Of a stretch of 64,000 nucleotides of DNA, positions 1 to 64,000 are shown one piece after another. The notes below the pieces were generated by a model. The model searched no databases. It saw nothing but the letters and a program-made list of their open reading frames with translations, and was not told the origin of the DNA. Each line of letters begins with the position of its first letter. Within the stretch, counting starts at the first letter, position 1. A program made the translations under genes and the position numbers. The DNA is from Sinorhizobium meliloti 4H41 (GTDB lineage Bacteria; Pseudomonadota; Alphaproteobacteria; Rhizobiales; Rhizobiaceae). Location: contig NZ_AQWP01000010.1 of assembly GCF_000375585.1 (NCBI RefSeq), positions 1 through 64,000 of the forward strand, written 5' to 3'.

Positions 1-21
1 GTAAGCGGTGACGTGAGGCCG

Positions 22-1620
22 TTACTTCTTGAAGTTCCAGGGCATTAGAGCGTCGAGATCGCTTGATGGCCAACCTGCGGCGATACGCTCGAGCGTCTGC
101 GTCAGCCAGGCCAGCGGATCGACTTCGTTCATCTTGGCGGACTGGATGAGCGTAGAGAGCGTCGCCCAAGTCCTTCCGCCGCCGGCATTTCCGGCAAATA
201 GGCTATTCTTCCGAACAATTGCCTGAGGCCGGATTGCACGCTCAACAATGTTGGAGTCTATCTCGATGCGCCCGTCATGGAGGAATTGTTCGAAGGCTTC
301 CCGTCGATTAAGGGCATAGCGAATTGCCTCAGCGAGCTTTGATTTTCCAGAGATGCGGGGCAGCGTGTCCTGCCAGAGTTTGTAGAGATCGGCAACGACT
401 GCAGCGGAGGCCTCCTGACGGGCGGCAACGCGAACATCGGGGCTTTGTCCGCGCACCGTTTCCTCGATCGACCAAAGTGCGCCCATCTTTTCGATTGTTG
501 CCGTTGCCACCTTTGAGCTGTCGTTTGCGTGCAGCTCGTAAAACCGACGTCGACCATGCGCCCAGCACCCCGCCAAAAGAGCGCCGTCGTTTCCGCGGTC
601 AGGGCGGGCAACACGGTTATAGGCAGTGTATCCGTCGATCTGCAGAATGCCGCGATAGCCTTCGAGATGGCGAGCAACACAATCACCGGATCGACTGTCT
701 TCAAAGCGATAGGCCACCATCGGCGGTCCACTGCCGCCGAACGGTCGGTCGTCCCGCGCGTAAGCCCATAAATACGCTGTCTTTGCCGACCCCGATCCGG
801 GAACAAGTGTCGGCAATGTCGTCTCGTCGGCGAATATTCGTTCGCCTCTCTTGATCTGGCTGAAGATGTAGTCCGCGAGGATCTCGAGTTCGAACCCGAG
901 CTTGCCCATCCACCGTGCCATGATCCCGCGGTCGACTTCGACATGATCGCGCAGGAAGATCGCCTCCTGTCGATAAAGCGGCAACCCGTCGCCATATTTA
1001 GAAACCGCGACATAGGCGAGCAACGCTTCTGTCGGAATGCCGCTTTCGACGATATGCGCCGGGGCCGATGCCTGGATGACACCGTCTTCGTTCTTGAAGG
1101 CATACTTCGGGCGATGGGTGACAATCACCCGGAACTTTGGCGGGATAACATCAAGCCGCTCGGAGATATCTTCCCCGATCAGGACCTTCTGTTTGCCAGC
1201 ATGTTCGGGCAGTTCGTCCGGTTCAATGACCACATGCACCCGCTCCAGGTGCGGAGGAAAGCCCGTGCGTGGACGCGGCGCACGCCTTGCAGCGGCTGGA
1301 TTGCGACCCTTGGAAACCAGCGCCTCGATCGCGGCAATGCCAGTGTCGATTTCTTCGAAGACAAACGCGCCCTGTTCGTCCAGGTCTGCCTCGATGGTCT
1401 TTCCCTGCTTTTCCGAGCGGCGGCCATACCTGTATCGATTGAAGGCTTTGAGGATCAGCTTCAACTTGGCGATCTGTTCGTCAGCGTCCGCATTGCGGGC
1501 CTTCAGATCAGCGACTTCGTCTTCCAGAACATCGGCGCGCGCAGCCTTTGCGGCCATCGCCATGACCATGGCTTTCAGCGCATCAACGTCATCAGGAAGC
1601 TCGAGATCGGCTGGTGTCAT
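22..1620 (-). CDS. tnpC: IS66 transposase TnpC (DDE enzyme)
   Basis: This 532-residue protein is the catalytic transposase of the IS66 element. It has an N-terminal coiled-coil/leucine-zipper-like stretch (about residues 25-60) ending in YRYGRRSEK, typical of the family. Candidate DDE acidic residues lie in FADETT (about residue 265), QIDGYTAY (about 330) and SNIVERAIRP (Glu near 461), with the conserved CWAHGRRRF between them. The C-terminal IS66 tail is present. The length is normal for the family and no frame disruption is seen. It is transcribed after tnpA and tnpB with a gap of about 70 bases. Confidence 0.95.
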   Translation of the reverse strand: MTPADLELPDDVDALKAMVMAMAAKAARADVLEDEVADLKARNADADEQIAKLKLILKAFNRYRYGRRSEKQGKTIEADLDEQGAFVFEEIDTGIAAIEALVSKGRNPAAARRAPRPRTGFPPHLERVHVVIEPDELPEHAGKQKVLIGEDISERLDVIPPKFRVIVTHRPKYAFKNEDGVIQASAPAHIVESGIPTEALLAYVAVSKYGDGLPLYRQEAIFLRDHVEVDRGIMARWMGKLGFELEILADYIFSQIKRGERIFADETTLPTLVPGSGSAKTAYLWAYARDDRPFGGSGPPMVAYRFEDSRSGDCVARHLEGYRGILQIDGYTAYNRVARPDRGNDGALLAGCWAHGRRRFYELHANDSSKVATATIEKMGALWSIEETVRGQSPDVRVAARQEASAAVVADLYKLWQDTLPRISGKSKLAEAIRYALNRREAFEQFLHDGRIEIDSNIVERAIRPQAIVRKNSLFAGNAGGGRTWATLSTLIQSAKMNEVDPLAWLTQTLERIAAGWPSSDLDALMPWNFKK

Positions 1621-1693
1621 GCCCTAATGTAGAGCACATTTCGGCGAGATTTTCCCTCAGTTTCAGCCGCCTGATTCACTCTGCCGCAGGGCT

Positions 1694-2038
1694 TTACCCA
1701 GCAAATTCCGGCCGCTTTACTGCAACCGTGCGCACGCGCTTCCAGTCCATCCCGTCCACCAGCGCCATCAGTTGGGCGTGGTTGAGCTGCACGCGGGACC
1801 GCCCGATTTTCGGCCAGACGAACTGATTTTTTTCGAGCCGCTTCGAATACAGGCAGACGCCTGAGCCATCCCACCAGGCGATCTTGATTCTGTCTGCTCT
1901 TTTGGCGCGGAAAACGTAGAGCGAGCCATTGAATGGATCACTTCCAGCATCACGCACCAGCGCCAATAGGCTATCCGGACCTTTGCGGAAGTCGACGGGA
2001 TGACTGGCCAAGAAGACCTTCGTACCAGCCGGGATCAT
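1694..2038 (-). CDS. tnpB: IS66 accessory protein TnpB
   Basis: This 114-residue protein belongs to the IS66 Orf2/TnpB family, a small protein required with TnpA and TnpC for transposition. It starts MIPAGTKVFL and contains the family signatures VDFRKG, LYVFRAKRADRIKI, WWDGSGVCLYSKRLE and FVWP. I place the start at the ATG at 2036-2038, which overlaps the tnpA stop as ATGA. The open frame runs further upstream, but that part is out-of-frame tnpA sequence. The overlap implies translational coupling, as usual in IS66. Confidence 0.94.
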   Translation of the reverse strand: MIPAGTKVFLASHPVDFRKGPDSLLALVRDAGSDPFNGSLYVFRAKRADRIKIAWWDGSGVCLYSKRLEKNQFVWPKIGRSRVQLNHAQLMALVDGMDWKRVRTVAVKRPEFAG

Positions 2039-2394
2039 GCAGAGCGTACCGCGCGGATAAGCCTGACGAGATGGGGCTCGTCGATCCCGACATTCACGCG
2101 GATCACAGCGTCGCCGATCATGATGTCCGCGGTGGAGCTTTCGCCCCGAGCCGTATCGACAACGGCCTCCGCTTTCAAACGGGCATTGCGCCGCCATGTG
2201 AACAACTGCGATGGGTCGATCCCTATACGCCTCGCTATCGCCGAAACGCTCGCACCGGGCTCCATGCTCTCGGCTACCGCCTGAGCCTTGAACTCATCTG
2301 ACCAGCGTCGAACCTCTCGCGGCGCGCCCTCCAGACGACCCGCAACGGCTTCGATCATATGGAACGTTCTATGTTCGGACATAGCTTCAGACAT
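2035..2394 (-). CDS. tnpA: IS66 accessory protein TnpA (HTH)
   Basis: This 119-residue protein is the first gene of the IS66 element and matches the Orf1/TnpA family. A helix-turn-helix lies around residues 30-70, with WSDEFKAQAV and ASVSAIARRIGIDPSQLFTW. A variable tail follows. It overlaps tnpB by four bases. Methionines at residues 5 and 13 are possible alternative starts. Its promoter should lie in the 87 bases between 2394 and the right IS end. Confidence 0.93.
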   Translation of the reverse strand: MSEAMSEHRTFHMIEAVAGRLEGAPREVRRWSDEFKAQAVAESMEPGASVSAIARRIGIDPSQLFTWRRNARLKAEAVVDTARGESSTADIMIGDAVIRVNVGIDEPHLVRLIRAVRSA

Positions 2395-2498
2395 AGCAAT
2401 TCATACCAAGCTCATTCCCTGAGCTCACACGAATAAGCCCGATAACCCGCTATCGCCAGACGGGATCAATGCACCGCTTACCACCACGGGAGGCTTAA

Positions 2499-2750
2499 AT
2501 GGAAAGCGCAGGTGTAGGCTGGATTGCTGCAATCATCATCGGTGGGGTCGCCGGTTGGCTCGCCGAGATGTTCATGAAGTCCAACATGGGACTCATTATG
2601 AACATCGTCCTTGGTGTCGTTGGCGCGTTCGTGGCCAACCTTTTACTTAGCCTGATCGGCGTGAATCTCGGTGGCTGGATCGGGTACCTAATCGCCGGTT
2701 TCATCGGGGCCTGCATTCTCATCGCAGTTGCCCGAGCGATCAAACGATAA
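2499..2750 (+). CDS. GlsB/YeaQ/YmgE family small membrane protein
   Basis: This 83-residue, very hydrophobic protein has three predicted membrane segments and the glycine-rich pattern of the GlsB/YeaQ/YmgE 'transglycosylase-associated' family: GWIAAIIIGGVAGWLAE near the N terminus and GWIGYLIAGFIGACIL near the C terminus. Members are inner-membrane proteins often induced by general stress; their molecular role is unknown. GGGAGG at 2488-2493 is a good ribosome site five bases before the ATG. The IS66 right end lies at 2481, so any native promoter further upstream has been separated from the gene. Confidence 0.85.
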   Translation: MESAGVGWIAAIIIGGVAGWLAEMFMKSNMGLIMNIVLGVVGAFVANLLLSLIGVNLGGWIGYLIAGFIGACILIAVARAIKR

Positions 2751-2811
2751 AAACAAGAAGCGCCAAGGACACGGATGCCGAGCTCAACCTGGCGCATGAT
2801 TGCCATGTCGC

Positions 2812-2985
2812 GAACGACACCACACGCCGCCTGCCCTCGTAGGCGTGAAAGTCGAAAGGCTTGAAGAGAAGCCCCGGCATCGCCTCCAGAAGTACCTCCT
2901 GGAGCTTCTGCGGAACGATACCCGCTTGGTAGCGGAAGCCCTCAGGCAGATTGCCGGGCGGGTTTCCGAATAGGTCTCCTTGCAC
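2812..2985 (-). pseudogene. AlkB-like 2OG-Fe(II) oxygenase remnant (5' end only)
   Basis: The first 58 or so residues read from a GTG at 2985 resemble the start of the AlkB-type alkylated-nucleic-acid dioxygenase family: LPEGFRYQ, then FKPFDFHAYEGRRRVVSF, which in intact homologues leads into the substrate lid and the HxD...H iron site. Here the match stops after VVSF and the frame continues as unrelated sequence into the end of the glsB-like gene. The iron-binding region is absent. GAGG lies upstream of the GTG, so the remnant may still be translated but cannot be an active oxygenase. The assignment is from family recall. Confidence 0.6.
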
Positions 2986-3069
2986 TGAAGCACCTCGTTT
3001 TCGGGACGCAAGCCTGCCTTGGAGAACATTCGAGAGGCTCGCACGTTCCCCGAAGCGCCAAGCGGGAGT

Positions 3070-3564
3070 TTACCGCCCGACCTGGGGGAGAATATCAATC
3101 AGCCGGACCGGACGCAGGCCTCTCGCATCCACCCCCACATCGAACTGCCGCGGGATCGGCTTCAACCTGCCATGGGAGTGCCCGTGCAGATTAATCGACT
3201 TCTTTCCCATCTGGTTCCATGTCCGGAACGGATAATGGCAAAGGACGAGCAGCCGTCCATCGACCATCAGCTCCGCGTAATGCTGCACGCTGTGCCAGCC
3301 GCTCGCCCCGGTCGTGTCGATCGGGTCGTTGTTGCCTACGATGAGGTGCTTGCGGCCGTTCAGACGGGACAGCAGATCTTCGGCAAGTCCGGTTCTCTTT
3401 GCCGCGAAGTCGCCAAGGTGCCAGACGTCGTCCTGCGGCGAGACGGTTTCGTTCCAATTGGCGATCAGGGCGGCGTCATGCTCGGCCATATTGGAAAACG
3501 GGCGGCGGTCGATGCGAAGCACACGCGGATCGCCGTAATGCGTGTCGCCCGTGAAATAGATCAT
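3070..3564 (-). CDS. Metallophosphoesterase family protein
   Basis: This 164-residue protein carries a compact calcineurin-like phosphoesterase fold: FTGDTHYGD at the N terminus (metal-binding Asp and His), WHLGDFA, a GNND version of the GNHE/GNHD motif, CHYPFRTW and HGHSHG near the C terminus. It probably hydrolyses phosphomono- or diesters with two metal ions; the substrate is unknown. I chose the ATG at 3562-3564 because the protein begins directly with the first motif, as in short relatives. An upstream open extension of 62 residues has no family similarity. It diverges from the oxidoreductase operon on its right. Confidence 0.82.
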   Translation of the reverse strand: MIYFTGDTHYGDPRVLRIDRRPFSNMAEHDAALIANWNETVSPQDDVWHLGDFAAKRTGLAEDLLSRLNGRKHLIVGNNDPIDTTGASGWHSVQHYAELMVDGRLLVLCHYPFRTWNQMGKKSINLHGHSHGRLKPIPRQFDVGVDARGLRPVRLIDILPQVGR

Positions 3565-3735
3565 CTCGCCAATCGCTGTCCCTGCCCGGCCGCCGCGGTC
3601 GTGCCGCATGCGAACAATTTTCGGAACATTCATCCGATTGCCGGGTTCTGGCAACCCCTGCCGCCTCGCGCGACTGACCTGCCCCGCTCCGCGGCGCGAG
3701 ATGTCGCGGCTGATGCAAATTGAGAGGGTGTGCTC

Positions 3736-4302
3736 ATGCCATCGCCCCACCGAACGCCTAAGGCGGCACCCATCCCGCCTGCCGGCTCAGCGCTGATCCT
3801 GCTGAAGATCAACGGCGTCGACCATTCCCTGTCGATCGACCCACGCACCTCTCTGCTGGACGTTCTGCGCGAGCATTTGAGCCTTACCGGGCCCAAAAAG
3901 GGATGCAATCAGGGCGCCTGCGGGGCCTGCACGGTTTTGGTGGACGGTCAGCGCGTCCTGTCCTGCCTATCGCTGGCGCTTCAGCTTGAAGGCCGGGAGA
4001 TCACCACGATCGAAGGCATTGCCAATGGCGAGCTTCACCCGCTTCAGGCCGCATTCATAGAGCATGACGGTTTCCAATGCGGCTATTGCACCCCCGGGCA
4101 GATCTGTTCGGCGATCGGAATGTTCCAAGAATTTCAAAGCGGCTTGCCGAGCGCCGTGACCGGGGACATGGCCGCGGCTACGATCGAATTCTCGGACGCC
4201 GAGATCAAGGAACGCATGAGCGGAAACCTCTGCCGTTGCGGGGCTTATGTCGGCATCTGCGAGGCGATCCACAGCGCATTTGACCGCAAGGTGGCGAAAT
4301 GA
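3736..4302 (+). CDS. Aldehyde oxidoreductase, 2Fe-2S subunit (PaoA-like)
   Basis: This 188-residue protein is the small electron-transfer subunit of a xanthine-oxidase-family enzyme. A plant-type ferredoxin domain (CNQGACGACTV, then RVLSC) is followed by the all-helical second 2Fe-2S domain (CGYCTPGQ and NLCRCGAY). Both cysteine quartets are intact. The insert between GYCTPGQ and the last motif resembles PaoA/YagT. No Tat motif is evident, unlike E. coli PaoA, so cytoplasmic location is possible. The ATG at 3736 is preceded by GAGAGG with eight-base spacing and is preferred over the GTG at 3730. The next gene overlaps by four bases. Confidence 0.9.
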   Translation: MPSPHRTPKAAPIPPAGSALILLKINGVDHSLSIDPRTSLLDVLREHLSLTGPKKGCNQGACGACTVLVDGQRVLSCLSLALQLEGREITTIEGIANGELHPLQAAFIEHDGFQCGYCTPGQICSAIGMFQEFQSGLPSAVTGDMAAATIEFSDAEIKERMSGNLCRCGAYVGICEAIHSAFDRKVAK

Positions 4303-5282
4303 AGAGCTTCGCCTATGCGAGAGCGACTGATCTGGAAGCCGCCGTGCAGCTCCTCTCCAAGACGCCGAATGCGAAGTTGCTCGGCGGCGGCACCAACCTT
4401 GTGGACCTGATGCGCGAGAACATCGAACAGCCGGACGCGCTGGTGGATGTGACCGGGCTGCCTCTGGACCGGATCGAGGAGCGGCCGAATGGCGGCCTTG
4501 CTATCGGTGCGACGGTGCGGAACACGACGGTCGCCGGTCATCCGGTCGTGCGGGACCGCTATCCGCTTCTGGCCCAGGCGATCGTGTTCGGAGCATCGGG
4601 CCAGATCCGCAACATGGCGACCGTTGCGGGCAACCTCATGCAGCGAACGCGTTGCCTCTATTTCTACGACCACGCGGCGCGCTGCAACAAGCGTGCGCCG
4701 GGAGCGGGATGCGATGCGATCGGGGGCTTCAATCGGATGCACGCGATCCTCGGAGCCTCGGACAGCTGCATCGCCACGCATCCGTCCGATATGTGCGTCG
4801 CCCTGGCGGCTCTCGATGCGAAGGTGAACGTCGTCGGGCCCAGCGGCGCGCGCACGATTGCCTTAGAGGACTTCCACCGTTTGCCGGAGCATACCCCCCA
4901 TATCGAGACCGATCTGCAGCCCGGCGAACTTATCACCGGCATCGAGATCCCGCCGCTCGGCTTCGCCAGGCGCTCGCTCTACCGGAAGGTCCGCGACCGC
5001 GCGAGCTATGCTTTTGCCCTGGTCAGCGTGGCCGCCGCTCTGGAGATCGACAGCGGCAAGGTCAGGAACGTCCGCCTGGCGCTCGGGGGCGTGGCGCACA
5101 AGCCGTGGCGGGCTACCGAAGCCGAGCGCGTCCTGACGGGAGCGAACGCTGGTGCCGAGAGCTTCAGACAGGCGGCGGAAGCCGAACTCGCGCCGGCAAG
5201 AGGCCTAGCCCATAACGCCTTCAAGGTCGAGTTGGCGAAGCGCACGATCGTCGGCGTGTTGGGCGAATTGGCCGGAGGGTAA
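4299..5282 (+). CDS. Aldehyde oxidoreductase, FAD subunit (PaoB-like)
   Basis: This 327-residue protein is the FAD-binding subunit of the same molybdenum enzyme. It has LLGGGTNLVDLM (FAD pyrophosphate loop) and the second FAD loop NMATVAGNLMQ, followed by the CO dehydrogenase flavoprotein C-terminal domain. A cysteine-containing insertion (about residues 120-170: RCLYFYDHAARC, then GAGC and DSC) resembles the segment that binds a 4Fe-4S cluster in PaoB, a subgroup feature absent from ordinary xanthine dehydrogenases. The start overlaps the previous stop as ATGA, which points to coupled translation and assembly. Confidence 0.9.
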   Translation: MKSFAYARATDLEAAVQLLSKTPNAKLLGGGTNLVDLMRENIEQPDALVDVTGLPLDRIEERPNGGLAIGATVRNTTVAGHPVVRDRYPLLAQAIVFGASGQIRNMATVAGNLMQRTRCLYFYDHAARCNKRAPGAGCDAIGGFNRMHAILGASDSCIATHPSDMCVALAALDAKVNVVGPSGARTIALEDFHRLPEHTPHIETDLQPGELITGIEIPPLGFARRSLYRKVRDRASYAFALVSVAAALEIDSGKVRNVRLALGGVAHKPWRATEAERVLTGANAGAESFRQAAEAELAPARGLAHNAFKVELAKRTIVGVLGELAGG

Positions 5283-5283
5283 G

Positions 5284-7575
5284 ATGAGCGTCCTGCAGAA
5301 GCTTATGGAAACCGTCGTCCAGTTCATGCCCGACAAGGCGCCGGACCCGCTCATCCACAAACACGGTTACCTCGGCACGCCCGTCAGCCGCGTTGACGGG
5401 CAGCGGAAGGTGAAGGGTGAAGCGCGCTTCGCCGCGGAATTCGAGATCGAACATCTGGCCTATGCCGTTCCGGTCTGCAGCACGATCGCCAAGGGACGGA
5501 TTGTCGGAATCGACGCCTCCGATGCGGAAAGGAGTCCAGGCGTCATAACGATCGTCACCGCCGAAATCGCCCCGAAGATGAAACGACCGCCACTCATGGA
5601 CGTAAGGCACATGGACAAGGGGTTCGCGGCGAGTGATCTCGCTGTTCTGCAGGACGACGAGATCAGTTGGAATGGGCAGCCCGTCGCGGTTGTCGTTGCC
5701 GAAACGCTCGAACAGGCGGAGGATGCGGCTTCGCTCGTGCGCGTCGACTATGATGAGAAAGCAGCGCGGGTTTCGTTCGCGGACCTCAAGGCGGAAGCGA
5801 CCGTGCCGTCCGCCGTCATGGGCGAAGATCCCGAACTCGAGATCGGCAACCCGGAGAAGGCTTTCGCGGCGGCGGCATTCAAGGTCGACCATCTCTACCG
5901 GACACCGCACTACAACCACAACGCCATCGAGCCGCATGCGACGATTGCCGCCTGGGACGAAGACGGCAGGTTGACGGTTTTCGACTCGACCCAATTCGTA
6001 AACGGCTGCAAGCACGCACTCGCCGGCATGTTTGGCCTTAGGGGGCACGACGTGCGCGTCATCGCGCCATTCGTCGGCGGGGGCTTCGGCGGCAAGGCCG
6101 CCTTGTGGAATCACACCGCGCTCTGTGCGGCGGCGGCCGAAGTCGCCAATCGCCCCGTCAAAATGGCGCTCGCCCGCGAAGACGTTTTCCGCCTCATCGG
6201 CGGCCGCACGCCTTCGGAACAGCGCGTCGCGCTCGGCGCCGATGAGGATGGAAAATTCGCGGCGATCATTCACACCGGGGTGACGGCGACGACGACCCAC
6301 GCCAAGTTTCCCGAACAATTTTCATTGACTCCGCGGCATCTCTACGCCTCGCGGACAATGTCCGTCGGTCAGAAGGTCGTCGATCTCGATACCGTCGCCA
6401 ACACATGGATGCGCGCGCCGGGGGAATCGATCGGCACTTTCGCTCTGGAATCGGCCATAGACGAACTCGCCTACGCGATAAAGATCGATCCGGTCGAACT
6501 TCGCCGCTTGAACGAGCCCGAAAAGGATCCCACGAAAGGCACGGAATTTTCGAGCCGTCATCTCGTCGAGGCCTATCGGCGCGGCGCGGAAAAGTTCGGC
6601 TGGAGCCGGCGGCCGGCCGAACCGTGTTCGCAGCGCGATGGAAAATGGCTGATCGGACAAGGTGTTGCGACGGCCTATTACCCGGTCTTCCGCTTTCCCG
6701 CCGCAGTTCGCCTTCGCATTTCCGCAGACGGCAGCGCACTCGTGCAAGCGGCGGCGAACGAAATGGGTATGGGAACGGCGACGGTGCAGATTCAGCACGC
6801 AGCCGACCGTCTCGGCCTGCCGCTGGAGATGGTTTCATTCCGCTATGGCGACTCCGCCCTGCCGGATTCGCCGATCATCGCCGGCGGCTCGAGCCAGACC
6901 GGCAGCATCGCCGCGGCGGTCCAGGTGGCCGTCGAAAAGATCCATCGCGAACTCATCAAGCTCGCCGGAAACGGCTCGCCGCTGGCAGGTGCAAACGTAG
7001 AGTTCGAGGCACGCGACGGCGGGCTTTTCCTGTCCGGCGAGGGAAGCAAGGGCGAGACCTATGCCTCGATCCTCAAGCGCGCCGGCCGTGATTTCATTGA
7101 AGTGGAAGAGACTTCGGGAATGCCGTTCGAGGTAATGAAGTACTCCATGGCCTCCTACGGCGCGCAGTTCTGCGAAGCGCGCGTCAACCGGGAATCTGGC
7201 GAAGTGCGGCTCTCGCGCTGGCTCGGCTCCTTCGATTGCGGCCGGATCCTCAATCCGAAAACGGCCGTCAGCCAGCTTCGCGGCGGGATCGTCATGGGGA
7301 TCGGCATGGCTCTCGCGGAGGAAACCCTGCTCGACGCGCGCCGCGGGCGGATCATGAATCCGTCACTCGCCGAATATCATGTCCCGGTGCATCTCGACGT
7401 GCCGCATATCGAGGTCATCTACAACGACATTCCCGACGAACATACGCCGCTTGGCGCACACGGGGTCGGCGAAATCGGCATAACGGGCGCGGCGGCGGCA
7501 ATTGCGAATGCCATCTTCCACGCGACGGGAAAACGCATTCGCGATCTGCCGATAACGCTCGACAAGCTGCTATGA
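5284..7575 (+). CDS. Aldehyde oxidoreductase, molybdopterin subunit (PaoC-like)
   Basis: This 763-residue catalytic subunit binds the molybdenum cofactor. The N-terminal aldehyde oxidase a/b hammerhead (about residues 35-145) is followed by the large Moco-binding domain with GGGFGGK near residue 260, and the C-terminal GVGEIGITG holds the catalytic glutamate. Its length matches PaoC/YagR-type enzymes, which oxidise a broad range of aldehydes to acids. GGAGGG lies just before the ATG. It completes a tight three-gene operon. No PaoD/XdhC-type cofactor-insertion chaperone is present nearby, so that function would have to come from elsewhere. The physiological substrate cannot be read from the sequence. 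Confidence 0.9.
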   Translation: MSVLQKLMETVVQFMPDKAPDPLIHKHGYLGTPVSRVDGQRKVKGEARFAAEFEIEHLAYAVPVCSTIAKGRIVGIDASDAERSPGVITIVTAEIAPKMKRPPLMDVRHMDKGFAASDLAVLQDDEISWNGQPVAVVVAETLEQAEDAASLVRVDYDEKAARVSFADLKAEATVPSAVMGEDPELEIGNPEKAFAAAAFKVDHLYRTPHYNHNAIEPHATIAAWDEDGRLTVFDSTQFVNGCKHALAGMFGLRGHDVRVIAPFVGGGFGGKAALWNHTALCAAAAEVANRPVKMALAREDVFRLIGGRTPSEQRVALGADEDGKFAAIIHTGVTATTTHAKFPEQFSLTPRHLYASRTMSVGQKVVDLDTVANTWMRAPGESIGTFALESAIDELAYAIKIDPVELRRLNEPEKDPTKGTEFSSRHLVEAYRRGAEKFGWSRRPAEPCSQRDGKWLIGQGVATAYYPVFRFPAAVRLRISADGSALVQAAANEMGMGTATVQIQHAADRLGLPLEMVSFRYGDSALPDSPIIAGGSSQTGSIAAAVQVAVEKIHRELIKLAGNGSPLAGANVEFEARDGGLFLSGEGSKGETYASILKRAGRDFIEVEETSGMPFEVMKYSMASYGAQFCEARVNRESGEVRLSRWLGSFDCGRILNPKTAVSQLRGGIVMGIGMALAEETLLDARRGRIMNPSLAEYHVPVHLDVPHIEVIYNDIPDEHTPLGAHGVGEIGITGAAAAIANAIFHATGKRIRDLPITLDKLL

Positions 7576-7614
7576 GAGCGCTTTCAGAACGACGCACTTT
7601 TCCTCGGAAGAGCC

Positions 7615-8943
7615 TTAGCCCCGTCCATCCCGGATCATCAAAAAATAGTCGTCGAACCCGACCTGGCCGCCCTTCAGAGCGACCTCCATGCCGTCCACCC
7701 TCGGATCGGCGCTATGCGCGGTGCAGAGAGGCGATCCCGGCGACTGCGGAAGCGGCAGCCGCAATGTAAGCGCGTCGACAGAAAGCTGGCCAAGGGCGTG
7801 GCTCGACGTATCGCCCCCGGCGATCACAGCGCGGCGGAGCCCGGCCCGCGTCACCAGTTCTCTCAGCAGCGACCCGAGCCGTTCGCCGATCCGGTGACGC
7901 GAGCCATCCTCCAGAGGAATGGCTTCGCCCCGATCGGCAGAGGGGCCGAGTGCGGTATAGAGAATGATGCTCCGGCCCTTTTCCAGACAGGCAAGCCCCC
8001 GCGCAACGGCATCCTCGAATGTCGAGCCGGCATCCGTCGCCGCGAGTGCGACTGCATCGAGCCCTATCCCCTCGAAACCGTTCTCCATCGCATGACGGAT
8101 TTGCCGCTCCGTCGTCGGAGAGACGCTGCCCGAAACCACCGCGATCCGGTCGACCGGTCCGGGCGGCGCGAATGCCGGCGCTTCGCCGAGCAGGCCAAGG
8201 CGACGCCATTCGCGAACGAGTGCATATTCGATGCCGGACGAGCCGCAGACGAATTGCCCTTCCGTTGTTCGCGTCCGCCAGAGCTGGCGCCCGACGACGG
8301 CCTGGCTCCCCTCATCCGCGACATCGAGAAGGACGAGTTGGTGATCCGCGAAAGCCCTGTCGGCGAACGCGTCCACGTCCGGCGATGCGAGTTGCACGAG
8401 GTCTACAAGAGCCGCGCTGAGCGATGTCTGACGCGAAAGGTGAAGGCGGATATCCGCCTCGTTCATCGGGGTTACCGGATGCCTGCTCATCACCGGATGG
8501 CGGTCTATGCGGTAGGTTTCGCCGCGAAAGGCGGCGAACAGATTGCCGAAGGCGGTGTAACGGCGGATCTGCGGCGCGCCGATGACGAGCGGTACCGGCG
8601 CGGCGCCGAAGACATCCCACCCGATCTCGATCGCCTTGCCTATGTTGCCGACACCGGGGCTCGAATCGAAGGTCGAGCAAACCTTATAGTGGGCGATCTC
8701 CGCCTTCAGCGCCTTCAGCCACAGAAAGGCCGGAGGAAGGTTTTCCGCCATCCAGCCCGGCGTCTGGCTGCGGCTGGTGCCCGCGAGCCCAAAGGCACGG
8801 CAATGGCCGAAGCGCTCGAAGAGCGAAGGCTCGGGCACCTTGAGAAACAACGCGGTTTCGACCCCGTGCGAGGAGAGTGCCTCCATCACGTCGGTCGAGC
8901 CGGTCAGATCGTCGCCGTAGTAGCTGAGCAAGGGAATGTGCAT
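7615..8943 (-). CDS. oiaK: 3-oxo-isoapionate kinase (DUF1537, four-carbon acid sugar kinase family)
   Basis: This 442-residue protein is a DUF1537-family kinase with the N-terminal YYGDDLTGSTDVMEAL and the C-terminal AGGDTSSHALGQL nucleotide-binding motif. Family members phosphorylate acid sugars and 3-oxo acids. Because it follows a RuBisCO-like gene by 23 bases and the genome also carries the apiose genes at 41-49 kb, the most likely role is OiaK, which phosphorylates 3-oxo-isoapionate at O4 for the RuBisCO-like enzyme. I chose the ATG at 8941-8943, preceded by GGAGA; the 95-residue upstream extension is out-of-frame sequence of the neighbour. Other DUF1537 substrates (threonate, erythronate) are less likely given the neighbour. 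Confidence 0.82.
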   Translation of the reverse strand: MHIPLLSYYGDDLTGSTDVMEALSSHGVETALFLKVPEPSLFERFGHCRAFGLAGTSRSQTPGWMAENLPPAFLWLKALKAEIAHYKVCSTFDSSPGVGNIGKAIEIGWDVFGAAPVPLVIGAPQIRRYTAFGNLFAAFRGETYRIDRHPVMSRHPVTPMNEADIRLHLSRQTSLSAALVDLVQLASPDVDAFADRAFADHQLVLLDVADEGSQAVVGRQLWRTRTTEGQFVCGSSGIEYALVREWRRLGLLGEAPAFAPPGPVDRIAVVSGSVSPTTERQIRHAMENGFEGIGLDAVALAATDAGSTFEDAVARGLACLEKGRSIILYTALGPSADRGEAIPLEDGSRHRIGERLGSLLRELVTRAGLRRAVIAGGDTSSHALGQLSVDALTLRLPLPQSPGSPLCTAHSADPRVDGMEVALKGGQVGFDDYFLMIRDGRG

Positions 8944-8966
8944 TGGGGTCTCCGGTCGCGCGGAAG

Positions 8967-10223
8967 TCAGGCGCCCTTGCCGTCGGCGAATTTTTCGAGC
9001 GATTGCGCCAGTTCGGGGTGATCCCTGGCATAATCGGCCAACGGGATCCCAGCGACTGCCGCCTCCCAGGCCTGGCATACGGCCCTGACGCCGGCGCCGG
9101 GTCCGCCCGGATGGCTGACGATGCCGCCGCCGCAGAGATAGAGCAGATCGGTCGTATGCCCGGTTCGTGCATAGGTCTCGGGCGCCTGTCCGCCCCATTG
9201 ACCCGACGCCACGACCGGCAGCGGACAATCTTCCTTGAAAAAGAGCGGCGTGCTCACGGCCTCGAAGGACTTCACGAAGCTCTCGTCAGGTTCCCAGTAT
9301 TTGACGCGGATGCCGTTGATCTGGAACTGGTCGACCCCGAGGAGGCGCCAGAATTGCTGCCAGACCGAAAACTCCATGCCCAAGCCGCCATGACGCGTGA
9401 GAATGTCCCACCCGTTGCGATGGGCGTGGAGAACGAGGCCGGAGCGCTTGCGCAGGAAAGCGACGCCGCCCATTCCGACGGAATTGATGTTGACGACCGC
9501 CGCATTGCCGCCGGCCGCGACCACCAGATCGTGGTTTCGCATCATCTCATCCGGATCGGTATGGGATATGCCGAAGGCATACATCACCTTCTTGCCGGTC
9601 TTCTGCTCGTGGTCGAGGATTCTCGGCATGATGGCTGCAATCCGCGCACTCAGCGGCGAATAGGCCGGGCTCATCAGCTTCTCGTCATCCTTGATGAAAT
9701 CCACCCCGGAGGAAAGCAGGTCGCCGACGAGCATCGCCGTTTCCTCGGGCCGCAAACCCAGCGCCGGCTTGACGATCGTCCCGATGATCGGACGGCCTTC
9801 GACACCGGTCAAGCGCCGGCTGCCGGCAACACCGAACTGCGGGCCCGGATGCGCCGCCGCGAACTCCGGCGGCAGCTTCATATCCACGATGCGGATGCCG
9901 GTCATTCCCTTGATGGAATAGACGCCGCCGATCGCAATGGTCATCAAGGCGGAAAGATCCGTTCCCACCGCATCGAGCGGGAAGGCAATCTCCGCATCGG
10001 CCCGGTTAAAGCGCGTGGCATTTCCCGCCTCGTCCGGCCATGAGGCTCGATCGGCGGTTTCGAGGTGGCGGATAGCCACTACGCGAGCGGCCGCCCGCGC
10101 CTTCAACTCTTCGCTTTCGCCCGGCACCGGCACGAACGTTCCGGTCGACTGGTCGCTTGCGATCTTTCTCGCCAGGACTTCGATATCTCCCGGGGTCTCG
10201 ATGCGGTAAGTGATGCGTATCAC
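8967..10223 (-). CDS. oiaX: RuBisCO-like protein, 3-oxo-isoapionate-4-phosphate decarboxylase
   Basis: This 418-residue protein has the RuBisCO large-chain fold of the form IV non-photosynthetic group. It keeps VKPALGL (Lys152) and FIKDDE, with Lys178 available for carbamylation and Asp180/Glu181 as magnesium ligands, plus LHAHR around residue 266. Loop 6 departs from true RuBisCO (QINGIRVKYW), so CO2 fixation on ribulose bisphosphate is not expected. Published apiose work assigned such proteins as OiaX (decarboxylase giving L-erythrulose 1-phosphate) or OiaT (transcarboxylase/hydrolase); OiaX is my preferred choice, but the two cannot be separated by eye. The GTG at 10221-10223 is preferred because the family starts there; an in-frame TTG lies further upstream at 10295, inside the promoter region. 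Confidence 0.82.
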   Translation of the reverse strand: MIRITYRIETPGDIEVLARKIASDQSTGTFVPVPGESEELKARAAARVVAIRHLETADRASWPDEAGNATRFNRADAEIAFPLDAVGTDLSALMTIAIGGVYSIKGMTGIRIVDMKLPPEFAAAHPGPQFGVAGSRRLTGVEGRPIIGTIVKPALGLRPEETAMLVGDLLSSGVDFIKDDEKLMSPAYSPLSARIAAIMPRILDHEQKTGKKVMYAFGISHTDPDEMMRNHDLVVAAGGNAAVVNINSVGMGGVAFLRKRSGLVLHAHRNGWDILTRHGGLGMEFSVWQQFWRLLGVDQFQINGIRVKYWEPDESFVKSFEAVSTPLFFKEDCPLPVVASGQWGGQAPETYARTGHTTDLLYLCGGGIVSHPGGPGAGVRAVCQAWEAAVAGIPLADYARDHPELAQSLEKFADGKGA

Positions 10224-10264
10224 GGTAGCGCTCTTTGCATTGGATTCAGTAGCGTCTCTCGGGC

Positions 10265-10280
10265 AACTGGTATAATGAGT
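10265..10280. promoter_or_regulatory. Shared 16-bp operator between oiaX and the GntR gene
   Basis: AACTGGTATAATGAGT lies in the 137-bp divergent region between oiaX and the FadR-type regulator gene. An identical 16-mer occurs at 49132-49147 upstream of apnO. Its left half ACTGGTA matches one arm of the palindrome at 17005-17019 upstream of the other FadR-type regulator gene, and the TGGT core is typical of FadR-subfamily sites. It is most simply the binding site of the regulator encoded at 10361. Confidence 0.7.
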
Positions 10281-10360
10281 ATCTGAGTTAGGCAAGAGAA
10301 ATCTCGCCTGCCGGAAGAAACCTGCCTATAGAGAATGATCCGCAAGCTGCTGGAGTTCAC

Positions 10361-11074
10361 ATGGTCATGCAATCCGAGCCCATCATCCGCAGGAAACTTT
10401 CCGACGAGGTGTTTGCGCGGCTCAAGGCGTTGATCGAAACCGGCGAGCTGCAACCGGGAGACGAAATGCCCTCCGAGCGGATGCTGATGGAGCGCTTCCA
10501 GGTGGGACGCCCGGCCATTCGCGAGGCGATGCAGGCACTTGCCAATATGGGGCTGATCGAGATTTCGCATGGCGAGCGGGCCAAGGTGCTGCAGCCGACG
10601 GCGCGGTCGCTTCTTCGGCAGGTGGATGCCGCGGCCAAGATCATGCTTGCGGCCTCCTCGGATTCGCTGGAACACCTGAAGAGCGCGCGCATCTTCTTCG
10701 AACGCGGCATGGCGCGGGAGGCGGCAAGCAGGGCCGAGGCCGGCGATATCGCGGCGCTGGAGGAAACCTTGAAGCGGCAGCAGGCGGCACTCAAGGATCC
10801 CGATGCCTTCATCGCCGCGGACATGGCGTTCCACACCCGCATTGCCCAGATTTCCGGCAATCCGATATATACCGCCGTCAGCGAGGCGATGCTCGGCTGG
10901 CTCAAAGAGTATCATACGGAAATGCTGATCTGGACCGGCCGGGAGAACGTGACCCTCACGGAGCACGAGGAAATCATCGATTGTATCCGCCGCGGCAATC
11001 CGGACGAAGCCGAGCAGGCGATGATCAGACACCTCGAGCGCTCCCGCACGCTCTATGCCCCGAAGGGCAGGTAG
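10361..11074 (+). CDS. FadR-subfamily GntR regulator of the oia/apn genes
   Basis: This 237-residue protein has an N-terminal winged helix (RLKALIETGELQPGDEMPSERMLMERFQVGRPAIREAMQ) in several adjacent motifs, and a C-terminal FCD ligand domain with the metal-binding pattern seen as DMAFHTRIAQISGN and EHEEIIDCIRRGNPDEA. The overall look is NanR-like. It diverges from oiaX-oiaK and very likely controls it through the operator at 10265-10280. Because the same operator stands before apnO, it is also the best candidate regulator of the apiose uptake operon. The ligand would be a pathway intermediate. A second ATG six bases downstream is a possible alternative start. Confidence 0.88.
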   Translation: MVMQSEPIIRRKLSDEVFARLKALIETGELQPGDEMPSERMLMERFQVGRPAIREAMQALANMGLIEISHGERAKVLQPTARSLLRQVDAAAKIMLAASSDSLEHLKSARIFFERGMAREAASRAEAGDIAALEETLKRQQAALKDPDAFIAADMAFHTRIAQISGNPIYTAVSEAMLGWLKEYHTEMLIWTGRENVTLTEHEEIIDCIRRGNPDEAEQAMIRHLERSRTLYAPKGR

Positions 11075-11108
11075 ACCGGAGGCATCCCGCTCGGCTGCAG
11101 ACCGCTGA

Positions 11109-13118
11109 TCAGGCGGTTCGCGTGCGGCCGAATGCGCGCAACAGCAAATTCACCGAAACGGCGATCTTGTCGATATCGGGAACGTCCCGGGAATAGCGCC
11201 CGGTGTAGAGCTTGATGATCATCTTGTCCCGCTCGAATCCACGCAGGTCGTAGTGAAGATGAAGGTAGTAACGCTGCTTGTCGCCGGTGCGGGTGATGTC
11301 CCCGCGCCGCTGCGTTACCTGCTTCAGATCCGCTTCGAGCGGCGCGAAGCCTTCGATGTTCAGCTTGACCTTGGTCGATTTGAACCGCGTCTCCGTCGAA
11401 ACCGCCACCACCGCCTTGTCCAGCGAGAGGCTCACGAGGCGGCCTTCGAGGCCATCCACATCCACCGGCTCGTCGAGCTTGAACGCCTGCAGCAGGCGCC
11501 GCGGCTTCTCGAAGCAGATAAGCGAGGCGATGATCAGCACCACGATGTTGATGCCCGACCAAAGCGCAGCAATGGCCGAGAACGAACCCTCTACCCGCGC
11601 CGTCTCCGGAACGATGTTGATCAGGAGGCCCAGCGCGGTAACCACGATGAAGCCGGCGATCCAGGTGAAAGTATAGGCGTCGAAGACGTTCTCCTCATTG
11701 CTGCTGCCCTTCGGGGTCACCTTGAATGGCTTGCCGAAGGGCCTGACCAGGCTCGAAAGGACGGTCGGCAGCATGCGGAAAGTCGAGAAGGTACCGACGG
11801 CAGTGGAAACCACCGGAAGGTAGCGCGTCGGCGTGAGCCAAAACATCAGCAGGAAATAGGCCGCGAGCAGGGGCACCTGGTTAGAGACATAGTCGGCGAC
11901 ATCCGTGAAATAGAGCGGCAGGGCGCCGAACCACAGATAGATTATGGGAATGAGAAGCACGATGAAGCGGACCAGATATTGCACCAGCCACGACATGGGC
12001 AGGAACATGACGCGCTGAAAGAGCGAGAGACCCGGCCCGCGTAAGGGGCCGTTGTGCAGGTAGAGCGTCTGGATACCGCCTTGGCACCAGCGCTCGCGCT
12101 GGACGAAATAACCGGTGAGATTCTCGGCCGCCAGACCCATCGAAAGGCGCTCGTTGAGATAGCGCGTCTTGAAACCCCTGTTGAGCATCGACAGCGTCGT
12201 CAGCAGGTCCTCGGTGATCGACTCGGTCGGAAATCCGCCGATGGCGTCTACCGCCTTGCGCCTTGCGATCGAACAGGAGCCGCAGCAGAAGCTGACGTCC
12301 CAGCCGTCGCGGCTGGGGGCGATCTCGTCGAAAAACAAGCGTTGCTCATCGGGCCATAGGTTCTCCAGTCCGAGATTGGACTGGATCGGATCGACGTTGA
12401 AGAAGTGCTGCGGTGTCTGCACGATGCCGATGGTGTCGTCCATAAAGAAAGGCAAGGTGCGCCGGAGGAAACTGCGATAGGGCACGAAATCGGCATCAAA
12501 GACGGCGATGAAATCGCCTGAGCTGACGCGCAATCCGTTGTTCATGTTCCCGGCCTTGGCATGCGCGTTGTCGTTGCGCGTGACATGGATTGCCCCGCGC
12601 CCCTCGCAGAAGGTCCTGAGCCAGTCGCGCCGGCCGTCATCGAGCACATAAACCTTCAGCTTGTCCTTGGGATGATCGAGCGCAAGCGCCCCGACGATCG
12701 TCCGTTCGAGAACGTCGAGCGGCTCATTATAGGTCGGTATGAAGACGTCGACCGTGGGAAGTTCCCGTTCATCCCGCTCAAAAAACTGCCGCTCCAGCCG
12801 ATCCCCCTCGGCACTGCGGTCGACGTAGCGGCTCATCAGGATGAGGAAGAGCACAACCTCTGCAAAGGCGAGGAACTCCACGATGAAGACGAACCAGACC
12901 CAATAGAAATTGGCACCGTCGTTCGGATAGGGCAGAACGGTTTCGGTGAAGCGCCAGATCAGGTAACGCAGCGCGAAGGCAGCGACGAATGCGCAGGTGA
13001 CCGCGCGCGACCAGCTCCTGTGGCGCGGCCAGTTGAAAGGCCCGAGGAGAAAAAAGGCGATGACGAGTAAGGTCGGCGCAAGCGCTAGAAGAGACTGAAC
13101 CACAAGCTTTGAACCCAC
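11109..13118 (-). CDS. bgsA: Mixed-linkage beta-glucan synthase, cellulose-synthase-like GT2
   Basis: This 669-residue inner-membrane family-2 glycosyltransferase has two N-terminal membrane segments, then a cytosolic catalytic domain (about residues 120-350) with IPTYNEP, VLDDGRR, FDADFVP, TEDLLT and QRERWCQGG, the D,D,D,QxxRW set of processive beta-glucan synthases. Further membrane helices and a soluble C-terminal domain follow. The partner gene, gene order and size match BgsA of S. meliloti, which makes a (1,3)(1,4)-beta-glucan and is switched on by c-di-GMP through its C-terminal region, which is not a typical PilZ domain. I see no clear RxxxR...DxSxxG PilZ signature here. The start overlaps the bgsB end by 34 bases. 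Confidence 0.83.
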   Translation of the reverse strand: MGSKLVVQSLLALAPTLLVIAFFLLGPFNWPRHRSWSRAVTCAFVAAFALRYLIWRFTETVLPYPNDGANFYWVWFVFIVEFLAFAEVVLFLILMSRYVDRSAEGDRLERQFFERDERELPTVDVFIPTYNEPLDVLERTIVGALALDHPKDKLKVYVLDDGRRDWLRTFCEGRGAIHVTRNDNAHAKAGNMNNGLRVSSGDFIAVFDADFVPYRSFLRRTLPFFMDDTIGIVQTPQHFFNVDPIQSNLGLENLWPDEQRLFFDEIAPSRDGWDVSFCCGSCSIARRKAVDAIGGFPTESITEDLLTTLSMLNRGFKTRYLNERLSMGLAAENLTGYFVQRERWCQGGIQTLYLHNGPLRGPGLSLFQRVMFLPMSWLVQYLVRFIVLLIPIIYLWFGALPLYFTDVADYVSNQVPLLAAYFLLMFWLTPTRYLPVVSTAVGTFSTFRMLPTVLSSLVRPFGKPFKVTPKGSSNEENVFDAYTFTWIAGFIVVTALGLLINIVPETARVEGSFSAIAALWSGINIVVLIIASLICFEKPRRLLQAFKLDEPVDVDGLEGRLVSLSLDKAVVAVSTETRFKSTKVKLNIEGFAPLEADLKQVTQRRGDITRTGDKQRYYLHLHYDLRGFERDKMIIKLYTGRYSRDVPDIDKIAVSVNLLLRAFGRTRTA

Positions 13119-14317
13119 TGCGCCAGGTGGAGGCTGCGCTTCGAGAAACGAACCTGGGCCGTTCGCCCGACCTGACAGAAATTCGCGAAATCGGTGTTGA
13201 GTGCCGACGGAGCGAGCGTGACGCGGATGCGGGCATTTCGCTCCTCTGTCTCCGGCTCGTTGGCGGCCAGCGTGTCCTTTTCCACGACCGCGGACGATCC
13301 CCTGACCGCCTGTACGCGACCCCGGAAGACATCTCCGCGACCGAAGAGCCGGACCTCCGCCTCTCGGCCGGGATAGATCTCGTCATAATCGACTTCAGGA
13401 ACCAGAATATCGACGAACAGCTCGCGGCAGTCGAGGATGCGCATCATCTCGTTGTTCAGAATGACATTGGAACCGCTGACCACGTTACGGCTCCACACGA
13501 CGCCATCGAAGGGCGACGGGATCGTCGCGGCTTCGAGACTGAGAACCCGCCTCTCCTCCTCGGCTATCTGCTGGTCCGTCTGTTTTGCCCGTGCCTCGTT
13601 CTCCGCGATCCGCGTATTGAGATCGTGGATGCGGACGATAACCTCGTCCTGGCGCTGCCTGGAATAAGGCACGTCGTTCTGGCCGTCGCCGACGATGAAT
13701 ATGCCCTGACGCACGGCGTTGAGGCGTTGCTGCAGCAGTTCCACCGTCAAATTGCTGATCTCGAGTTCGCCGCCGGCGGCAGCACCGGCGGCTTCCGCTG
13801 CCTCCACCATCTTGCGGGTGAATATCCCCTTGGCCTCGAGGTCCTGCCGCCGGACGAGGTCGACCTTCGCTACGACGTCCTGCGCGCGCGACACTTCGAC
13901 CCTCTTCTGGAGAATCTGAACCTCGCGCTCCAGGCTGGCGATGGTCGCGTTCCTGAAGATGTCGAGCCGCCCGGCAAGATCATCCCGCAATCGCGCGAGT
14001 TCATCCCGCTCCCGCCGCAGCGCCGCGACGCGCTCGACGGCGGTTCGATGATCGGTGCGCAGCGACGCCAGGATCGCTCTGTTGACACGCTCGTTACGGA
14101 TTGTCGCAAGCGTTTCACCCTCTGCCACCGGCGTTCCGATTCGAGGCGCCGGTTTCTCGATCTCGCCGTCGATCGGCGCATTTATCACGGCAAGGCGTCC
14201 GTTTACCGTCCCATCCAGGCTGCTGTAGCCCGTCAACCCCGGCAGCAGGACGGCAATTGCAAGCGCCAGGAGGAGAATGCCGACGGTAATACGTGTGAGC
14301 CGATGATTGAGGATCAT
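13085..14317 (-). CDS. bgsB: HlyD-type membrane-fusion protein of the beta-glucan synthase
   Basis: This 410-residue protein has one N-terminal membrane anchor (about residues 10-30), a first lipoyl-like half (INAPIDGEIEKPAP), a long charged coiled coil (about 85-260, rich in Arg/Glu and Leu), the second half SPFDGVVWSRNVVSGSNV and a beta-barrel region, the layout of HlyD/AcrA adaptors. It is the first gene of the bgs operon. By analogy with S. meliloti BgsB it should help export the glucan made by BgsA across the periplasm. It diverges from the cyclase gene across a 322-bp region. Confidence in the symbol comes mainly from the bgsA pairing. Confidence 0.8.
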   Translation of the reverse strand: MILNHRLTRITVGILLLALAIAVLLPGLTGYSSLDGTVNGRLAVINAPIDGEIEKPAPRIGTPVAEGETLATIRNERVNRAILASLRTDHRTAVERVAALRRERDELARLRDDLAGRLDIFRNATIASLEREVQILQKRVEVSRAQDVVAKVDLVRRQDLEAKGIFTRKMVEAAEAAGAAAGGELEISNLTVELLQQRLNAVRQGIFIVGDGQNDVPYSRQRQDEVIVRIHDLNTRIAENEARAKQTDQQIAEEERRVLSLEAATIPSPFDGVVWSRNVVSGSNVILNNEMMRILDCRELFVDILVPEVDYDEIYPGREAEVRLFGRGDVFRGRVQAVRGSSAVVEKDTLAANEPETEERNARIRVTLAPSALNTDFANFCQVGRTAQVRFSKRSLHLAQWVQSLWFSLF

Positions 14318-14639
14318 GTCAAATTACTCACTGGGGTCAGCCGGTTCGGCTGATACGCTGCTGCAACTGTTTTCGCGACGCCGTGCCCGAACTCAAGTCC
14401 GCCTCGCCGCATCCCGTCACGATTGAATGGTATTCTTTGCTGAGCAACCCTCAAATTTGCATGTTTTCCGTGGTGAACTGCGCAAAACTTCGGCGAGTGA
14501 CGGAGAGTGCCCGCATTACTCTAAGGTTTAAGGATAGCGCGCCGACGTTTTTTTGCGATAGGTCGGAGGGCCGCCGGGCTTCCCCTAACAAGGGACGGGT
14601 CGCCCGGATCGCCATCTTTTACGAACGACGGAGACAGAA
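14318..14639. promoter_or_regulatory. Divergent promoter region of bgsBA and the GGDEF gene
   Basis: This 322-bp gene-free stretch should hold both divergent promoters. A run of eight T lies near 14547-14554. Downstream of it, CCGGGC (14574-14579) pairs with GCCCGG (14602-14607), and an inner TCCCCT/AGGGA pair closes an AACA loop, so the leader of the cyclase mRNA can fold into a strong hairpin. The ribosome site GGAG lies nine bases or so before the cyclase ATG. No clear operator was recognised. Confidence 0.5.
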
Positions 14640-15665
14640 ATGGGACAAGCCGTACGAATCCCCACGAACGAGCGTCAAAGGTTGCTCGCAGTCCGTTCGC
14701 TGAATTCAATCGGCAGCGCTCCCACGCCCGAACTCGCAACCCTGGCCGAGCTTGCCAAGGGCATCTTCGACGTTTCCTACGCCGCCATAAACATCATCGA
14801 CGAAGACTGGCAGCGGATCGCCGGTCAGGCGGGCTTGAGGATCGGCGAATGCTCGCGCGAGATGTCCATATGCACGCGGGTCGTCTTCGCGGACGAACTC
14901 CTCATTATTCCGGATCTGGCGGAAGACCGTGAACTGAAAACGAGACCGTATGTGGTCGGAAGCCCGCACTTCCGCTTTTACGCCGGCGCGCCCGTCTATC
15001 TCGAAAACCTGCCCGTCGGCAGCTTCTGCATCCTCGATGGCCGACCCAGGGATCTTTCCGACGAGCAGGCGCAGAACCTGCACCGATTTGCGGCGGTCGC
15101 CAGTGCGCTTTTGACCCTGCAGAAGGCGAATCTCGTCATGGGCCTCGCCCATAACCAATTACAGAACGCGGCCATCACCGATCCGTTGACGGGCCTGTTC
15201 AACCGCTCGGCCCTGTCGTCGATCGTCGACGGGGCTCTCCACCACGCGATCGCGGCGGGTCAGACCTTCGGGGCTCTTTATCTCGACATGGATGGATTCA
15301 AGGCAATCAACGACGAGCTTGGCCATCACGCCGGCGACGAGGTTCTGTACGAGGCCGCCAACCGGATTCGCTCGGTCATCAGAGCAGGCGACATCGCGAT
15401 CCGCATGGGCGGCGACGAATTCGCCGTTTTCATTCCAAATCCGTCCAATGCACCGGCGCTCGCAGCGGTTTCGCAGCGGCTGGTCGCAGCCTTTCGCGAA
15501 CCCTTCCAGGTCGACGGCAAGGTGGTCCTCGCACGCATCAGCGTTGGCGGCGCCCTCGCCCCGTCCAATGGGCAGCGACGAGCGGAACTGCTGAGCAGCT
15601 GCGACAGGGCTCTCTACGCGGCAAAGCGTGACGGTCGCGACCGTTTCGTCGTCCTCGACGCCTGA
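14640..15665 (+). CDS. GAF-GGDEF diguanylate cyclase
   Basis: This 341-residue soluble protein has an N-terminal GAF domain (about residues 20-165) and a C-terminal GGDEF domain (about 175-341). The active-site motif GGDEF is intact at 257-261, and RAGD at 248-251 stands exactly five residues before it, which is the inhibitory I-site for c-di-GMP feedback. DPLTGLFNR marks the domain start. It should make c-di-GMP in response to a ligand or redox signal at the GAF domain. Its position divergent from bgsBA, whose synthase is c-di-GMP dependent in S. meliloti, suggests that it may supply that signal, though other cyclases could do so. Confidence 0.9.
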   Translation: MGQAVRIPTNERQRLLAVRSLNSIGSAPTPELATLAELAKGIFDVSYAAINIIDEDWQRIAGQAGLRIGECSREMSICTRVVFADELLIIPDLAEDRELKTRPYVVGSPHFRFYAGAPVYLENLPVGSFCILDGRPRDLSDEQAQNLHRFAAVASALLTLQKANLVMGLAHNQLQNAAITDPLTGLFNRSALSSIVDGALHHAIAAGQTFGALYLDMDGFKAINDELGHHAGDEVLYEAANRIRSVIRAGDIAIRMGGDEFAVFIPNPSNAPALAAVSQRLVAAFREPFQVDGKVVLARISVGGALAPSNGQRRAELLSSCDRALYAAKRDGRDRFVVLDA

Positions 15666-15681
15666 TGGAGAGAAAACGACA

Positions 15682-16662
15682 ATGAGAGCTGCATGGTACG
15701 AGAAAAATGGCGCCGCCCGCGATGTCCTGGAGGTTGGCAGCCTTCCCGAGCCTATCCCCGGCCCCGGAGAGGTCCGCGTCCGCATACATGCGTCCGGCGT
15801 CAATCCGTCCGATGTGAAGGCCAGGGCGGGACGGCCGCTCATTGCCGGGCGAATGATCCCGCACAGTGATGGCGCGGGCATTATCGACGCCGTGGGAACG
15901 GGCGTCGCAGGCGATCGCATCGGCGAGCGGGTATGGACCTGGAATGCCGCCTGGCGGCGTTCGAACGGTACGGCTGCCGAATATGTGGTCCTTCCGCGGG
16001 ATCAGGCGGTTCACCTGCCCGATAACGTATCTTTCGAGGAGGGCGCGTGCCTCGGCATTCCAGCGCTGACGGCACTTCGCGCGGTGACCACGGACGGAGC
16101 TGTATTTGGAAAAACCGTGCTGGTCACCGGGGGTGCGGGCGCAGTCGGCGCTTACGCCATTCAGTTCGCCAGGCTTTACGGCGCGGAGCGCATCGTCACA
16201 ACCGTCAGTTCGTCGGAAAAGGCCGAAATCTGCACGCGGCTGGGAGCCGACCACACGATCAACTACAGAACGGAAGATGTCGTCGACCGGATAGGGAGCA
16301 TCACCAACGGGCGCGGCGTCGACCGAGTCATAGAGGTGGACGCCGCGACGAATGTCGAGATGCTGCCAGGCATTATAGCGCGGGACGGACTTTGCGTGAT
16401 ATACGGCTCCAGCAAGCCGGAAATCTCATTCGAGTTCTTTCCGATGATACTGGCCGGCGCTGCGGCGCGGTTCTTCATCGTCTATGAGATGTCGCCGGAA
16501 GTGCGCGAGCAGACCGTCGGCGCGCTGCAAGGGCAGCTGGCATCCGGGCTTCTCAGACATCATGTCGCCGGAACATTCGCGCTGGACGACATCGCCGCAG
16601 CCCACGAGGCGGTCGAGAGCGGGAAACCGGTCGGCAACGTCATCGTTTCTCTCGCTCGGTAG
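15682..16662 (+). CDS. Zinc-independent NADPH:quinone reductase-like MDR protein
   Basis: This 326-residue medium-chain dehydrogenase/reductase begins with a GroES-like domain (PGEVRVRIHASGVNPSDVK) and continues with a Rossmann domain containing VTGGAGAVGAYAIQFA. The structural-zinc cysteines of alcohol dehydrogenases are absent, as in QOR/zeta-crystallin proteins, which reduce quinones or enones with NADPH. I chose the ATG at 15682, preceded by GGAGAG. The earlier open frame overlaps the cyclase gene. It begins 16 bases after the cyclase stop and may be co-transcribed with it, without an obvious functional tie. Confidence 0.85.
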   Translation: MRAAWYEKNGAARDVLEVGSLPEPIPGPGEVRVRIHASGVNPSDVKARAGRPLIAGRMIPHSDGAGIIDAVGTGVAGDRIGERVWTWNAAWRRSNGTAAEYVVLPRDQAVHLPDNVSFEEGACLGIPALTALRAVTTDGAVFGKTVLVTGGAGAVGAYAIQFARLYGAERIVTTVSSSEKAEICTRLGADHTINYRTEDVVDRIGSITNGRGVDRVIEVDAATNVEMLPGIIARDGLCVIYGSSKPEISFEFFPMILAGAAARFFIVYEMSPEVREQTVGALQGQLASGLLRHHVAGTFALDDIAAAHEAVESGKPVGNVIVSLAR

Positions 16663-17032
16663 GCCGCGGCAAGGCCAGGCGGTCTTCTGGTTGGTGCACA
16701 TCCGGAGGACCCTGTCACCGGCGAGCCTTCGCGCCTGCCTTTCCCGTGCGGGCGACAGTCGTCACGGAGCTCCTTTCACCCGGCATCCGCCTGGAAATCC
16801 TCGCCACTGCGGTCTGCTCCCCGGATTGAGCAGTTCAAGCGACAGCCCAAGCCGGCTGCACGCGTTGCTGCTGCAGCGGAGTCCCTCGCCGCATCTGAGA
16901 TTCTTGTGATCCGCGGGCCTGGCCGGGCGGGCGGACCGACCATTCTCAACAATTTTCCGAGAATTCAGGCAACGCGGCTTGACCGGTAGGCGCATGTGGT
17001 GCTTACTGGTAATACCAGTTGGGACCATTTGC
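16663..17032. other. Gene-free stretch before the TRAP operon
   Basis: About 370 bp between the quinone reductase gene and the GntR regulator hold no open frame with family similarity or a good ribosome site. The only feature I can support is the palindrome at 17005-17019. A remnant of another gene cannot be excluded. Confidence 0.5.
17005..17019. promoter_or_regulatory. FadR-type operator upstream of the TRAP operon
   Basis: ACTGGTA-A-TACCAGT is a perfect palindrome with seven-base arms around one central base. It ends 13 bases before the ATG of a FadR-type regulator, so autoregulation of the whole operon is likely. TGGTnnnACCA is typical of FadR-subfamily sites. The arm ACTGGTA is shared with the oia/apn operator. 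Confidence 0.75.
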
Positions 17033-17803
17033 ATGAACCCTGTGCTATCCGAAGGCGCCGACGAACTTGCGGGAACGGAAAAGGTGCTCTCCTTCTTCCG
17101 GGAGCAGCTGTTGTCCGGTGCGCTCAAGGTGGGCGACAGGCTGTTGGGCGAGAGGGAGCTTTGCCTCGCTCTCGGCGTATCGCGGCCGGTGCTGAGGGAG
17201 GCTCTGCGGTCACTCGCCAATCTGGGCTTCCTCGATATCCGCCATGGCAAGGGCGCCTTCGTGCGCAAGGCCGACGTGGGCGTCTTCGGTGATTTCCTGA
17301 CGTTCTGCCTCGCCCAGCAGCCTGACATGCTCGACGACATCATGCAGGCTCGTGTCGCGATCGAATGCCAGGCTATTCGTCTTGCCTGCATCCGCGCGAC
17401 GGATAGCGACCTCTCACGCATCGGCGGCCTGCTGACACGGCTGATGGACACGCTTCACGACGCCGAAGACGGGGGCGCTGCGGACTTCGCCTTTCACATG
17501 GCGATCGTCGAGGCCAGCCGCAGTCCCGCGCTCGTCACGGTTTACCGCTCGATATCCGACCTTCTGAAGCGCAGCCATGTCCAGCGGCGCGCCGAGACGA
17601 GCCACGCGCCCGGCATCACCGACTATCTGGTGGAGGCCCATCGGGAGGTCTTTCTGTCCATTCTCGCGCGCGATCCGGACAAGGCCGACAGGATGCTGCG
17701 CGAACATTTCGCCATCGGCGACGAGCTTCGGCGCAAAAGCTACATAGCTGCCTTCACCAGGAAGGGCGCGCCGCAAGAAGAGGAAAAAGAAGCAGACAGC
17801 TAG
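17033..17803 (+). CDS. FadR-subfamily GntR regulator of the TRAP operon
   Basis: This 256-residue regulator has an N-terminal winged helix (LLSGALKVGDRLLGERELCLALGVSRPVLREAL, quoted as adjoining motifs) and a C-terminal FCD domain with DFAFHMAIVEASRSPAL and EAHREVFLSILARD, which supply the usual metal-binding histidines. It is the first gene of the operon and precedes the TRAP binding-protein gene by 23 bases. The palindrome at 17005-17019 overlaps its promoter or leader. The ATG at 17033 is the first one consistent with the family start; the ribosome site before it is weak (GGGA). The inducer is probably the transported acid or a derivative. Confidence 0.87.
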   Translation: MNPVLSEGADELAGTEKVLSFFREQLLSGALKVGDRLLGERELCLALGVSRPVLREALRSLANLGFLDIRHGKGAFVRKADVGVFGDFLTFCLAQQPDMLDDIMQARVAIECQAIRLACIRATDSDLSRIGGLLTRLMDTLHDAEDGGAADFAFHMAIVEASRSPALVTVYRSISDLLKRSHVQRRAETSHAPGITDYLVEAHREVFLSILARDPDKADRMLREHFAIGDELRRKSYIAAFTRKGAPQEEEKEADS

Positions 17804-17826
17804 TTTTATCCAGGGAGGAGGAGAGC

Positions 17827-18819
17827 ATGTTGAACTTTCTGAAACATGGCCGGATGGCCGGCGCCGTGCTGGGAGCCGCATTGTTTGCCGGAGCCGCGTC
17901 CGCAACCGAATTGCGCTATGCGCATGTGGGCGCAGAGGGGGACATCCAGACGGTCTATGCGGCACAGGCGGCGGAGGGCATCGCGGCCGCGACCGGCGGC
18001 GAAATCACCGTCACAGTCTATCCCGCCAGCCAGCTCGGCGGGGTCGCGGAAATGGTGGATGGCGTGCGCATGGGCTCGATCTCCATGGGCCATCATGATT
18101 TCGCTTCCCTCGCACGACTGGTGCCTGAGGTCGCCGTCTTCAACGCGCCTTTCATCTACCGCGACGGCGCCCATGCGCTCGCTGCGACGGACCCGCAGTC
18201 GTCGCCCGCCCTCCAGGCGATCAACGAAAAGCTCATCGCACAGGGCGTGCGGATCATCGGGCGCATCTATCGCGGCGACCGCCACATCTCCTCCAACTTC
18301 CCGGTAAAGACGCCGGCGGACCTTGCCGGCAAGCCTTTCCGCGCGGTCCCGCTCGAGCTATGGGTTTCCATGGTCAAGGGCTTCGGTGCCATTCCCACCC
18401 CGGTCGAGGTTGCCGAACTCCCGACAGCGCTGATGACGGGCGTGGTCGTCGGGCAGGAAAATCCGCTGACCATGATCGCCTCCAACAATCTCAACGAGGT
18501 GCAATCGCATCTGTCGATGACGGGTCACATGCGCGCCGTGCTCGCCGTCTTCATCAATGAGGACGTCTGGCAGGGATTGAACGAAGAGCAGCGGACGGCT
18601 CTGACGAAAGTCCTCGACGAGGAGGCTCAGAAATCGCTGAAGATGGCGACCGAATCCGAGGCTGATCTGGTGAAGGAACTCAAGGGCCGCGGCATGACCG
18701 TGATCACCGAGGCCGAAGGGCTCGACGTCGCGGCATTCCGTGAAAAGGTCAGCGCCCAGATCCGGCAGGACTTCCCGAATTTCGCACCGCTCATCGAGCA
18801 GATCGAAGCGGTGAAGTAA
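17827..18819 (+). CDS. dctP: TRAP transporter substrate-binding protein (DctP family)
   Basis: This 330-residue periplasmic protein has a signal peptide (about residues 1-26, cleavage after ASA) and the DctP/TAXI-type fold. The segment KPFRAVPLELWVSM contains the conserved arginine that normally binds the substrate carboxylate. The GGAGGAG ribosome site is very strong. It heads the transporter genes after the regulator, and a hairpin with a T-run follows it, which would give more binding protein than membrane subunits. The substrate is an unknown organic acid; the RpiB-like gene at the end of the operon hints at a sugar acid. Confidence 0.9.
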   Translation: MLNFLKHGRMAGAVLGAALFAGAASATELRYAHVGAEGDIQTVYAAQAAEGIAAATGGEITVTVYPASQLGGVAEMVDGVRMGSISMGHHDFASLARLVPEVAVFNAPFIYRDGAHALAATDPQSSPALQAINEKLIAQGVRIIGRIYRGDRHISSNFPVKTPADLAGKPFRAVPLELWVSMVKGFGAIPTPVEVAELPTALMTGVVVGQENPLTMIASNNLNEVQSHLSMTGHMRAVLAVFINEDVWQGLNEEQRTALTKVLDEEAQKSLKMATESEADLVKELKGRGMTVITEAEGLDVAAFREKVSAQIRQDFPNFAPLIEQIEAVK

Positions 18820-18827
18820 ACCGAACA

Positions 18828-18877
18828 GCTGCAGGGGCAAGCCACTGTCCCTTGTCGCTGCAGCGCCTGTATTTTTT
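18828..18877 (+). terminator. Intercistronic hairpin with T-run after dctP
   Basis: GCTGCAG at 18828-18834 pairs with CTGCAGC ending at 18864, with additional partial pairing inside (GGCAAG against CTTGTC). The hairpin is followed by a run of six T at about 18871-18876. It resembles an intrinsic terminator placed between the binding-protein gene and the membrane genes and may act as an attenuator or mRNA 3'-end stabiliser. Confidence 0.6.
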
Positions 18878-18900
18878 CAGCCAGAATGCGAGGGGAGAAG

Positions 18901-19368
18901 ATGCGTCTGCCCGAACGTGTCCTGACGATTGTCGTGGTTGCCGTGATGGCGGGGCTGGTCATCGTTCCGACGGCTCAGGTCGTCATGCGCAGCGTCTTCG
19001 GCCTGCCTTTCATCGGTGCGGAGGAACTGACCCGCTTCCTGCTCATCTGCCTGGTGTTCCTCGCCTATCCACTCGTGGTCGGGCATGGCGAGAATATCGT
19101 CATGGGCGAGTTCAAGGCGGCAATGTCGAGCAGGGCGCGCGCGACCGTGAATGTCGCGATCTCGGCCTGCGCGATCGGCGTCACGGGTTTCATCGGCTGG
19201 GTCACGGCCATGAACATCACCCGGAACCTGACCAACGCCACGCCGACCCTCGGCATCCCGTTCTGGATATTTCTGGGCGCCACGCTCTTCGGTTTCGCGG
19301 GTGCGGCGCTCGTCCATCTTCTGCATCTGCGCAAGCCGCCGCAGGCGGATAAGAACGTCGCAGTCTGA
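18901..19368 (+). CDS. dctQ: TRAP transporter small permease (DctQ family)
   Basis: This 155-residue membrane protein has four predicted helices and the DctQ-family pattern EELTRFLLICLVFLAYP in the second helix. It is the small subunit that pairs with DctM. I chose the ATG at 18901 because AGGGGAG stands just upstream of it; an in-frame ATG at 18886 lacks such a site. It ends 11 bases before dctM. Confidence 0.88.
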   Translation: MRLPERVLTIVVVAVMAGLVIVPTAQVVMRSVFGLPFIGAEELTRFLLICLVFLAYPLVVGHGENIVMGEFKAAMSSRARATVNVAISACAIGVTGFIGWVTAMNITRNLTNATPTLGIPFWIFLGATLFGFAGAALVHLLHLRKPPQADKNVAV

Positions 19369-19379
19369 AAGGTTGGTTC

Positions 19380-20657
19380 ATGGGTTTTCTGGTCGTTGCG
19401 GCCTTCCTCGGTCTGTTCATGCTTGGCTTCCCGGTGGTCTACGCCATCCTGCTGCCGTCAATTCTCTACGTACTTGTCGAGGGCTTGCCGTTCGGGCTGC
19501 TTGCCCAGCGGATCACCTACGCGCTGGATTCGTTTCCGCTGGTGGCCGTGCCTCTCTTCATCTTCGTCGGCAACCTCATGAACCTCTCCGGCATTACCGA
19601 TCGCATTTTCCGCTTCGCCTATACGCTCGTCGGGCGGATGCCGGGTGGCCTGGCGCAGGTCAACGTCTTCGGAAGCCTGATCTTTTCCGGAATGTCCGGG
19701 GCGGCGCTGGCTGACATCGGGGGCCTGGGGCGCATCGAGATCGACGCCATGAAGAAGCGCGGCTTCGATCCATCCTTCGCCGGCGCGGTAACTGCTGCTT
19801 CCGCGACGCTCGGGCCGATTTTCCCGCCTTCCATCCCGCTCATCGTCTACGGCTCGGTCACGAGCGTCTCGATCGTCCAGCTCCTCGTAGCCGGCATCAT
19901 GCCCGCCGTGCTGTGTACCGCCCTGCTGATGCTCACGGTGCTGATCGTCGCCATCCGACACGGCCATGCGCGCGCGGAGCGCTGGCCGACGGCAGGCGAG
20001 CTGGTCGGCACGCTGGTGCCGGCGCTACCGGCCATTCTTGCTCCGGCGCTCATGGTCGGCGGCATGACGGCCGGCGCCTTCACACCGACCGAGGCGGCCG
20101 CGATAACGGCCGTCTATGTCATCTTCATCAGCGGCGTCCTGTACCGTGAACTGACCCTGGCGCATCTGTGGCATTCGGCGGTTCTGACGGCCCGCAGCTC
20201 CAGCGCGATCCTCATCATCGTCGCCTCAGCCGCGCTTTTCGGCTGGATTCTGGCGGTCGAGCAGGTGCCTCAGACCTTTGCGGCGACGCTGCTCGGCTGG
20301 TCGAAGGACCCGCTGATGCTGCTGATCATCGCAAATCTGATCTTCTTCGTCGCCGGCATGTTCCTCGACTCGACGACCGCAACGCTGCTTCTCGTTCCCA
20401 TCATCGCCCCGCCGCTCGTGATGGCCGGTGTCGACCCGGTTCAACTCGGCATCGTGACGATCTTCAACCTGATGCTCGGACTGCTGTCGCCGCCGATGGG
20501 TTTGTCGCTGTTCCTCGTGTCGGATATCGCCAAGGTGTCCATCCGGCAGCTTCTGCGAGCGCTTTTACCCTTTTACGTTCCGCTGGTTTCCACGCTTGTC
20601 ATCCTCACTTTAGCGAAGGACTTCACGCTGTGGCTGCCCCGCCTGATCGCCCAGTAA
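19380..20657 (+). CDS. dctM: TRAP transporter large permease (DctM family)
   Basis: This 425-residue protein has about twelve membrane helices and belongs to the DctM/ion-transporter superfamily that drives sodium-coupled uptake with DctP and DctQ. Typical motifs include GMSGAALADIGGLG and the conserved GPIFPPSIPLIVYG, with ITGxx-type repeats in the second half (LLSPPMGLSLFLVS). Its length is standard for the family. A short AAAGG lies before the ATG. Confidence 0.93.
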   Translation: MGFLVVAAFLGLFMLGFPVVYAILLPSILYVLVEGLPFGLLAQRITYALDSFPLVAVPLFIFVGNLMNLSGITDRIFRFAYTLVGRMPGGLAQVNVFGSLIFSGMSGAALADIGGLGRIEIDAMKKRGFDPSFAGAVTAASATLGPIFPPSIPLIVYGSVTSVSIVQLLVAGIMPAVLCTALLMLTVLIVAIRHGHARAERWPTAGELVGTLVPALPAILAPALMVGGMTAGAFTPTEAAAITAVYVIFISGVLYRELTLAHLWHSAVLTARSSSAILIIVASAALFGWILAVEQVPQTFAATLLGWSKDPLMLLIIANLIFFVAGMFLDSTTATLLLVPIIAPPLVMAGVDPVQLGIVTIFNLMLGLLSPPMGLSLFLVSDIAKVSIRQLLRALLPFYVPLVSTLVILTLAKDFTLWLPRLIAQ

Positions 20658-20680
20658 CCTTTTCTCCAGGAGACACCAAT

Positions 20681-21127
20681 ATGCGTATCGTCATCGGTTC
20701 CGACCATGCTGGCTTCCACCTCAAGGCCACGATCATCGACCACGTCACCTCGCTCGGCCACGAGGTGTATGACGCAGGCTCGTACGATGCGAACCCGGTA
20801 GACTTCCCCGACATCGCAAAGACGGTCACTTCCTCGATCATCGAGGGCAAGGCGGATCGCGGGCTAATGGTCTGCGGCACCGGCGTCGGCGCCTCGATCG
20901 CGGCCAACAAGGTGAAAGGCATTCGCGCCGCGGTCTGCCATGACGTGCATTCCGCCCATCAGTCGGTGGAGCATGACGACGTCAACGTCATGTGCATCGG
21001 CGCCCAGATCGTCGGCGCATGGTTGGCAAGGGATCTCGTTGCAGCCTACCTCGCCGCCGAATTCTCCACCGACGAGGATTTCCGGCGCCGGGTGCGCAAG
21101 CTCGCCGAAATGGACGAGCAGCGCTGA
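20681..21127 (+). CDS. rpiB: RpiB/LacAB-family sugar-phosphate isomerase
   Basis: This 148-residue protein matches ribose-5-phosphate isomerase B: MRIVIGSDHAGFHLK at the start and VCGTGVGASIAANK with the catalytic cysteine. The later motif reads EHDDVNVMCIG, where classical RpiB has HNxANVL, so the substrate may differ. Related RpiB-like isomerases EryI/DerI convert D-erythrulose 4-phosphate to D-erythrose 4-phosphate. As last gene of the TRAP operon (24-base gap, GGAGA site) it may act on the imported compound's phosphorylated product. Such an activity could also serve the L-erythrulose 1-phosphate made by OiaX, if a LerI/EryH-type partner exists elsewhere. Confidence 0.85.
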   Translation: MRIVIGSDHAGFHLKATIIDHVTSLGHEVYDAGSYDANPVDFPDIAKTVTSSIIEGKADRGLMVCGTGVGASIAANKVKGIRAAVCHDVHSAHQSVEHDDVNVMCIGAQIVGAWLARDLVAAYLAAEFSTDEDFRRRVRKLAEMDEQR

Positions 21128-21172
21128 GTATCCGCCGGGCCGGCTCCGCGCCGTCCGGCGAAACTCGCGCGT

Positions 21173-21853
21173 CTATTCTTCCTTGCTGACCTCGCCATCC
21201 ACGAGGTGGATGCGGCGATCCATGCGAGCAGCCATGCCCAGGTCGTGCGTCACAGCGACGACCGTCTTGCCGCGCTCGCGGACAAGCCCGTCGAGAATTG
21301 CGAATACCTGCTCCGAACTCCTGCTGTCGAGGCTTCCGGTCGGCTCGTCGGCCAGGATCAGCGGCGGATCGTTGGCAAGCGCCCGTGCGACCGCCACGCG
21401 CTGGCGCTGGCCGCCCGAGAGCTGATCCGGCCGCTTGTCGAGATGATCGGCGAGGCCGAGCGAGGACAGCAACTCGGTCGCCCGGGCCCGCATCGCGTCG
21501 CGGTCGAGGCGGGCGAGCTTGCGCATCGGGATTTCGACGTTCTCGCGCGCGGTAAATTCCGGCAGGAGGAAATGGAACTGGAAGACGAACCCCATTGTGG
21601 CGAGGCGGGTCTCCGCCCGCTCCTTCTCACTCATGGGCTCCGTATCGCGTCCGCGGACGCGGAGCATGCCTTGCGTCGGCTGGTCGAGCAGCCCCAGCAG
21701 ATAGAGCAGCGACGACTTTCCCGATCCCGAGGGGCCGGTAACGGCCACGAACTCGCCTTCGTCAATGATGAGATCGATGTCCTTCACCAGCGTTACCGGA
21801 ACCGTCTCATGCAATATACGCGTGAGGCCGCGAGCCTCGATCAGCGGGCTCAT
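21173..21853 (-). CDS. ABC exporter ATPase (LolD/MacB-N type)
   Basis: This 226-residue ATP-binding subunit has Walker A GPSGSGKSS, the Q-loop FQFHFLLPEFTA, signature LSGGQRQRVA, Walker B LILADEPTGSLD and the switch histidine in VTHD. The short Q-loop region and the phrase LLPEFTARENV are typical of the LolD/MacB group. The ATG at 21851-21853 overlaps the permease stop as ATGA; the open frame upstream belongs to another frame of the permease gene. It completes a three-gene MacAB-like exporter. Confidence 0.92.
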   Translation of the reverse strand: MSPLIEARGLTRILHETVPVTLVKDIDLIIDEGEFVAVTGPSGSGKSSLLYLLGLLDQPTQGMLRVRGRDTEPMSEKERAETRLATMGFVFQFHFLLPEFTARENVEIPMRKLARLDRDAMRARATELLSSLGLADHLDKRPDQLSGGQRQRVAVARALANDPPLILADEPTGSLDSRSSEQVFAILDGLVRERGKTVVAVTHDLGMAARMDRRIHLVDGEVSKEE

Positions 21854-23091
21854 GTCGCGCCCCTTATGATGTCCACCGGATTGACGCGTGCTGCCCGGCG
21901 CGCAGGCAGGTAACCGGCGACCGCTGCCGAGGACAGGGCGAGGGCTGTCGCTACGGCATAGTGAAGAATGCTCCACGCGATCGGCAGCCTGGTCATTTCC
22001 TGGCCGGTCGCGGCAATTTCGAACCGCACCCGGGAAAGGGCGTAGGTGATCGCAAAACCGAGCGCCCAGCCGAGAAGGGAGCCCGCTATGCCGATCGCCA
22101 GCCCCTCGATCACGAACAGACGTCGCATGTCGGCTTGCGAAAAGCCCAGCGACTTCATGATCGCTATGTCGCGCGCCTTCTCGTGCGTGATGGTCGAAAC
22201 GATGTTGAAGATGCCGAAACCCGCTACCAGCATGATCGCGGCGACGACCGTGTACATGATGACGTTGCGCACGACGAGTGCTTCGAGAATGGACTCGTTC
22301 GCCTCCTGCCACGCGACCGCCTTGTAGCCGAGTTCGGCCTCCACGCGACGCGCCACGGTGGGCGCGGCGTTCGGGTCGTCGAGCTTGATGCGGATCTCGT
22401 TGATTGCATTCGGCCTGTTGGACAGGATCTGGGCGTTCTTCAGCAGCACATAGGCTTCGCCTTCGTCACGCGCCGTGGTGCCGGTATGAAACAGGCCGAC
22501 GATCTTGAAGTTGCGGGCAAGGCCCTCCGAAGACACGGCGGTAATTGTATCGCCGAGCCCGGCACCCAGCCTCGAGGCCATGGTATCGCCTATCACGACG
22601 TTGTTGCCGCCGGCCGCAAGCGCGCCGAAGCTGCCGGACTCGAAATCCTCTACGATGGGCGAGACCTTCACCTCCTTCTCCGGCTCGATCCCGATCACCA
22701 CGGCGCCGACTTCGCGGCCCGAGTAGCGGATCACGCCCTGAACGTTCAGAACCGCGGCAAGCCTGCCGGGCATCCTTTCTTCCAGCCAGGAGACCGCCTT
22801 GGTCGGATTGATGATGCCGCGCCGGTCGTCCCGCGGCCTCAGCCCGGATATGGCGACGGCTTCGAAGAGGTCTTCCGCCGGCTGCCGCCGCGCCGAGCGC
22901 TGCTCATCGGTCACATCGACATGCGGCATCGTGTCGACGAGCTGGCGAACGAAATCGTCCTGCCCGCCCTGCATCAGCGCCGCCATGGCGATCGAGAAGC
23001 CGACGCCAACGGCGACACCGACGACCGCGACGAGGGTCTGGCGGCCGCGGCCGGCGACGTGCGTCAAGGCGATATCGAGGATCAGGCGCAT
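21850..23091 (-). CDS. ABC exporter permease (LolC/E-FtsX-MacB type)
   Basis: This 413-residue permease has one N-terminal membrane helix, a large periplasmic MacB-PCD domain (about residues 45-280) and three C-terminal helices of the FtsX domain (GFGIFNIVSTITHEKARDIAIMKSLG in adjoining motifs, then the last two helices). It is the separate-permease version of MacB/LolC. The ATG at 23089-23091 lies five bases after the adaptor stop; a TTG at 23100 is another option. No outer-membrane channel is encoded nearby, so a shared TolC would be needed for export out of the cell. Confidence 0.88.
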   Translation of the reverse strand: MRLILDIALTHVAGRGRQTLVAVVGVAVGVGFSIAMAALMQGGQDDFVRQLVDTMPHVDVTDEQRSARRQPAEDLFEAVAISGLRPRDDRRGIINPTKAVSWLEERMPGRLAAVLNVQGVIRYSGREVGAVVIGIEPEKEVKVSPIVEDFESGSFGALAAGGNNVVIGDTMASRLGAGLGDTITAVSSEGLARNFKIVGLFHTGTTARDEGEAYVLLKNAQILSNRPNAINEIRIKLDDPNAAPTVARRVEAELGYKAVAWQEANESILEALVVRNVIMYTVVAAIMLVAGFGIFNIVSTITHEKARDIAIMKSLGFSQADMRRLFVIEGLAIGIAGSLLGWALGFAITYALSRVRFEIAATGQEMTRLPIAWSILHYAVATALALSSAAVAGYLPARRAARVNPVDIIRGAT

Positions 23092-23096
23092 GGCGT

Positions 23097-24119
23097 TCAA
23101 TTCGTCGTTGTTTCAACCACATCCACCCGAGTCCCCTCAATTAAGTCGGGGGGCAAGGGCGAGATTATGTGTGCGGTTTCCTCCAGGCCGGAAAGGATCT
23201 CTACGCCGTTCGTGCCGCGGATGCCGGTCTTGATTTCGCGCAGTTTCGCCGTCCCGCCTTCAACCACCGCGACTCTAGTCCCGCTGACCGCTGCCGCGGG
23301 GATGACCAAGGCGTTGCGCGACACGCGAACCACGATGTTTACGTCTGTGGACATGCCGATTCTGAGCGGCGTGTCCTCCGGCAGCCGAAGGCGAACACGG
23401 TAAGTTTTCGTGACGGGATCGCCCTTCGGCGTGATGCTGTCGACAACCGCCTCGAGCGCGCGCTCTGGAAACGCATCCGACCGAAGGTAGGCATTCTGGC
23501 CCACTTCGACCCGCGGAATGTCCTCTTCGTTCACCTCCGCCTCCACGATCAGCGGTCGCGGCTCTCCGACCCAGAAGAGAACGGTCCCAGGCTCGGCGAC
23601 CTCGCCGATCTCTCCATCCTGCCGTAGCACCCGCCCGTCGCTGGGCGCGCGCAGCACATAGGCCGCAAGCCGCGCCTCCTGCCCCGCGATCAATGCCTCC
23701 AATTGAGCGACGTCGGTGCGGGCCCTGTCCACAGTCTGCTCGCTTATCGTGTTTCTTTCGGCCAAGGCGAGCTTGCGGCGGTATTCTTCCTGGGCAAGCG
23801 ACAGGCGCGCCTGCAGCTCGCTCAGAATCGCCCGCGCCTCCGTATCGTCCAGGCGCGCGAGCGCGGCACCCTTTTCCACCCGGTCGCCCTCGCAGTTGCA
23901 CTGCTCGACGATCCGCTCGCGCACTGTCGAAGTGACCTTTGCCCAAACGCGCGGCTCCACGACGCCGCTCGCATAAACGATCTCAGCCGCATCACCGCGC
24001 TTCGGCGTCACGACCGAAACGGGCACCACCCGGGTCGCATACCAGAAGGCAACCGCACCGACCGCGGCGGCTATCGCAATACCCGCCGCGTAGCGCCTCA
24101 TCTGCCGCATAAGCCGCAC
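23097..24119 (-). CDS. Periplasmic adaptor of the ABC exporter (HlyD/MacA type)
   Basis: This 340-residue protein has an N-terminal membrane anchor (about residues 10-27), a lipoyl domain split around a coiled-coil hairpin (about 95-165), a beta-barrel and a membrane-proximal domain (VVRVSRNALVIPAAAV). That is the MacA/HlyD plan. I kept the GTG at 24117-24119 because AGGAG stands six bases upstream of it; ATGs at residues 4 and 7 are alternatives. The gene diverges from a TetR-type regulator, with a palindromic operator between them, so the exporter is probably induced by a toxic compound. Confidence 0.87.
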   Translation of the reverse strand: MRLMRQMRRYAAGIAIAAAVGAVAFWYATRVVPVSVVTPKRGDAAEIVYASGVVEPRVWAKVTSTVRERIVEQCNCEGDRVEKGAALARLDDTEARAILSELQARLSLAQEEYRRKLALAERNTISEQTVDRARTDVAQLEALIAGQEARLAAYVLRAPSDGRVLRQDGEIGEVAEPGTVLFWVGEPRPLIVEAEVNEEDIPRVEVGQNAYLRSDAFPERALEAVVDSITPKGDPVTKTYRVRLRLPEDTPLRIGMSTDVNIVVRVSRNALVIPAAAVSGTRVAVVEGGTAKLREIKTGIRGTNGVEILSGLEETAHIISPLPPDLIEGTRVDVVETTTN

Positions 24120-24163
24120 GAACCACTCCTGAAACTCACTCGCATAGACTGTCAGGATAGCAT

Positions 24164-24182
24164 TAGACCGACCGTCGGTCTA
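24164..24182. promoter_or_regulatory. TetR-type palindromic operator
   Basis: TAGACCGACCGTCGGTCTA is a perfect inverted repeat with nine-base arms around one central base. It lies in the 134-bp divergent region between the exporter operon and its TetR gene and resembles the TAGACCGnC... sites of many AcrR-type repressors. It would allow one repressor to control both directions. Confidence 0.8.
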
Positions 24183-24253
24183 TAATCGCACACAGGACTT
24201 CGCGCATCCTGCCAACACGTGTAGAACGTTCTTCTCCGGTTCAGGACAAGTCT

Positions 24254-24946
24254 ATGCCACGAATCAAGAAATCGCCTGACGTCAGAACGAATGAGATCAT
24301 CGGCTGCGCTGAACGCCTGTTCTTCGAGCAGGGATACGAAAACACGACCGTTAACGACGTGATCCGGGAAGCGAATGTTTCCAAGGGGGCGTTCTATCAC
24401 TACTTCGTTTCGAAGGAGGCACTGCTGGAGGCAGTCGCCGCGCGCATGGCACGCCAAAGCTTGATGGAACTGCAAACGGTATTCGAGGATCCCTCCCTCG
24501 ATGCCGTCGGCCAGCTGAATGCCCTTTTCGCGGGCTCGCGGCGCCTGAAAGTGGACATGGCACCGCAATTGAAGAATACATTCAACGCACTTTTCAAGCC
24601 GGAGAACATCGTCCTCTATCATCGCATCGACGTAGCGGTCAGCGCTGTGACACTCCCCTTTCTAACCGAACTTCTGAGGCGCGGTCACAAGGAGGGGAGC
24701 CTCGACGCACCCGATCCTGAAGCCCTCGCGCCGATGCTGTTGTATTTGCGGCTTGGCGTCGCCAAAACGATGCATCGGGCTCTGCAGCAGACCGAAGCCG
24801 GCGACCTGGACGGCGCGGCGCGGACGCTGGATGGCTGGATGCGCACCTACGGGATGGCTGTCGAAAGACTGCTGAAGATCCCCGAGGGGACGATCGAAGT
24901 AACGGAACCGGGCTTTTCGCGCGCATTTCTGGAAGCTTCCGTCTAG
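24254..24946 (+). CDS. TetR/AcrR family regulator of the ABC exporter
   Basis: This 230-residue repressor has an N-terminal helix-turn-helix (TNEIIGCAERLFFEQGYENTTVNDVI, then VSKGAFYHYFVSKEAL, quoted as separate motifs) and a variable helical ligand domain. It diverges from the MacAB-like operon, and the perfect palindrome at 24164-24182 is its likely site. The inducing compound is unknown. Immediately downstream are three tandem RIME-like repeats. Confidence 0.87.
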   Translation: MPRIKKSPDVRTNEIIGCAERLFFEQGYENTTVNDVIREANVSKGAFYHYFVSKEALLEAVAARMARQSLMELQTVFEDPSLDAVGQLNALFAGSRRLKVDMAPQLKNTFNALFKPENIVLYHRIDVAVSAVTLPFLTELLRRGHKEGSLDAPDPEALAPMLLYLRLGVAKTMHRALQQTEAGDLDGAARTLDGWMRTYGMAVERLLKIPEGTIEVTEPGFSRAFLEASV

Positions 24947-24962
24947 CTCCTTGAAGCCGATA

Positions 24963-25126
24963 CTTCCGGACGGAAAACCGCTGCGCACTTTTCCTGAAAG
25001 TGCGGTAACCCCATTAAGCTTCGCACTTCCGGACGGAAAACCGCTGCGCACTTTTCCTGGAAGTGCTCCCCCATTAAGCTTCGCACTTCCGGACGGAAAA
25101 CCGCTGCGCACTTTTCCTGGAAGTGC
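24963..25126. repeat. Three tandem RIME-like palindromic repeats
   Basis: Three copies of a palindromic intergenic element start at 24963, about 25023 and 25083. Each contains CTTCCGGACGGAAAACCG, then TGCGCACTTTTCCTG and AAGTGC. The first and last parts are inverted (GCACTTCC against GGAAGTGC). Copies two and three are direct repeats with a period of exactly 60 bp; copy one differs slightly (CTGAAAGTGC). Single diverged copies occur at 51153-51195 and 62341-62384. This is the form of the RIME elements of rhizobia. Confidence 0.8.
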
Positions 25127-25130
25127 TCCG

Positions 25131-25579
25131 GATATCCCCGATATTCACCGGCGATAGCCCTGATGGGTCAGTGGAGCCGAAGCATTATGCGTGCTAGTCC
25201 TTCGTCAGCCGTCTCGGACGGGGGAAGACGGTCAGAGGCCTGGCGCTTCAGCGACTGGCCTCGCCGGGGGCTGGGGCACAGCACGCCGGCAATCCGGATG
25301 GGTTCGAAGCTCGACGTCCTGGCGGAATCAGGGCTTACCCGAGCGAAAGGCCCTGACCGTTATCGGCCAGGGCCCCATTCATTTCCCACCAGCTCAATAA
25401 GACAGCACGGACACGGCAATACGGTCTCCAGCACAGCCCATTACAAGCCATAGCGATGCAAGAAGATGTGTCGGTGCAAGTGGGATATTACACAAACGTA
25501 TTACTATAACCAGTAACAAATTGGGGGTATTCGCATTAAATCGGCTCGTGAATACCATCTGCTCCGAGCCGAACCGGAG
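25131..25579. other. Gene-free stretch after the RIME repeats
   Basis: About 450 bp between the repeats and the end of the LacI-type gene hold no open frame I can support. A 96-codon frame at 25163-25453 has no ribosome site or family similarity. The hairpin at 25349-25374 is the only clear structure. Confidence 0.5.
25349..25374 (-). terminator. Strong hairpin, possible terminator of the lacI-type gene
   Basis: GGCCCTG (25349-25355) pairs with CAGGGCC (25368-25374), with an inner CCG/CGG pair closing a TTAT loop. Read on the minus strand it lies about 205 bases after the regulator stop and is followed by TTTCG rather than a long T-run, so it is only a weak intrinsic terminator candidate. 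Confidence 0.4.
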
Positions 25580-26584
25580 CTACCCTCCCCGGACGGATGA
25601 GCGCCAAATGAGATCAGGCCGGAAGCGAACCGATCGGTCGACCGGCTCCTGCCTCTCGTTGACGAGCCAAGCAACCGCCTCCCGGGCTATCCTGTCCACG
25701 GGTTGCGCGAAAGTGGTCAGGTCATAGGAGGACCAGGCGGCCTGTTCAATGTCGTCGAAACCCGCGACACAGAGCTGATCGGGAATGGAGACACGGAACT
25801 GGTGGCGCGCGGCATCCATGAAGCCGCATGCAAGGAGATCCGTGGCACAGAAGACCGCATCGGGACGCTCGACGAGTGTCAGCAGCCGCTGCGCCAGAAC
25901 GCGGCCGCTTTCGTAATTTGTCGGCCCGTGACGCTCGACCAGAACCGGGAGGCCCGCTGCTTTTGCCGCCGCCACGAAACCGTGTTCGCGCGCCATCAGG
26001 CTCGGGGTGCCGGCTTGCGAATTCGCGAAGGCGAGACGCCGGCAACCCGCGCGCACGAAAGCGGTGACGACCCGCCCCGCCGCCTCCGCGTCATCGAGAT
26101 TGATCCGAAGTGGGCCCTGCTGGTCGTCGTCGCGGTTGATGAGGACGAGGCGCTGGCCGTTCTTGAGGCAGAGCTGGGTAATCGACCGGTCGGGCATTCC
26201 GGACAGGATGATCGATGCATCTGCGCGGTACCGGATTGCCTGTCGCAACGCGAGATCGACGCTGCCGTCCGAGCGGTCCGTGTTGATCAGCATGGCGACC
26301 TTGCCGGCGTTCTGCAATTGCTGCGTCATCCCCCGGATCAAATTGGCGCGGTAGGGCGTGCTCATCTCGGATACGATAAGGCACACAATGCCACTCTCGT
26401 TTCGCATCAGTCCGCGCGCGAGATGGTTGACGTGATAGCCGAGCGCTTCCGCCGCCTCCACCACCCTTCGCCGGGTTTCGGGCGAGACGCTGGCGCCCGG
26501 CGTAAAGGTACGGGAGACGGCTGAGCGTGAGACGCCCGCCCGCTCTGCGACTTCCTGGGCGCTGACAAACGGCTTCTGCGGCAT
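25580..26584 (-). CDS. LacI family transcriptional regulator
   Basis: This 334-residue repressor has a LacI headpiece (SAQEVAERAGVSRSAVSR with the hinge region LGYHVNHLARGL) and a periplasmic-binding-like ligand domain ending WRSSVR. The ligand is unknown. It diverges from an AfuABC/FbpABC-like transporter operon. Two spaced inverted repeats, TTGCA-N6-TGCAA, lie in the intergenic region, one near its own start and one downstream of a TTGACA box, so it probably represses both itself and the transporter. The LacI type supports a sugar or sugar-phosphate ligand rather than iron. Confidence 0.9.
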   Translation of the reverse strand: MPQKPFVSAQEVAERAGVSRSAVSRTFTPGASVSPETRRRVVEAAEALGYHVNHLARGLMRNESGIVCLIVSEMSTPYRANLIRGMTQQLQNAGKVAMLINTDRSDGSVDLALRQAIRYRADASIILSGMPDRSITQLCLKNGQRLVLINRDDDQQGPLRINLDDAEAAGRVVTAFVRAGCRRLAFANSQAGTPSLMAREHGFVAAAKAAGLPVLVERHGPTNYESGRVLAQRLLTLVERPDAVFCATDLLACGFMDAARHQFRVSIPDQLCVAGFDDIEQAAWSSYDLTTFAQPVDRIAREAVAWLVNERQEPVDRSVRFRPDLIWRSSVRGG

Positions 26585-26625
26585 TCACGACCTCTCCTCG
26601 ATCCTGCACGCAGAATTGCACCATT

Positions 26626-26641
26626 TTGCAATTGCGTGCAA
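26626..26641. promoter_or_regulatory. LacI-type operator O1
   Basis: TTGCA-ATTGCG-TGCAA is an inverted repeat with five-base arms and a six-base spacer, 42 bases upstream of the lacI-type start codon. The same arms and spacing recur at 26704-26719, 78 bp away. Confidence 0.7.
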
Positions 26642-26674
26642 CGCCATCATATCACGCCCTATCGAACAAATTTA

Positions 26675-26719
26675 TTGACACTCCCCATATCATCGTGCAG
26701 CATTTGCACGCGCTTGCAA
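26675..26719 (+). promoter_or_regulatory. Transporter promoter -35 box and LacI operator O2
   Basis: TTGACA at 26675-26680 is a perfect -35 box; the matching -10 is not clear (CAGCAT at 26698-26703 has the right 17-bp spacing but is poor). The second LacI-type site TTGCA-CGCGCT-TGCAA occupies 26704-26719, at or just after the expected transcription start, where bound repressor would block the polymerase. Two sites 78 bp apart would also allow looping. Confidence 0.65.
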
Positions 26720-26764
26720 AAAGCGTCCGGCTCGGAGGCGCCGGCACAATCTGGGAGGAAACCG

Positions 26765-27793
26765 ATGGGTTTGGTTAAACTGGCCGCGGCAGCGCTCGCC
26801 GCGGGTGCGACGTTCTTTGCCTTTTCCGCGCAGGCCGACGGAAATCTCAATCTGATCTGCTCGGCCGACGTGGTGATCTGCGAGCAAATGAAGGGCGCCT
26901 TCGAAAAGAAGACCGGCATCTCCGTCAACATGGTTCGCCTGTCTTCCGGCGAAACCTATGCGAAGATCCGGGCCGAGGCGCGCAACCCCAAGACGGACAT
27001 CTGGTGGGCGGGCACCGGCGACCCGCATCTGCAGGCCGCCTCCGAGGGACTGACGCTCGAATACAAGTCGCCGATGCTCGGCGAATTGCATGAATGGGCC
27101 GTCAAGCAGGCCGAGAGTGCCGACTACCGCACGGTCGGCGTCTATGCCGGCGCGCTCGGCTGGGGCTACAACACGGAGATCTTCAAGCAGAAGAACCTGA
27201 AGGAGCCGAAGTGCTGGGCGGACCTGCTCGATCCGTCCTTCAAGGGTGAAGTCCAGATTGCCAATCCCAATTCTTCCGGCACCGCCTATACCGCGCTTGC
27301 AACGCTCGTTCAGATCATGGGCGAGGACGAGGCTTTCGACTATCTGAAGAAGCTGAACGCAAACGTGTCGCAATACACGAAGTCCGGGTCCGCACCGGTG
27401 AAGGCCGCGGCGCGGGGGGAAACGGCAATCGGCATCGTGTTCATGCACGATGCGGTGGCGCAGACGGTGGAAGGCTTCCCGGTGAAGTCCGTGGCGCCCT
27501 GCGAAGGCACCGGCTATGAAATCGGCTCGATGTCGATCATCAAGGGTGCAAAGAACCTCGAGAGCGCCAAAAAGTGGTATGACTGGGCGCTCTCCGCCGA
27601 CGTGCAGTCCAGTATGAAGGAGGCAAAATCGTTCCAACTTCCTTCCAACAAGACGGCCAAGGTGCCGGAAGAGGCGCCGAAGTTCGAGGACATCAAGCTG
27701 ATCGATTACGACTTCAAGACCTACGGCGATCCGGCCAAACGCAAAGAGCTCCTGGAGCGCTGGGACCGGGAGATCGGCGCAGCCGCGAACTGA
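26765..27793 (+). CDS. ABC transporter binding protein (AfuA/FbpA-like)
   Basis: This 342-residue periplasmic protein has a signal peptide (about residues 1-23, ending SAQA) and the class of fold used for ferric iron, sugar phosphates, phosphonates and similar anions. It contains two cysteine pairs (CSADVVIC near the start; PKCW and APCEG later). There is no visible double-tyrosine iron motif, and the LacI regulator and the monophosphatase-like gene in the cluster fit an AfuA-type sugar-phosphate ligand better than iron. GGGAGGAA precedes the ATG at 26765; the longer upstream frame crosses the promoter. A stable hairpin follows the stop codon. Confidence 0.82.
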   Translation: MGLVKLAAAALAAGATFFAFSAQADGNLNLICSADVVICEQMKGAFEKKTGISVNMVRLSSGETYAKIRAEARNPKTDIWWAGTGDPHLQAASEGLTLEYKSPMLGELHEWAVKQAESADYRTVGVYAGALGWGYNTEIFKQKNLKEPKCWADLLDPSFKGEVQIANPNSSGTAYTALATLVQIMGEDEAFDYLKKLNANVSQYTKSGSAPVKAAARGETAIGIVFMHDAVAQTVEGFPVKSVAPCEGTGYEIGSMSIIKGAKNLESAKKWYDWALSADVQSSMKEAKSFQLPSNKTAKVPEEAPKFEDIKLIDYDFKTYGDPAKRKELLERWDREIGAAAN

Positions 27794-27818
27794 TCGCGCA
27801 ACGCGCCTTTCAAACGGG

Positions 27819-27848
27819 TTCGAGCCGCCGGGAAACCGTCGGCTCGAA
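27819..27848 (+). other. Intercistronic stem-loop after the binding-protein gene
   Basis: TTCGAGCCG (27819-27827) is perfectly complementary to CGGCTCGAA (27840-27848), leaving a 12-base loop. It sits in the 171-bp gap between the binding-protein and permease genes. No T-run follows, so mRNA 3'-end protection is more likely than termination. Confidence 0.55.
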
Positions 27849-27964
27849 TCCGACAATCTCGGCCAGATGAGCTGTTCCGCTCGCATCGCGTCCTTTGTAA
27901 CGGCAGCGATCTCGCTTGTATTCGGAAGAACTCATCGTGACACGGCGGCACGGACAGCCCATCC

Positions 27965-30193
27965 ATGAAAACCCACAACCGCAGACTGGATATCGCGCTG
28001 GCTCTCGGGCTTGCTGCCTTCCTCCTCCTTCCCTGGTACAGGATCGACGGCGGTTTCTTCGCCTTCGGCTGGCTTTCCGCTTTTCCGGAAGAACCGGCCG
28101 CAGCGCCGGGTCTGCTTCAGATCGCTTCCTTCGGTAAATGGTGGCTGATACTTCCGGCGCTGGCCATGATGGTCGCCGCCGCTGCTCGCCTCATCGGCGA
28201 TCCCGCGCGGCGAGGAAGCTTCCTTGCCTGGACAGGCGCAGGCGGCATCGCCGTTTTGGCTCTTCAGGGCCTCGCCATCGGCTTTTCCGGCTGGAACTGG
28301 ACGATCAGCGAATCGCTGTTCGGCGCGCTTGCGGACGGCCAGCCCTCGATGGGCGCGGGGGCGGTGTTCGCGGCGCTCGTCTTCGTCCTCCTTTTCGCCT
28401 TCGGGCTGGCCGAACGCGGCGTGATGAAGGGCGACGCCTTCGTCGTCTCGGCCATCTCGATGCTTGTCTTTCTCGTCGCCGTCTTCGTCTTCTATCCTGT
28501 CGGGAGCATGCTGGTCGGCGCCTTCCAGGATTTCGACGGCTCCTTCAATCCGGAAGGCTTCACCCGCAATATCGTGGATCCGTCGATCTGGAGTCTCGAC
28601 TGCGTCGTCGGCGGCGGGCGCTGCGGGATCGCGTGGCGGACTTTCTGGCTGGCGGTGATGACCGCGGGCGGCTCGACCATCCTCGGCCTTGCCTTCGCCC
28701 TGGTCGCGACCCGTACCGGCTTCCGTTACAAACGGAGCCTCCGGCTGTTGACGGTGCTGCCGATCATCACGCCGCCCTTCGTGGTCGGCCTCGCGCTCAC
28801 TCTGCTCTTCGGTCGTTCAGGCGTCATCACCGAAGCCCTGTCCACGCTGATCGGCGTCGAGCCCGGCCGCTGGCTCTATGGCCTCACCGGCATCTGGATT
28901 GCGCAGGTCCTGTCCTTCACGCCCATCTCCTTCCTTGTGCTGATCGGCGTCGTCGAAGGCGTCAGCCCGTCGATGGAGGAGGCCTCGCAGACGCTGAGGG
29001 CGGACCGCTGGCGCACTTTCTGGCGCATCTCGCTGCCGCTGATGAAGCCGGGGCTCGCCAATGCATTCCTCATCGGCTTCATCGAAAGCATGGCCGATTT
29101 CGGAAATCCGCTGGTGCTGGGCGGCAGCCATGGCGTTCTTTCGACGGAAATTTTCTTCGCCGTCGTCGGCTCGCAGAACGACCCCTCCCGCGCCGCCGTG
29201 CTCGCCCTCATTCTCCTTTGTTTCACGCTGACGGCCTTTTTGGCGCAGCGCTTCTGGCTTTCGGGAAAGAGCTTCGCAACGGTTACCGGCAAGGGCGACA
29301 GCGGCAGCCACGCCGCCCTGCCGCGCACGGTTTCAATCGCGGTCCATGCCCTGGTCATCCCCTGGGCGCTCTTCACGCTCGTCGTTTACGGCATGATCCT
29401 CGTCGGCGGCTTCGTGAAGACCTGGGGGCTGGACAACTCGCTGACGCTCACCCACTACATCAAGGCATTCTCCGTCGAGTTCCGCGACGGCGGCATCGCC
29501 TGGACGGGCGTTGCGTGGAGCTCCTTCTGGACGACGATGGAGATTGCCCTGATCTCGGCACCGCTCACGGCAGCCGTCGGGCTCCTGACCGCCTATCTGA
29601 TCGTGCGCCAGAGGTTCGCCGGCCGCGAACTCTTCGAGTTCGCCCTGATGATGAGCTTCGCCATTCCGGGGACGGTCATCGGCATCAGCTACATCATGGC
29701 CTTCAACCTGCCGCCGCTCGAAATGACCGGCAGCGCTCTGATCCTCGTTGCCTGTTTCGTCTTCCGCAACATGCCCGTCGGCGTGCGCGGCGGGGTGGCG
29801 GCGATGAGCCAGCTCGACCGAAGCCTCGACGAAGCATCTCTGACGCTCCGGGCCAATAGCTTCCGCACCATCCGCAAAATCATTCTGCCGCTTTTGCGGC
29901 CGGCGATCACGGCCGCCCTCGTCTATTCCTTCGTGCGCGCGATCACTTCGATCAGCGCCGTCATCTTCCTGGTCAGCGCCGAGTACAACATGGCGACGGC
30001 CTATATCGTCGGGCTGGTCGAAAACGGCGAATACGGCGTGGCGATCGCCTATTCCTCCATGCTGATCGTGGTGATGATATCGGTCATCGCCGGCTTCCAG
30101 CTTGTCGTCGGCGAACGCAGGCTTCGGCGCGAAAACCGCGTCCAGGCCGTTGCCCGCGCGCCCGCTCCCCTTCCTCAGGAGAAAACCGCATGA
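27965..30193 (+). CDS. ABC transporter permease, two fused domains (AfuB/FbpB-like)
   Basis: This 742-residue inner-membrane protein has two binding-protein-dependent permease domains in one chain. Each carries an EAA loop contacting the ATPase: EASQTLRADRWRTFWRISLP in the first half and EASLTLRANSFRTIRKIILP in the second. An N-terminal extension of about 200 residues with several extra helices precedes the first domain. AfuB and FbpB have the same fused plan, so the chain alone can form the membrane pore. The next gene overlaps by four bases. Confidence 0.9.
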   Translation: MKTHNRRLDIALALGLAAFLLLPWYRIDGGFFAFGWLSAFPEEPAAAPGLLQIASFGKWWLILPALAMMVAAAARLIGDPARRGSFLAWTGAGGIAVLALQGLAIGFSGWNWTISESLFGALADGQPSMGAGAVFAALVFVLLFAFGLAERGVMKGDAFVVSAISMLVFLVAVFVFYPVGSMLVGAFQDFDGSFNPEGFTRNIVDPSIWSLDCVVGGGRCGIAWRTFWLAVMTAGGSTILGLAFALVATRTGFRYKRSLRLLTVLPIITPPFVVGLALTLLFGRSGVITEALSTLIGVEPGRWLYGLTGIWIAQVLSFTPISFLVLIGVVEGVSPSMEEASQTLRADRWRTFWRISLPLMKPGLANAFLIGFIESMADFGNPLVLGGSHGVLSTEIFFAVVGSQNDPSRAAVLALILLCFTLTAFLAQRFWLSGKSFATVTGKGDSGSHAALPRTVSIAVHALVIPWALFTLVVYGMILVGGFVKTWGLDNSLTLTHYIKAFSVEFRDGGIAWTGVAWSSFWTTMEIALISAPLTAAVGLLTAYLIVRQRFAGRELFEFALMMSFAIPGTVIGISYIMAFNLPPLEMTGSALILVACFVFRNMPVGVRGGVAAMSQLDRSLDEASLTLRANSFRTIRKIILPLLRPAITAALVYSFVRAITSISAVIFLVSAEYNMATAYIVGLVENGEYGVAIAYSSMLIVVMISVIAGFQLVVGERRLRRENRVQAVARAPAPLPQEKTA

Positions 30194-31251
30194 CCGTCGT
30201 GGCTCCCGGTTCCGTCGTCTTCCGGAACATATGCAAGAAGTTCGGTGCCTTCACCGCCATTCCCGACCTGTCGCTGACCATAGAACCAGGCACGCTCGTC
30301 ACGTTGCTCGGACCCTCCGGCTGCGGCAAGACGACGACGCTTCGGATGCTGGCCGGCCTCGAACATCCGACATCCGGCCGCATCCTGATCGGCGGCAAGG
30401 ACGTGACGATGCTGCCCGCAAACGAGCGCGACGTCTCGATGGTCTTCCAGTCCTATGCTCTCTTCCCACACATGAACGCCCTCGACAACGTGGCCTACGG
30501 CCTGGAGTCGTCAGGCATGAAGCGCAAGGAAGCGCGCGAAAGAGCCGAGGAAGCACTGGCCCTGGTCGGCCTGCCCGGCATGGGCCAGCGCCTGCCGGCC
30601 GAGCTCTCCGGCGGGCAGCAGCAGCGCGTCGCGGTCGCCCGTGCACTGGTGCTGGAGCCCCAGGTTCTTCTCCTCGACGAGCCGCTGTCAAATCTCGATG
30701 CAAGGCTGAGGCGCCGCGTCCGGACCGAAATCCGCGAACTGCAGCAGCGGCTCGGTTTCACGGCGGTCTATGTCACGCACGATCAGGACGAAGCCCTTGC
30801 CGTCTCCGACCGCATCATCGTGATGAAGGACGGGAGCATAGCCCAGGAGGGCGCCCCGCGCGAACTCTACGAAACGCCGGCCTCCGCCTTCATCGCCGAC
30901 TTCATGGGCGAAGCCAATGTCGTTGCCTGCGACGTGATCGACGTCGACGGTCACGAGGCCACGATCCGTGTGGAACGGCTGACGCATCGCGTGAGCGGCC
31001 GCGGAATGCGCCCCGGACCGGCGAAGCTTGCGGTGCGCCCGAACGCGATCACGCTGGAGCCGTCCGCAGCCGGCAGTTTTTCAGGCGAGATCACCCATAC
31101 GGCCTATCTCGGCGATCATGTGGAGTACGAAGTCAAGACGGCAGCCGGGACGCTCTTCGTGGTCGACCCGGCGGTGGAGCGGGCACTTGCGCCCCAAACG
31201 AATGTGGCAATCGCCTTCAAGGAGCGCGGCATTGCCCTCATCAACGGTTAG
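30190..31251 (+). CDS. ABC transporter ATPase (AfuC/FbpC-like)
   Basis: This 353-residue ATPase has Walker A GPSGCGKTT, signature LSGGQQQRVAVARAL, Walker B VLLLDEPLSNLDA and switch VTHDQDEA, followed by a C-terminal TOBE-like regulatory domain (from about residue 240). The start overlaps the permease stop as ATGA. It energises the transporter of this cluster. The large C-terminal domain is typical of the FbpC/PotA/UgpC group, where it can bind regulators or substrate. Confidence 0.92.
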   Translation: MTVVAPGSVVFRNICKKFGAFTAIPDLSLTIEPGTLVTLLGPSGCGKTTTLRMLAGLEHPTSGRILIGGKDVTMLPANERDVSMVFQSYALFPHMNALDNVAYGLESSGMKRKEARERAEEALALVGLPGMGQRLPAELSGGQQQRVAVARALVLEPQVLLLDEPLSNLDARLRRRVRTEIRELQQRLGFTAVYVTHDQDEALAVSDRIIVMKDGSIAQEGAPRELYETPASAFIADFMGEANVVACDVIDVDGHEATIRVERLTHRVSGRGMRPGPAKLAVRPNAITLEPSAAGSFSGEITHTAYLGDHVEYEVKTAAGTLFVVDPAVERALAPQTNVAIAFKERGIALING

Positions 31252-31281
31252 CCCCGGCAATTTGCAACCAAGGATTCCCTC

Positions 31282-32082
31282 ATGACTTCTCACGTCGTCC
31301 CCGGGCTCGAAGCCCGCCTGGCATTGGCCGAAACCATCGGGCGCGAGGCGGGCGCAATGGCGCTCGATTTTTTCGCTCGCCGCGAAACGCTGATCATCGA
31401 AACGAAGCGCGACCCGCAGGACCTGGTTTCGATCGCCGACCGCGAAGTCGAAAATCTCATCCGCGATCGGATCGCCGAGGCGTACCCGGACGATGGCGTG
31501 CTCGGCGAGGAGTATGGTCTCGTTCCCGGCCGCTCAGGCTTCACATGGGCGGTCGATCCGATCGACGGCACGAGCCCTTTCGTCAACGGCATGCCCAACT
31601 GGTGCGTCTCCATCGCCCTCGTTCATGCCGGCATACCGGTGGTGGGGGTCATCGCCGCACCATGCCACGGTGAACTCTACGCGGCAGCACTCGGCCTCGG
31701 CGCGCGTCTCAACGGCAAGGCGCTGACGCTCGATGGTTCGCGCACCATTCGCAACCACGTGACCGGGCTCGGCGCCAACAACTATGTCAAGCCGGCCTTC
31801 GTCGGACAGATGGTCGAAAACCTGCTGGAGGCCGGCGGCACCTTCATGCGCAACGGTTCCGGCGCACTCATGCTTGCCTATGTCGCCGCCGGCCGTCTGG
31901 TGGGCTATTACGAGCCCTATATGCACGCATGGGATTGTCTCGCCGGCTACTGTCTCGTCCAGGAAGCGGGCGGCTGGCACCTGCCCTTCCCCACTGAGGG
32001 AGAAAGTTTGACCCGCGGCTCGATCGTCCTTGCCGCCGCGCCCGGAGCAGTCGACGACCTGAGGAAGCTTGCGGGCGTCTGA
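31282..32082 (+). CDS. Inositol-monophosphatase-family phosphatase
   Basis: This 266-residue enzyme has the complete lithium-sensitive phosphatase motif set: DPQDLVSIADREVE, GEE, WAVDPIDGTSPFVNG and HAWDCLAGYCLVQEAGG. These bind magnesium and the phosphate of small molecules such as inositol phosphate, histidinol phosphate or sugar phosphates. It starts 30 bases after the ATPase gene, so it is probably the last gene of the operon. It would dephosphorylate an imported sugar or polyol phosphate in the cytoplasm. The exact substrate cannot be decided from sequence. Confidence 0.85.
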   Translation: MTSHVVPGLEARLALAETIGREAGAMALDFFARRETLIIETKRDPQDLVSIADREVENLIRDRIAEAYPDDGVLGEEYGLVPGRSGFTWAVDPIDGTSPFVNGMPNWCVSIALVHAGIPVVGVIAAPCHGELYAAALGLGARLNGKALTLDGSRTIRNHVTGLGANNYVKPAFVGQMVENLLEAGGTFMRNGSGALMLAYVAAGRLVGYYEPYMHAWDCLAGYCLVQEAGGWHLPFPTEGESLTRGSIVLAAAPGAVDDLRKLAGV

Positions 32083-32209
32083 CACTCGCGCCCATGCTGA
32101 ATTGGGATTGCTGCCTGAACGGCACGGCTGCAACTTAGAGCTCGCCACGTTCCTGAACAGCCAAGGCATGCTCCTTGACCCGGGATTCGGCGTCCCCTAT
32201 TTCAGCTCC

Positions 32210-33007
32210 ATGGATATGACTGACCAGCTGCGGGCGCATTCGAAGTTAAATTCGACAAGGCTGGCGCTTCAGAGATTGGAACGCGGGCGGGACCCGTGGG
32301 CGTTGCGCTGGCAGGCGCTGCTTGCCATCATCGACCTCAGCATCCTCGCGTTTTTTATCCTCGGCCCCTATCTGAGAGCGGGTCCGTCCTATCTCATCAT
32401 CGACTACATCATCGCCGCATGGATCGGTTGCGAGCTCATCGCGAGAGCGGTGGCCGCGCCTTCGATCGAGCGTTTCCTCCGGCGGCCGATGACCTGGATC
32501 GATGTGATCATTCTCGGCACGCTTCTCTTCCCCGACCTGCTGTTCAACTTCGCCTTCCTCAGGGTGATGCGCATCTGGGCGATCGGCAAGAGTCCGCTCC
32601 TGCTCGAAGGTCTTCGCCGCGCCGGGTGGTCGCATCTGCAGGATGTCTTCCGTGCCTGCCTGAACTTTCTCGTGTTCCTCTTCGTCGTCACCGGCTTCGT
32701 TTACACGACGTTCTTCTATCACCGGGAGGGCGGCGAAGGTTTCGTCGATGCACTCTATTTCACGGTGGCTACGATCACCACGACGGGCTTCGGGGACATC
32801 ACCCTGCCGGGCACGCTCGGCAAGCTCACCTCGGTCATCACGATGATCGTCGGCATATCGCTGTTCGTAAGGCTCGCCCAGGCCGTTGTCAGGCCCTACA
32901 AGGTCAGTTTCCCCTGCCCTCAATGCGGCTTGCAGAGGCACGACACCGACGCCGTCCACTGCAAGGCCTGCGGTCATCTGCTCAACATACCCGATGAGGG
33001 TGACTGA
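32210..33007 (+). CDS. Potassium-channel-type ion transporter with C-terminal zinc ribbon
   Basis: This 265-residue membrane protein has an ion-transport domain of about six helices. The pore helix and selectivity filter read TVATITTTGFGDI (TTGFGD at about residues 191-196), the potassium-channel pattern. There is no regular Arg/Lys ladder, so voltage gating is doubtful. After the last helix a short cytosolic tail carries CPQC (Cys236, Cys239) and CKAC (Cys251, Cys254), a zinc-ribbon-like motif unusual for a bacterial channel. The start may be the ATG at 32210 or the one at 32168, which has a slightly better AAGG site. Confidence 0.82.
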   Translation: MDMTDQLRAHSKLNSTRLALQRLERGRDPWALRWQALLAIIDLSILAFFILGPYLRAGPSYLIIDYIIAAWIGCELIARAVAAPSIERFLRRPMTWIDVIILGTLLFPDLLFNFAFLRVMRIWAIGKSPLLLEGLRRAGWSHLQDVFRACLNFLVFLFVVTGFVYTTFFYHREGGEGFVDALYFTVATITTTGFGDITLPGTLGKLTSVITMIVGISLFVRLAQAVVRPYKVSFPCPQCGLQRHDTDAVHCKACGHLLNIPDEGD

Positions 33008-33095
33008 GATGTACGAGACGTGAGGCTTTCAGTGTTTCAATGAAGAAGTGAAACGCCTTTAAACATTACACATCTCCGCCCGAAAACCGCTGCAC

Positions 33096-33881
33096 CTAAC
33101 CCTTCGTCTTGGCTGTCGCGACCGGCTCCGTGGTCAGATGAAAATCAACCATCTCCCTTTCAGTCAGGTAATAGAGCCGGTCCGGCGGTGTTTCGAGAGC
33201 GTTGATCCAGAGGCCGGGGCCGACTCCCATCGTATCGAGATGGCGGGCGACTCTGGCAGTGGTGGATTGTGCGAAGGACATGGCTTGGGCCGGTGTCGGC
33301 CGTTCATCGCCGCCGCTGAAAACCTGATGCACGCCGATCAGTGCGTCCTTTTCCGCCACACGCGCGACACCCCCTGCAAAAACGATCGGGCAGGAGGACG
33401 CGCAGAGCGCCTTCGATGCCACCTTGGTATCGAGCTTCTTCTCGCGGATCAGTTTCGACATCGCGAGCGCATCGTCCACCGAACCACCCGGTGAGTTGAA
33501 GGAAACGGTCCTTACATATTCGCCGCGCGCTTCGATCTCCTCGGCGAAGCGCGAACCGGCGCCGAGGTCGATCGTGCCCTCGGCGAGCAGGACGCCGCCG
33601 GATCGGAGATCGAACCTCATCGGCTGGCGCAGCACTTCGTCAGAGCTTTCGGGTTGGACTGACGGGCCGTTGGGCGCAGCCTCGGTCACTGCCGGAGGCA
33701 GGACCGGCCGATCCTCGAGCATCGGATCGAAACCGGGCAGTCCGGCATTCATCGCGGAGATCTCGCGCAGGTCGATCAGCAGGAAGACACTCGCGGCCGC
33801 CAGCATCGCGAAGAAGGCGCCGCGCATCAGCACACCGTCGTCGATCCGGACCAGCGCCTTGATCGCTTCATCGATCCTCAT
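33096..33881 (-). CDS. Exported or membrane-anchored ClpP-like protein (COG3904 type)
   Basis: This 261-residue protein has one N-terminal membrane segment (about residues 22-40) and a proline-rich linker, followed by a ClpP/crotonase-like domain. The motifs FNSPGGSVDDAL (oxyanion region), KALCASSCPIVFAGG (candidate nucleophile serine) and GVHQVF (candidate histidine) correspond to the ClpP/SppA active-site layout. Family members are poorly characterised periplasmic proteins; protease activity is not shown. The ATG at 33879-33881 overlaps the end of the upstream gene by 14 bases, so the two are translated together. Confidence 0.72.
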   Translation of the reverse strand: MRIDEAIKALVRIDDGVLMRGAFFAMLAAASVFLLIDLREISAMNAGLPGFDPMLEDRPVLPPAVTEAAPNGPSVQPESSDEVLRQPMRFDLRSGGVLLAEGTIDLGAGSRFAEEIEARGEYVRTVSFNSPGGSVDDALAMSKLIREKKLDTKVASKALCASSCPIVFAGGVARVAEKDALIGVHQVFSGGDERPTPAQAMSFAQSTTARVARHLDTMGVGPGLWINALETPPDRLYYLTEREMVDFHLTTEPVATAKTKG

Positions 33882-35163
33882 GCGACCGATCCTTTGCACG
33901 CGTCCTCGGGTCGAGGCTGGTGATGTTATTCGGCTCCTCCGCTTCCGCCTGAGCGACTATGTCGCCGAGTTGCCCGCCATTCGCCGTCACGGCGCGCTGC
34001 ACTTCCAAGGCCTGCAGGAGCTCGGCCGCCGTAATGCGCTCGGCAAAGGGCAGCTTCTCCTCCTGCTTGCGGATGGCGCTGTGAACCGCGGCCAGAATGA
34101 AGACCAGCACGCCCGGCAGCAGGTCGATGGAAATGGCGCCTGCCCAGGCGGGAATGAAATCGGTCGCATAGCGCAGTACCGCCTCGGCGGATGAAAGCGG
34201 AACGAAACGCCGCTCCGCCACCGGCGCACGCGCCAGTATTTCGTCAGCCGCTTCGGAGAGGACCTTGGATTGCGCCGCCACCGAGGCTCGGACAGTCTCC
34301 ATCACCCGGTCCTGGCGATTGACGAGATCGGCATCGCCGCCGTCGGCCACGGGTGCGATGAAGCCGAGCGACAGGTCGTCTGCGGCACGGCGGATCGAAG
34401 GCGCGATCGAAGTCTGTCCGAGCGACGTTATGACGCCTGTGAGCGCCACCACTTCCGAGGAGAACTGATCGGCACGCGGTGCGACCGCACCCGGCGCGGA
34501 AACCAGCGTCCGCATCGTCTCGAGCCGCTTCTGCCCCTGGTTGAAAAGTACCGTCACCTGTTCGCGGGAGGCGTTGATACCATTTTCCAGATCCTTCATC
34601 TGAGCCGACATTTGCGACAGAAGCTGCACCACGCTTCCGGACCCCGTCGTGCCGGTGAGCGCCCCCGATTGCCGCTCCGAAGCGGCAAGCTGGGCGAAGC
34701 GTTCGGATGCGCGCTGGATATCGGGCAGCAGGCTCTGGGCCGCAAGCGCGTTCTGATGCGCCTGGTCCAGGTCGGCGGTATAATCCTCCACCGTTTCCGC
34801 AAGATGCTGTTCGAGCGCGGCGGAACCTGCCAGTGCCGCCGCATTGAGCCAGCTCGACATGGCGATGATCATAGCCGCACCCAGAGCCATCACGCCCAGC
34901 ATGGCGGCCCGGCCCGTATGGTGGGTCACATGCGGATAGAAGCGGGCCATATAGGACCAGAAGGCGTAGATACCGACGGAAACCGAGGCCGAATAGATGA
35001 TCGCCGCGAAGAAGACCGACGTCGGGGAGCCGTCGAGAATGCTGCGGACGCCGAGATAGGTATAGACGCCCGAGGCAAGCGCCAGCACCGCAAGTGCAAA
35101 ACGCGTCATGGTTTCCACGGCCGCAACACCGTCATGCAAACGTTGGGATGCGCCGAGGGCCAT
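33868..35163 (-). CDS. Membrane protein with long helical domain, function unknown
   Basis: This 431-residue protein has three or four membrane helices in its first 115 residues, a long, mostly helical soluble region (about 115-340) with heptad-like patterns and alanine/glutamine content typical of coiled coils, one more membrane helix (LLPGVLVFILAAV, about 370) and a charged tail. I do not recognise a named family. GAGGAG lies nine bases before the ATG at 35163. Overlap with the ClpP-like gene suggests that the two products act together at the inner membrane, perhaps as a scaffold and its peptidase-like partner, but this is inference only. Confidence 0.7.
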   Translation of the reverse strand: MALGASQRLHDGVAAVETMTRFALAVLALASGVYTYLGVRSILDGSPTSVFFAAIIYSASVSVGIYAFWSYMARFYPHVTHHTGRAAMLGVMALGAAMIIAMSSWLNAAALAGSAALEQHLAETVEDYTADLDQAHQNALAAQSLLPDIQRASERFAQLAASERQSGALTGTTGSGSVVQLLSQMSAQMKDLENGINASREQVTVLFNQGQKRLETMRTLVSAPGAVAPRADQFSSEVVALTGVITSLGQTSIAPSIRRAADDLSLGFIAPVADGGDADLVNRQDRVMETVRASVAAQSKVLSEAADEILARAPVAERRFVPLSSAEAVLRYATDFIPAWAGAISIDLLPGVLVFILAAVHSAIRKQEEKLPFAERITAAELLQALEVQRAVTANGGQLGDIVAQAEAEEPNNITSLDPRTRAKDRSHEDR

Positions 35164-35285
35164 GAGCACCATCTCCTCAGAGGAATGTATTCCTTAACAG
35201 AGAATGAAGAAACGGGCGGAATAAAGGCTGCCCGCAGGGCGAAGAACTGGGATGCCGGAAAGAACCTTCCCGGAAACCGGAGGCG

Positions 35286-36848
35286 TCATCGAACGAGGTA
35301 GCTCTCGACTGCGCCTATGCCCCGTAGCTCCAGCGCGCAACGGCGCTCGAGCGTCCATTGACTGCGCAGCGCGCGCTTCGTCGCCTCGGAGATCTGTATG
35401 CAATCGGCCACCCCCTGGGATTCGAGCCGGCTCGCTATGTTCACCGTTTCTCCCCACACGTCGTAGACGAACCGGAGCCGCCCGATCAGTCCGGCGACGA
35501 CTGGCCCCGTATGGATTCCGATCCGAACCCGAAAACGGTCGGGCCCGGCTTCCGTGTCCTGCAAGGATCGAAGCATGGACTTTCCGAGGGCCACGACCCG
35601 GTCGGCATGATCCGGCGCAGGCTCCGGGATCCCGCAGGCGGCCATATAGGCGTCTCCTATGGTCTTGATCTTCTCGACACGGTGCTGCTCCGTAAGCAGA
35701 TCGAACCTCCTGAACATTCCGTCCAGGCGCCTGACCAGATCGGACGCAGTCGATCTTGCTGCAATGGGCGAAAAGCCGACGATATCGGCAAATAGAATGG
35801 AGACCTCTTCGAAGCGGTCGGCGATGATCTCTTCGCCATCCTGCAGCCGCACAACGATCTGGTCGGGCAGGATCGCGCGAATGAGGGAATCCGCCCGCAG
35901 CTTTTCCGCTTTTATCTCCTGGAGGTAGCGATGCTCCCGGTCGAGCCAGCGCTTCTTCTCGAGCGTGGAATTGATCCGCGCGCGCAGAAGTATCGGATTG
36001 AAAGGCTTCGTCAGATAATCGTCGGCGCCGGCCTCGATGCAGCGGGCTACCGCCGTGACATCACTCAAGCCCGAGATCATGATGACCGGGACGTGCTTCC
36101 ATCGCTCCTCAGACTTCAATCGCGACAGCATCTCGATGCCGTTCATGTCCGGCATCAGAATGTCGAGCAGGATGAGGTCGAACTCGCCCTCGGCCAATTT
36201 CGCCAGCGCGGACAGTCCGGATTCGGCGGTGACCACGCGGTGACCTTCGCGCCGCAGCCGCCGGGACAGGAGATCACGATTGCTGGCCACGTCGTCGACG
36301 ACGAGGATCCTGCCCCCCTGCTCCGGCCATGCAATCTCTTGCGCCTTGAACAGAAGTCGCTCGAGCCCTGCCGCGTCGATTTCGGCGCGTTCCCCCGGTT
36401 GAAGCATCTCGACCGTTTCCCCGCGCGAAAGGCTGGCGAGGGCGTCGACCTGCCTCAGGAGCTCTGCCGCCGCCGACAGTATCACATGGAGGTCTTCCTT
36501 CAGCGCATGCTCCGGCGCATCGCCTGCCTCTTCGAGGATCATTTCGGAATAGCCTATGATGGCGTTGAGCGGTGTGCGCAGGTCGTGGCGGAGTCTTGCC
36601 TCCGCCTCCGCTTCTCCTTCCTCCAGAGCGCAGGCAGTGCCCTCGAGAAGGCGATCGATAAAGCCGTTCAGTTGCCTTGCTGCAGCACCGATCCGGTCGA
36701 GATCGCTCTTAATGTGGATCAAACCGAGATCCCGCGCCTGCTCGATCAGCAGTTCCTGGAAGCCCAGGATTGCCCGCGCCGGGCCGGCCAATCGCTGGGC
36801 CACGTGAGCGGCGATCGCCTGGTGCTGGAAGTCGTTGCCGGTGGTCAT
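35286..36848 (-). CDS. HisKA-like / REC / class III adenylate cyclase
   Basis: This 520-residue soluble protein has three parts. Residues 80-150 resemble a histidine-kinase dimerisation helix ([18 protein letters not shown]) but no ATPase domain follows. Residues 180-305 are a receiver domain (LVVDDVASNR, LLDILMPDMNG, YLTKPF). Residues 345-520 are a class III nucleotide cyclase with ILFADIVGFS, KIKTIGDAYMAACG, YDVWGETVNIASR; the Lys and Asp pattern fits adenylate rather than guanylate cyclase. The receiver would switch cAMP synthesis by phosphorylation. It follows the small response regulator by eight bases; AGGTGGGA precedes the ATG. Confidence 0.87.
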   Translation of the reverse strand: MTTGNDFQHQAIAAHVAQRLAGPARAILGFQELLIEQARDLGLIHIKSDLDRIGAAARQLNGFIDRLLEGTACALEEGEAEAEARLRHDLRTPLNAIIGYSEMILEEAGDAPEHALKEDLHVILSAAAELLRQVDALASLSRGETVEMLQPGERAEIDAAGLERLLFKAQEIAWPEQGGRILVVDDVASNRDLLSRRLRREGHRVVTAESGLSALAKLAEGEFDLILLDILMPDMNGIEMLSRLKSEERWKHVPVIMISGLSDVTAVARCIEAGADDYLTKPFNPILLRARINSTLEKKRWLDREHRYLQEIKAEKLRADSLIRAILPDQIVVRLQDGEEIIADRFEEVSILFADIVGFSPIAARSTASDLVRRLDGMFRRFDLLTEQHRVEKIKTIGDAYMAACGIPEPAPDHADRVVALGKSMLRSLQDTEAGPDRFRVRIGIHTGPVVAGLIGRLRFVYDVWGETVNIASRLESQGVADCIQISEATKRALRSQWTLERRCALELRGIGAVESYLVR

Positions 36849-36856
36849 TTTCCCAC

Positions 36857-37222
36857 CTATACCGCGAGCAGCTGCTCGATCTTGCGAACGAGTTTGGGCA
36901 AGTCGACCGGCTTGCTGTCGTAATCGTCGCATCCGGCTTCAAGGGCCATCTCCCGGTCGCTTGCCATTGCATGCGCCGTCAGGGCGATGACCGGTATTCC
37001 GGATGTCAGCGGATTGGCCTTGATCCGTCGTGTCGCTTCCCAGCCGTCCATCACCGGCAGGCTCATATCCATGAGGATCAGGTCCGGCTTTTCGGATGCG
37101 GCAAGTTCGACGCCGGCCTTTCCGTTTTCAGCAATCAGCACGTCGAAGCCCCGGCGAGACAGCCGCCGGGAAAGCATGTCGCGGTTCATTTCATTGTCTT
37201 CCACCAGAAGGATTCTCGTCAT
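36857..37222 (-). CDS. Single-domain response regulator (CheY/DivK type)
   Basis: This 121-residue protein is a lone receiver domain: LLVEDNEMNRDM holds the acidic pair, ILMDMSLPVMDG the phosphorylated aspartate (about residue 54), and SKPVDLPKL the conserved lysine. There is no output domain, so it should act by shuttling phosphate or by binding partners, like DivK. It lies 24 bases after the hybrid kinase gene and 8 bases before the cyclase gene, an obvious link between the two in a phosphorelay. Confidence 0.92.
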   Translation of the reverse strand: MTRILLVEDNEMNRDMLSRRLSRRGFDVLIAENGKAGVELAASEKPDLILMDMSLPVMDGWEATRRIKANPLTSGIPVIALTAHAMASDREMALEAGCDDYDSKPVDLPKLVRKIEQLLAV

Positions 37223-37246
37223 TTGCGGCTCTCCTCCTGCATATGT

Positions 37247-40000
37247 TCAGCCGTCCGCGAGGGCTTTGCCGACCGAAGCGCCCGTTCCGATCTGACGTTC
37301 GAGTGCCGCGACCAGCTGGGAGCGGCTGTTTGCGCCTTTGTTCACGACAGCGACCGCGCGGTCGCGCAACCATTTCAGCTCGTTTGCGGAGAGGTCCTTC
37401 GACGTGACCACCACCACCGGAATGTTCTGCAGCTCCGGAATCCTCTGCATTTCGCTGAGCGTCTGGAACCCATCCATTTCCGGCATCAGAAGGTCGAGCA
37501 GGACGAGACGCGGCAGAATCCGCTTCATCATTTCCAGTCCGCGGATCCCGTCGCCCGCTTCGTGTACGGTCCACTTTCTCTTGACCAGAATGCGCCTGAG
37601 AAACTCGCGGGAGGCCTGGTCGTCGTCGACGACCAGAACGTCGTGCTTGCCGCCCCCGAATGTCTCGATCGTCCGGACCAGCTTGTCGGTATCGATCGGC
37701 TTCGTCAGATATTCGACCGCGCCGAGCGAAAGACCCAGCTCGCGGTCTGCCAGGATCGTCGCCAGGATCACCGGGATCGTGCATAATTCGGGATCGTTCT
37801 TCAGAGCGCGCAGGACCGACCAGCCGTCCTGATGCGGCATGATGATATCGAGGATGATCGCGTCTGGCCGATGCTTGCGTGCGGCAGACAATCCTTCCTG
37901 TCCGTTCGATGCCTCGATCGAAGCGAGGCCCGCTTCCGCCAGTGCCTTTGCGATAAGGCTGCGGGCAGCCGGCTCGTCGTCGATGATGAGTGCGGTGCGG
38001 CCCGACCCGACCTGCGGTACGGGTTCGGCCGGCGGTCCGTCGGCCTCTCTCTCGCACTGCGCCGGCACCTCCATGGTGAACATGGAACCCTTGCCGAATT
38101 CGCTTTCGACGGTAACGACGCCGCCGATCATGCGGCAGAAGCTGCGCGTGATGCTCAAGCCCAGGCCCGTGCCGCCGTAGTTTCGGGTGGTTGAGGCATC
38201 CGCCTGGGTGAAGGCATTGAAAAGCCGTTCCTGCTGCTCCGGTGACATGCCGATGCCGGTGTCGGAGACCTGGAACACAAGCCAGTCGCGGTCCGATCTT
38301 TGCTCCCGCCGGACCCTCAGGGTCACTCGCCCGCCATTCGTGAACTTGGCCGCATTGCTGAGCAGGTTGAAAAGGTTCTGGCGCAGCTTGGTCTGGTCGG
38401 AATGCATCTCGCCGAGATCGGCTTCGAAGTCGTGCGTGAACTCGTTTCCGTTCCTGGCCATCAACGGCGCGACCGTCGCCGCAACGTCACGGAGCAGGTC
38501 GGCAACGCTGAAGGTCTCGAGGAAAACCTCCATCTTGTTCGCCTCGATCTTCGACAGGTCGAGAATGTCGTTGATGAGCGAAAGAAGATGGCGACCCGCG
38601 GACGCTATCTTGTCGAGGTCCGGGACGAGCTCCTCATCCTCGTGGTCGCGTGCCTCCTCTATCAGCATCTCGCTGTAGCCGATGATCGCATTGAGGGGCG
38701 TGCGCAACTCGTGGCTCATGGAGGCGAGGAACTGGCTCTTGGCCTCGTTTGCCGACTCCGCGTGGCTCTTCGCGCGCTCGAGTTCGACCTGCCGCTGCTT
38801 GAGCTCGGTGATGTCGGTGTAGACGGCGACCGTTCCGCCATCCGGAATCTTTCGTTTGCTGATGCGGACCCACTTGTCGCCGAACCGCTTCTCGTCAACG
38901 AGGCCGGCAGGGTCCCGATGCAGCCTTACGCGCTCGTCGACCCACTCTTGCGGCGACTTGCCTTCGAGATCCACCTGGCCCATCTCCAGGTTCTGCTCCA
39001 CGATTTCGCGGAAGCTCCTGCCGCGGAGCGTATTCGGCTTGTGGCTCGGGAAGATTTCGCAATATTTGCTGTTGGCGACCAGGATTCTGTCCTCGGAATC
39101 ATAGAGGACGAAGCCATCCGAAATCACCTCGAGCGCGGCTGCGATCGTCCGCCGCTGCCGCTCCGCTTCGTCTTCGAGTTTTTTCTTTTCGATGGCGCTT
39201 TCCCGGAAGAGCGAAAGCGTCCTTGCCATCGCTCCCAGTTCGTCGCCGCCCTCTTCGGGGATATCGACGTCGTAACGTCCCTCCGTCAGGTCGCCGATGA
39301 CGCGATTGAGGCGCCGCAGCGGGCCGACGATAGAGCGCAGGACGAGGAGCGTCAGCAGCGAACCGATCAACACCACGCCGCCCACCAGGATGGCCGCGGT
39401 CGTGGCTGTCTTCTCGGTTTGCACGACGACCTCGTTGCGGGCAGCTTCCGCCTCGGCCTTTACCTGTTCCACGAGCCTGTTGAGATCCGCATCGACCTTG
39501 CCGCTGTGGGTGCGCGCCTTTGCCAGCAAGGCGTTGCCGACGATGCGGTTGTCCTGGGTGTAACTGTCGGCGGCCTGCAGAGCCGTTTCGACATAGGCGT
39601 CGACTTCCGTACGAATTGCCTCCACCGCCTCGGGCGCGTGCTTTGCGAGGCCCGCCAACTGTTCCTGCAACCGTTCGCGGGCCTCGTCGGCGTTGCGCTG
39701 GGAGTTCATCAGCAGACTGACGGAGAGATCGGTCAGCCAATATCTGAGATCGCCGAATGCCACATGGGCCGATGCGGCCGATGCCGCCCGATCGAAGAGC
39801 TCCCTGGTTTCGGCCATGCGCTCGGCACTGCGATAAAGCGCCTGCGTGAGAAACAGGGACGAAAGGACAAGGCTGATCAGGCCGGCCGCGGTGAGCGCGG
39901 CCACGCGGGCAGAGATCGGCAGATCGGTGATCCGGCTGTCGAGCCTTTTCGCGGGCCGGGCGGCCTGTGTCGACCCGAGCTCATGCCCAAGCGCACTCAT
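37247..40000 (-). CDS. Hybrid sensor histidine kinase (HAMP-PAS-HisKA-HATPase-REC-REC)
   Basis: This 917-residue inner-membrane kinase has two membrane helices (about residues 30-55 and 200-225) enclosing a helical periplasmic domain. A HAMP domain, a PAS domain (about 290-400), the HisKA box [17 protein letters not shown] and an HATPase domain ([25 protein letters not shown]) follow. Two receiver domains end the chain: one with LIIDDEP and ILDIIMP, one with LVVDDDQ and [11 protein letters not shown]. Its start overlaps the upstream heme-c-type gene as ATGA, suggesting that this exported protein is its signal partner. The phosphate could pass to the following single-domain regulator and cyclase receiver. 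Confidence 0.9.
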
Positions 40001-40755
40001 TTGAACAAGACGATGCTGATGGCACCGCCCAGATCGCCGGCCTTGCCGCCTTCCTTCGGATAGCCGGTGACGTCGATTTCACCCTTCGGCGAACCGTGAC
40101 AGGAAAGACAGGACTCCGTGTAATATTCCGGCAGCAGCATCCGGAACGCCGGGCGGCCGTTCACCTGCGTCACTTCCGTATAGAGTTCACCCTTCGGCCT
40201 CTGCGGATCCGAGAAGACCTCGTTGATGACCCGGGCCTCCCAAGCATCGGGAAGCGACTTGCGGTTGCGCACCAGAACCTCCGGCGCCGTGACCCGGACC
40301 AGCGCCTCATTGCCCGCCTTGACGGCAAATTTCTCGTTCATCAGACGCGCGAAAATGGCCGGGACGAAACCCTTGAACCCGATCCCGGGGCGGTTTATGT
40401 CGTCCTGCTCTTCATTCACGACTTCCCGCATCGCCTCGATCTGCGCCTGGAGAAGCTTGCGGTCGCGATCGCCGAGATCATTCGAGATCAACGGATGGCC
40501 GGTGCGCTCGCCATAAAGGGCGATCGCTTCGGCCGTGAACCGCTCGCCGTCGAGTTTCTTGTCTCCGATTGCCGGGTCATTGATGAGCGACTGGTAATTC
40601 GAAAGGACGTTTCGGGCGGCTCGCAATAACTCGGCAAGCCGCGTCCCGGTCGCGACGTCATCGGCCTCCTCGGCAGCAAGCGAAGGTGCGAAGAGCGCGC
40701 AACCGCACAATAACGTGACGATGCAGTTTCGCGCCAGGGCTGCAAGAGCTTCCAT
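39997..40755 (-). CDS. Exported Tll0287-like (DUF3365) protein with heme-c motif
   Basis: This 252-residue protein has a signal peptide (about residues 1-28) and a Tll0287-like (DUF3365) domain, ending with one heme-c attachment motif CLSCH at about residues 216-220 (in [13 protein letters not shown]). Such domains occur in PAS/heme-c sensory proteins. The protein has no output domain of its own. It is the first gene of the hybrid-kinase operon and overlaps the kinase gene by four bases, so it may sense redox state, oxygen, NO or a small ligand in the periplasm and pass it to the kinase. I chose the ATG at 40755; the TTG at 40782 is unlikely. Confidence 0.8.
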
Positions 40756-40877
40756 TTTCTTACCCCCCAGGAGGAAGCGCAAGCCGAGAGGATACCACAG
40801 GAGGGCGCGTGGAAGGAGTCACCAGTAGTCGTCGCTCTCGCGCTTTCGCGCTCAAGCCTTCATCAGACCGACGTGAA

Positions 40878-42797
40878 TCACTGCATATCGATGCGGGCAG
40901 CCGCATAAGCGGGCAGGTCGAGGATGTCGCTTTGGTGCGCTTTCGCCTCCAGTTCCTCCGCGCCATCGCGCAACCAGGTCTCGTCGAGGAGCGTAAGGCT
41001 ACGCGCGCCGGCCTCGGGAAGCATCACCCGTTGCAGATCGGGTGTGAGATTGGCAAGCAACAAGGTACTCGTTCCATTCAACGCCGCACCAAGGCCGGCA
41101 ACGCATTCGGGCGCGGATGTTTCGACCGCGATCCGCATGCCGTCCGACAGCTGCGCGAGCCAGGTCAGGACATGAGACAGCGGTCTCGTCCGACCGGCTT
41201 CGACGGGCTCCCCGGCGCTGACGATCAGCCCGAATGGTCCCGTAAGCGTCGAAAGCGTCAATAGCTCGGGCTCCGCATCGGCAACCGTCGCGGCATAGGC
41301 AAGCGTCCAGGCAGCGCCGAAGAGCGCGTTATGTCGGGGGTCCCGCGCCGCCATGGCGATCCGCTTGCCGAACGGATTGTCCTTCGTCGCGCTGCCATAG
41401 GGGTTCTGGCGCATGGCAATCGTGGAGGGACCTATGCGATAGGGCTTCGCGCCATAGATCGCGCGGACGGACCGGGTTACGTCCCGCAACGCCTCGAAGG
41501 TCTGCATCACGCTCGTGTCGTCGGCCGCATGGACGATCGGGCTGGTGCAGTGGGTGACGTAGGAAAGTCCTTCGGCGGGCACCCGCTTACGGTTGAGCTC
41601 GGTGAAATAGCTGAACATGCCGCCGCCGAGCGGCACGCCCGGAAACGCCTTCCGAGCGGCCGCATAGATGTCTTCGAGCGGCGGGCAGTCCGGCCAGACG
41701 CTACCGGGCGGCGTCGACTGCCGGTCGACCGAGGGAGAGACGGCCAGGCTTGCGAGGTCGAGGCCGCTCTGGCGCACAAGCTGCGCGATCTCGCCGAGTT
41801 CCGCATCGAGGGGTCGCTTGCATGGAACGAAACATTCGAGTGTCACCGCACAGCCCGACGCGTCGGCCACGCTTCGGAAGTGCCGAAGGTCAGTCAGACC
41901 GTGGCCGGCATCCGGGTCGAAATGGCAGACGAGGTGCCGTGCGCCGACCTGCTTCAGAAGCCCCGCATTGTCCAGCTCTTCGGCTGCAGCGTCCGGCCGC
42001 AGGCCGATGCCGATCTCGGGCAATCTTCCCGCATCGCGCCTGAGCGAAAGGCGAATTTTGCCTTGGCTGCGCTCTTCCAGCTCGGCGGTGTCCTCAGCCG
42101 CGAGAATCGAAAGCGTCACGCCCTGGTGCACCGTCTCACCCGCCTTCAGCAGATAGGGCCAGGGCAGTTCCAGCGGGCGCACGTAGGTCTTGTAGGAGCC
42201 GTCGGTCCAGTTCCGCTGGTCCTCCATCTCGAACACGTCGCCGGCGAAGCGGCACTCGGCCTTGATGCCGGGCGAAACTTCGTGGGTAATCGCGGCGATG
42301 TCCATGAACGGCTGCCAGGGCTCGATGAGGTCCGGGAAGACCGACCGTTCGACCGTGCCGTCTCCATGCTCCACCTGGACCGGCCGCCCGGCCAGACCGA
42401 CGATCGGATGCAGGACGGCGAAGCCGGCGCGCGCCGTTTCGAAATCGCGATCCGGCGTGAAGCGCGCGCCGAAGACGAGGCGGTCGGGCTTCAGGTCGAT
42501 AGTGGCGCTGCAATCGAGAAGAGCCCCATCCGGCGACCGGAACCTGGCGGAGTACCGAACGACTGTCCCGGCCCGGCCCTCCTCAAATGTCAGGTCGCGG
42601 ATTTCCGCCTCGCAGGTGCCCCAATCCCGGTCTCGGACGAGAAAGGAGATGGCCCTGAGTACCTCCTTGCCGGCAAAGCGGATCGTGCGCAGATTGCCGC
42701 TAACGAAATCGGCGCTCAAGCGGCCCGCCTCGATCCTGCGCGCCTCCGGCTCCTTCTCGTCGGTGCCGAAGAGGAGAAAGGCACGGGAGACCGTCAT
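40878..42797 (-). CDS. apnL: D-apionate lactonase
   Basis: This 639-residue protein lacks a signal peptide and has no widely known catalytic motif that I can point to; an N-terminal beta-rich domain is followed by a barrel-like part with HFDPDAGHG, ECFVPCKRP and GGMFSYFTELNR. The assignment rests on its size and its place next to apsD, apnO and a pentose-type ABC transporter, the arrangement described for D-apionate lactonase ApnL in apiose pathways. It would hydrolyse D-apionolactone made by ApsD to D-apionate. The ATG overlaps the apsD stop as ATGA, making this the last gene of the operon. Confidence 0.75.
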   Translation of the reverse strand: MTVSRAFLLFGTDEKEPEARRIEAGRLSADFVSGNLRTIRFAGKEVLRAISFLVRDRDWGTCEAEIRDLTFEEGRAGTVVRYSARFRSPDGALLDCSATIDLKPDRLVFGARFTPDRDFETARAGFAVLHPIVGLAGRPVQVEHGDGTVERSVFPDLIEPWQPFMDIAAITHEVSPGIKAECRFAGDVFEMEDQRNWTDGSYKTYVRPLELPWPYLLKAGETVHQGVTLSILAAEDTAELEERSQGKIRLSLRRDAGRLPEIGIGLRPDAAAEELDNAGLLKQVGARHLVCHFDPDAGHGLTDLRHFRSVADASGCAVTLECFVPCKRPLDAELGEIAQLVRQSGLDLASLAVSPSVDRQSTPPGSVWPDCPPLEDIYAAARKAFPGVPLGGGMFSYFTELNRKRVPAEGLSYVTHCTSPIVHAADDTSVMQTFEALRDVTRSVRAIYGAKPYRIGPSTIAMRQNPYGSATKDNPFGKRIAMAARDPRHNALFGAAWTLAYAATVADAEPELLTLSTLTGPFGLIVSAGEPVEAGRTRPLSHVLTWLAQLSDGMRIAVETSAPECVAGLGAALNGTSTLLLANLTPDLQRVMLPEAGARSLTLLDETWLRDGAEELEAKAHQSDILDLPAYAAARIDMQ

Positions 42798-43828
42798 CCG
42801 AGAACCTCCGCGAGTGAAACGGTCCGCCCTTCCGCCGCGCTCAGATAGGAGGCCTCGACCAGGGCGAAGGTCTCGAGATTGTCGCGGCCGGACGTATCCG
42901 GCTCGCGTCCGGCCCGCAAGGCTTCGATCCAATGCTGCTGGATCAGCGCGACGCTCTCCTGAATGTTGTGCCAGGGAGGCGACGCCCAGGAAAGGACGGG
43001 CGGTTCCACATTCGTCAGCTTGGTAGCCCCCTTCGCGTGAACGGCAAGGTGATAGCCCTGCGTTAGCCGCAAGGTGCCCTTGCTCCCGTCCACCTCCACG
43101 AGGGTCTCGGGAAAGGGCTCGATCGGCAGCCTGGTCGCGTAGCTGCAGTCGACGATCGATGTGATCCCCCCGTCATGGTCCAGGAGCATCGTCGCGACGT
43201 CCTCGCCGGCAATCGCCGGATTGACCCGGCGCGTGCGCGCGGTCACCGCCGTCGCATCACCGAAGATGTAGCGCGCGACGTCGAGCGCATGAATGCCGAG
43301 ATCCTCGATGATGAAGCGTTTGCCCGTTGCGAGATAGGGCTGGCCGGAGAACACGTCGTAACCCGATCGGAAGCTTATCCGCCCCCAGAACACCTCGCCG
43401 ATCGCGCCGCTGTCGATCGCCGCCTTTACCGCCCGTATCGGCGACTGCCAGCGGAAATTCTCGTGAACCATGAACGCCACGCCTGATTTCGCGCAAGCCG
43501 AGACCATTGCCTTGGCGTCCGCCATGGTGGGCGCGATCGGCTTCTGACAGATCGTCGCGACCCCGTGTCGCGCGGCCATTTCCACCAGCGCCCGGTGACT
43601 TCCCACGGTCGTGGCGATGTCGACGAAATCGAAGCCGCCATCGGCAAAAAGGTCCTCGGCCGAGGTGTAGCGCCGCTGAATGTCGAACGCGTCGCCGACC
43701 GCCTTCAGCCTCTCGGGATCCCGATCGCAGATGGCCACGATGCGCGCCCCTTCGGCGTCACGCCAGCCGTGCATCTGGTTGACTGCGAAGAACCCGCAGC
43801 CGATCAGCGCGCCTTTGAGGTCTGTCAT
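42794..43828 (-). CDS. apsD: D-apiose dehydrogenase (Gfo/Idh/MocA family)
   Basis: This 344-residue oxidoreductase has an N-terminal Rossmann motif (LIGCGFFAVNQMHGW) and the family catalytic features CQKPIAP (the lysine of the EKP motif), ENFRWQ and DLGIHALDVARY with the conserved histidine. Its context, between a sugar ABC permease and an apnL-like gene, indicates ApsD, which oxidises D-apiose to D-apionolactone with NAD(P). The ATG at 43828 has AAGGGG at good spacing; a GTG at 43837 overlapping the permease stop is the alternative. Without context it could only be called a sugar dehydrogenase. Confidence 0.83.
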   Translation of the reverse strand: MTDLKGALIGCGFFAVNQMHGWRDAEGARIVAICDRDPERLKAVGDAFDIQRRYTSAEDLFADGGFDFVDIATTVGSHRALVEMAARHGVATICQKPIAPTMADAKAMVSACAKSGVAFMVHENFRWQSPIRAVKAAIDSGAIGEVFWGRISFRSGYDVFSGQPYLATGKRFIIEDLGIHALDVARYIFGDATAVTARTRRVNPAIAGEDVATMLLDHDGGITSIVDCSYATRLPIEPFPETLVEVDGSKGTLRLTQGYHLAVHAKGATKLTNVEPPVLSWASPPWHNIQESVALIQQHWIEALRAGREPDTSGRDNLETFALVEASYLSAAEGRTVSLAEVLG

Positions 43829-43833
43829 GCCCG

Positions 43834-44898
43834 TCACCCCTTTTTCGCAAGCTGCATCAGCGTGACCTGTTGCTGCAGCCGGCGTTGCGCCTGATCCACC
43901 ACGACGGCGACGATGATCACGATCCCCTTGATGACCATCTGCCAGAAGGACGAGATGCCCATCATCACGAGACCGTCGGAAAGAATGCCGATAACGAAGG
44001 CGCCGATGATGGTGCCGCCAATCGTCCCGCGGCCGCCGGACATCGACGTGCCTCCGAGAACCGCTGCGGCAATGGCATTGAGCTCGAAGGAATTGCCCGT
44101 CGCCGGGTGCGAGGCCATGAGTTCCGACGATATGACCAGTCCGACGATCGCCGCGCAGAAGCCGGAGAACATATAGACGAACATCTTCACCCGGTCGACC
44201 CGGATGCCGGACATGCGGGCGGCACGCTCGTTGCCGCCGACGGCGAAGATATGCCGGCCGATCGGCGTATACCTGGCCACGTACGCGGCCGCGAGCGCCA
44301 CGACGATGAGGATCCAGATCGAAACCGGCAGGCCGAGAAGCCGGCCGGAACCGAGGAAGGCAAAGCCCGTCGTCGCGAGTTCCGGCTTGCCGACGAGGTT
44401 GGGGAATGTCTGGCCGCCCGATGAAAGCAGGGCAAAGCCACGCGCGACATAAAGCGTGCCGAGCGTGGCGATGAAGGGTGCGACGTTGAGCTTGGTGATC
44501 AGGAGCCCGTTGACCGCGCCGATGACGATCCCGACGGCGAGCGTGATGAGGCAGACCTCGACGACGTTGAAATAGACCGTGTAGCCGAACTGCAGATCGA
44601 TGCCGTTGAGGATGAGCCCGCCGGCCACCATGCCGCAGAGCCCGACGATCGAACCGACGGAAAGATCGATGCCGCCGGTGATGATGACGAAGGTCATGCC
44701 CATGGCCAGGAAAGCGTTGAGCGCCACATGCTTCGACATCAGGATCAGATTGGCGGTCGAAAGAAAGTTCGGCGCGAACATCGAGAAGAAGGCGATAACC
44801 GCAAAGAGGGCGATGAACGTCCTGAGCTTCATCAATGTGAGCAGCACCGAGCCGCTCGTCGCGTCGGTTGCGTTGGTGGTCGTCGTTGCCGTCGTCAT
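43834..44898 (-). CDS. Apiose ABC transporter permease (RbsC-like)
   Basis: This 354-residue inner-membrane protein has about ten helices and the RbsC/AraH family pattern GGIDLSVGSIVGL and AIAAAVLGGTSMSGGRGTIGG (as adjoining motifs). Family members import monosaccharides as dimers with a single ATPase chain. The ATG shares one base with the ATPase stop (TGATG). Substrate assignment to D-apiose comes from the neighbouring apsD, apnL and apnO genes. Confidence 0.9.
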   Translation of the reverse strand: MTTATTTTNATDATSGSVLLTLMKLRTFIALFAVIAFFSMFAPNFLSTANLILMSKHVALNAFLAMGMTFVIITGGIDLSVGSIVGLCGMVAGGLILNGIDLQFGYTVYFNVVEVCLITLAVGIVIGAVNGLLITKLNVAPFIATLGTLYVARGFALLSSGGQTFPNLVGKPELATTGFAFLGSGRLLGLPVSIWILIVVALAAAYVARYTPIGRHIFAVGGNERAARMSGIRVDRVKMFVYMFSGFCAAIVGLVISSELMASHPATGNSFELNAIAAAVLGGTSMSGGRGTIGGTIIGAFVIGILSDGLVMMGISSFWQMVIKGIVIIVAVVVDQAQRRLQQQVTLMQLAKKG

Positions 44899-46448
44899 CA
44901 GGCGTGTTCCCTTGTCGTTTTATGACCCTCGGCCGAAGCCTTCACGATCATCTCTTCCGTGGCGTCCGCGCGGTCGATGACCGTGACCAGCCGTCCGTTG
45001 CTCATGACGGCGATGCGGTCGGAGAGCGCCATGACCTCTTCGAGGTCGGAGGTGGAAAAGAGGATGGCGAGCCCCTCGCCGGCAAGCCGGCGCATGGTGC
45101 GGAAGACGTCCGCTTTGGCGCCGACATCTATGCCGCGGCTGGGTTCGTCCATCAGCAGCACCTTCGGTTTGGTCATCAGGGCCTTGCCGATGACGACCTT
45201 CTGCTGGTTGCCGCCGGACATCGAGGTCACCTCGAAGTCCGGGTTGGGTGCCTTGATGGAAAGATCGCGGATGGCCGCAGCGATCGAGGCCCGCTCCCGC
45301 GCGCCGACAATATGGAAGCCGAAGCGCACGAAGCGGTCGAGGCTCGCAAGCGTCAGATTGCTGGCGATGGAAAGCGCCTGGACGAGACCCTCGCGCTGGC
45401 GATCTTCCGGAATGAGCGCCAATCCTGCGCCGATCCTGCCCGACGTGTCGCTGGCGTCGACCTCCGTCCCGCCGACGAAGATCCGCCCCGAGGAATGCGG
45501 GTGCTGACCCATGACGCATTCGAAGAACTCGCTGCGGCCGGCCCCCATCAGCCCGTAGATACCCAACACCTCGCCCGCACGTACCGAGATCGAGACATGG
45601 CCGACCGCGAGCCCGCCGGTCCGGCGCGGCAGGCAGATCTCCTCGGCACGGAACGCCTCCTCCCCGAGGCGGTGGTCGACCGATTTGGCGAAGTCCTTCG
45701 CGTCCGAGCCGATCATCGACCGGACGATCCATCTGGTGTCGATGTCCTTGACCATGGCGTGGCCGGTGATCTGTCCATCCCTGAGCACGGTGATGTAGTC
45801 GCCGATCCGCATCAGCTCTTCGAGCCGGTGAGAAATGTAGACGATCGCCACCCCTTGCGCCTTCAGCTCGCGGATGACCTTGAAAAGGACATCCACCTCC
45901 GCCGCCGAAAGGGCCGACGTCGGTTCGTCGAGAATAAGGATGCGGGTATCGAGCGAGATCGCCTTGGCGATCTCCACCAGCTGCTGCTGCCCGATCGGCA
46001 GGTCTTCGACGAGCGTCTCGGCATCGATCCCGGCATCGAGCCTGTCGAGGAACCCGGTGGCCCTCTCGACCTGCGCGCGATGATCGATGCCGCGAATGCC
46101 CCGGTTCAGCTCACGGGTCGCGAAGATGTTCTCGGCAACCGAGAGGTTGCCGAACAGGTTGAGTTCCTGAAAGACCATGCCGATGCCGTGGCGCTGCGCG
46201 TCGGCGGGCGAATGGAATTCCACCGCCTGGCCGTCGAGCAGGATGCGGCCGAGCGAGGGCTTCTCGACGCCGGCGATGATCCGCATCAGGGTCGACTTGC
46301 CGGCACCGTTTTCGCCGACGAGCACGTTCACGGCGCCGCGCCGGAGCGAAAGGTTCGCATGGCGCACCGCAACGATGCCCGAATAGACCTTCGTCACGTC
46401 TTCGAGGCGCAGGACGCAATTGTCGTCGTCAGCTGGGTGCATGATCAT
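44898..46448 (-). CDS. Apiose ABC transporter ATPase (RbsA-like, two domains)
   Basis: This 516-residue protein contains two ATPase domains, as in RbsA/XylG/AraG. The first has GENGAGKST, IGQQQLVEIAKA and LILDEPTSAL. The second has a degenerate Walker A, GLMGAGRSE, with SGGNQQKVVIGKAL and LLMDEPSRGIDVGAK; degeneracy there is normal for this family. The ATG at 46446-46448 overlaps the preceding stop as ATGA; an ATG six bases later has a better distance to GGTGGG. It drives uptake through the RbsC-like permease. Confidence 0.92.
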   Translation of the reverse strand: MIMHPADDDNCVLRLEDVTKVYSGIVAVRHANLSLRRGAVNVLVGENGAGKSTLMRIIAGVEKPSLGRILLDGQAVEFHSPADAQRHGIGMVFQELNLFGNLSVAENIFATRELNRGIRGIDHRAQVERATGFLDRLDAGIDAETLVEDLPIGQQQLVEIAKAISLDTRILILDEPTSALSAAEVDVLFKVIRELKAQGVAIVYISHRLEELMRIGDYITVLRDGQITGHAMVKDIDTRWIVRSMIGSDAKDFAKSVDHRLGEEAFRAEEICLPRRTGGLAVGHVSISVRAGEVLGIYGLMGAGRSEFFECVMGQHPHSSGRIFVGGTEVDASDTSGRIGAGLALIPEDRQREGLVQALSIASNLTLASLDRFVRFGFHIVGARERASIAAAIRDLSIKAPNPDFEVTSMSGGNQQKVVIGKALMTKPKVLLMDEPSRGIDVGAKADVFRTMRRLAGEGLAILFSTSDLEEVMALSDRIAVMSNGRLVTVIDRADATEEMIVKASAEGHKTTREHA

Positions 46449-47089
46449 CCGCCCACCGTCAGCTGAGCCGGAACGAACAGCGGCAATTGGCCCTTGGCGG
46501 GCAGCGGATAGGCGCCGACAGCGTCGAGTTTCTTGCCGACAAGTCCGTCGCGGGACAGCTTTTCCAGCACCAGTCCGTTGACATGCGTGTTGAAGGCCTT
46601 GCCGAACTGCGCCCACTCGATCTGGTTCTTGAATTCGTTGAAGTTGACGAAGTCGAGACTGTCGCGGATCGCCGTGCCGCGGATCGCCGGGCCGATCTGC
46701 ACGCGTGCGTCCGCCTTGCCGTCGCCGTTCGCATCGACTTCCACATAGGCCGAACGCGACTTCGTCTCGGCCTTGACGATGGTGCCGGAGAGACGCGCCG
46801 CCAAAGTCCAGGGGGCACTTCCCTGCTTTTCCTTGTGGCCGTATTTGGCACCCGCCGCCTGCGGATCGCTCTCGGCGAGAGCTGTCACTTCGACGAACGG
46901 ACCGGCCTTTCTGTCGAGATAGGGAAGCACTTTGGCGTCCCAGATCTCGGCGACCATGCGATTGGGATTGAAGCCGCCGGAGGCAGCCTCGGCGGCCTCT
47001 TCGGCAGTCGGCGTCTTGATGATCTTGCAGCCCGAGAGTGCCAACACGCCCGCAACCACAAATGCGGACGCGACCTTAAACTTCGGCAT
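46445..47089 (-). CDS. DUF2291 periplasmic lipoprotein of the sugar ABC operon
   Basis: This 214-residue protein has a lipoprotein signal with the lipobox LALSGC, so it should be anchored in a membrane facing the periplasm. It matches DUF2291, a family found almost only beside ribose/xylose-type ABC transporters; its role is unknown, perhaps assisting the binding protein. A segment VEVDANGDGKADARVQIGP resembles an EF-hand-like or OB-fold strand but is not diagnostic. It is coupled to the ATPase gene by a four-base overlap. Confidence 0.82.
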   Translation of the reverse strand: MPKFKVASAFVVAGVLALSGCKIIKTPTAEEAAEAASGGFNPNRMVAEIWDAKVLPYLDRKAGPFVEVTALAESDPQAAGAKYGHKEKQGSAPWTLAARLSGTIVKAETKSRSAYVEVDANGDGKADARVQIGPAIRGTAIRDSLDFVNFNEFKNQIEWAQFGKAFNTHVNGLVLEKLSRDGLVGKKLDAVGAYPLPAKGQLPLFVPAQLTVGG

Positions 47090-47141
47090 CGAAATTCACT
47101 CCATGACAGGACAGGCGCGCAGCGTATCGGCCGCGTGCCCA

Positions 47142-47189
47142 GCGCATCGCCCCGAAAAGCGAAGCCGATTTTCGGAAAGCACGGTGCGC
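47142..47189. repeat. Rhizobial palindromic intergenic repeat
   Basis: GCGCA at 47142 and TGCGC ending at 47189 enclose an inner inverted repeat, CCGAAAAGCGAAGCCGATTTTCGG, split here as CCGAAAAGCG and CGATTTTCGG. This is a common form of palindromic repeat in rhizobial intergenic DNA. It lies in the 165-bp gap between the binding-protein gene and the DUF2291 gene and would form a stem-loop in the mRNA. Confidence 0.65.
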
Positions 47190-47254
47190 AGATTCAAAGG
47201 CTTAGCGGGTGCGGACGATTTTTGCCCGCTCCCGCTCCACCCCCCTGGAACCGA

Positions 47255-48265
<1,011 letters not shown>

Positions 48266-49093
48266 TCAGGTGATGCGGCGGATGCTGTCGGCGATCTCCT
48301 GCGGCTCGAAGACGCGTTTCCAGTCCTCGCGCATGAGCATCGGCTTGCCGAATTCGATGGCCTTGTTGCAGGCGTCGGAGAAAACGCCGGGCGTCTCTTC
48401 GAAGATCACGGCGCCGAGCACGTTCATGTGGCCGAGCAGGAAGTCGCGCGCGGCCTCTTTCGGGACGCCACGCTTGACGCACTCCTCCATCGCCTCACGC
48501 ATGACGACCAGCAGCGAGGCGCAGACCGTTTCGGAGAGGCCCGGCTCCAGCAGCGCAATCTGTTCGACCGTCACCCGGTGCGAGCGCATTACCGGCGCCC
48601 AGATGACCTTTGCGATCTCCTCGCCGAGCGCATAGGCCTCTTCCGGCCCCTGCATCAGTGCGGAGACGATGTGCTGCTTGGCGGCGACTCCGCCGAAGAA
48701 GTCGCGCTTGGCCGCCGGGTCCGTCTCGTCGTTGAAGATCGGCGGGTGGCAGGGATGGGTAACGAAATAGGTAAGATCGCCGCGCTCCGGCAGATGACCG
48801 GCATAGGGTGCCGCCGCATCGAGGACGATGACCATCGTGCCGGGCTTCAGCCTATTCACAATCGCGGAAGCAACCTTGCCGATCGCCGTATCCGGCACCG
48901 CCAGAATGACCACCTCGGCACCGTCCAGCGCCTCATCGGCAGCGACGGCCTGAAGCCCGAGCTCGTCAGCCAGCCGCGCCTTGCCCGCCTCGCTCACTTC
49001 AACATGGCGCACGTCGAAACGCGAGCCTTTGAGGTTCTTGGCCAGGCGGCAGCCCATCTTCCCGCCGGCGCCAAACAGGGCAATCGATGTCAT
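48266..49093 (-). CDS. apnO: D-apionate oxidoisomerase
   Basis: This 275-residue protein has an N-terminal Rossmann domain (LFGAGGKMGCRLAKNL) and a helical 6-phosphogluconate-dehydrogenase-like C-terminal domain, ending IADSIRRIT. Family and context match ApnO, the NAD-dependent enzyme that oxidises D-apionate and moves a hydroxymethyl group to give 3-oxo-isoapionate. It is the first gene of the apiose operon. GAGGAG precedes the ATG at 49093. The upstream region carries the 16-bp operator shared with oiaX. The longer open frame reaching 49480 is excluded because it runs through the promoter and into the divergent gene. Confidence 0.84.
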   Translation of the reverse strand: MTSIALFGAGGKMGCRLAKNLKGSRFDVRHVEVSEAGKARLADELGLQAVAADEALDGAEVVILAVPDTAIGKVASAIVNRLKPGTMVIVLDAAAPYAGHLPERGDLTYFVTHPCHPPIFNDETDPAAKRDFFGGVAAKQHIVSALMQGPEEAYALGEEIAKVIWAPVMRSHRVTVEQIALLEPGLSETVCASLLVVMREAMEECVKRGVPKEAARDFLLGHMNVLGAVIFEETPGVFSDACNKAIEFGKPMLMREDWKRVFEPQEIADSIRRIT

Positions 49094-49131
49094 TCGCAAC
49101 TCCTCAGCTATCTCGACGATCCGAATAGCCG

Positions 49132-49147
49132 AACTGGTATAATGAGT
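49132..49147. promoter_or_regulatory. Shared 16-bp operator upstream of apnO
   Basis: AACTGGTATAATGAGT is identical over all 16 bases to the site at 10265-10280 upstream of oiaX. It lies 39-54 bases before the apnO start codon. On the minus strand TTGACT (49149-49154) and TATTCG (17 bp further) could be the apnO -35 and -10 boxes, with the operator between them, which is where a repressor would act. Confidence 0.75.
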
Positions 49148-49190
49148 CAATGAGCATATCAGCAGCCGATAGCCGCAAAGTAGCCAGCGG

Positions 49191-49241
49191 TTGACAAGTA
49201 ACGGTGTTCGGATTATCACTGACGAAATTCGAAATTCGTCA
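49191..49241 (+). promoter_or_regulatory. tetR promoter and TetR-type operator
   Basis: TTGACA (49191-49196) and TATCAC (49214-49219) are spaced by 17 bp. Directly after them, at 49220-49241, TGACGAA-A-TTCGAA-A-TTCGTCA is an inverted repeat with only two mismatched positions. The site overlaps the expected transcription start and ends 19 bases before the ATG of the TetR gene, so autorepression is likely. Confidence 0.75.
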
Positions 49242-49260
49242 CTCATCAGCAGGAGACAGG

Positions 49261-49869
49261 ATGAGCGATCTCGCAGACAACGCCGCCGACGCAGCCCGCC
49301 AGGAAAACGTGACGCGTATTCTTGAAGCCGCGGAGCGGCTGTTTCGCCATTACGGCTATGCCAAGACAAACGTAGCCGATATCGCGCGCGAGCTCGATAT
49401 GTCGCCGGCCAACATCTACCGTTTCTTCGCGTCGAAGACGGAAATTCATCAGGCGCTTTGCTCGCGCATGCTCGGGACAAGCTACCAGCAGGCGCTGGAA
49501 ATCGCGCGTCTGCCGCTCAGCGCTTCGGAGCGGCTGAGGCGCTACGGGCTGGGGCAGCACAAGCTCACCGTCGAGACAATGCTCGACGAACAGAAAGTCC
49601 ATGAAATGGTCGTCGTGGCGATCGAGCGCGACTGGCACGTGATCGAGAAACATATCGGCCGTCTGGACGAGCTCCTCGCAGCTATTATCCGCGAGGGGAT
49701 CGAAGCCGGAGAGTTCGCCGAACAGGACCCCGCTATCGCCGCCAGATGCTTCGGCGCCAGTCTCGTCACCCTTTGCCATCCGCAGATCGTCGCCCAGTGT
49801 CTCGCCAAGGAAAACCGCGCGACACCCGAGGAGCTCATCGAGTTCGCGATCCGGGCGCTGAAAAAATAA
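49261..49869 (+). CDS. TetR/AcrR family regulator of the RND pump
   Basis: This 202-residue repressor has an N-terminal helix-turn-helix (AAERLFRHYGYAKTNVADIA, then MSPANIYRFFASKTEI) and a TetR C-terminal domain. AGGAGA lies before the ATG at 49261; an earlier GTG at 49204 would lie inside the promoter. It precedes the membrane-fusion and RND genes by 90 bases in the same direction and very likely represses all three through the site at 49220-49241. The inducer is unknown. Confidence 0.88.
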   Translation: MSDLADNAADAARQENVTRILEAAERLFRHYGYAKTNVADIARELDMSPANIYRFFASKTEIHQALCSRMLGTSYQQALEIARLPLSASERLRRYGLGQHKLTVETMLDEQKVHEMVVVAIERDWHVIEKHIGRLDELLAAIIREGIEAGEFAEQDPAIAARCFGASLVTLCHPQIVAQCLAKENRATPEELIEFAIRALKK

Positions 49870-49959
49870 GGCTTGCCGCTGCAAGACGGAGCGGTTTCGG
49901 GGCGAAGCCATGCACAAAAACGCCGCGCCGCCGCAGAGCGGCCAAGGAGAGTAAGAGCG

Positions 49960-51114
49960 ATGTTTTCAGGAAGCGCCCTCAACCGACCGTTCGCCGCCCG
50001 TCTCCTCACCGCGATTCTGCTCGGTGCCGTTCTCTCCGGCTGCTCGGAGGAGAAAGTCGAGACGAAGGAGACCATACGCCCGGTCAAGGTCGTGGAGATT
50101 GCTCCGGCCGGCCAGCCGCGGGAGCTTCACTATTCCGGCTCGGTCAGAGCGCGCACGGAGATGAACCTCGGTTTCCGCGTCGGCGGCAAGATCACCGAAC
50201 GGCTCGTCAATATCGGCGACCGGGTCAAGCCGGGTGACATTCTCGCCCGTATCGACGCCACCGACTATCGGCTTGCGGTCACGAGCGCAGAGGCAGACCT
50301 GCTTGCCGCCGAAAAGCAGGTCCGGACGACAGCGCTTGCGAAACTCCGGGCCGAACAGCTCTTCAGCAAATCGTTTTCCTCCCAGGCTCAACTCGATCAG
50401 GCGACCCTTCTTTACGATCAGGCGGTCTCGACGCGAGACGCCGCGGCTTCGTCGCTGAGCCAGGCGAAGAACCAGGTAAACTATACGGACCTCAAGGCCG
50501 ACCAGAACGGCATCGTCACGATCGTAAACGCCGATATAGGCCAGGTCGTCGGCACCGGAACGCCCGTCGTGACCGTTGCGGTCGACGGCGAGAAGGAAGT
50601 CGAAATCGCAGTGCCGGAAACGGACATTGCCGAATTCAAGCCCGGCAAACCGGTCGGGGTGCGCTTCTGGTCGGACGACATGCTTGTGCTCGACGGACAT
50701 GTGCGCGAAGTCTCCGGCAGTGCCGATCCGCGCTCGCGCACCTTTTCCGTACGCGTCAGCCTGCCGAACGACGGGCGCGTGCTTCTCGGCATGACGGCGA
50801 CGGTCGAGGCGGCTGCGGAAAGCTCGGCGCCGCTCGTTTCCATCCCCCTGAGCGCGCTGTCGAAGAAGGACGGCCAGAATATCGTCTGGATCGTTGATCG
50901 TGACTTCTCGACCGTCCATGCGCGCCCGATCAAGCTCGCCGATTTCGCCGATAACGGCGTGCGGGTCGCCGAAGGCCTCGGCGCCGGCGACCTCGTCGTT
51001 GCCGCAGGCACACAGTTCATGGCCGAGGATCTGAAGGTGAGACTTCAGGCGGGCGAACAGCAATCGGCCGAGCAGCAGTCCGCCCGAGCCGAAACGCCCG
51101 AAATTCTCCGTTAG
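49960..51114 (+). CDS. RND efflux periplasmic adaptor, lipoprotein
   Basis: This 384-residue membrane-fusion protein has a lipoprotein signal ending LSGC (Cys about residue 28), so it should be lipid-anchored to the inner membrane. The order is lipoyl half (RVGGKITERLVNIGDRVKPGD), coiled-coil hairpin, second lipoyl half (DQNGIVTIVNADIGQVVGTG), beta-barrel and membrane-proximal domain, as in AcrA. AAGGAG precedes the ATG. It pairs with the RND pump that starts 114 bases downstream, after a RIME-like repeat. Confidence 0.9.
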   Translation: MFSGSALNRPFAARLLTAILLGAVLSGCSEEKVETKETIRPVKVVEIAPAGQPRELHYSGSVRARTEMNLGFRVGGKITERLVNIGDRVKPGDILARIDATDYRLAVTSAEADLLAAEKQVRTTALAKLRAEQLFSKSFSSQAQLDQATLLYDQAVSTRDAAASSLSQAKNQVNYTDLKADQNGIVTIVNADIGQVVGTGTPVVTVAVDGEKEVEIAVPETDIAEFKPGKPVGVRFWSDDMLVLDGHVREVSGSADPRSRTFSVRVSLPNDGRVLLGMTATVEAAAESSAPLVSIPLSALSKKDGQNIVWIVDRDFSTVHARPIKLADFADNGVRVAEGLGAGDLVVAAGTQFMAEDLKVRLQAGEQQSAEQQSARAETPEILR

Positions 51115-51152
51115 AGCTCGCAGCAAAGTAGCGCTCTGACCCTTTGAACTAT

Positions 51153-51195
51153 GCACTTCCCACGGGAAACCGGTTTCGACTTTTCCTGGAAGTGC
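51153..51195. repeat. RIME-like repeat between adaptor and RND genes
   Basis: GCACTTCC at the left and GGAAGTGC at the right enclose CACGGGAAACCG and TTTTCCT, a diverged single copy of the element found in triplicate at 24963-25126. It lies within an operon, in the gap between the adaptor and pump genes, where its stem-loop may influence expression of the second gene. Confidence 0.7.
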
Positions 51196-51228
51196 TTCAA
51201 CCTCCACCGGTAGAACGGGACGACGGCC

Positions 51229-54200
51229 ATGTACGCCTCCACCGAGGACAAGAAACCGTTCAATCTTTCGCGCTGGGCGATCGGGCATCCGAGCATCGCG
51301 CGCTTCCTGCTGGCGCTGATCATCATCACCGGCGGGCTTGGGCTCCTGCGCATGGGGCAACGCGAGGATCCGGAATTCACGTTCCGCGTCATGGTGGTGC
51401 AAGCCGTATGGCCGGGAGCTTCCATCCAGGAAATGGAAGATCAGGTGGTCAACAAGATCGAGCGCAAGCTGCAGGAAACGCCGCATCTCGATTTCGTCCG
51501 TTCCTATACGCGCGCCGGCAGCGCCATCATCACAGTCCAGATCGAGGGCGACACCGACGCAGACGAGGTCGCCGACGCCTTCTACCAGGTGCGCAAGAAG
51601 GTGGGCGACATCGCCGACGAGCTGCCCGAGGGCGTGCTCGGCCCCTATTTCAACGATGAGTTCGGCGACACCTTTATCACCCTGCATTCGATCAGCGGCG
51701 ACGGCTTCAGCTATCCCGAACTGAAGCGCTTCGCGATCGAGGGGCGCGACATGCTGCTGACGACGCCAGGCGTCGAGAAGGTCGTGATCCTCGGGGACCA
51801 GCCCGAGAAAATCTATATAGACCTCTCCTCCAAGGTTCTCGCGGAGCGCGGCCTGACGTTCAACGACCTGCGCAATGCGATCGCCGGTCAGAACAATGTC
51901 GATCATGCCGGCTCTGTCGACACCGGTACGCGCTCGGTGCGCATCTCGGTCGAAGGAGACGTCACCAAGGTCGAGGACATCCGTGAACTGCGGCTGAGGG
52001 CGGGAAACCGGACCATCCGGCTCGGCGACATCGCGACCGTGACCTCCGGGCTGGAAGATCCCTATGCACGGAAATTCCGATTCAACGGCCACGACAGCGT
52101 CCAGATCGGCGTCGTCATGGCAAAGGGCTTCAACGTCACGGACGTGGGCAAGGCAGTGGAAGCGACCTACGATCGCTTTGAGTCCGCCCTGCCCTATGGC
52201 GTGTCGGTCGATCAGGTCTCCAATCAGCCGGAAGTCGTCACCGAAGCGATAGCCGAGTTCAGCCACGCGCTCATCGAAGCGCTGATCATTGTCCTCGTCG
52301 TCTCCTTCCTGTCGATCGGCTGGCGCTCTGGTCTCGTGATCGCGATTGCCATTCCGCTCGTACTCGCGGCCACCTTTGCGATCATGTACGAGCTGGGCAT
52401 CGACCTTCAGCGCATCTCGCTCGGGGCGCTGATCATCGCTCTCGGCCTGCTCGTCGACGACGCGATGATCGTGGTCGAGATGATGGAGCGAAAACTCGAA
52501 GAGGGGCTGGAAAAGATCGACGCGGCGAGCTTCGCCTATTCCTCGACCGCTTTTCCCATGCTGACCGGCACTCTGATCACCACCGCCGGCTTTATCCCCG
52601 TCGGCTTCGCGGAATCGACCGCCGGCGAATATGTGCGCTCGCTCTTCTACGTCGTCGGCATCGCGCTCGTGGTCTCCTGGTTCGTGGCTGTCTATTTCAC
52701 GCCCTGGCTCGGCTATATGATCCTGAAGCAGCGCCACCACGCCGGCACCCATCACGACGTCTTCGATACGCGCTTCTATCGCCGCCTGAGGGCGACCGTC
52801 GGCTGGGCAGTGCGCCATCGCGTCGTCGTGCTCCTGACGACGCTTGCCATCTTCGTGACGAGCCTTTGGGCATTTCAGTTCATTCCGAAGAATTTCTTCC
52901 CGCAGTCCTCGCGCCCGGAAATTCTGGTCGATCTCTGGCTGCCGGAGGGAACGAGCATCAAGGAGGTCGAAAAGCAGGCCAAGGCGCTCGAGGAGCGGAT
53001 GATGGACGATGAGGACAAGCGCTTCATCGCCACCTATATCGGCGAAGGCGCGCCGCGCTTCTTCCTGCCGCTCGACCAGCAGCTTCGCAATCCGAACTTC
53101 GCGCAGCTCCTCGTCATGGCAAAGGACGAGGCGGCCCGCGAGCGGCTGATCGTCAAGCTGCGCACGATACTCGCCGAGGATTTCCCCTCCATCCGCACCA
53201 AGGTCGACCGGTTGTTCCTGGGACCGCCGACCGGATGGCCCGTGCAGATGCGGGTGATGGGCCCCGACCGCAAGGAAGTGCGTCGCATCGCCGACCAGGT
53301 GAAGACGAAATTTCAGGAAAACCCGCTACTCGGCGCCATTCATGACGACTGGCTCGAACCTGTGCCGGCGATGAAGCTGGTGATCGACCAGGACCGCGCC
53401 CGCGCCCTCGGCATCACGTCGCAGCGCATCCGCCAGATGTTGCAGGCGGCAATGTCCGGCGTCCCGCTCGACAGCTTCCGCGACGGCGAGGAAACGGTCT
53501 CCATCGTGGCGCGGGAACCCGGCGGCAATCGCCACCTGCTCTCTGCCGTCCAGTCGGTCTATGTACCCACCGATTTCGGCGGCTTCGTCCCGGTCTCGCA
53601 GATTGCCAAGGTCGTTCCCGTCATGGAACAGGGTATCGAGTGGCGGCGCGACCGGCTGCCCACGATCACCGTGCGCGGAACGCTGCCTGACGGCGTGCAG
53701 CCGAACGACGTGGCGATGCAGCTCTTCGACGAGCTCAAGGGACTGAGGGAGGGCCTTGCGCCCGGCTACAAGGTGGAGATCCAGGGCGGCGCCGAAGACA
53801 GCGCCGAGAGCCAGGCCTCGATCGCCGCCAAGGCGCCGATCATGCTGGTGGTGATCGTCATCCTCCTGATGGTGCAACTTCAGCATTTCGGCAAGGCGAT
53901 GCTGGTGCTCGCAACCGGTCCGCTCGGAATCATCGGTGCTGCGGCGGCCCTGCTTATCAGCGGAGCACCCTTCGGCTTCGTCGCCATCCTGGGGGTCATC
54001 GCGCTGCTCGGCATCATCATCCGCAACTCGATCATTCTGGTCGACCAGATCGACCAGGACATAGGGGGCGGGATGGAACGTTCCGAGGCGATCGTCGGCG
54101 CGGCGGTGCGCCGCTTCCGACCGATCATGCTGACGGCGCTCACCGCGGTGCTGGCATTGATCCCGATCTCCCGCGGCGTCTTCTGGGGACCGCTGGCTTA

Positions 54201-54378
54201 TGCGATGATGGGCGGGATACTGGTTGCCACCGTTCTGACGATCCTGGTTCTGCCGGCCGGTTATGCGCTCTTCTTCGGCAAGGAGCCGAAATCGCGCAAA
54301 ACGGACCCGGAGCCTGCGGACGCGCAGGACGTTTCGGACGAACAGGAGCGCTACCCGGCGCCGCTTGCGGCAGAGTAA
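51229..54378 (+). CDS. RND family efflux permease (AcrB/HAE1-like)
   Basis: This 1049-residue inner-membrane pump has the twelve-helix RND plan with two large periplasmic loops. The proton-relay aspartates are present in LGLLVDDAMIVVEMMER in the fourth helix. The first loop has the porter-domain pattern PGASIQEMEDQVV. It probably exports hydrophobic toxicants or plant-derived compounds by proton antiport together with the upstream adaptor. No outer-membrane channel gene is present, so a TolC from elsewhere is required. Confidence 0.93.
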   Translation: MYASTEDKKPFNLSRWAIGHPSIARFLLALIIITGGLGLLRMGQREDPEFTFRVMVVQAVWPGASIQEMEDQVVNKIERKLQETPHLDFVRSYTRAGSAIITVQIEGDTDADEVADAFYQVRKKVGDIADELPEGVLGPYFNDEFGDTFITLHSISGDGFSYPELKRFAIEGRDMLLTTPGVEKVVILGDQPEKIYIDLSSKVLAERGLTFNDLRNAIAGQNNVDHAGSVDTGTRSVRISVEGDVTKVEDIRELRLRAGNRTIRLGDIATVTSGLEDPYARKFRFNGHDSVQIGVVMAKGFNVTDVGKAVEATYDRFESALPYGVSVDQVSNQPEVVTEAIAEFSHALIEALIIVLVVSFLSIGWRSGLVIAIAIPLVLAATFAIMYELGIDLQRISLGALIIALGLLVDDAMIVVEMMERKLEEGLEKIDAASFAYSSTAFPMLTGTLITTAGFIPVGFAESTAGEYVRSLFYVVGIALVVSWFVAVYFTPWLGYMILKQRHHAGTHHDVFDTRFYRRLRATVGWAVRHRVVVLLTTLAIFVTSLWAFQFIPKNFFPQSSRPEILVDLWLPEGTSIKEVEKQAKALEERMMDDEDKRFIATYIGEGAPRFFLPLDQQLRNPNFAQLLVMAKDEAARERLIVKLRTILAEDFPSIRTKVDRLFLGPPTGWPVQMRVMGPDRKEVRRIADQVKTKFQENPLLGAIHDDWLEPVPAMKLVIDQDRARALGITSQRIRQMLQAAMSGVPLDSFRDGEETVSIVAREPGGNRHLLSAVQSVYVPTDFGGFVPVSQIAKVVPVMEQGIEWRRDRLPTITVRGTLPDGVQPNDVAMQLFDELKGLREGLAPGYKVEIQGGAEDSAESQASIAAKAPIMLVVIVILLMVQLQHFGKAMLVLATGPLGIIGAAAALLISGAPFGFVAILGVIALLGIIIRNSIILVDQIDQDIGGGMERSEAIVGAAVRRFRPIMLTALTAVLALIPISRGVFWGPLAYAMMGGILVATVLTILVLPAGYALFFGKEPKSRKTDPEPADAQDVSDEQERYPAPLAAE

Positions 54379-54395
54379 GTGGAGATCGGCCACTC

Positions 54396-54411
54396 TTGCC
54401 CAATTCTGTCG
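54396..54411. promoter_or_regulatory. Possible AraC-type half-site upstream of the regulator
   Basis: Read on the minus strand this is CGACAGAATTGGGCAA, which matches the tandem sites at 55486-55516 (GGCAGGAATGGGCAA and GGCAGGATTG). A single inverted copy in front of the regulator gene suggests autoregulation. Confidence 0.45.
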
Positions 54412-54486
54412 AAATCGAAATAATGTGATAATCTCACCGGGTTTCGATCCCCATGATCGGAAACAGAATCAGAGGCAGGAGCAGGA

Positions 54487-55443
54487 ATGAGCACGATCAT
54501 GTTCCCGCAAAGGGACCTGCGCGAAGAGACCGCAGCCCTTCGCGCGCAGATTCTCGAAAGGCTGTCGAAACTGCCCTGGGACGGGCTTTCCTTCGCGCAT
54601 CCCGTTCCGGGCCTCTCGCTCTATCGCATCGTCGAGCCGGCGGGCCCCTTTTCGAGCGTTTACGAGCCAAGCCTCTCTTTCATCATCAAGGGAAGCAAGA
54701 ATGTCCGCGTCGGCAACGAGACGCTCGTCTACGATGAAGGCTGCTTCTTCCTGACCGCTATCGGCCTTCCCGTAACTGCGCAGATTTGCGCGGCAAGCGA
54801 AGGGGAGCCCTATGTCGCAGCGGCCTTGCGTCTGGACATGGAAAAAGTGCGGCGCATCATTGCCGATCACGACATACACCCCACCGACATTCCCGAACGC
54901 GACCTTGGTGTGGCTGTCGGCACCGCGACGCGCGAGCTCTTCGATGCCCTGTTCCGGCTGATTTCGCTTGCAGGCTCACCGGCCGACATTCCGTTCCTGG
55001 CCGGCCATATCCAGAACGAGATCCTCTATCGGCTTCTCACCGGCGAGCAGGGCGCACGGCTCCGGCGCTTCGCGCTCGCGGGCACGAACAGCAACCGCGT
55101 CGCCAAGGCGGTCCTATGGTTGAAGGAAAACTACACCAAACCGCTTCGCGTGGAAGAACTGGCCGAGATCGCCAATATGGGCGTCTCCACGCTGCACCAC
55201 CACTTCCGTGCCATGACCGCAATGAGCCCGCTGCAGTTCCAGAAGCATCTGCGACTGCATCACGCACGGGAATTGATGCTTTCCAAGTCGCTCGATGCGG
55301 CGACGGCGGCGCTGCAGGTCGGCTACGAGAGCCCGACCCAGTTCAACCGGGAGTACCGCCGGGCATTCGGCCATCCGCCGCTGCGCGACATCAGGGCGAT
55401 TCTGAATTCCAGCGATTCGACGAGGCGGAACTCCGCGGGATGA
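54487..55443 (+). CDS. AraC family regulator (AraC_N cupin type)
   Basis: This 318-residue regulator has an N-terminal AraC_N-type cupin domain (VYEPSLSFIIKGSKNVRVG, then EGCFFLTAIGLPV) and two C-terminal helix-turn-helix motifs (RVEELAEIANMGVSTLHHHF and AALQVGYESPTQFNREYRR), which include the conserved AraC signature. Relatives such as YqhC respond to aldehydes or related electrophiles. It lies upstream of the molybdenum dehydrogenase genes with the same orientation; 21-bp-spaced direct repeats between them are likely binding sites. A good purine-rich ribosome site precedes the ATG. Confidence 0.88.
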   Translation: MSTIMFPQRDLREETAALRAQILERLSKLPWDGLSFAHPVPGLSLYRIVEPAGPFSSVYEPSLSFIIKGSKNVRVGNETLVYDEGCFFLTAIGLPVTAQICAASEGEPYVAAALRLDMEKVRRIIADHDIHPTDIPERDLGVAVGTATRELFDALFRLISLAGSPADIPFLAGHIQNEILYRLLTGEQGARLRRFALAGTNSNRVAKAVLWLKENYTKPLRVEELAEIANMGVSTLHHHFRAMTAMSPLQFQKHLRLHHARELMLSKSLDAATAALQVGYESPTQFNREYRRAFGHPPLRDIRAILNSSDSTRRNSAG

Positions 55444-55485
55444 TTGCTGCCCCACCCGGTGCGCTGATCACGATCCCGTCAACCT

Positions 55486-55516
55486 GGCAGGAATGGGCAA
55501 TAATTCGGCAGGATTG
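55486..55516. promoter_or_regulatory. Tandem direct-repeat AraC-type operator
   Basis: GGCAGGAATG (55486-55495) and GGCAGGATTG (55507-55516) are direct repeats 21 bp apart, i.e. two helical turns, the arrangement bound by AraC-family proteins. They lie 43 bases after the regulator stop and about 200 bases before the dehydrogenase genes. Confidence 0.6.
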
Positions 55517-55717
55517 AATCTACCAGCCCGGCGAATGGTCTTCTAAGCTCCAGGTCTCGTTCATGGTCTTAGGTCAGGTTGCCTGACTCGTGAGCGTGAG
55601 TCATTCCAAGAGCTTGAGCGGAATGTGGGCGGAAGACCTTTCCACATCCGCGCCAGCGGCAGTCCGGCATGTGGCAGCGGCATCCCGCTTCACGCGCCGA
55701 AACGCGAGGAGAACACC

Positions 55718-56176
55718 ATGGTGACTGTTAAGATCAACGGCGTCGAACACAAGATCGAGGCCGAGGCGGATATGCCGCTTCTGTGGGCAATCCGGGACCT
55801 TGTCGGGTTGACGGGCACGAAATTCGGCTGCGGCATGGCGCAATGCGGCGCCTGCACGGTCTATGTCGACGGCTCGCCCACTCGGTCCTGTCAAACCTTC
55901 ATCGGCGACATCGAAGGAGCCGAGGTGACGACGATCGAGGGCCTGAACGGAAAGGTTGCCGAGACGGTGCAGGCGGTCTGGGCCGATCTCGACGTTCCGC
56001 AATGCGGCTACTGTCAGTCCGGCCAGATCATGTCCGCTACGGACCTTCTGGCCAACAATCCCAAACCGACGGATGCCGACATCGACGCCGCCATGTCCGG
56101 CAATCTCTGTCGGTGCGCCACCTACCATCGTATCCGCGCGGGCATTCACGAAGCCGCGAAGCGTCTGGAGGCCTGA
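55718..56176 (+). CDS. Molybdenum dehydrogenase 2Fe-2S subunit (IorA-like)
   Basis: This 152-residue subunit carries two 2Fe-2S clusters: [12 protein letters not shown] plus SC in the ferredoxin domain, and CGYCQSGQ with NLCRC in the helical domain. All eight cysteines are there. Together with the next gene it matches the two-subunit isoquinoline 1-oxidoreductase/aldehyde dehydrogenase group, which lacks an FAD subunit and passes electrons to a cytochrome or other acceptor. GAGGAGA precedes the ATG at 55718; the earlier open frame has no such site. Confidence 0.9.
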
Positions 56177-56177
56177 C

Positions 56178-58391
56178 ATGATACCGAAACTGATGCAATC
56201 GATCGCCCGTCCTGCCGCCCGGATGGAAACGTCGCGGCGACAATTCCTGCTTGGCGCGCTCGCGGCCGGGACCGGCATTGCCGTCGGATACCGGGTTCTC
56301 GCCGCCTCCCCGGCATTTGCGGGCGAGGCGGAAACGGAGAGCGGCTCACACGCATTTTCTCCCTACCTGATGATCGGAGCGGACGGAAAGGTGACCGTGC
56401 TCTCGTCCCAGTTCGAAATGGGTCAGGGTTCCTATAACGGCGTCGCCACGCTGGTGGCGGAAGAACTCGACGCCGACTGGTTCACGATCGACGTCAAGGG
56501 CGCGGCCGGCAATATACCGGCCTATGGCAATATCGCCTTTGGCGGGACCATGCAGGGCACGGGAGGCTCGACCTCCATGTCCACCTCCTGGGAACGCTAT
56601 CGCAAGGCAGGTGCCGCCGCCCGGGCGATGCTGGTTGCTGCAGCCGCGGCCGAGTGGGGCGTCGACGCGGCCGAGATCACCGTCGAGAACGGCACCCTTG
56701 CCCATCCCTCCGGCAAGAGCGGCGGTTTCGGCGCATTTGCGGCAAAAGCGGCCACGATGCCGGTGCCGACCGACGTAAAGCTCAAGGGACCGGGCGACTG
56801 GAAGCTCATCGGCAACGCCAAGCTGAAGCGCTTCGACAGCGCCCGGAAGGCAAACGGAACCGAGCAATACACGATCGACGTGAAGCTCCCGGGAATGCTG
56901 ACGGCGGTGATGATCCACCCGCCCCTCTTCGGCGCCAAGGTCAAGTCCTTCGACGCTACGGCCGCCCGCGCCATTAAGGGTGTGGTCGACGTGGTGGAAA
57001 CGCCGCGCGGCGTGGCGGTGGTCGGCGAGCATATGTGGGCCGCGATCAAGGGCCGGGAAGCGGTTACCGTCGAGTGGGACGAAACGGACGCAGAAAAACG
57101 GGGCACGCCCGAGCTCATCTCCACCTATCGCGACCTTGCCGGCAAGACACCGGCCGCATTCGCGCGCAAGGACGGGGATGCCGACGCTGCATTCGCATCG
57201 GCCGCAAAGGTCATCGAAGCGACTTTCGAATTCCCCTATCTCGCGCATGCCGCCCTGGAACCCCTGAATGCGGTCGCACGCAGGAACGAGGACGGCACGA
57301 TCGAGATATGGGGCGGGCATCAGCTCCCCGACGTCTACCAGAAACTCGCCAGCGAAATTGCCGGCGTACCGGTCGAAAAGATCCGGCTCAACGTCATGAA
57401 GACCGGCGGCAGCTTCGGCCGGCGCGCGGTATTCGACGGCGACGTCGTGGCCGAAGCCGTCCATGTGGCAAAGGCTCTCGGTTTTCGTGCACCGGTCAAG
57501 GTGCAATGGACCCGGGAAGACGATACGCGCGCCGGGCGGTATCGGCCGGCCTATGTGCATCGCCTGAAGGCCGGCATCGACGCAAGCGGGAAACTCGTTG
57601 CCTGGAGCGATCACATTGTCGGTCAGTCGATCATGGCGAAAACGGCCTGGGACGGGATGGTCCAGAACGGGGTCGACCCGACATCCGTCGAAGGAGCAAA
57701 CAATCTGCCCTATGCCATCCAGAACCAGACCGTCGGGCTCACGACCACCGACGTTCGCGTTCCGGTCCTCTGGTGGCGCTCCGTCGGCTCGACGCACACG
57801 GCATTCGCAGCCGAAGCCTTCCTGGACGAGGTCGCCGAGGCTGCCGGGCAGGATCCCCTGGAGTTCCGCCTGTCAATGCTGGAGCCCGGCTCGCGCCACG
57901 CGACCGTTCTCAAGCTGGCGGCGGAAAAGGCCGAATGGCAGAAACCTCTGCCCGACGGCCGCTTCCGCGGGGTCGCGGTCGCCGAGAGCTTCGGTTCGGT
58001 GGTGGCTCAGATTGCCGAAGTTTCCATTGATGGCGAGGGCATCAAGGTCGAGCGCGTCGTTGCGGCCGTCGATTGCGGCCTGGCGGTCAATCCGGATCAG
58101 GTCCGCGCTCAGGTCGAGGGCGGGATCGGCTTCGGGCTGAGCGCCATCCTGGGCGAGGAAATCACGCTCACGGAAGGCCAGGTCGATCAGGGCAATTACG
58201 ATATGTACACACCGCTCAGGATCGATGCGATGCCGAAGGTCGAGGTCCATATCCTCGCCTCTGCCAACCCGCCGTCGGGGATCGGCGAACCCGGCGTTCC
58301 GCCGATCGGGCCTGCGGTTGCCAACGCAGCCTTCAAGGCGCTCGGCAAGCGGATTCGCGTCCTGCCCTTTGCAAAGTCGCTCAACGCCTGA
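56178..58391 (+). CDS. Molybdenum dehydrogenase large subunit (IorB-like), Tat-exported
   Basis: This 737-residue molybdopterin subunit starts with a twin-arginine signal ([13 protein letters not shown], about residues 19-31, cleavage near AFA) and is therefore probably exported folded with its 2Fe-2S partner to the periplasm. Moco-binding repeats of the IorB family follow ([28 protein letters not shown]), and GIGEPGVPP near the C terminus holds the catalytic glutamate. Substrates in this group are aldehydes or N-heterocycles; the aldehyde option fits the AraC regulator. The ATG is one base after the previous stop, with GGAGG upstream. Confidence 0.9.
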
Positions 58392-59118
58392 GCGCTCATG
58401 CCGGCCGCCAGCGCGGCCGGCATCTTCCCGCGTGATCCGCGCCGCCCAAGCTACACCGAAGAATTTGCGGAAGCATCATTTCCTCGGAACCATCCGCACC
58501 GCAGGCTGTTAGGCGCCGTCGCTTCCTCGAGGCGACACGTTCAGAAGAGCGGGTCGGCTCTCGTCCCGCCACCGGAGCCGACCCGGGCGGCGTCCCTCCC
58601 TCTCTCCCCCTCCCCGGGGGCGCCGCCGAGCGCTGCGGAAGGTGCCTCCTCCGCAGCGCCGCCGCCTGGAAGGCACCGCCGATGCTCATTGCGCGATCGC
58701 GGTCGAAGAAATCGCCACGCAGGATGCGGCTCCTGTGGGAAGAGCATCGCATGGCCCTGACCGTTACCGAGCTGGTAGGTCTGGATACCTGAAAGCGTGT
58801 CGACTGCCGTGCTGCCCTTGGGCGGCACCCAGCGCAAGCAGCAGGCGGGAACTCGGCCGGCTCGAACCTTGAAAGATGGCGACGAAACGTACCTTATAGG
58901 CAAATATGGGTTGCGCATCAGGACGCAACGACACGCATAGGTTGATATGTTTTACTCGCCGTTATGCTGTAAGCGATTTGATAATCGGCGATTTTCCGCT
59001 CCGGCGCATTACGCCCGCTCCGAGTGGTGCCGCAAACGGCGCAGGCTCCTCTTCGAGGCGTTGCGAGGCGTCGGGTGATTCGTGAAGCGGACCGGACCCC
59101 GCTTCCAGGCGCGCAGGG
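58392..59118. other. Gene-free stretch with a strong hairpin
   Basis: About 730 bp after the dehydrogenase operon contain no frame I can support. A 125-codon minus-strand frame at 58541-58918 lacks a ribosome site and a family. The stretch contains a perfect ten-base stem, GCGCTGCGGA (58630-58639) with TCCGCAGCGC (58650-58659), possibly a terminator without a T-run. It may hold decayed sequence. Confidence 0.5.
58630..58659. terminator. Ten-base-pair perfect stem-loop
   Basis: GCGCTGCGGA and TCCGCAGCGC are perfect complements separated by ten bases. The stem is GC-rich and lies about 240 bases after the iorB-like stop. No T-run follows on either strand, so a terminator role is tentative. Confidence 0.35.
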
Positions 59119-59223
59119 CTAACCGAAGAACAGGGACGCGATCATGATGGCGGAAACCAATCCGAGGGCGGCGATGAACACGATCAGGTCGATCATGGGG
59201 TGATGGCGCAGACCGCGTCGCAT
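59119..59223 (-). CDS. Very small single-helix membrane protein (34 residues)
   Basis: A 34-codon frame begins at the ATG at 59221-59223 with MRRGLRHHPMIDL and ends SLFFG before a TAG. After a basic, His-containing start, residues 12-33 form one hydrophobic helix (IVFIAALGLVSAIMIAS). GGAGGAG lies six bases before the ATG, an unusually good ribosome site, which is the main support for calling it real. It lies upstream of no recognisable partner but has other small minus-strand genes nearby. I do not recognise the family; small positively charged membrane proteins of this size often modulate a larger membrane complex. Confidence 0.55.
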   Translation of the reverse strand: MRRGLRHHPMIDLIVFIAALGLVSAIMIASLFFG

Positions 59224-59322
59224 GGCGAACTCCTCCACCCGTTGCGGGTCAAGCAGAACGTCCATGCGGCGGATTTGTTCATCCTGCGGTCATTCGATCA
59301 CGCGCAGCCGGATGCTTCCCGA

Positions 59323-59520
59323 TCAATGTCCGCCCTTACGGCGAGCATCGTGGCTGTGATGGCGGTCGTGCTCGCCTCCGCCTCCGGAAACCTTGCTGCG
59401 CGTCCGGCGCTCGGAATCGGCCGGCGGCTTCTCTATTTCGAGCGGAGCTTTCGCATTTTCATGGGAGGCGCCCGGACCGCCCTGGCGGATACTTGCGGGT
59501 GTCTTCTTGGAAGTGGACAT
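59323..59520 (-). CDS. Small basic hydrophilic protein, function unknown
   Basis: This 65-residue protein is rich in Lys, Arg, His, Gly and Ser, with no hydrophobic segment (start MSTSKKTPASIRQGG, end HDARRKGGH), and is probably disordered. GAGG lies eight bases before the ATG. Its neighbours on both sides are also small minus-strand genes, and such proteins are common beside stress-induced genes in rhizobia. I cannot assign a function. Confidence 0.5.
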   Translation of the reverse strand: MSTSKKTPASIRQGGPGASHENAKAPLEIEKPPADSERRTRSKVSGGGGEHDRHHSHDARRKGGH

Positions 59521-59530
59521 GCGCTCTGCC

Positions 59531-59710
59531 TCATCTGTCCTGCTGATAGCCCTGATGGGTCGTGTTGACCTTGGTGTTGCCCTGCTGCCCCTTCTTCTCC
59601 GGATTTTCTGCGAGGTCGGGCTTCTTCGCCCCGGCGGATACGTTTCCAGACTCTCCGGCTCCCTTGTGGCTGCGGTTGTCCGACGGGACGGGTGGTGGTC
59701 GGCTGCTCAT
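59531..59710 (-). CDS. Conserved small rhizobial protein, function unknown
   Basis: This 59-residue hydrophilic protein starts MSSRPPPVPSDNRSHKG and ends QQGNTKVNTTHQGYQQDR, a tail I recognise from small hypothetical proteins widespread in Rhizobiales. GAGGAGGT stands just before the ATG at 59710, a near-perfect ribosome site. No domain or enzyme function is known; its composition suggests a disordered, perhaps stress-related protein. It lies ten bases upstream of the previous small gene and may be co-transcribed with it. Confidence 0.72.
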   Translation of the reverse strand: MSSRPPPVPSDNRSHKGAGESGNVSAGAKKPDLAENPEKKGQQGNTKVNTTHQGYQQDR

Positions 59711-59778
59711 TCGAGACCTCCTCACTGTGCCGTGGCGTCTTTAGCGCCAGCGTCTTGCGGGTATGCGGCCCTAACCTG

Positions 59779-60276
59779 TCAGGACGGGCGTTGTTCCTGG
59801 TCGTCGAAAGGCAGGACCGTGCCGGCAGTTGCGGCATGCAGGTATGTTCCGAGGACAAGGCCGAGACCCATGGCGACATAGGCCATCATCAGGTCCGACT
59901 TCGGCAAAGCGAGTTCCCAGCCGGGCGTGAGGCGCTTGGGGACGAGGCCGTAATCGACGAGGGCTGCAAGGGCGGTGGTGCCAGCCGCGGCGGCGACGAC
60001 CCGAGAGGGTGAAGGCCGCGCGCTGCGCCCGATCATTGCCGAGAACGGGAGCGCCCACCAGAACGAGGCGAGCATGTGCGTTGTAAAGCCGGTGCCGGTG
60101 TGGGCGAGATCGGGACGCGATACCGACCCCGAGCGCGGGCCGTGTATCCAGTGGCTCGTCGCGTTGATCGGCCGCCACGGGCTCCTGTTCCGGCGCTCGG
60201 CCGCAACCGCCAGCGCCGCAAGGGCGGCGAGGCCCGCGCATAATCCGCTGGCGGCTATGAGTGATACTCGTGCCAT
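59779..60276 (-). CDS. Hypothetical membrane protein
   Basis: This 165-residue protein has four hydrophobic segments (around residues 5-25, 68-85, 95-110 and 130-148) and a conserved-looking stretch NATSHWIHGPRSG after the first helix. I do not recognise the family with confidence. It lies between the small genes and the MFS gene, in the same orientation, with a 77-base gap from the MFS stop. Codon usage looks like that of its neighbours, which supports a real gene. Confidence 0.65.
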   Translation of the reverse strand: MARVSLIAASGLCAGLAALAALAVAAERRNRSPWRPINATSHWIHGPRSGSVSRPDLAHTGTGFTTHMLASFWWALPFSAMIGRSARPSPSRVVAAAAGTTALAALVDYGLVPKRLTPGWELALPKSDLMMAYVAMGLGLVLGTYLHAATAGTVLPFDDQEQRPS

Positions 60277-60353
60277 CCGTCTCTCCCGAAATCGTGACAG
60301 GCCGACGGATGAACCGGCGGCCCGCCTCTTTGTTCCGGCAAGAAGGCGGTGTT

Positions 60354-61571
60354 CTACTCTGCCGGCTGCGGAACCGCTGCGGGGAGCGCTCCGCCGCCCG
60401 CAAGGCTACGCTGGCCGGCCCCTATCGTCACCACGGTCGCCACCCCGGCGGCCACTGACACCCAGAAACCGTTCTGCGCGCCGAAATTGTCGACTACCCA
60501 GCCGGAGACGAACGCGCCCAAGGCCATGCCTATGCCGATGCCGGTCATCACCCAGGTAACGCCCTCCGTCAGCATCGACTCGGGTACGCGCCGCTCGATC
60601 AGGCCGAATGCCGTGATGAAGGTGGGCGAAATCGCGATGCCGCTGGCGAAAACCGCCAAGGCGAGGAGCGGCACGGTGTTCGCAAAGAGAAGAGGCACCG
60701 ACGTTATGGCGATGACGCTCACGGCGATCAGAAGCTGCCTGTGCAGGGGCATGGCGGGGTTCAGGGCACCGAGCGCCAGGCCCACCAGGAAGGAACCGAC
60801 CGCATAGACGCCGATGACGAGGCTGGCAGCCTGCGGCTCTCCGAGTTCCTTGGTGATCGCGACGGCACTGACTTCCGCCGTGGCGAAAATCGAACCGACG
60901 AAAATCAGGGCAAGCGTGATGATCTGCACGGGACGCTGACGGATTGCCGAGACCTGCGAGACGCCGGCCTCCAATCGGCGCACCTTCGGCTCGGTCGAGC
61001 GCTGCAGGATGAAAGCCGCCGTCCCGAGCGCGAGGAATATCGTGCTCGTCAGCATGCCGGCTTCCGGAAACAGAGCGACGGCGAGGCCGACCGACAGCGA
61101 GGCGCCAGAGATATAGACAAGCTCGTCTGCCGACGATTCGAAGGCGAAGGCTGTGTTCAGCTCGGGTTGATTGCGGAAGATCTCGGTCCAGCGGGCGCGG
61201 ACCAAGGCGGGTATGCTGGGCATCATCGCCGCGAAGAAGGCAGATGCGAACAAAGTCCATTCGGGCCAGTCCCGGTTGGCCGCAATGATCAGCGCCAGGA
61301 ATGCGGCTACCGATACGATCGTCGTCGGGACGACTACGGCGGTCTGGCCGAGGCGGTCGACCAGCCGCGATATCTGGGGCGCGACGAGCGCATTGGTGAG
61401 GGCGAAGGTAGCCGAAACCGCGCCTGCCAGCCAGTATTCGCCATGGGTCTGCGACAGCATTGCGACGATCCCGATCGGTGCCATCGCAATCGGCAGTCGT
61501 GCGAAGAAGCCTGCTGCCGAAAAGCCCTTGGCTCCCGGCGCCCTGAAGATTTTCCCGTAGGGATTGGACAT
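60354..61571 (-). CDS. MFS family efflux transporter
   Basis: This 405-residue membrane protein has about twelve helices and the major facilitator pattern, with the loop 2-3 motif SRLVDRLGQTAV. It probably exports a small molecule by proton antiport. GGAG precedes the ATG at 61571; the earlier in-frame ATG at 61583 is less well placed. It diverges from a TetR gene, and three inverted repeats lie between them, so the pump is probably induced by its own substrate. Confidence 0.88.
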   Translation of the reverse strand: MSNPYGKIFRAPGAKGFSAAGFFARLPIAMAPIGIVAMLSQTHGEYWLAGAVSATFALTNALVAPQISRLVDRLGQTAVVVPTTIVSVAAFLALIIAANRDWPEWTLFASAFFAAMMPSIPALVRARWTEIFRNQPELNTAFAFESSADELVYISGASLSVGLAVALFPEAGMLTSTIFLALGTAAFILQRSTEPKVRRLEAGVSQVSAIRQRPVQIITLALIFVGSIFATAEVSAVAITKELGEPQAASLVIGVYAVGSFLVGLALGALNPAMPLHRQLLIAVSVIAITSVPLLFANTVPLLALAVFASGIAISPTFITAFGLIERRVPESMLTEGVTWVMTGIGIGMALGAFVSGWVVDNFGAQNGFWVSVAAGVATVVTIGAGQRSLAGGGALPAAVPQPAE

Positions 61572-61600
61572 GAGACGCTCCAATGAAGGATGGTGCTAGA

Positions 61601-61670
61601 TGACATACGCCGCGTATGTCATCTAGTTAGTTGCATACGCGTCGTATGTCAAATAAAATACGAGGCGTAT
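61601..61670. promoter_or_regulatory. Three TetR-type operators CATACG-N3-CGTATG
   Basis: In the 116-bp divergent region there are three copies of an inverted repeat. The first (61601-61621) has nine-base arms TGACATACG and CGTATGTCA around CCG. The second (61634-61648) is CATACG-CGT-CGTATG. The third (61658-61670) is the weaker ATACG-AGG-CGTAT. They would let the neighbouring TetR protein control both the MFS pump and itself. Confidence 0.82.
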
Positions 61671-61687
61671 GCGAAACGGGAGACGAT

Positions 61688-62281
61688 ATGAACAGACCGC
61701 GAAAGGAAATGATCGCCGAGACCCGCGCAAAACTGATCGCGGCCGCCAGGCATTCCTTCGGCACCATCGGCTATGCGGACTCGTCGATGGACGATTTCAC
61801 CGCCGAGGCCGGCTTGACCCGCGGTGCGCTCTACCATCATTTCGGTGACAAAAAGGGGCTGCTGCAGGCGGTGATCCGGGAGATTGACGCCGAGATGACG
61901 GCGCGCCTGAACAAGGTCTCTTCGGAAGCACCGACGCGCTGGCAGGGATTCGTGGACGAGTGCGTCGCCTATATCCGCATGGCTCTCGAACCGGAAATTC
62001 AGCGCATCATGTTCCGTGACGGACCAGCGGTGCTTGGCGATCTATCGCAATGGCCCATGAACGAAGGCTGCATAGCGGCGCTGGCGGGCAGCCTGGCTCG
62101 CCTCAAGGCCGAAGGGGCGGTCATCGACGTCGACACGCAAGCTGCAGCCCGTCTTATCAACGGAGCGAGCAGCCACGCGGCGCTATGGATCGCCAATTCC
62201 GACGACCCGCAGGAAACGTCGAAAAAGGCTGTCGAAGGCTTTCGGGCGCTGCTCGAAGGCCTGAGGACCGAAAAGGGCTGA
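61688..62281 (+). CDS. TetR/AcrR family regulator of the MFS pump
   Basis: This 197-residue repressor has a typical N-terminal helix-turn-helix (LIAAARHSFGTIGYADSSMD, then LTRGALYHHFGDKKGL) and a helical ligand domain of the TetR_C type. It diverges from the MFS gene, and its ATG at 61688 lies 17 bases beyond the third operator. The ligand is unknown. Confidence 0.9.
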   Translation: MNRPRKEMIAETRAKLIAAARHSFGTIGYADSSMDDFTAEAGLTRGALYHHFGDKKGLLQAVIREIDAEMTARLNKVSSEAPTRWQGFVDECVAYIRMALEPEIQRIMFRDGPAVLGDLSQWPMNEGCIAALAGSLARLKAEGAVIDVDTQAAARLINGASSHAALWIANSDDPQETSKKAVEGFRALLEGLRTEKG

Positions 62282-62340
62282 CTGCCGCGTTTCAGTGTTC
62301 CAGCAAAACGCCGGAATGCTTCTAGAGCATTTGATCCAAC

Positions 62341-62384
62341 GCACTTCCGGACGGAAAACCGTTACACACTTTTCCTGTATGTGC
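62341..62384. repeat. RIME-like repeat downstream of tetR
   Basis: GCACTTCCGGACGGAAAACC followed by GTTACACACTTTTCCTG and GTGC is another copy of the element at 24963-25126. Outer arms AGAGCA and TGCTCT extend it to about 62324-62388, overlapping the stop codon of the convergent outer-membrane protein gene. It could serve as a bidirectional terminator. Confidence 0.75.
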
Positions 62385-62385
62385 T

Positions 62386-63177
62386 CTAAAAGCGCACCAC
62401 GAGCCCGAGGATCGGCCCCTGCTCGACGACGTCGAAGACGAATCCGTCATTGCTGTAGTCGACACCCAGCGCGCGGTAACCGGCAAGCGCCGAAACGGTA
62501 TCGCTGAAGCGGTAACCGATAGCCGCGGCGACATCCCAGTCCAGATCCGCGCCACCGGCGCCGACAAGGCCCCAACCGGTCATGTAGATCTCGGGCGTAA
62601 ACGAATAGGTCCCGCGAAAGCCGGCGATTCCGTCCACCCAGGTCGCATCGTCGGTTCTCGACACACCATCGAGAACGCCCCCTTGGAAGGAGAGCTCGCT
62701 CTTGACGGACCAAACACGCAAGCCTCCGACGACATCGAGCCGTGCAGCGCTGTCCTCATAGATCGCGTAGCCAGCGCCGAGTGTGCCGGCGAAGGTCTCC
62801 GTCGAAAGCTCGACATCGTCGGCGAGAACGCCCCTGGGCGTGCCGCCCTGGCCGGAAAGCTTGATGTACATCGCGTCCCCGAAGATGCTGTAGGGTCCGT
62901 TGCGCGCTTCGGCGATCGCCATCGCAGCGAAATCCAGGTGGTCGAAGACATCACTGAAACTCGCGTCGACGTCGACCGCAGGCAAGCCGAACTGCTCGAT
63001 ATCCCCCGAAAGCCCCGCCGCCCAGAAGTAGGGCGCGAAGGAAAACGTCCAGCCGCCCTCCGTGGTGACCTGCTGGGTTTGCGGTGCCACCGGAGAATAG
63101 ATGTCCGCCGCCGTGGCACCGCCGGCAAGCAGGCAGGCTCCGATGGAAGCCAGAGTCGCTATGAAACGAGATGTCAT
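62386..63177 (-). CDS. Outer-membrane beta-barrel protein (OmpA/Opa-like)
   Basis: This 263-residue protein has a signal peptide (about residues 1-24, ending ATA) and an alternating-residue pattern of beta strands ending in the outer-membrane signature ILGLVVRF with a terminal Phe. The WTFSFAPYFWAAGLSGD start of the barrel is common in rhizobial outer-membrane proteins of unknown role. GGAGG precedes the ATG at 63177. The function is probably structural or in surface permeability. Confidence 0.78.
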   Translation of the reverse strand: MTSRFIATLASIGACLLAGGATAADIYSPVAPQTQQVTTEGGWTFSFAPYFWAAGLSGDIEQFGLPAVDVDASFSDVFDHLDFAAMAIAEARNGPYSIFGDAMYIKLSGQGGTPRGVLADDVELSTETFAGTLGAGYAIYEDSAARLDVVGGLRVWSVKSELSFQGGVLDGVSRTDDATWVDGIAGFRGTYSFTPEIYMTGWGLVGAGGADLDWDVAAAIGYRFSDTVSALAGYRALGVDYSNDGFVFDVVEQGPILGLVVRF

Positions 63178-63324
63178 CACATCCTCCGATATTGCCCGCC
63201 GGCACGATCGGCCGCGGCTCGACAAAGTCTTTCAATCCTTAGGCGATTCAAACGCCCCAACTCACTGAAACCAGGCAGTTCCGCACGAAAAATCTTCCCG
63301 TAATTCGCCGGGAACCGTTCTAAG

Positions 63325-64000
63325 TCACTGGGTCGGGTCTTCGCTTTTCTCGGCGCTTGTCAGCGTCTCCTCGAGGTTGACCTTCTTGCGGCGCGTCCCG
63401 CTCTGTTCGATGATATTGACCGGCGCGGAAATCGTGGCGGCCGCGACGTTCCCGACATTTTTGGCAGTGCCGGCGACTACGGCGGTGATTCCGTCGCCCA
63501 GCGTGATTTCGGAATCGGTAAGCGTCTGGCCCTTGATGATCCGCTGCCCGATCAACTGCACGATTTCAGGACTTTCGGCGAACTTGCCGTGATGCAGGCC
63601 GTCCTCCGTCTCGACCTTGGTCAGGTCGATTGCGGTGATTCCGGCACGTTCCAGTTGGGTACGGTAGGGTTCGGCAGTCGGATCGATCGCGCCGAGCCGC
63701 GACACGTCGCCGGAGATCAGCCGCGAGACCGCCAGCGCGCGGTCGTCCTGTGAAACGAAGACCGTGAACTTCGGCCGCGCCTTGCCCATGTCGACCCATT
63801 GCTTGGCGAAGACGTCGAGGTCGATATCGGGCGAAGCAAGGATCACGTTCTCGATCTTCGGCGCGATCTTTCCGTCACGAATTCCCATCTGGCGCAGCGA
63901 TTCCATCGTCAGCCACGTTCCCATGGAATGAGCGAGGATGGTGACGTCCTTGACATGCGGAGAATTCGCAAGCGTGCGCAGCGTATCTTCGAGCGCTGTG
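63325..64000 (-). CDS. Partial alpha/beta hydrolase, DUF900 type (cut by window end)
   Basis: The visible 225 or so residues are the C-terminal part of a hydrolase. Just inside the window edge the frame reads TILAHSMGTWLTM, with AHSMG as the nucleophile elbow of a serine hydrolase. ENVILASPDIDLDVF and FVSQDDRAL follow, typical of the DUF900 group (esterase/lipase-like rhizobial proteins). The ATG at 63924 lies within the active-site motif and is not the start; the frame stays open to the last base of the window. A long hydrophilic tail ends the protein. The substrate is unknown. Confidence 0.78.
   Translation of the reverse strand, partial: TALEDTLRTLANSPHVKDVTILAHSMGTWLTMESLRQMGIRDGKIAPKIENVILASPDIDLDVFAKQWVDMGKARPKFTVFVSQDDRALAVSRLISGDVSRLGAIDPTAEPYRTQLERAGITAIDLTKVETEDGLHHGKFAESPEIVQLIGQRIIKGQTLTDSEITLGDGITAVVAGTAKNVGNVAAATISAPVNIIEQSGTRRKKVNLEETLTSAEKSEDPTQ

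Follow-up and report, generated by a model that had tools for sequence, protein, structure and literature searches.

The operon described here raises the question of how a heme protein exported to the periplasm might be coupled to the synthesis of cAMP. It lies on the minus strand at positions 35286-40755 of the window, that is, the whole 64,000-nucleotide stretch of Sinorhizobium meliloti 4H41 DNA that we analysed, and consists of four genes, which encode a Tll0287-like protein with a CLSCH motif, a hybrid histidine kinase, a lone receiver and a protein that combines HisKA, REC and class III cyclase domains (Table 1). A preliminary description, made from the sequence alone, had located these genes on this strand and reported a 4-base overlap (ATGA) between the heme protein and kinase genes, 24 bases between the kinase and the lone receiver, and 8 bases between the lone receiver and the cyclase; open reading frames and Pfam matches place the genes exactly there, and all three spacings agree. 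Taken as a whole, the earlier interpretation, a periplasmic heme-c sensor feeding a phosphorelay to cAMP, is partly supported by the analysis that follows.

Table 1 Features of the four-gene operon, with positions in the window
Feature	Position	Strand	Basis
Exported Tll0287-like (sCache_heme) protein, 252 aa	39997..40755	-	PF11845 E 4e-19; AlphaFold model; Tll0287 fold match
CLSCH c-type heme motif, residues 216-220	40096..40110	-	Sequence; CXXCH in 81/81 aligned proteins, window included
ATGA stop/start overlap, heme protein/kinase	39997..40000	-	Sequence; in-frame start at the same -4 position in 61/80 loci
Hybrid histidine kinase, 917 aa: periplasmic four-helix domain, HAMP, PAS, HisKA, HATPase, REC, REC	37247..40000	-	Pfam
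Putative periplasmic four-helix sensor/docking domain, kinase residues ~56-199	39404..39835	-	Pairing in 80/80 loci; model
Stand-alone receiver, 121 aa, D52	36857..37222	-	Pfam Response_reg 5e-28; D52 in 62/62 aligned
Tandem-DHp/REC/class III adenylate cyclase, 520 aa from ATG at 36848	35286..36848	-	Pfam HisKA, Response_reg, Guanylate_cyc 1e-52
First DHp-like hairpin, cyclase residues 12-69, Gln18 at the His place	36642..36815	-	Profile-profile match
Second DHp hairpin, cyclase residues 82-139, putative phosphoacceptor His88	36432..36605	-	His88 in 61/62, gap in 1
Cyclase receiver domain, D229	35973..36308	-	Pfam; D229 in 62/62
Class III catalytic domain; ATP-type K395/D463, metal D355/D399, N470/R474	35292..35822	-	Six residues in 62/62

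Genomic context and conservation of the gene set

The genome that carries the operon comprises 6.79 Mb and contains a single match to the heme protein and 23 matches to the class III cyclase family (Pfam PF00211), among which the operon cyclase scores the strongest; it also encodes CcmB (cytochrome c maturation). Among the matches to the heme protein listed, 79 are plasmid records, 67 of these from Sinorhizobium. In S. meliloti 1021 and R28, the heme protein is encoded on pSymB (97.6 and 98.4% identity, respectively), and the gene is also present in S. meliloti strain 2011. The R28 record annotates the four products only as a DUF3365 protein, a response regulator, another response regulator and an adenylate/guanylate cyclase.

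A promoter scan detected two sites, neither on the strand of the operon, against an average of 1.0 in shuffled sequences, and terminator-like sites showed no excess over shuffles. The upstream genes, one in each of 10 relatives, were inspected as a clue to the signal and revealed no NO or denitrification theme; seven of them match Pfam families, all different, and three have no match. Apiose was rejected as a theme because, among 80 loci, a gene for D-apionate lactonase adjoins only the operon in the window and that of one relative (L023).

The view of the four genes as one system, put forward in the preliminary description, withstands the check that this description set for it, namely that the set be conserved in other genomes. 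In a family sample of 199 genomes, eight carry the heme protein, at a total of 9 places that include the window; a kinase homologue is the next gene in all nine, and the lone receiver and the cyclase are present as well in seven. One exception (L021) has a REC-SpoIIE gene nearby on the opposite strand, and in the other (L020) no cyclase match was found within the 15 kb examined. A further genome (G088, locus L022) possesses the receiver kinase, the receiver and the cyclase without the heme protein, and a search there for the kinase's sensor part gave no match at E 1e-15. For a scan of named genomes, we used the best 80 of 233 relatives (L023-L102), which belong to Sinorhizobium, Mesorhizobium, Rhizobium, Phyllobacterium, Stappia, Rhodobacteraceae and Rhodospirillales, with a few Burkholderiales and Gammaproteobacteria bins. 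A script recovered the kinase core, lone receiver, DHp segment and cyclase together in 59 of the 80 loci, and L074, which it missed through its distance filter, is the 60th. Given this recurrence in both samples, the four-gene set is not a product of chance.

The heme protein and its proposed periplasmic partner

The preliminary description had assigned the exported protein to the Tll0287-like family and had noted its CLSCH motif, and both points hold. The protein scores 69.8 bits against PF11845 (curated cut-off, 24.1 bits), and its AlphaFold model (pLDDT 92.7) matches Tll0287 (PDB 5b82) in VIA-align with Z 12.5 over 142 residues at 2.9 A, the next entry scoring Z 7.2. Foldseek alone gave no match at E <= 0.001 (best E 0.078; GSU0935, E 0.11-0.18), and PDB sequence searches with the protein or the family profile gave no relevant match. 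Only the N-terminus was used to judge export, by eye. In 33 of 81 aligned proteins, a lipobox-like LxGC fits near residue 19; the pattern also admits non-canonical forms such as LCGC, and it is not conserved. Going by the sequence, we infer a single c-type heme, bound covalently to the protein.

Past the signal region (beyond residue 26), the CXXCH pair supplies the only Cys residues in all 81 aligned proteins, and no His, Met or Cys besides this motif is conserved among them at >= 80%, whereas K66, K128, K166, Y211, Y212, Y232 and K234 are near-invariant, so that a Lys or Tyr heme ligand is possible. Twelve short Tll0287-type relatives in a wider class sample (see below) share one further invariant Cys, and one of them (L148) matches 5b82 by sequence. 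This Cys fits the Cys ligand that the available text of a 2026 preprint (PMC12889525) gives for Tll0287 and for its relative from P. putida; the profile alignment used to place the missing Cys reaches no further than the C-terminal part. The same text describes the domain family as sCache_heme, counts nearly half of these domains as stand-alone and gives the stand-alone members redox roles; a HAMP-linked protein without an axial Cys is reported there to bind NO tightly (off-rate 6e-4 per second), and a Cys-ligated stand-alone protein to release NO quickly, with no tight binding. As the operon protein has no Cys to act as an axial ligand, a small ligand may have access to its distal heme site, and by comparison with the proteins in these parts of the preprint it looks like the NO-holding sensors although it is stand-alone. 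Lack of this Cys is not enough to identify a sensor, because four more short stand-alone PF11845 proteins (L150, L152, L153 and L155) also have no further Cys, and neither a kinase core nor a four-helix domain was found in their loci. Nor does the presence of a further Cys define all stand-alone members, given that 12 have it and four others lack it.

The partner kinase contains, by Pfam, HAMP, PAS_7, HisKA, HATPase_c and two Response_reg domains. The HAMP and PAS domains went unmentioned in the preliminary description, as did the tandem nature of the DHp-like hairpins in the cyclase. The periplasmic domain of the kinase has no Pfam match and is undescribed. Its model is a four-helix bundle (pLDDT 93.6), for which VIA-align ranks LytSN of XylFII-LytSN first (Z 17.2, 1.8 A, 117 residues), followed by McpS (Z 15.6) and TorS (Z 15.4). 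According to the PDB titles, LytSN and TorS were each solved in complex with a periplasmic partner; Z values of 14-16 against the kinase domain come from McpS, MCP2201 and PcaY, whose four-helix domains were solved with small ligands in place. Helical bundles reach Z of about 13 through their common arrangement, high values thus arising by chance, and ligand-binding bundles score nearly as well as the docking ones, so that the fold alone is no proof of docking. Most of the support for docking comes from the constant pairing of the genes, less from the fold.

In all of the best 80 of 233 relatives, the gene directly after that of the heme protein opens with the periplasmic domain of the kinase (weakest E 1.3e-21), and in 61 of these loci a start codon allows the 4-base ATGA overlap. 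Because these 80 had been picked by similarity to the protein in the window, a wider class sample of 385 genomes was drawn, with 74 PF11845 matches in 55 genomes; window aside, the 32 matches with frames of <= 366 aa were examined, 41 longer ones being left out. All five intact full-length relatives among them (L154, L156, L157, L158 and L160) are followed by the same periplasmic domain; the contig of L154 ends inside the gene for this domain, and in L158 the receptor is a chemoreceptor by Pfam. In L151, the heme gene is broken by a stop codon, only 85 residues of the next frame fit the domain profile, and a HAMP-free search of the genome for the four-helix domain found none. In the reverse direction, the four-helix domain was detected in 9 of the 385 class genomes. 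In six, it adjoins a CXXCH partner; in L174, it lies beside a heme-protein homologue that reads RLTCH, the first heme Cys being lost; and in L175 and L176, it belongs to chemoreceptor-like proteins (a label that we assigned from the sequence) beside a different small secreted protein with no Pfam match. A phylum sample of 398 genomes, which partly overlaps the earlier ones, yielded the domain in six, five times beside the heme protein and once (G587, E 1.5e-8) with no strong partner.

The remainder of the locus varies. Besides the full sets, the cyclase is built differently in eight of the 80 loci (L086, L091, L094, L100, L052 and L055 by Pfam; L066 and L095 by tblastn) and in L100 lies on the opposite strand; the kinase core shows only 24-27% identity in L052, L055 and L066, against 52-56% for the sensor and PAS regions. 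The output is REC-SpoIIE in L083 and L085 and REC-EamA in L087, L088, L096 and L098 (that of L097 was left out of the scan), whereas L092 and L102 encode GAF kinases followed by a NUDIX protein. The contigs of L054 and L099 end within the locus, and masking covers the cyclase in L067 and a portion of it in L068. The constant part is thus the heme protein with the four-helix domain, and the kinase core and the output vary. As the pair stays while these change, we read it as what is very probably a two-protein periplasmic input module, one that would work like XylFII-LytS or TorT-TorS.

Proposed relay modules between kinase and cyclase

His430, the N-box Asn, Asp718 and Asp836 are present in all 68 aligned kinases, the alignment taking only those of 880-945 aa (68 of 81). 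The cyclase alignment comprises the 62 sequences that passed a score filter, and in all of them the residues of class III cyclases are present: two Asp for the metals, a Lys/Asp pair for adenine, and Asn/Arg.

The preliminary description drew attention to a kinase-like dimerisation segment without an ATPase in the cyclase. A HisKA-like segment is indeed present, but an Hpt-like relay module is the better reading of it. When compared with the profile of the second hairpin, the first matches in 57 of the 62 cyclases (E < 1e-3), and the profile-profile alignment of the two (60 sequences each) has a probability of 98.7%, E 4e-16 and 33% identity over 58 columns, the best of 20 column-shuffle controls reaching E 0.005. 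Opposite His88, the first hairpin has Gln in 55 cyclases, Glu in four, Asp in two and a gap in one, and never His. DHp domains normally pair between two chains. Here, a single chain supplies both DHp halves with one phosphorylatable His and so follows the logic of an Hpt domain; judging from these residues, the segment is probably a single-chain Hpt-like carrier.

Variation among the relatives bears on this assignment. Two similar bins, L083 and L085, encode the DHp module as a protein of its own, between the genes for the lone receiver and REC-SpoIIE, and Hpt domains are found instead in six loci (by Pfam in L088, L096 and L100; also L087, L097 and L098). The rule is not universal, because in eight scanned variants (L020, L021, L086, L091, L094, L095, L156 and L174) the DNA examined contains no second DHp and no Hpt. 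The DHp helices of kinase and cyclase have the motif LRTPxNAIxGY in common, and a search for covariation between them gave no pair-specific signal (60.4% identity for own pairs and 59.0% for mismatched ones).

The best explanation of these observations, and the one toward which we lean, is a His-Asp relay that leads to the cyclase and is driven by a periplasmic input made of two proteins. The exported sCache_heme protein, with covalent heme c, would take a small ligand at its distal site, NO being the likeliest, or else signal through the redox state of the heme; it would dock on the four-helix domain, and the heme state would set the kinase activity via HAMP and PAS. Phosphate would pass from His430 to Asp718/Asp836 and then, directly or via the lone receiver, to His88 and on to Asp229, presumably promoting cAMP synthesis. 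Taken by itself, the relay from the kinase to cAMP is likely. Tentatively, the whole can be seen as a trans-acting periplasmic heme-c gas sensor with a four-helix docking domain that accepts interchangeable secreted sensors (the heme protein or, in two chemoreceptors, the other small secreted protein) and outputs (cAMP, SpoIIE phosphatase, chemotaxis); in rhizobia, periplasmic NO would be linked to cAMP via a single-chain DHp pseudo-dimer evolved into an Hpt-like carrier.

Alternative readings and comparison with known systems

NO as the physiological signal is possible but somewhat doubtful, our estimate being lowered because the unpaired stand-alone proteins also lack the Cys. The heme protein could instead inform the kinase about electron flow or the redox state in the periplasm, with the pairing and the relay unchanged. 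This would agree with the redox roles that the available text of PMC12889525 gives to stand-alone members, with the four unpaired short proteins that have no further Cys either, and with the near-invariant Lys and Tyr residues, any of which could be a ligand with redox switching; against it, the further Cys of the 12 short relatives is absent in 81 of 81 proteins, as the axial Cys is in the NO-binding protein of that text, and we entertain redox sensing only with hesitation.

Two other readings dispense with part of the proposed machinery. The tandem DHp of the cyclase might be a mere dimerisation element or linker, His88 a relic, and the cyclase receiver phosphorylated directly by the kinase. 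Plain REC-cyclase variants with no nearby DHp or Hpt (L086, L091, L094 and L156) indicate that the DHp is dispensable in evolution, but we find this reading unlikely in view of the retention of His88 in 61 of 62 cyclases (one gap) opposite a position that is never His, and of the free-standing DHp protein in L083 and L085. Quite improbable is a reading in which the heme protein, as an electron carrier or NO scavenger of the periplasm, has no more than the operon in common with the kinase, whose own domain would sense a small molecule directly, like the PcaY and McpN domains: the scores of the small-ligand domains of McpS, MCP2201 and PcaY are close to those of LytSN and TorS, but the pairing is constant despite a changed kinase core and a wholly changed output, and the ATGA overlap is possible at most loci (61 of 80). 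We retain the two-protein input and the relay through His88 as the preferred reading.

The preliminary description knew of no system with this combination of parts. The domain family itself was already described as sCache_heme (PMC12889525; PDB 5b82, 3b42 and 3b47), with which the operon protein shares PF11845, CXXCH and the Cache fold; the pairing of a stand-alone member with a kinase is not described in the available text of the preprint. No such pairing was found in titles and abstracts of the open-licence literature searched. The difference from the described family is that the protein here, although stand-alone, is encoded with its own kinase or chemoreceptor and is not fused to the receptor; compared with the short Tll0287-type relatives, it is longer (~250 against ~200 aa) and has no second mature Cys. 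A kinase-paired stand-alone subgroup speaks against a simple split into stand-alone and fused members. Stand-alone sCache_heme proteins can, it seems, be receptors whose kinase or chemoreceptor is the next gene, which offers a testable partner for unexplained proteins. Going by the sequences, the pairing of a periplasmic heme protein with the four-helix domain recurs across many bacteria with different outputs.

The kinases of the XylFII-LytS and TorT-TorS systems and the partner kinase of AioX, which we take to be AioS, have transcription factors as their outputs; the output here is a cyclase. Like the operon, XylFII-LytS and TorT-TorS have a separate periplasmic sensor encoded beside the kinase, and LytS and TorS have a four-helix sensor domain; AioX, too, is a separate periplasmic sensor protein acting with its kinase, as far as the available text of PMC5908839 goes. 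The sensors of those systems bind a sugar, TMAO or arsenite; the one here is a heme-c Cache protein. Judging from the model, the heme protein system would function like the kinases that depend on a periplasmic protein and yet is no member of that group, the fold of its sensor being Cache and not the binding-protein fold.

HPt domains, ChpT and Spo0B are His carriers between receivers without kinase activity, and the module proposed here would likewise be a His carrier between receivers. It differs from them in having two DHp hairpins per chain, one without His, and in being fused to a REC-cyclase or free-standing, which makes it a clear candidate for a kinase dimerisation domain turned phosphotransfer module.

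On the output side, we propose a periplasmic heme input to bacterial cAMP that acts in trans. The available text of PMC13001267 lists 28 class III cyclases in S. meliloti Rm2011, among which CyaD1, CyaD2 and CyaK have CHASE2 domains and CyaB four TM helices, and reports a Rm2011 strain without all 28 together with a cAMP reporter. Set against the cyclases in this text, the operon cyclase belongs with them by family but would be controlled by a receiver, with a dedicated heme-linked kinase of its own.

Heme protein and its short relatives

Most Sinorhizobium and Mesorhizobium copies of the Tll0287-like heme protein carry a lipobox-like LxGC at residue 19 (33 of the 81 aligned copies fit a loose pattern); judging from this motif, such copies might be membrane-anchored. 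The RLTCH homologue of L174, which adjoins its own kinase-cyclase operon, represents either a true loss, a single-thioether heme, or a sequencing error. Among short PF11845 proteins that stand alone, four (L150, L152, L153 and L155) have no further Cys of the kind that is invariant in 12 short Tll0287-type relatives, and they make up a second subtype; in the available DNA around each of these genes, neither the kinase core nor the four-helix domain was found.

Positions of features in the window and in relatives' loci (L023-L102, best 80 of 233 named-genome relatives; L148-L160 and L174-L176, class-wide 385-genome sample)
Feature	Locus	Positions	Match
Lipobox-like LxGC, heme-protein residue 19	window (and relatives)	40699-40701	
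Heme-protein homologue with RLTCH for CXXCH, first heme Cys replaced	L174	4679-5644	
Short stand-alone PF11845 protein, no further Cys	L150	5872-6486	
same	L152	1684-2277	
same	L153	5965-6549	
same	L155	140-736	
Chemoreceptor-like protein with operon kinase's four-helix domain	L175	3836-5845	
same	L176	4114-6398	
Free-standing tandem-DHp protein, no ATPase or receiver	L083	4981-5430	
same	L085	11806-12381	
Receiver-EamA-type multi-helix membrane domain fusion, output gene	L087	11610-13502	
same	L088	11825-13426	
same	L096	11822-13411	
same	L098	11450-13000	
D-apionate lactonase	window	40878-42932	NF049900, 834 bits
Glutaminase-cyclic-nucleotide-binding domain fusion	L101	5124-7808	

Partners and outputs in related loci

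Both chemoreceptor-like genes are directly preceded by a porin-like gene and one for a secreted protein of 152-154 aa that has no match in Pfam and is a possible alternative sensor partner of the four-helix domain. In the four REC-EamA fusions (protein sequences of L087 and L096 were also inspected directly), a transporter-like protein may be controlled by the fused receiver.

Flanking genes

The D-apionate lactonase gene adjoins the operon in the window and in L023, and the corresponding place in S. meliloti R28 holds a gene of D-apionate lactonase size along with sugar ABC transporter genes. In L101, the glutaminase fusion gene lies immediately upstream of the cAMP operon; its product is a possible cAMP target.
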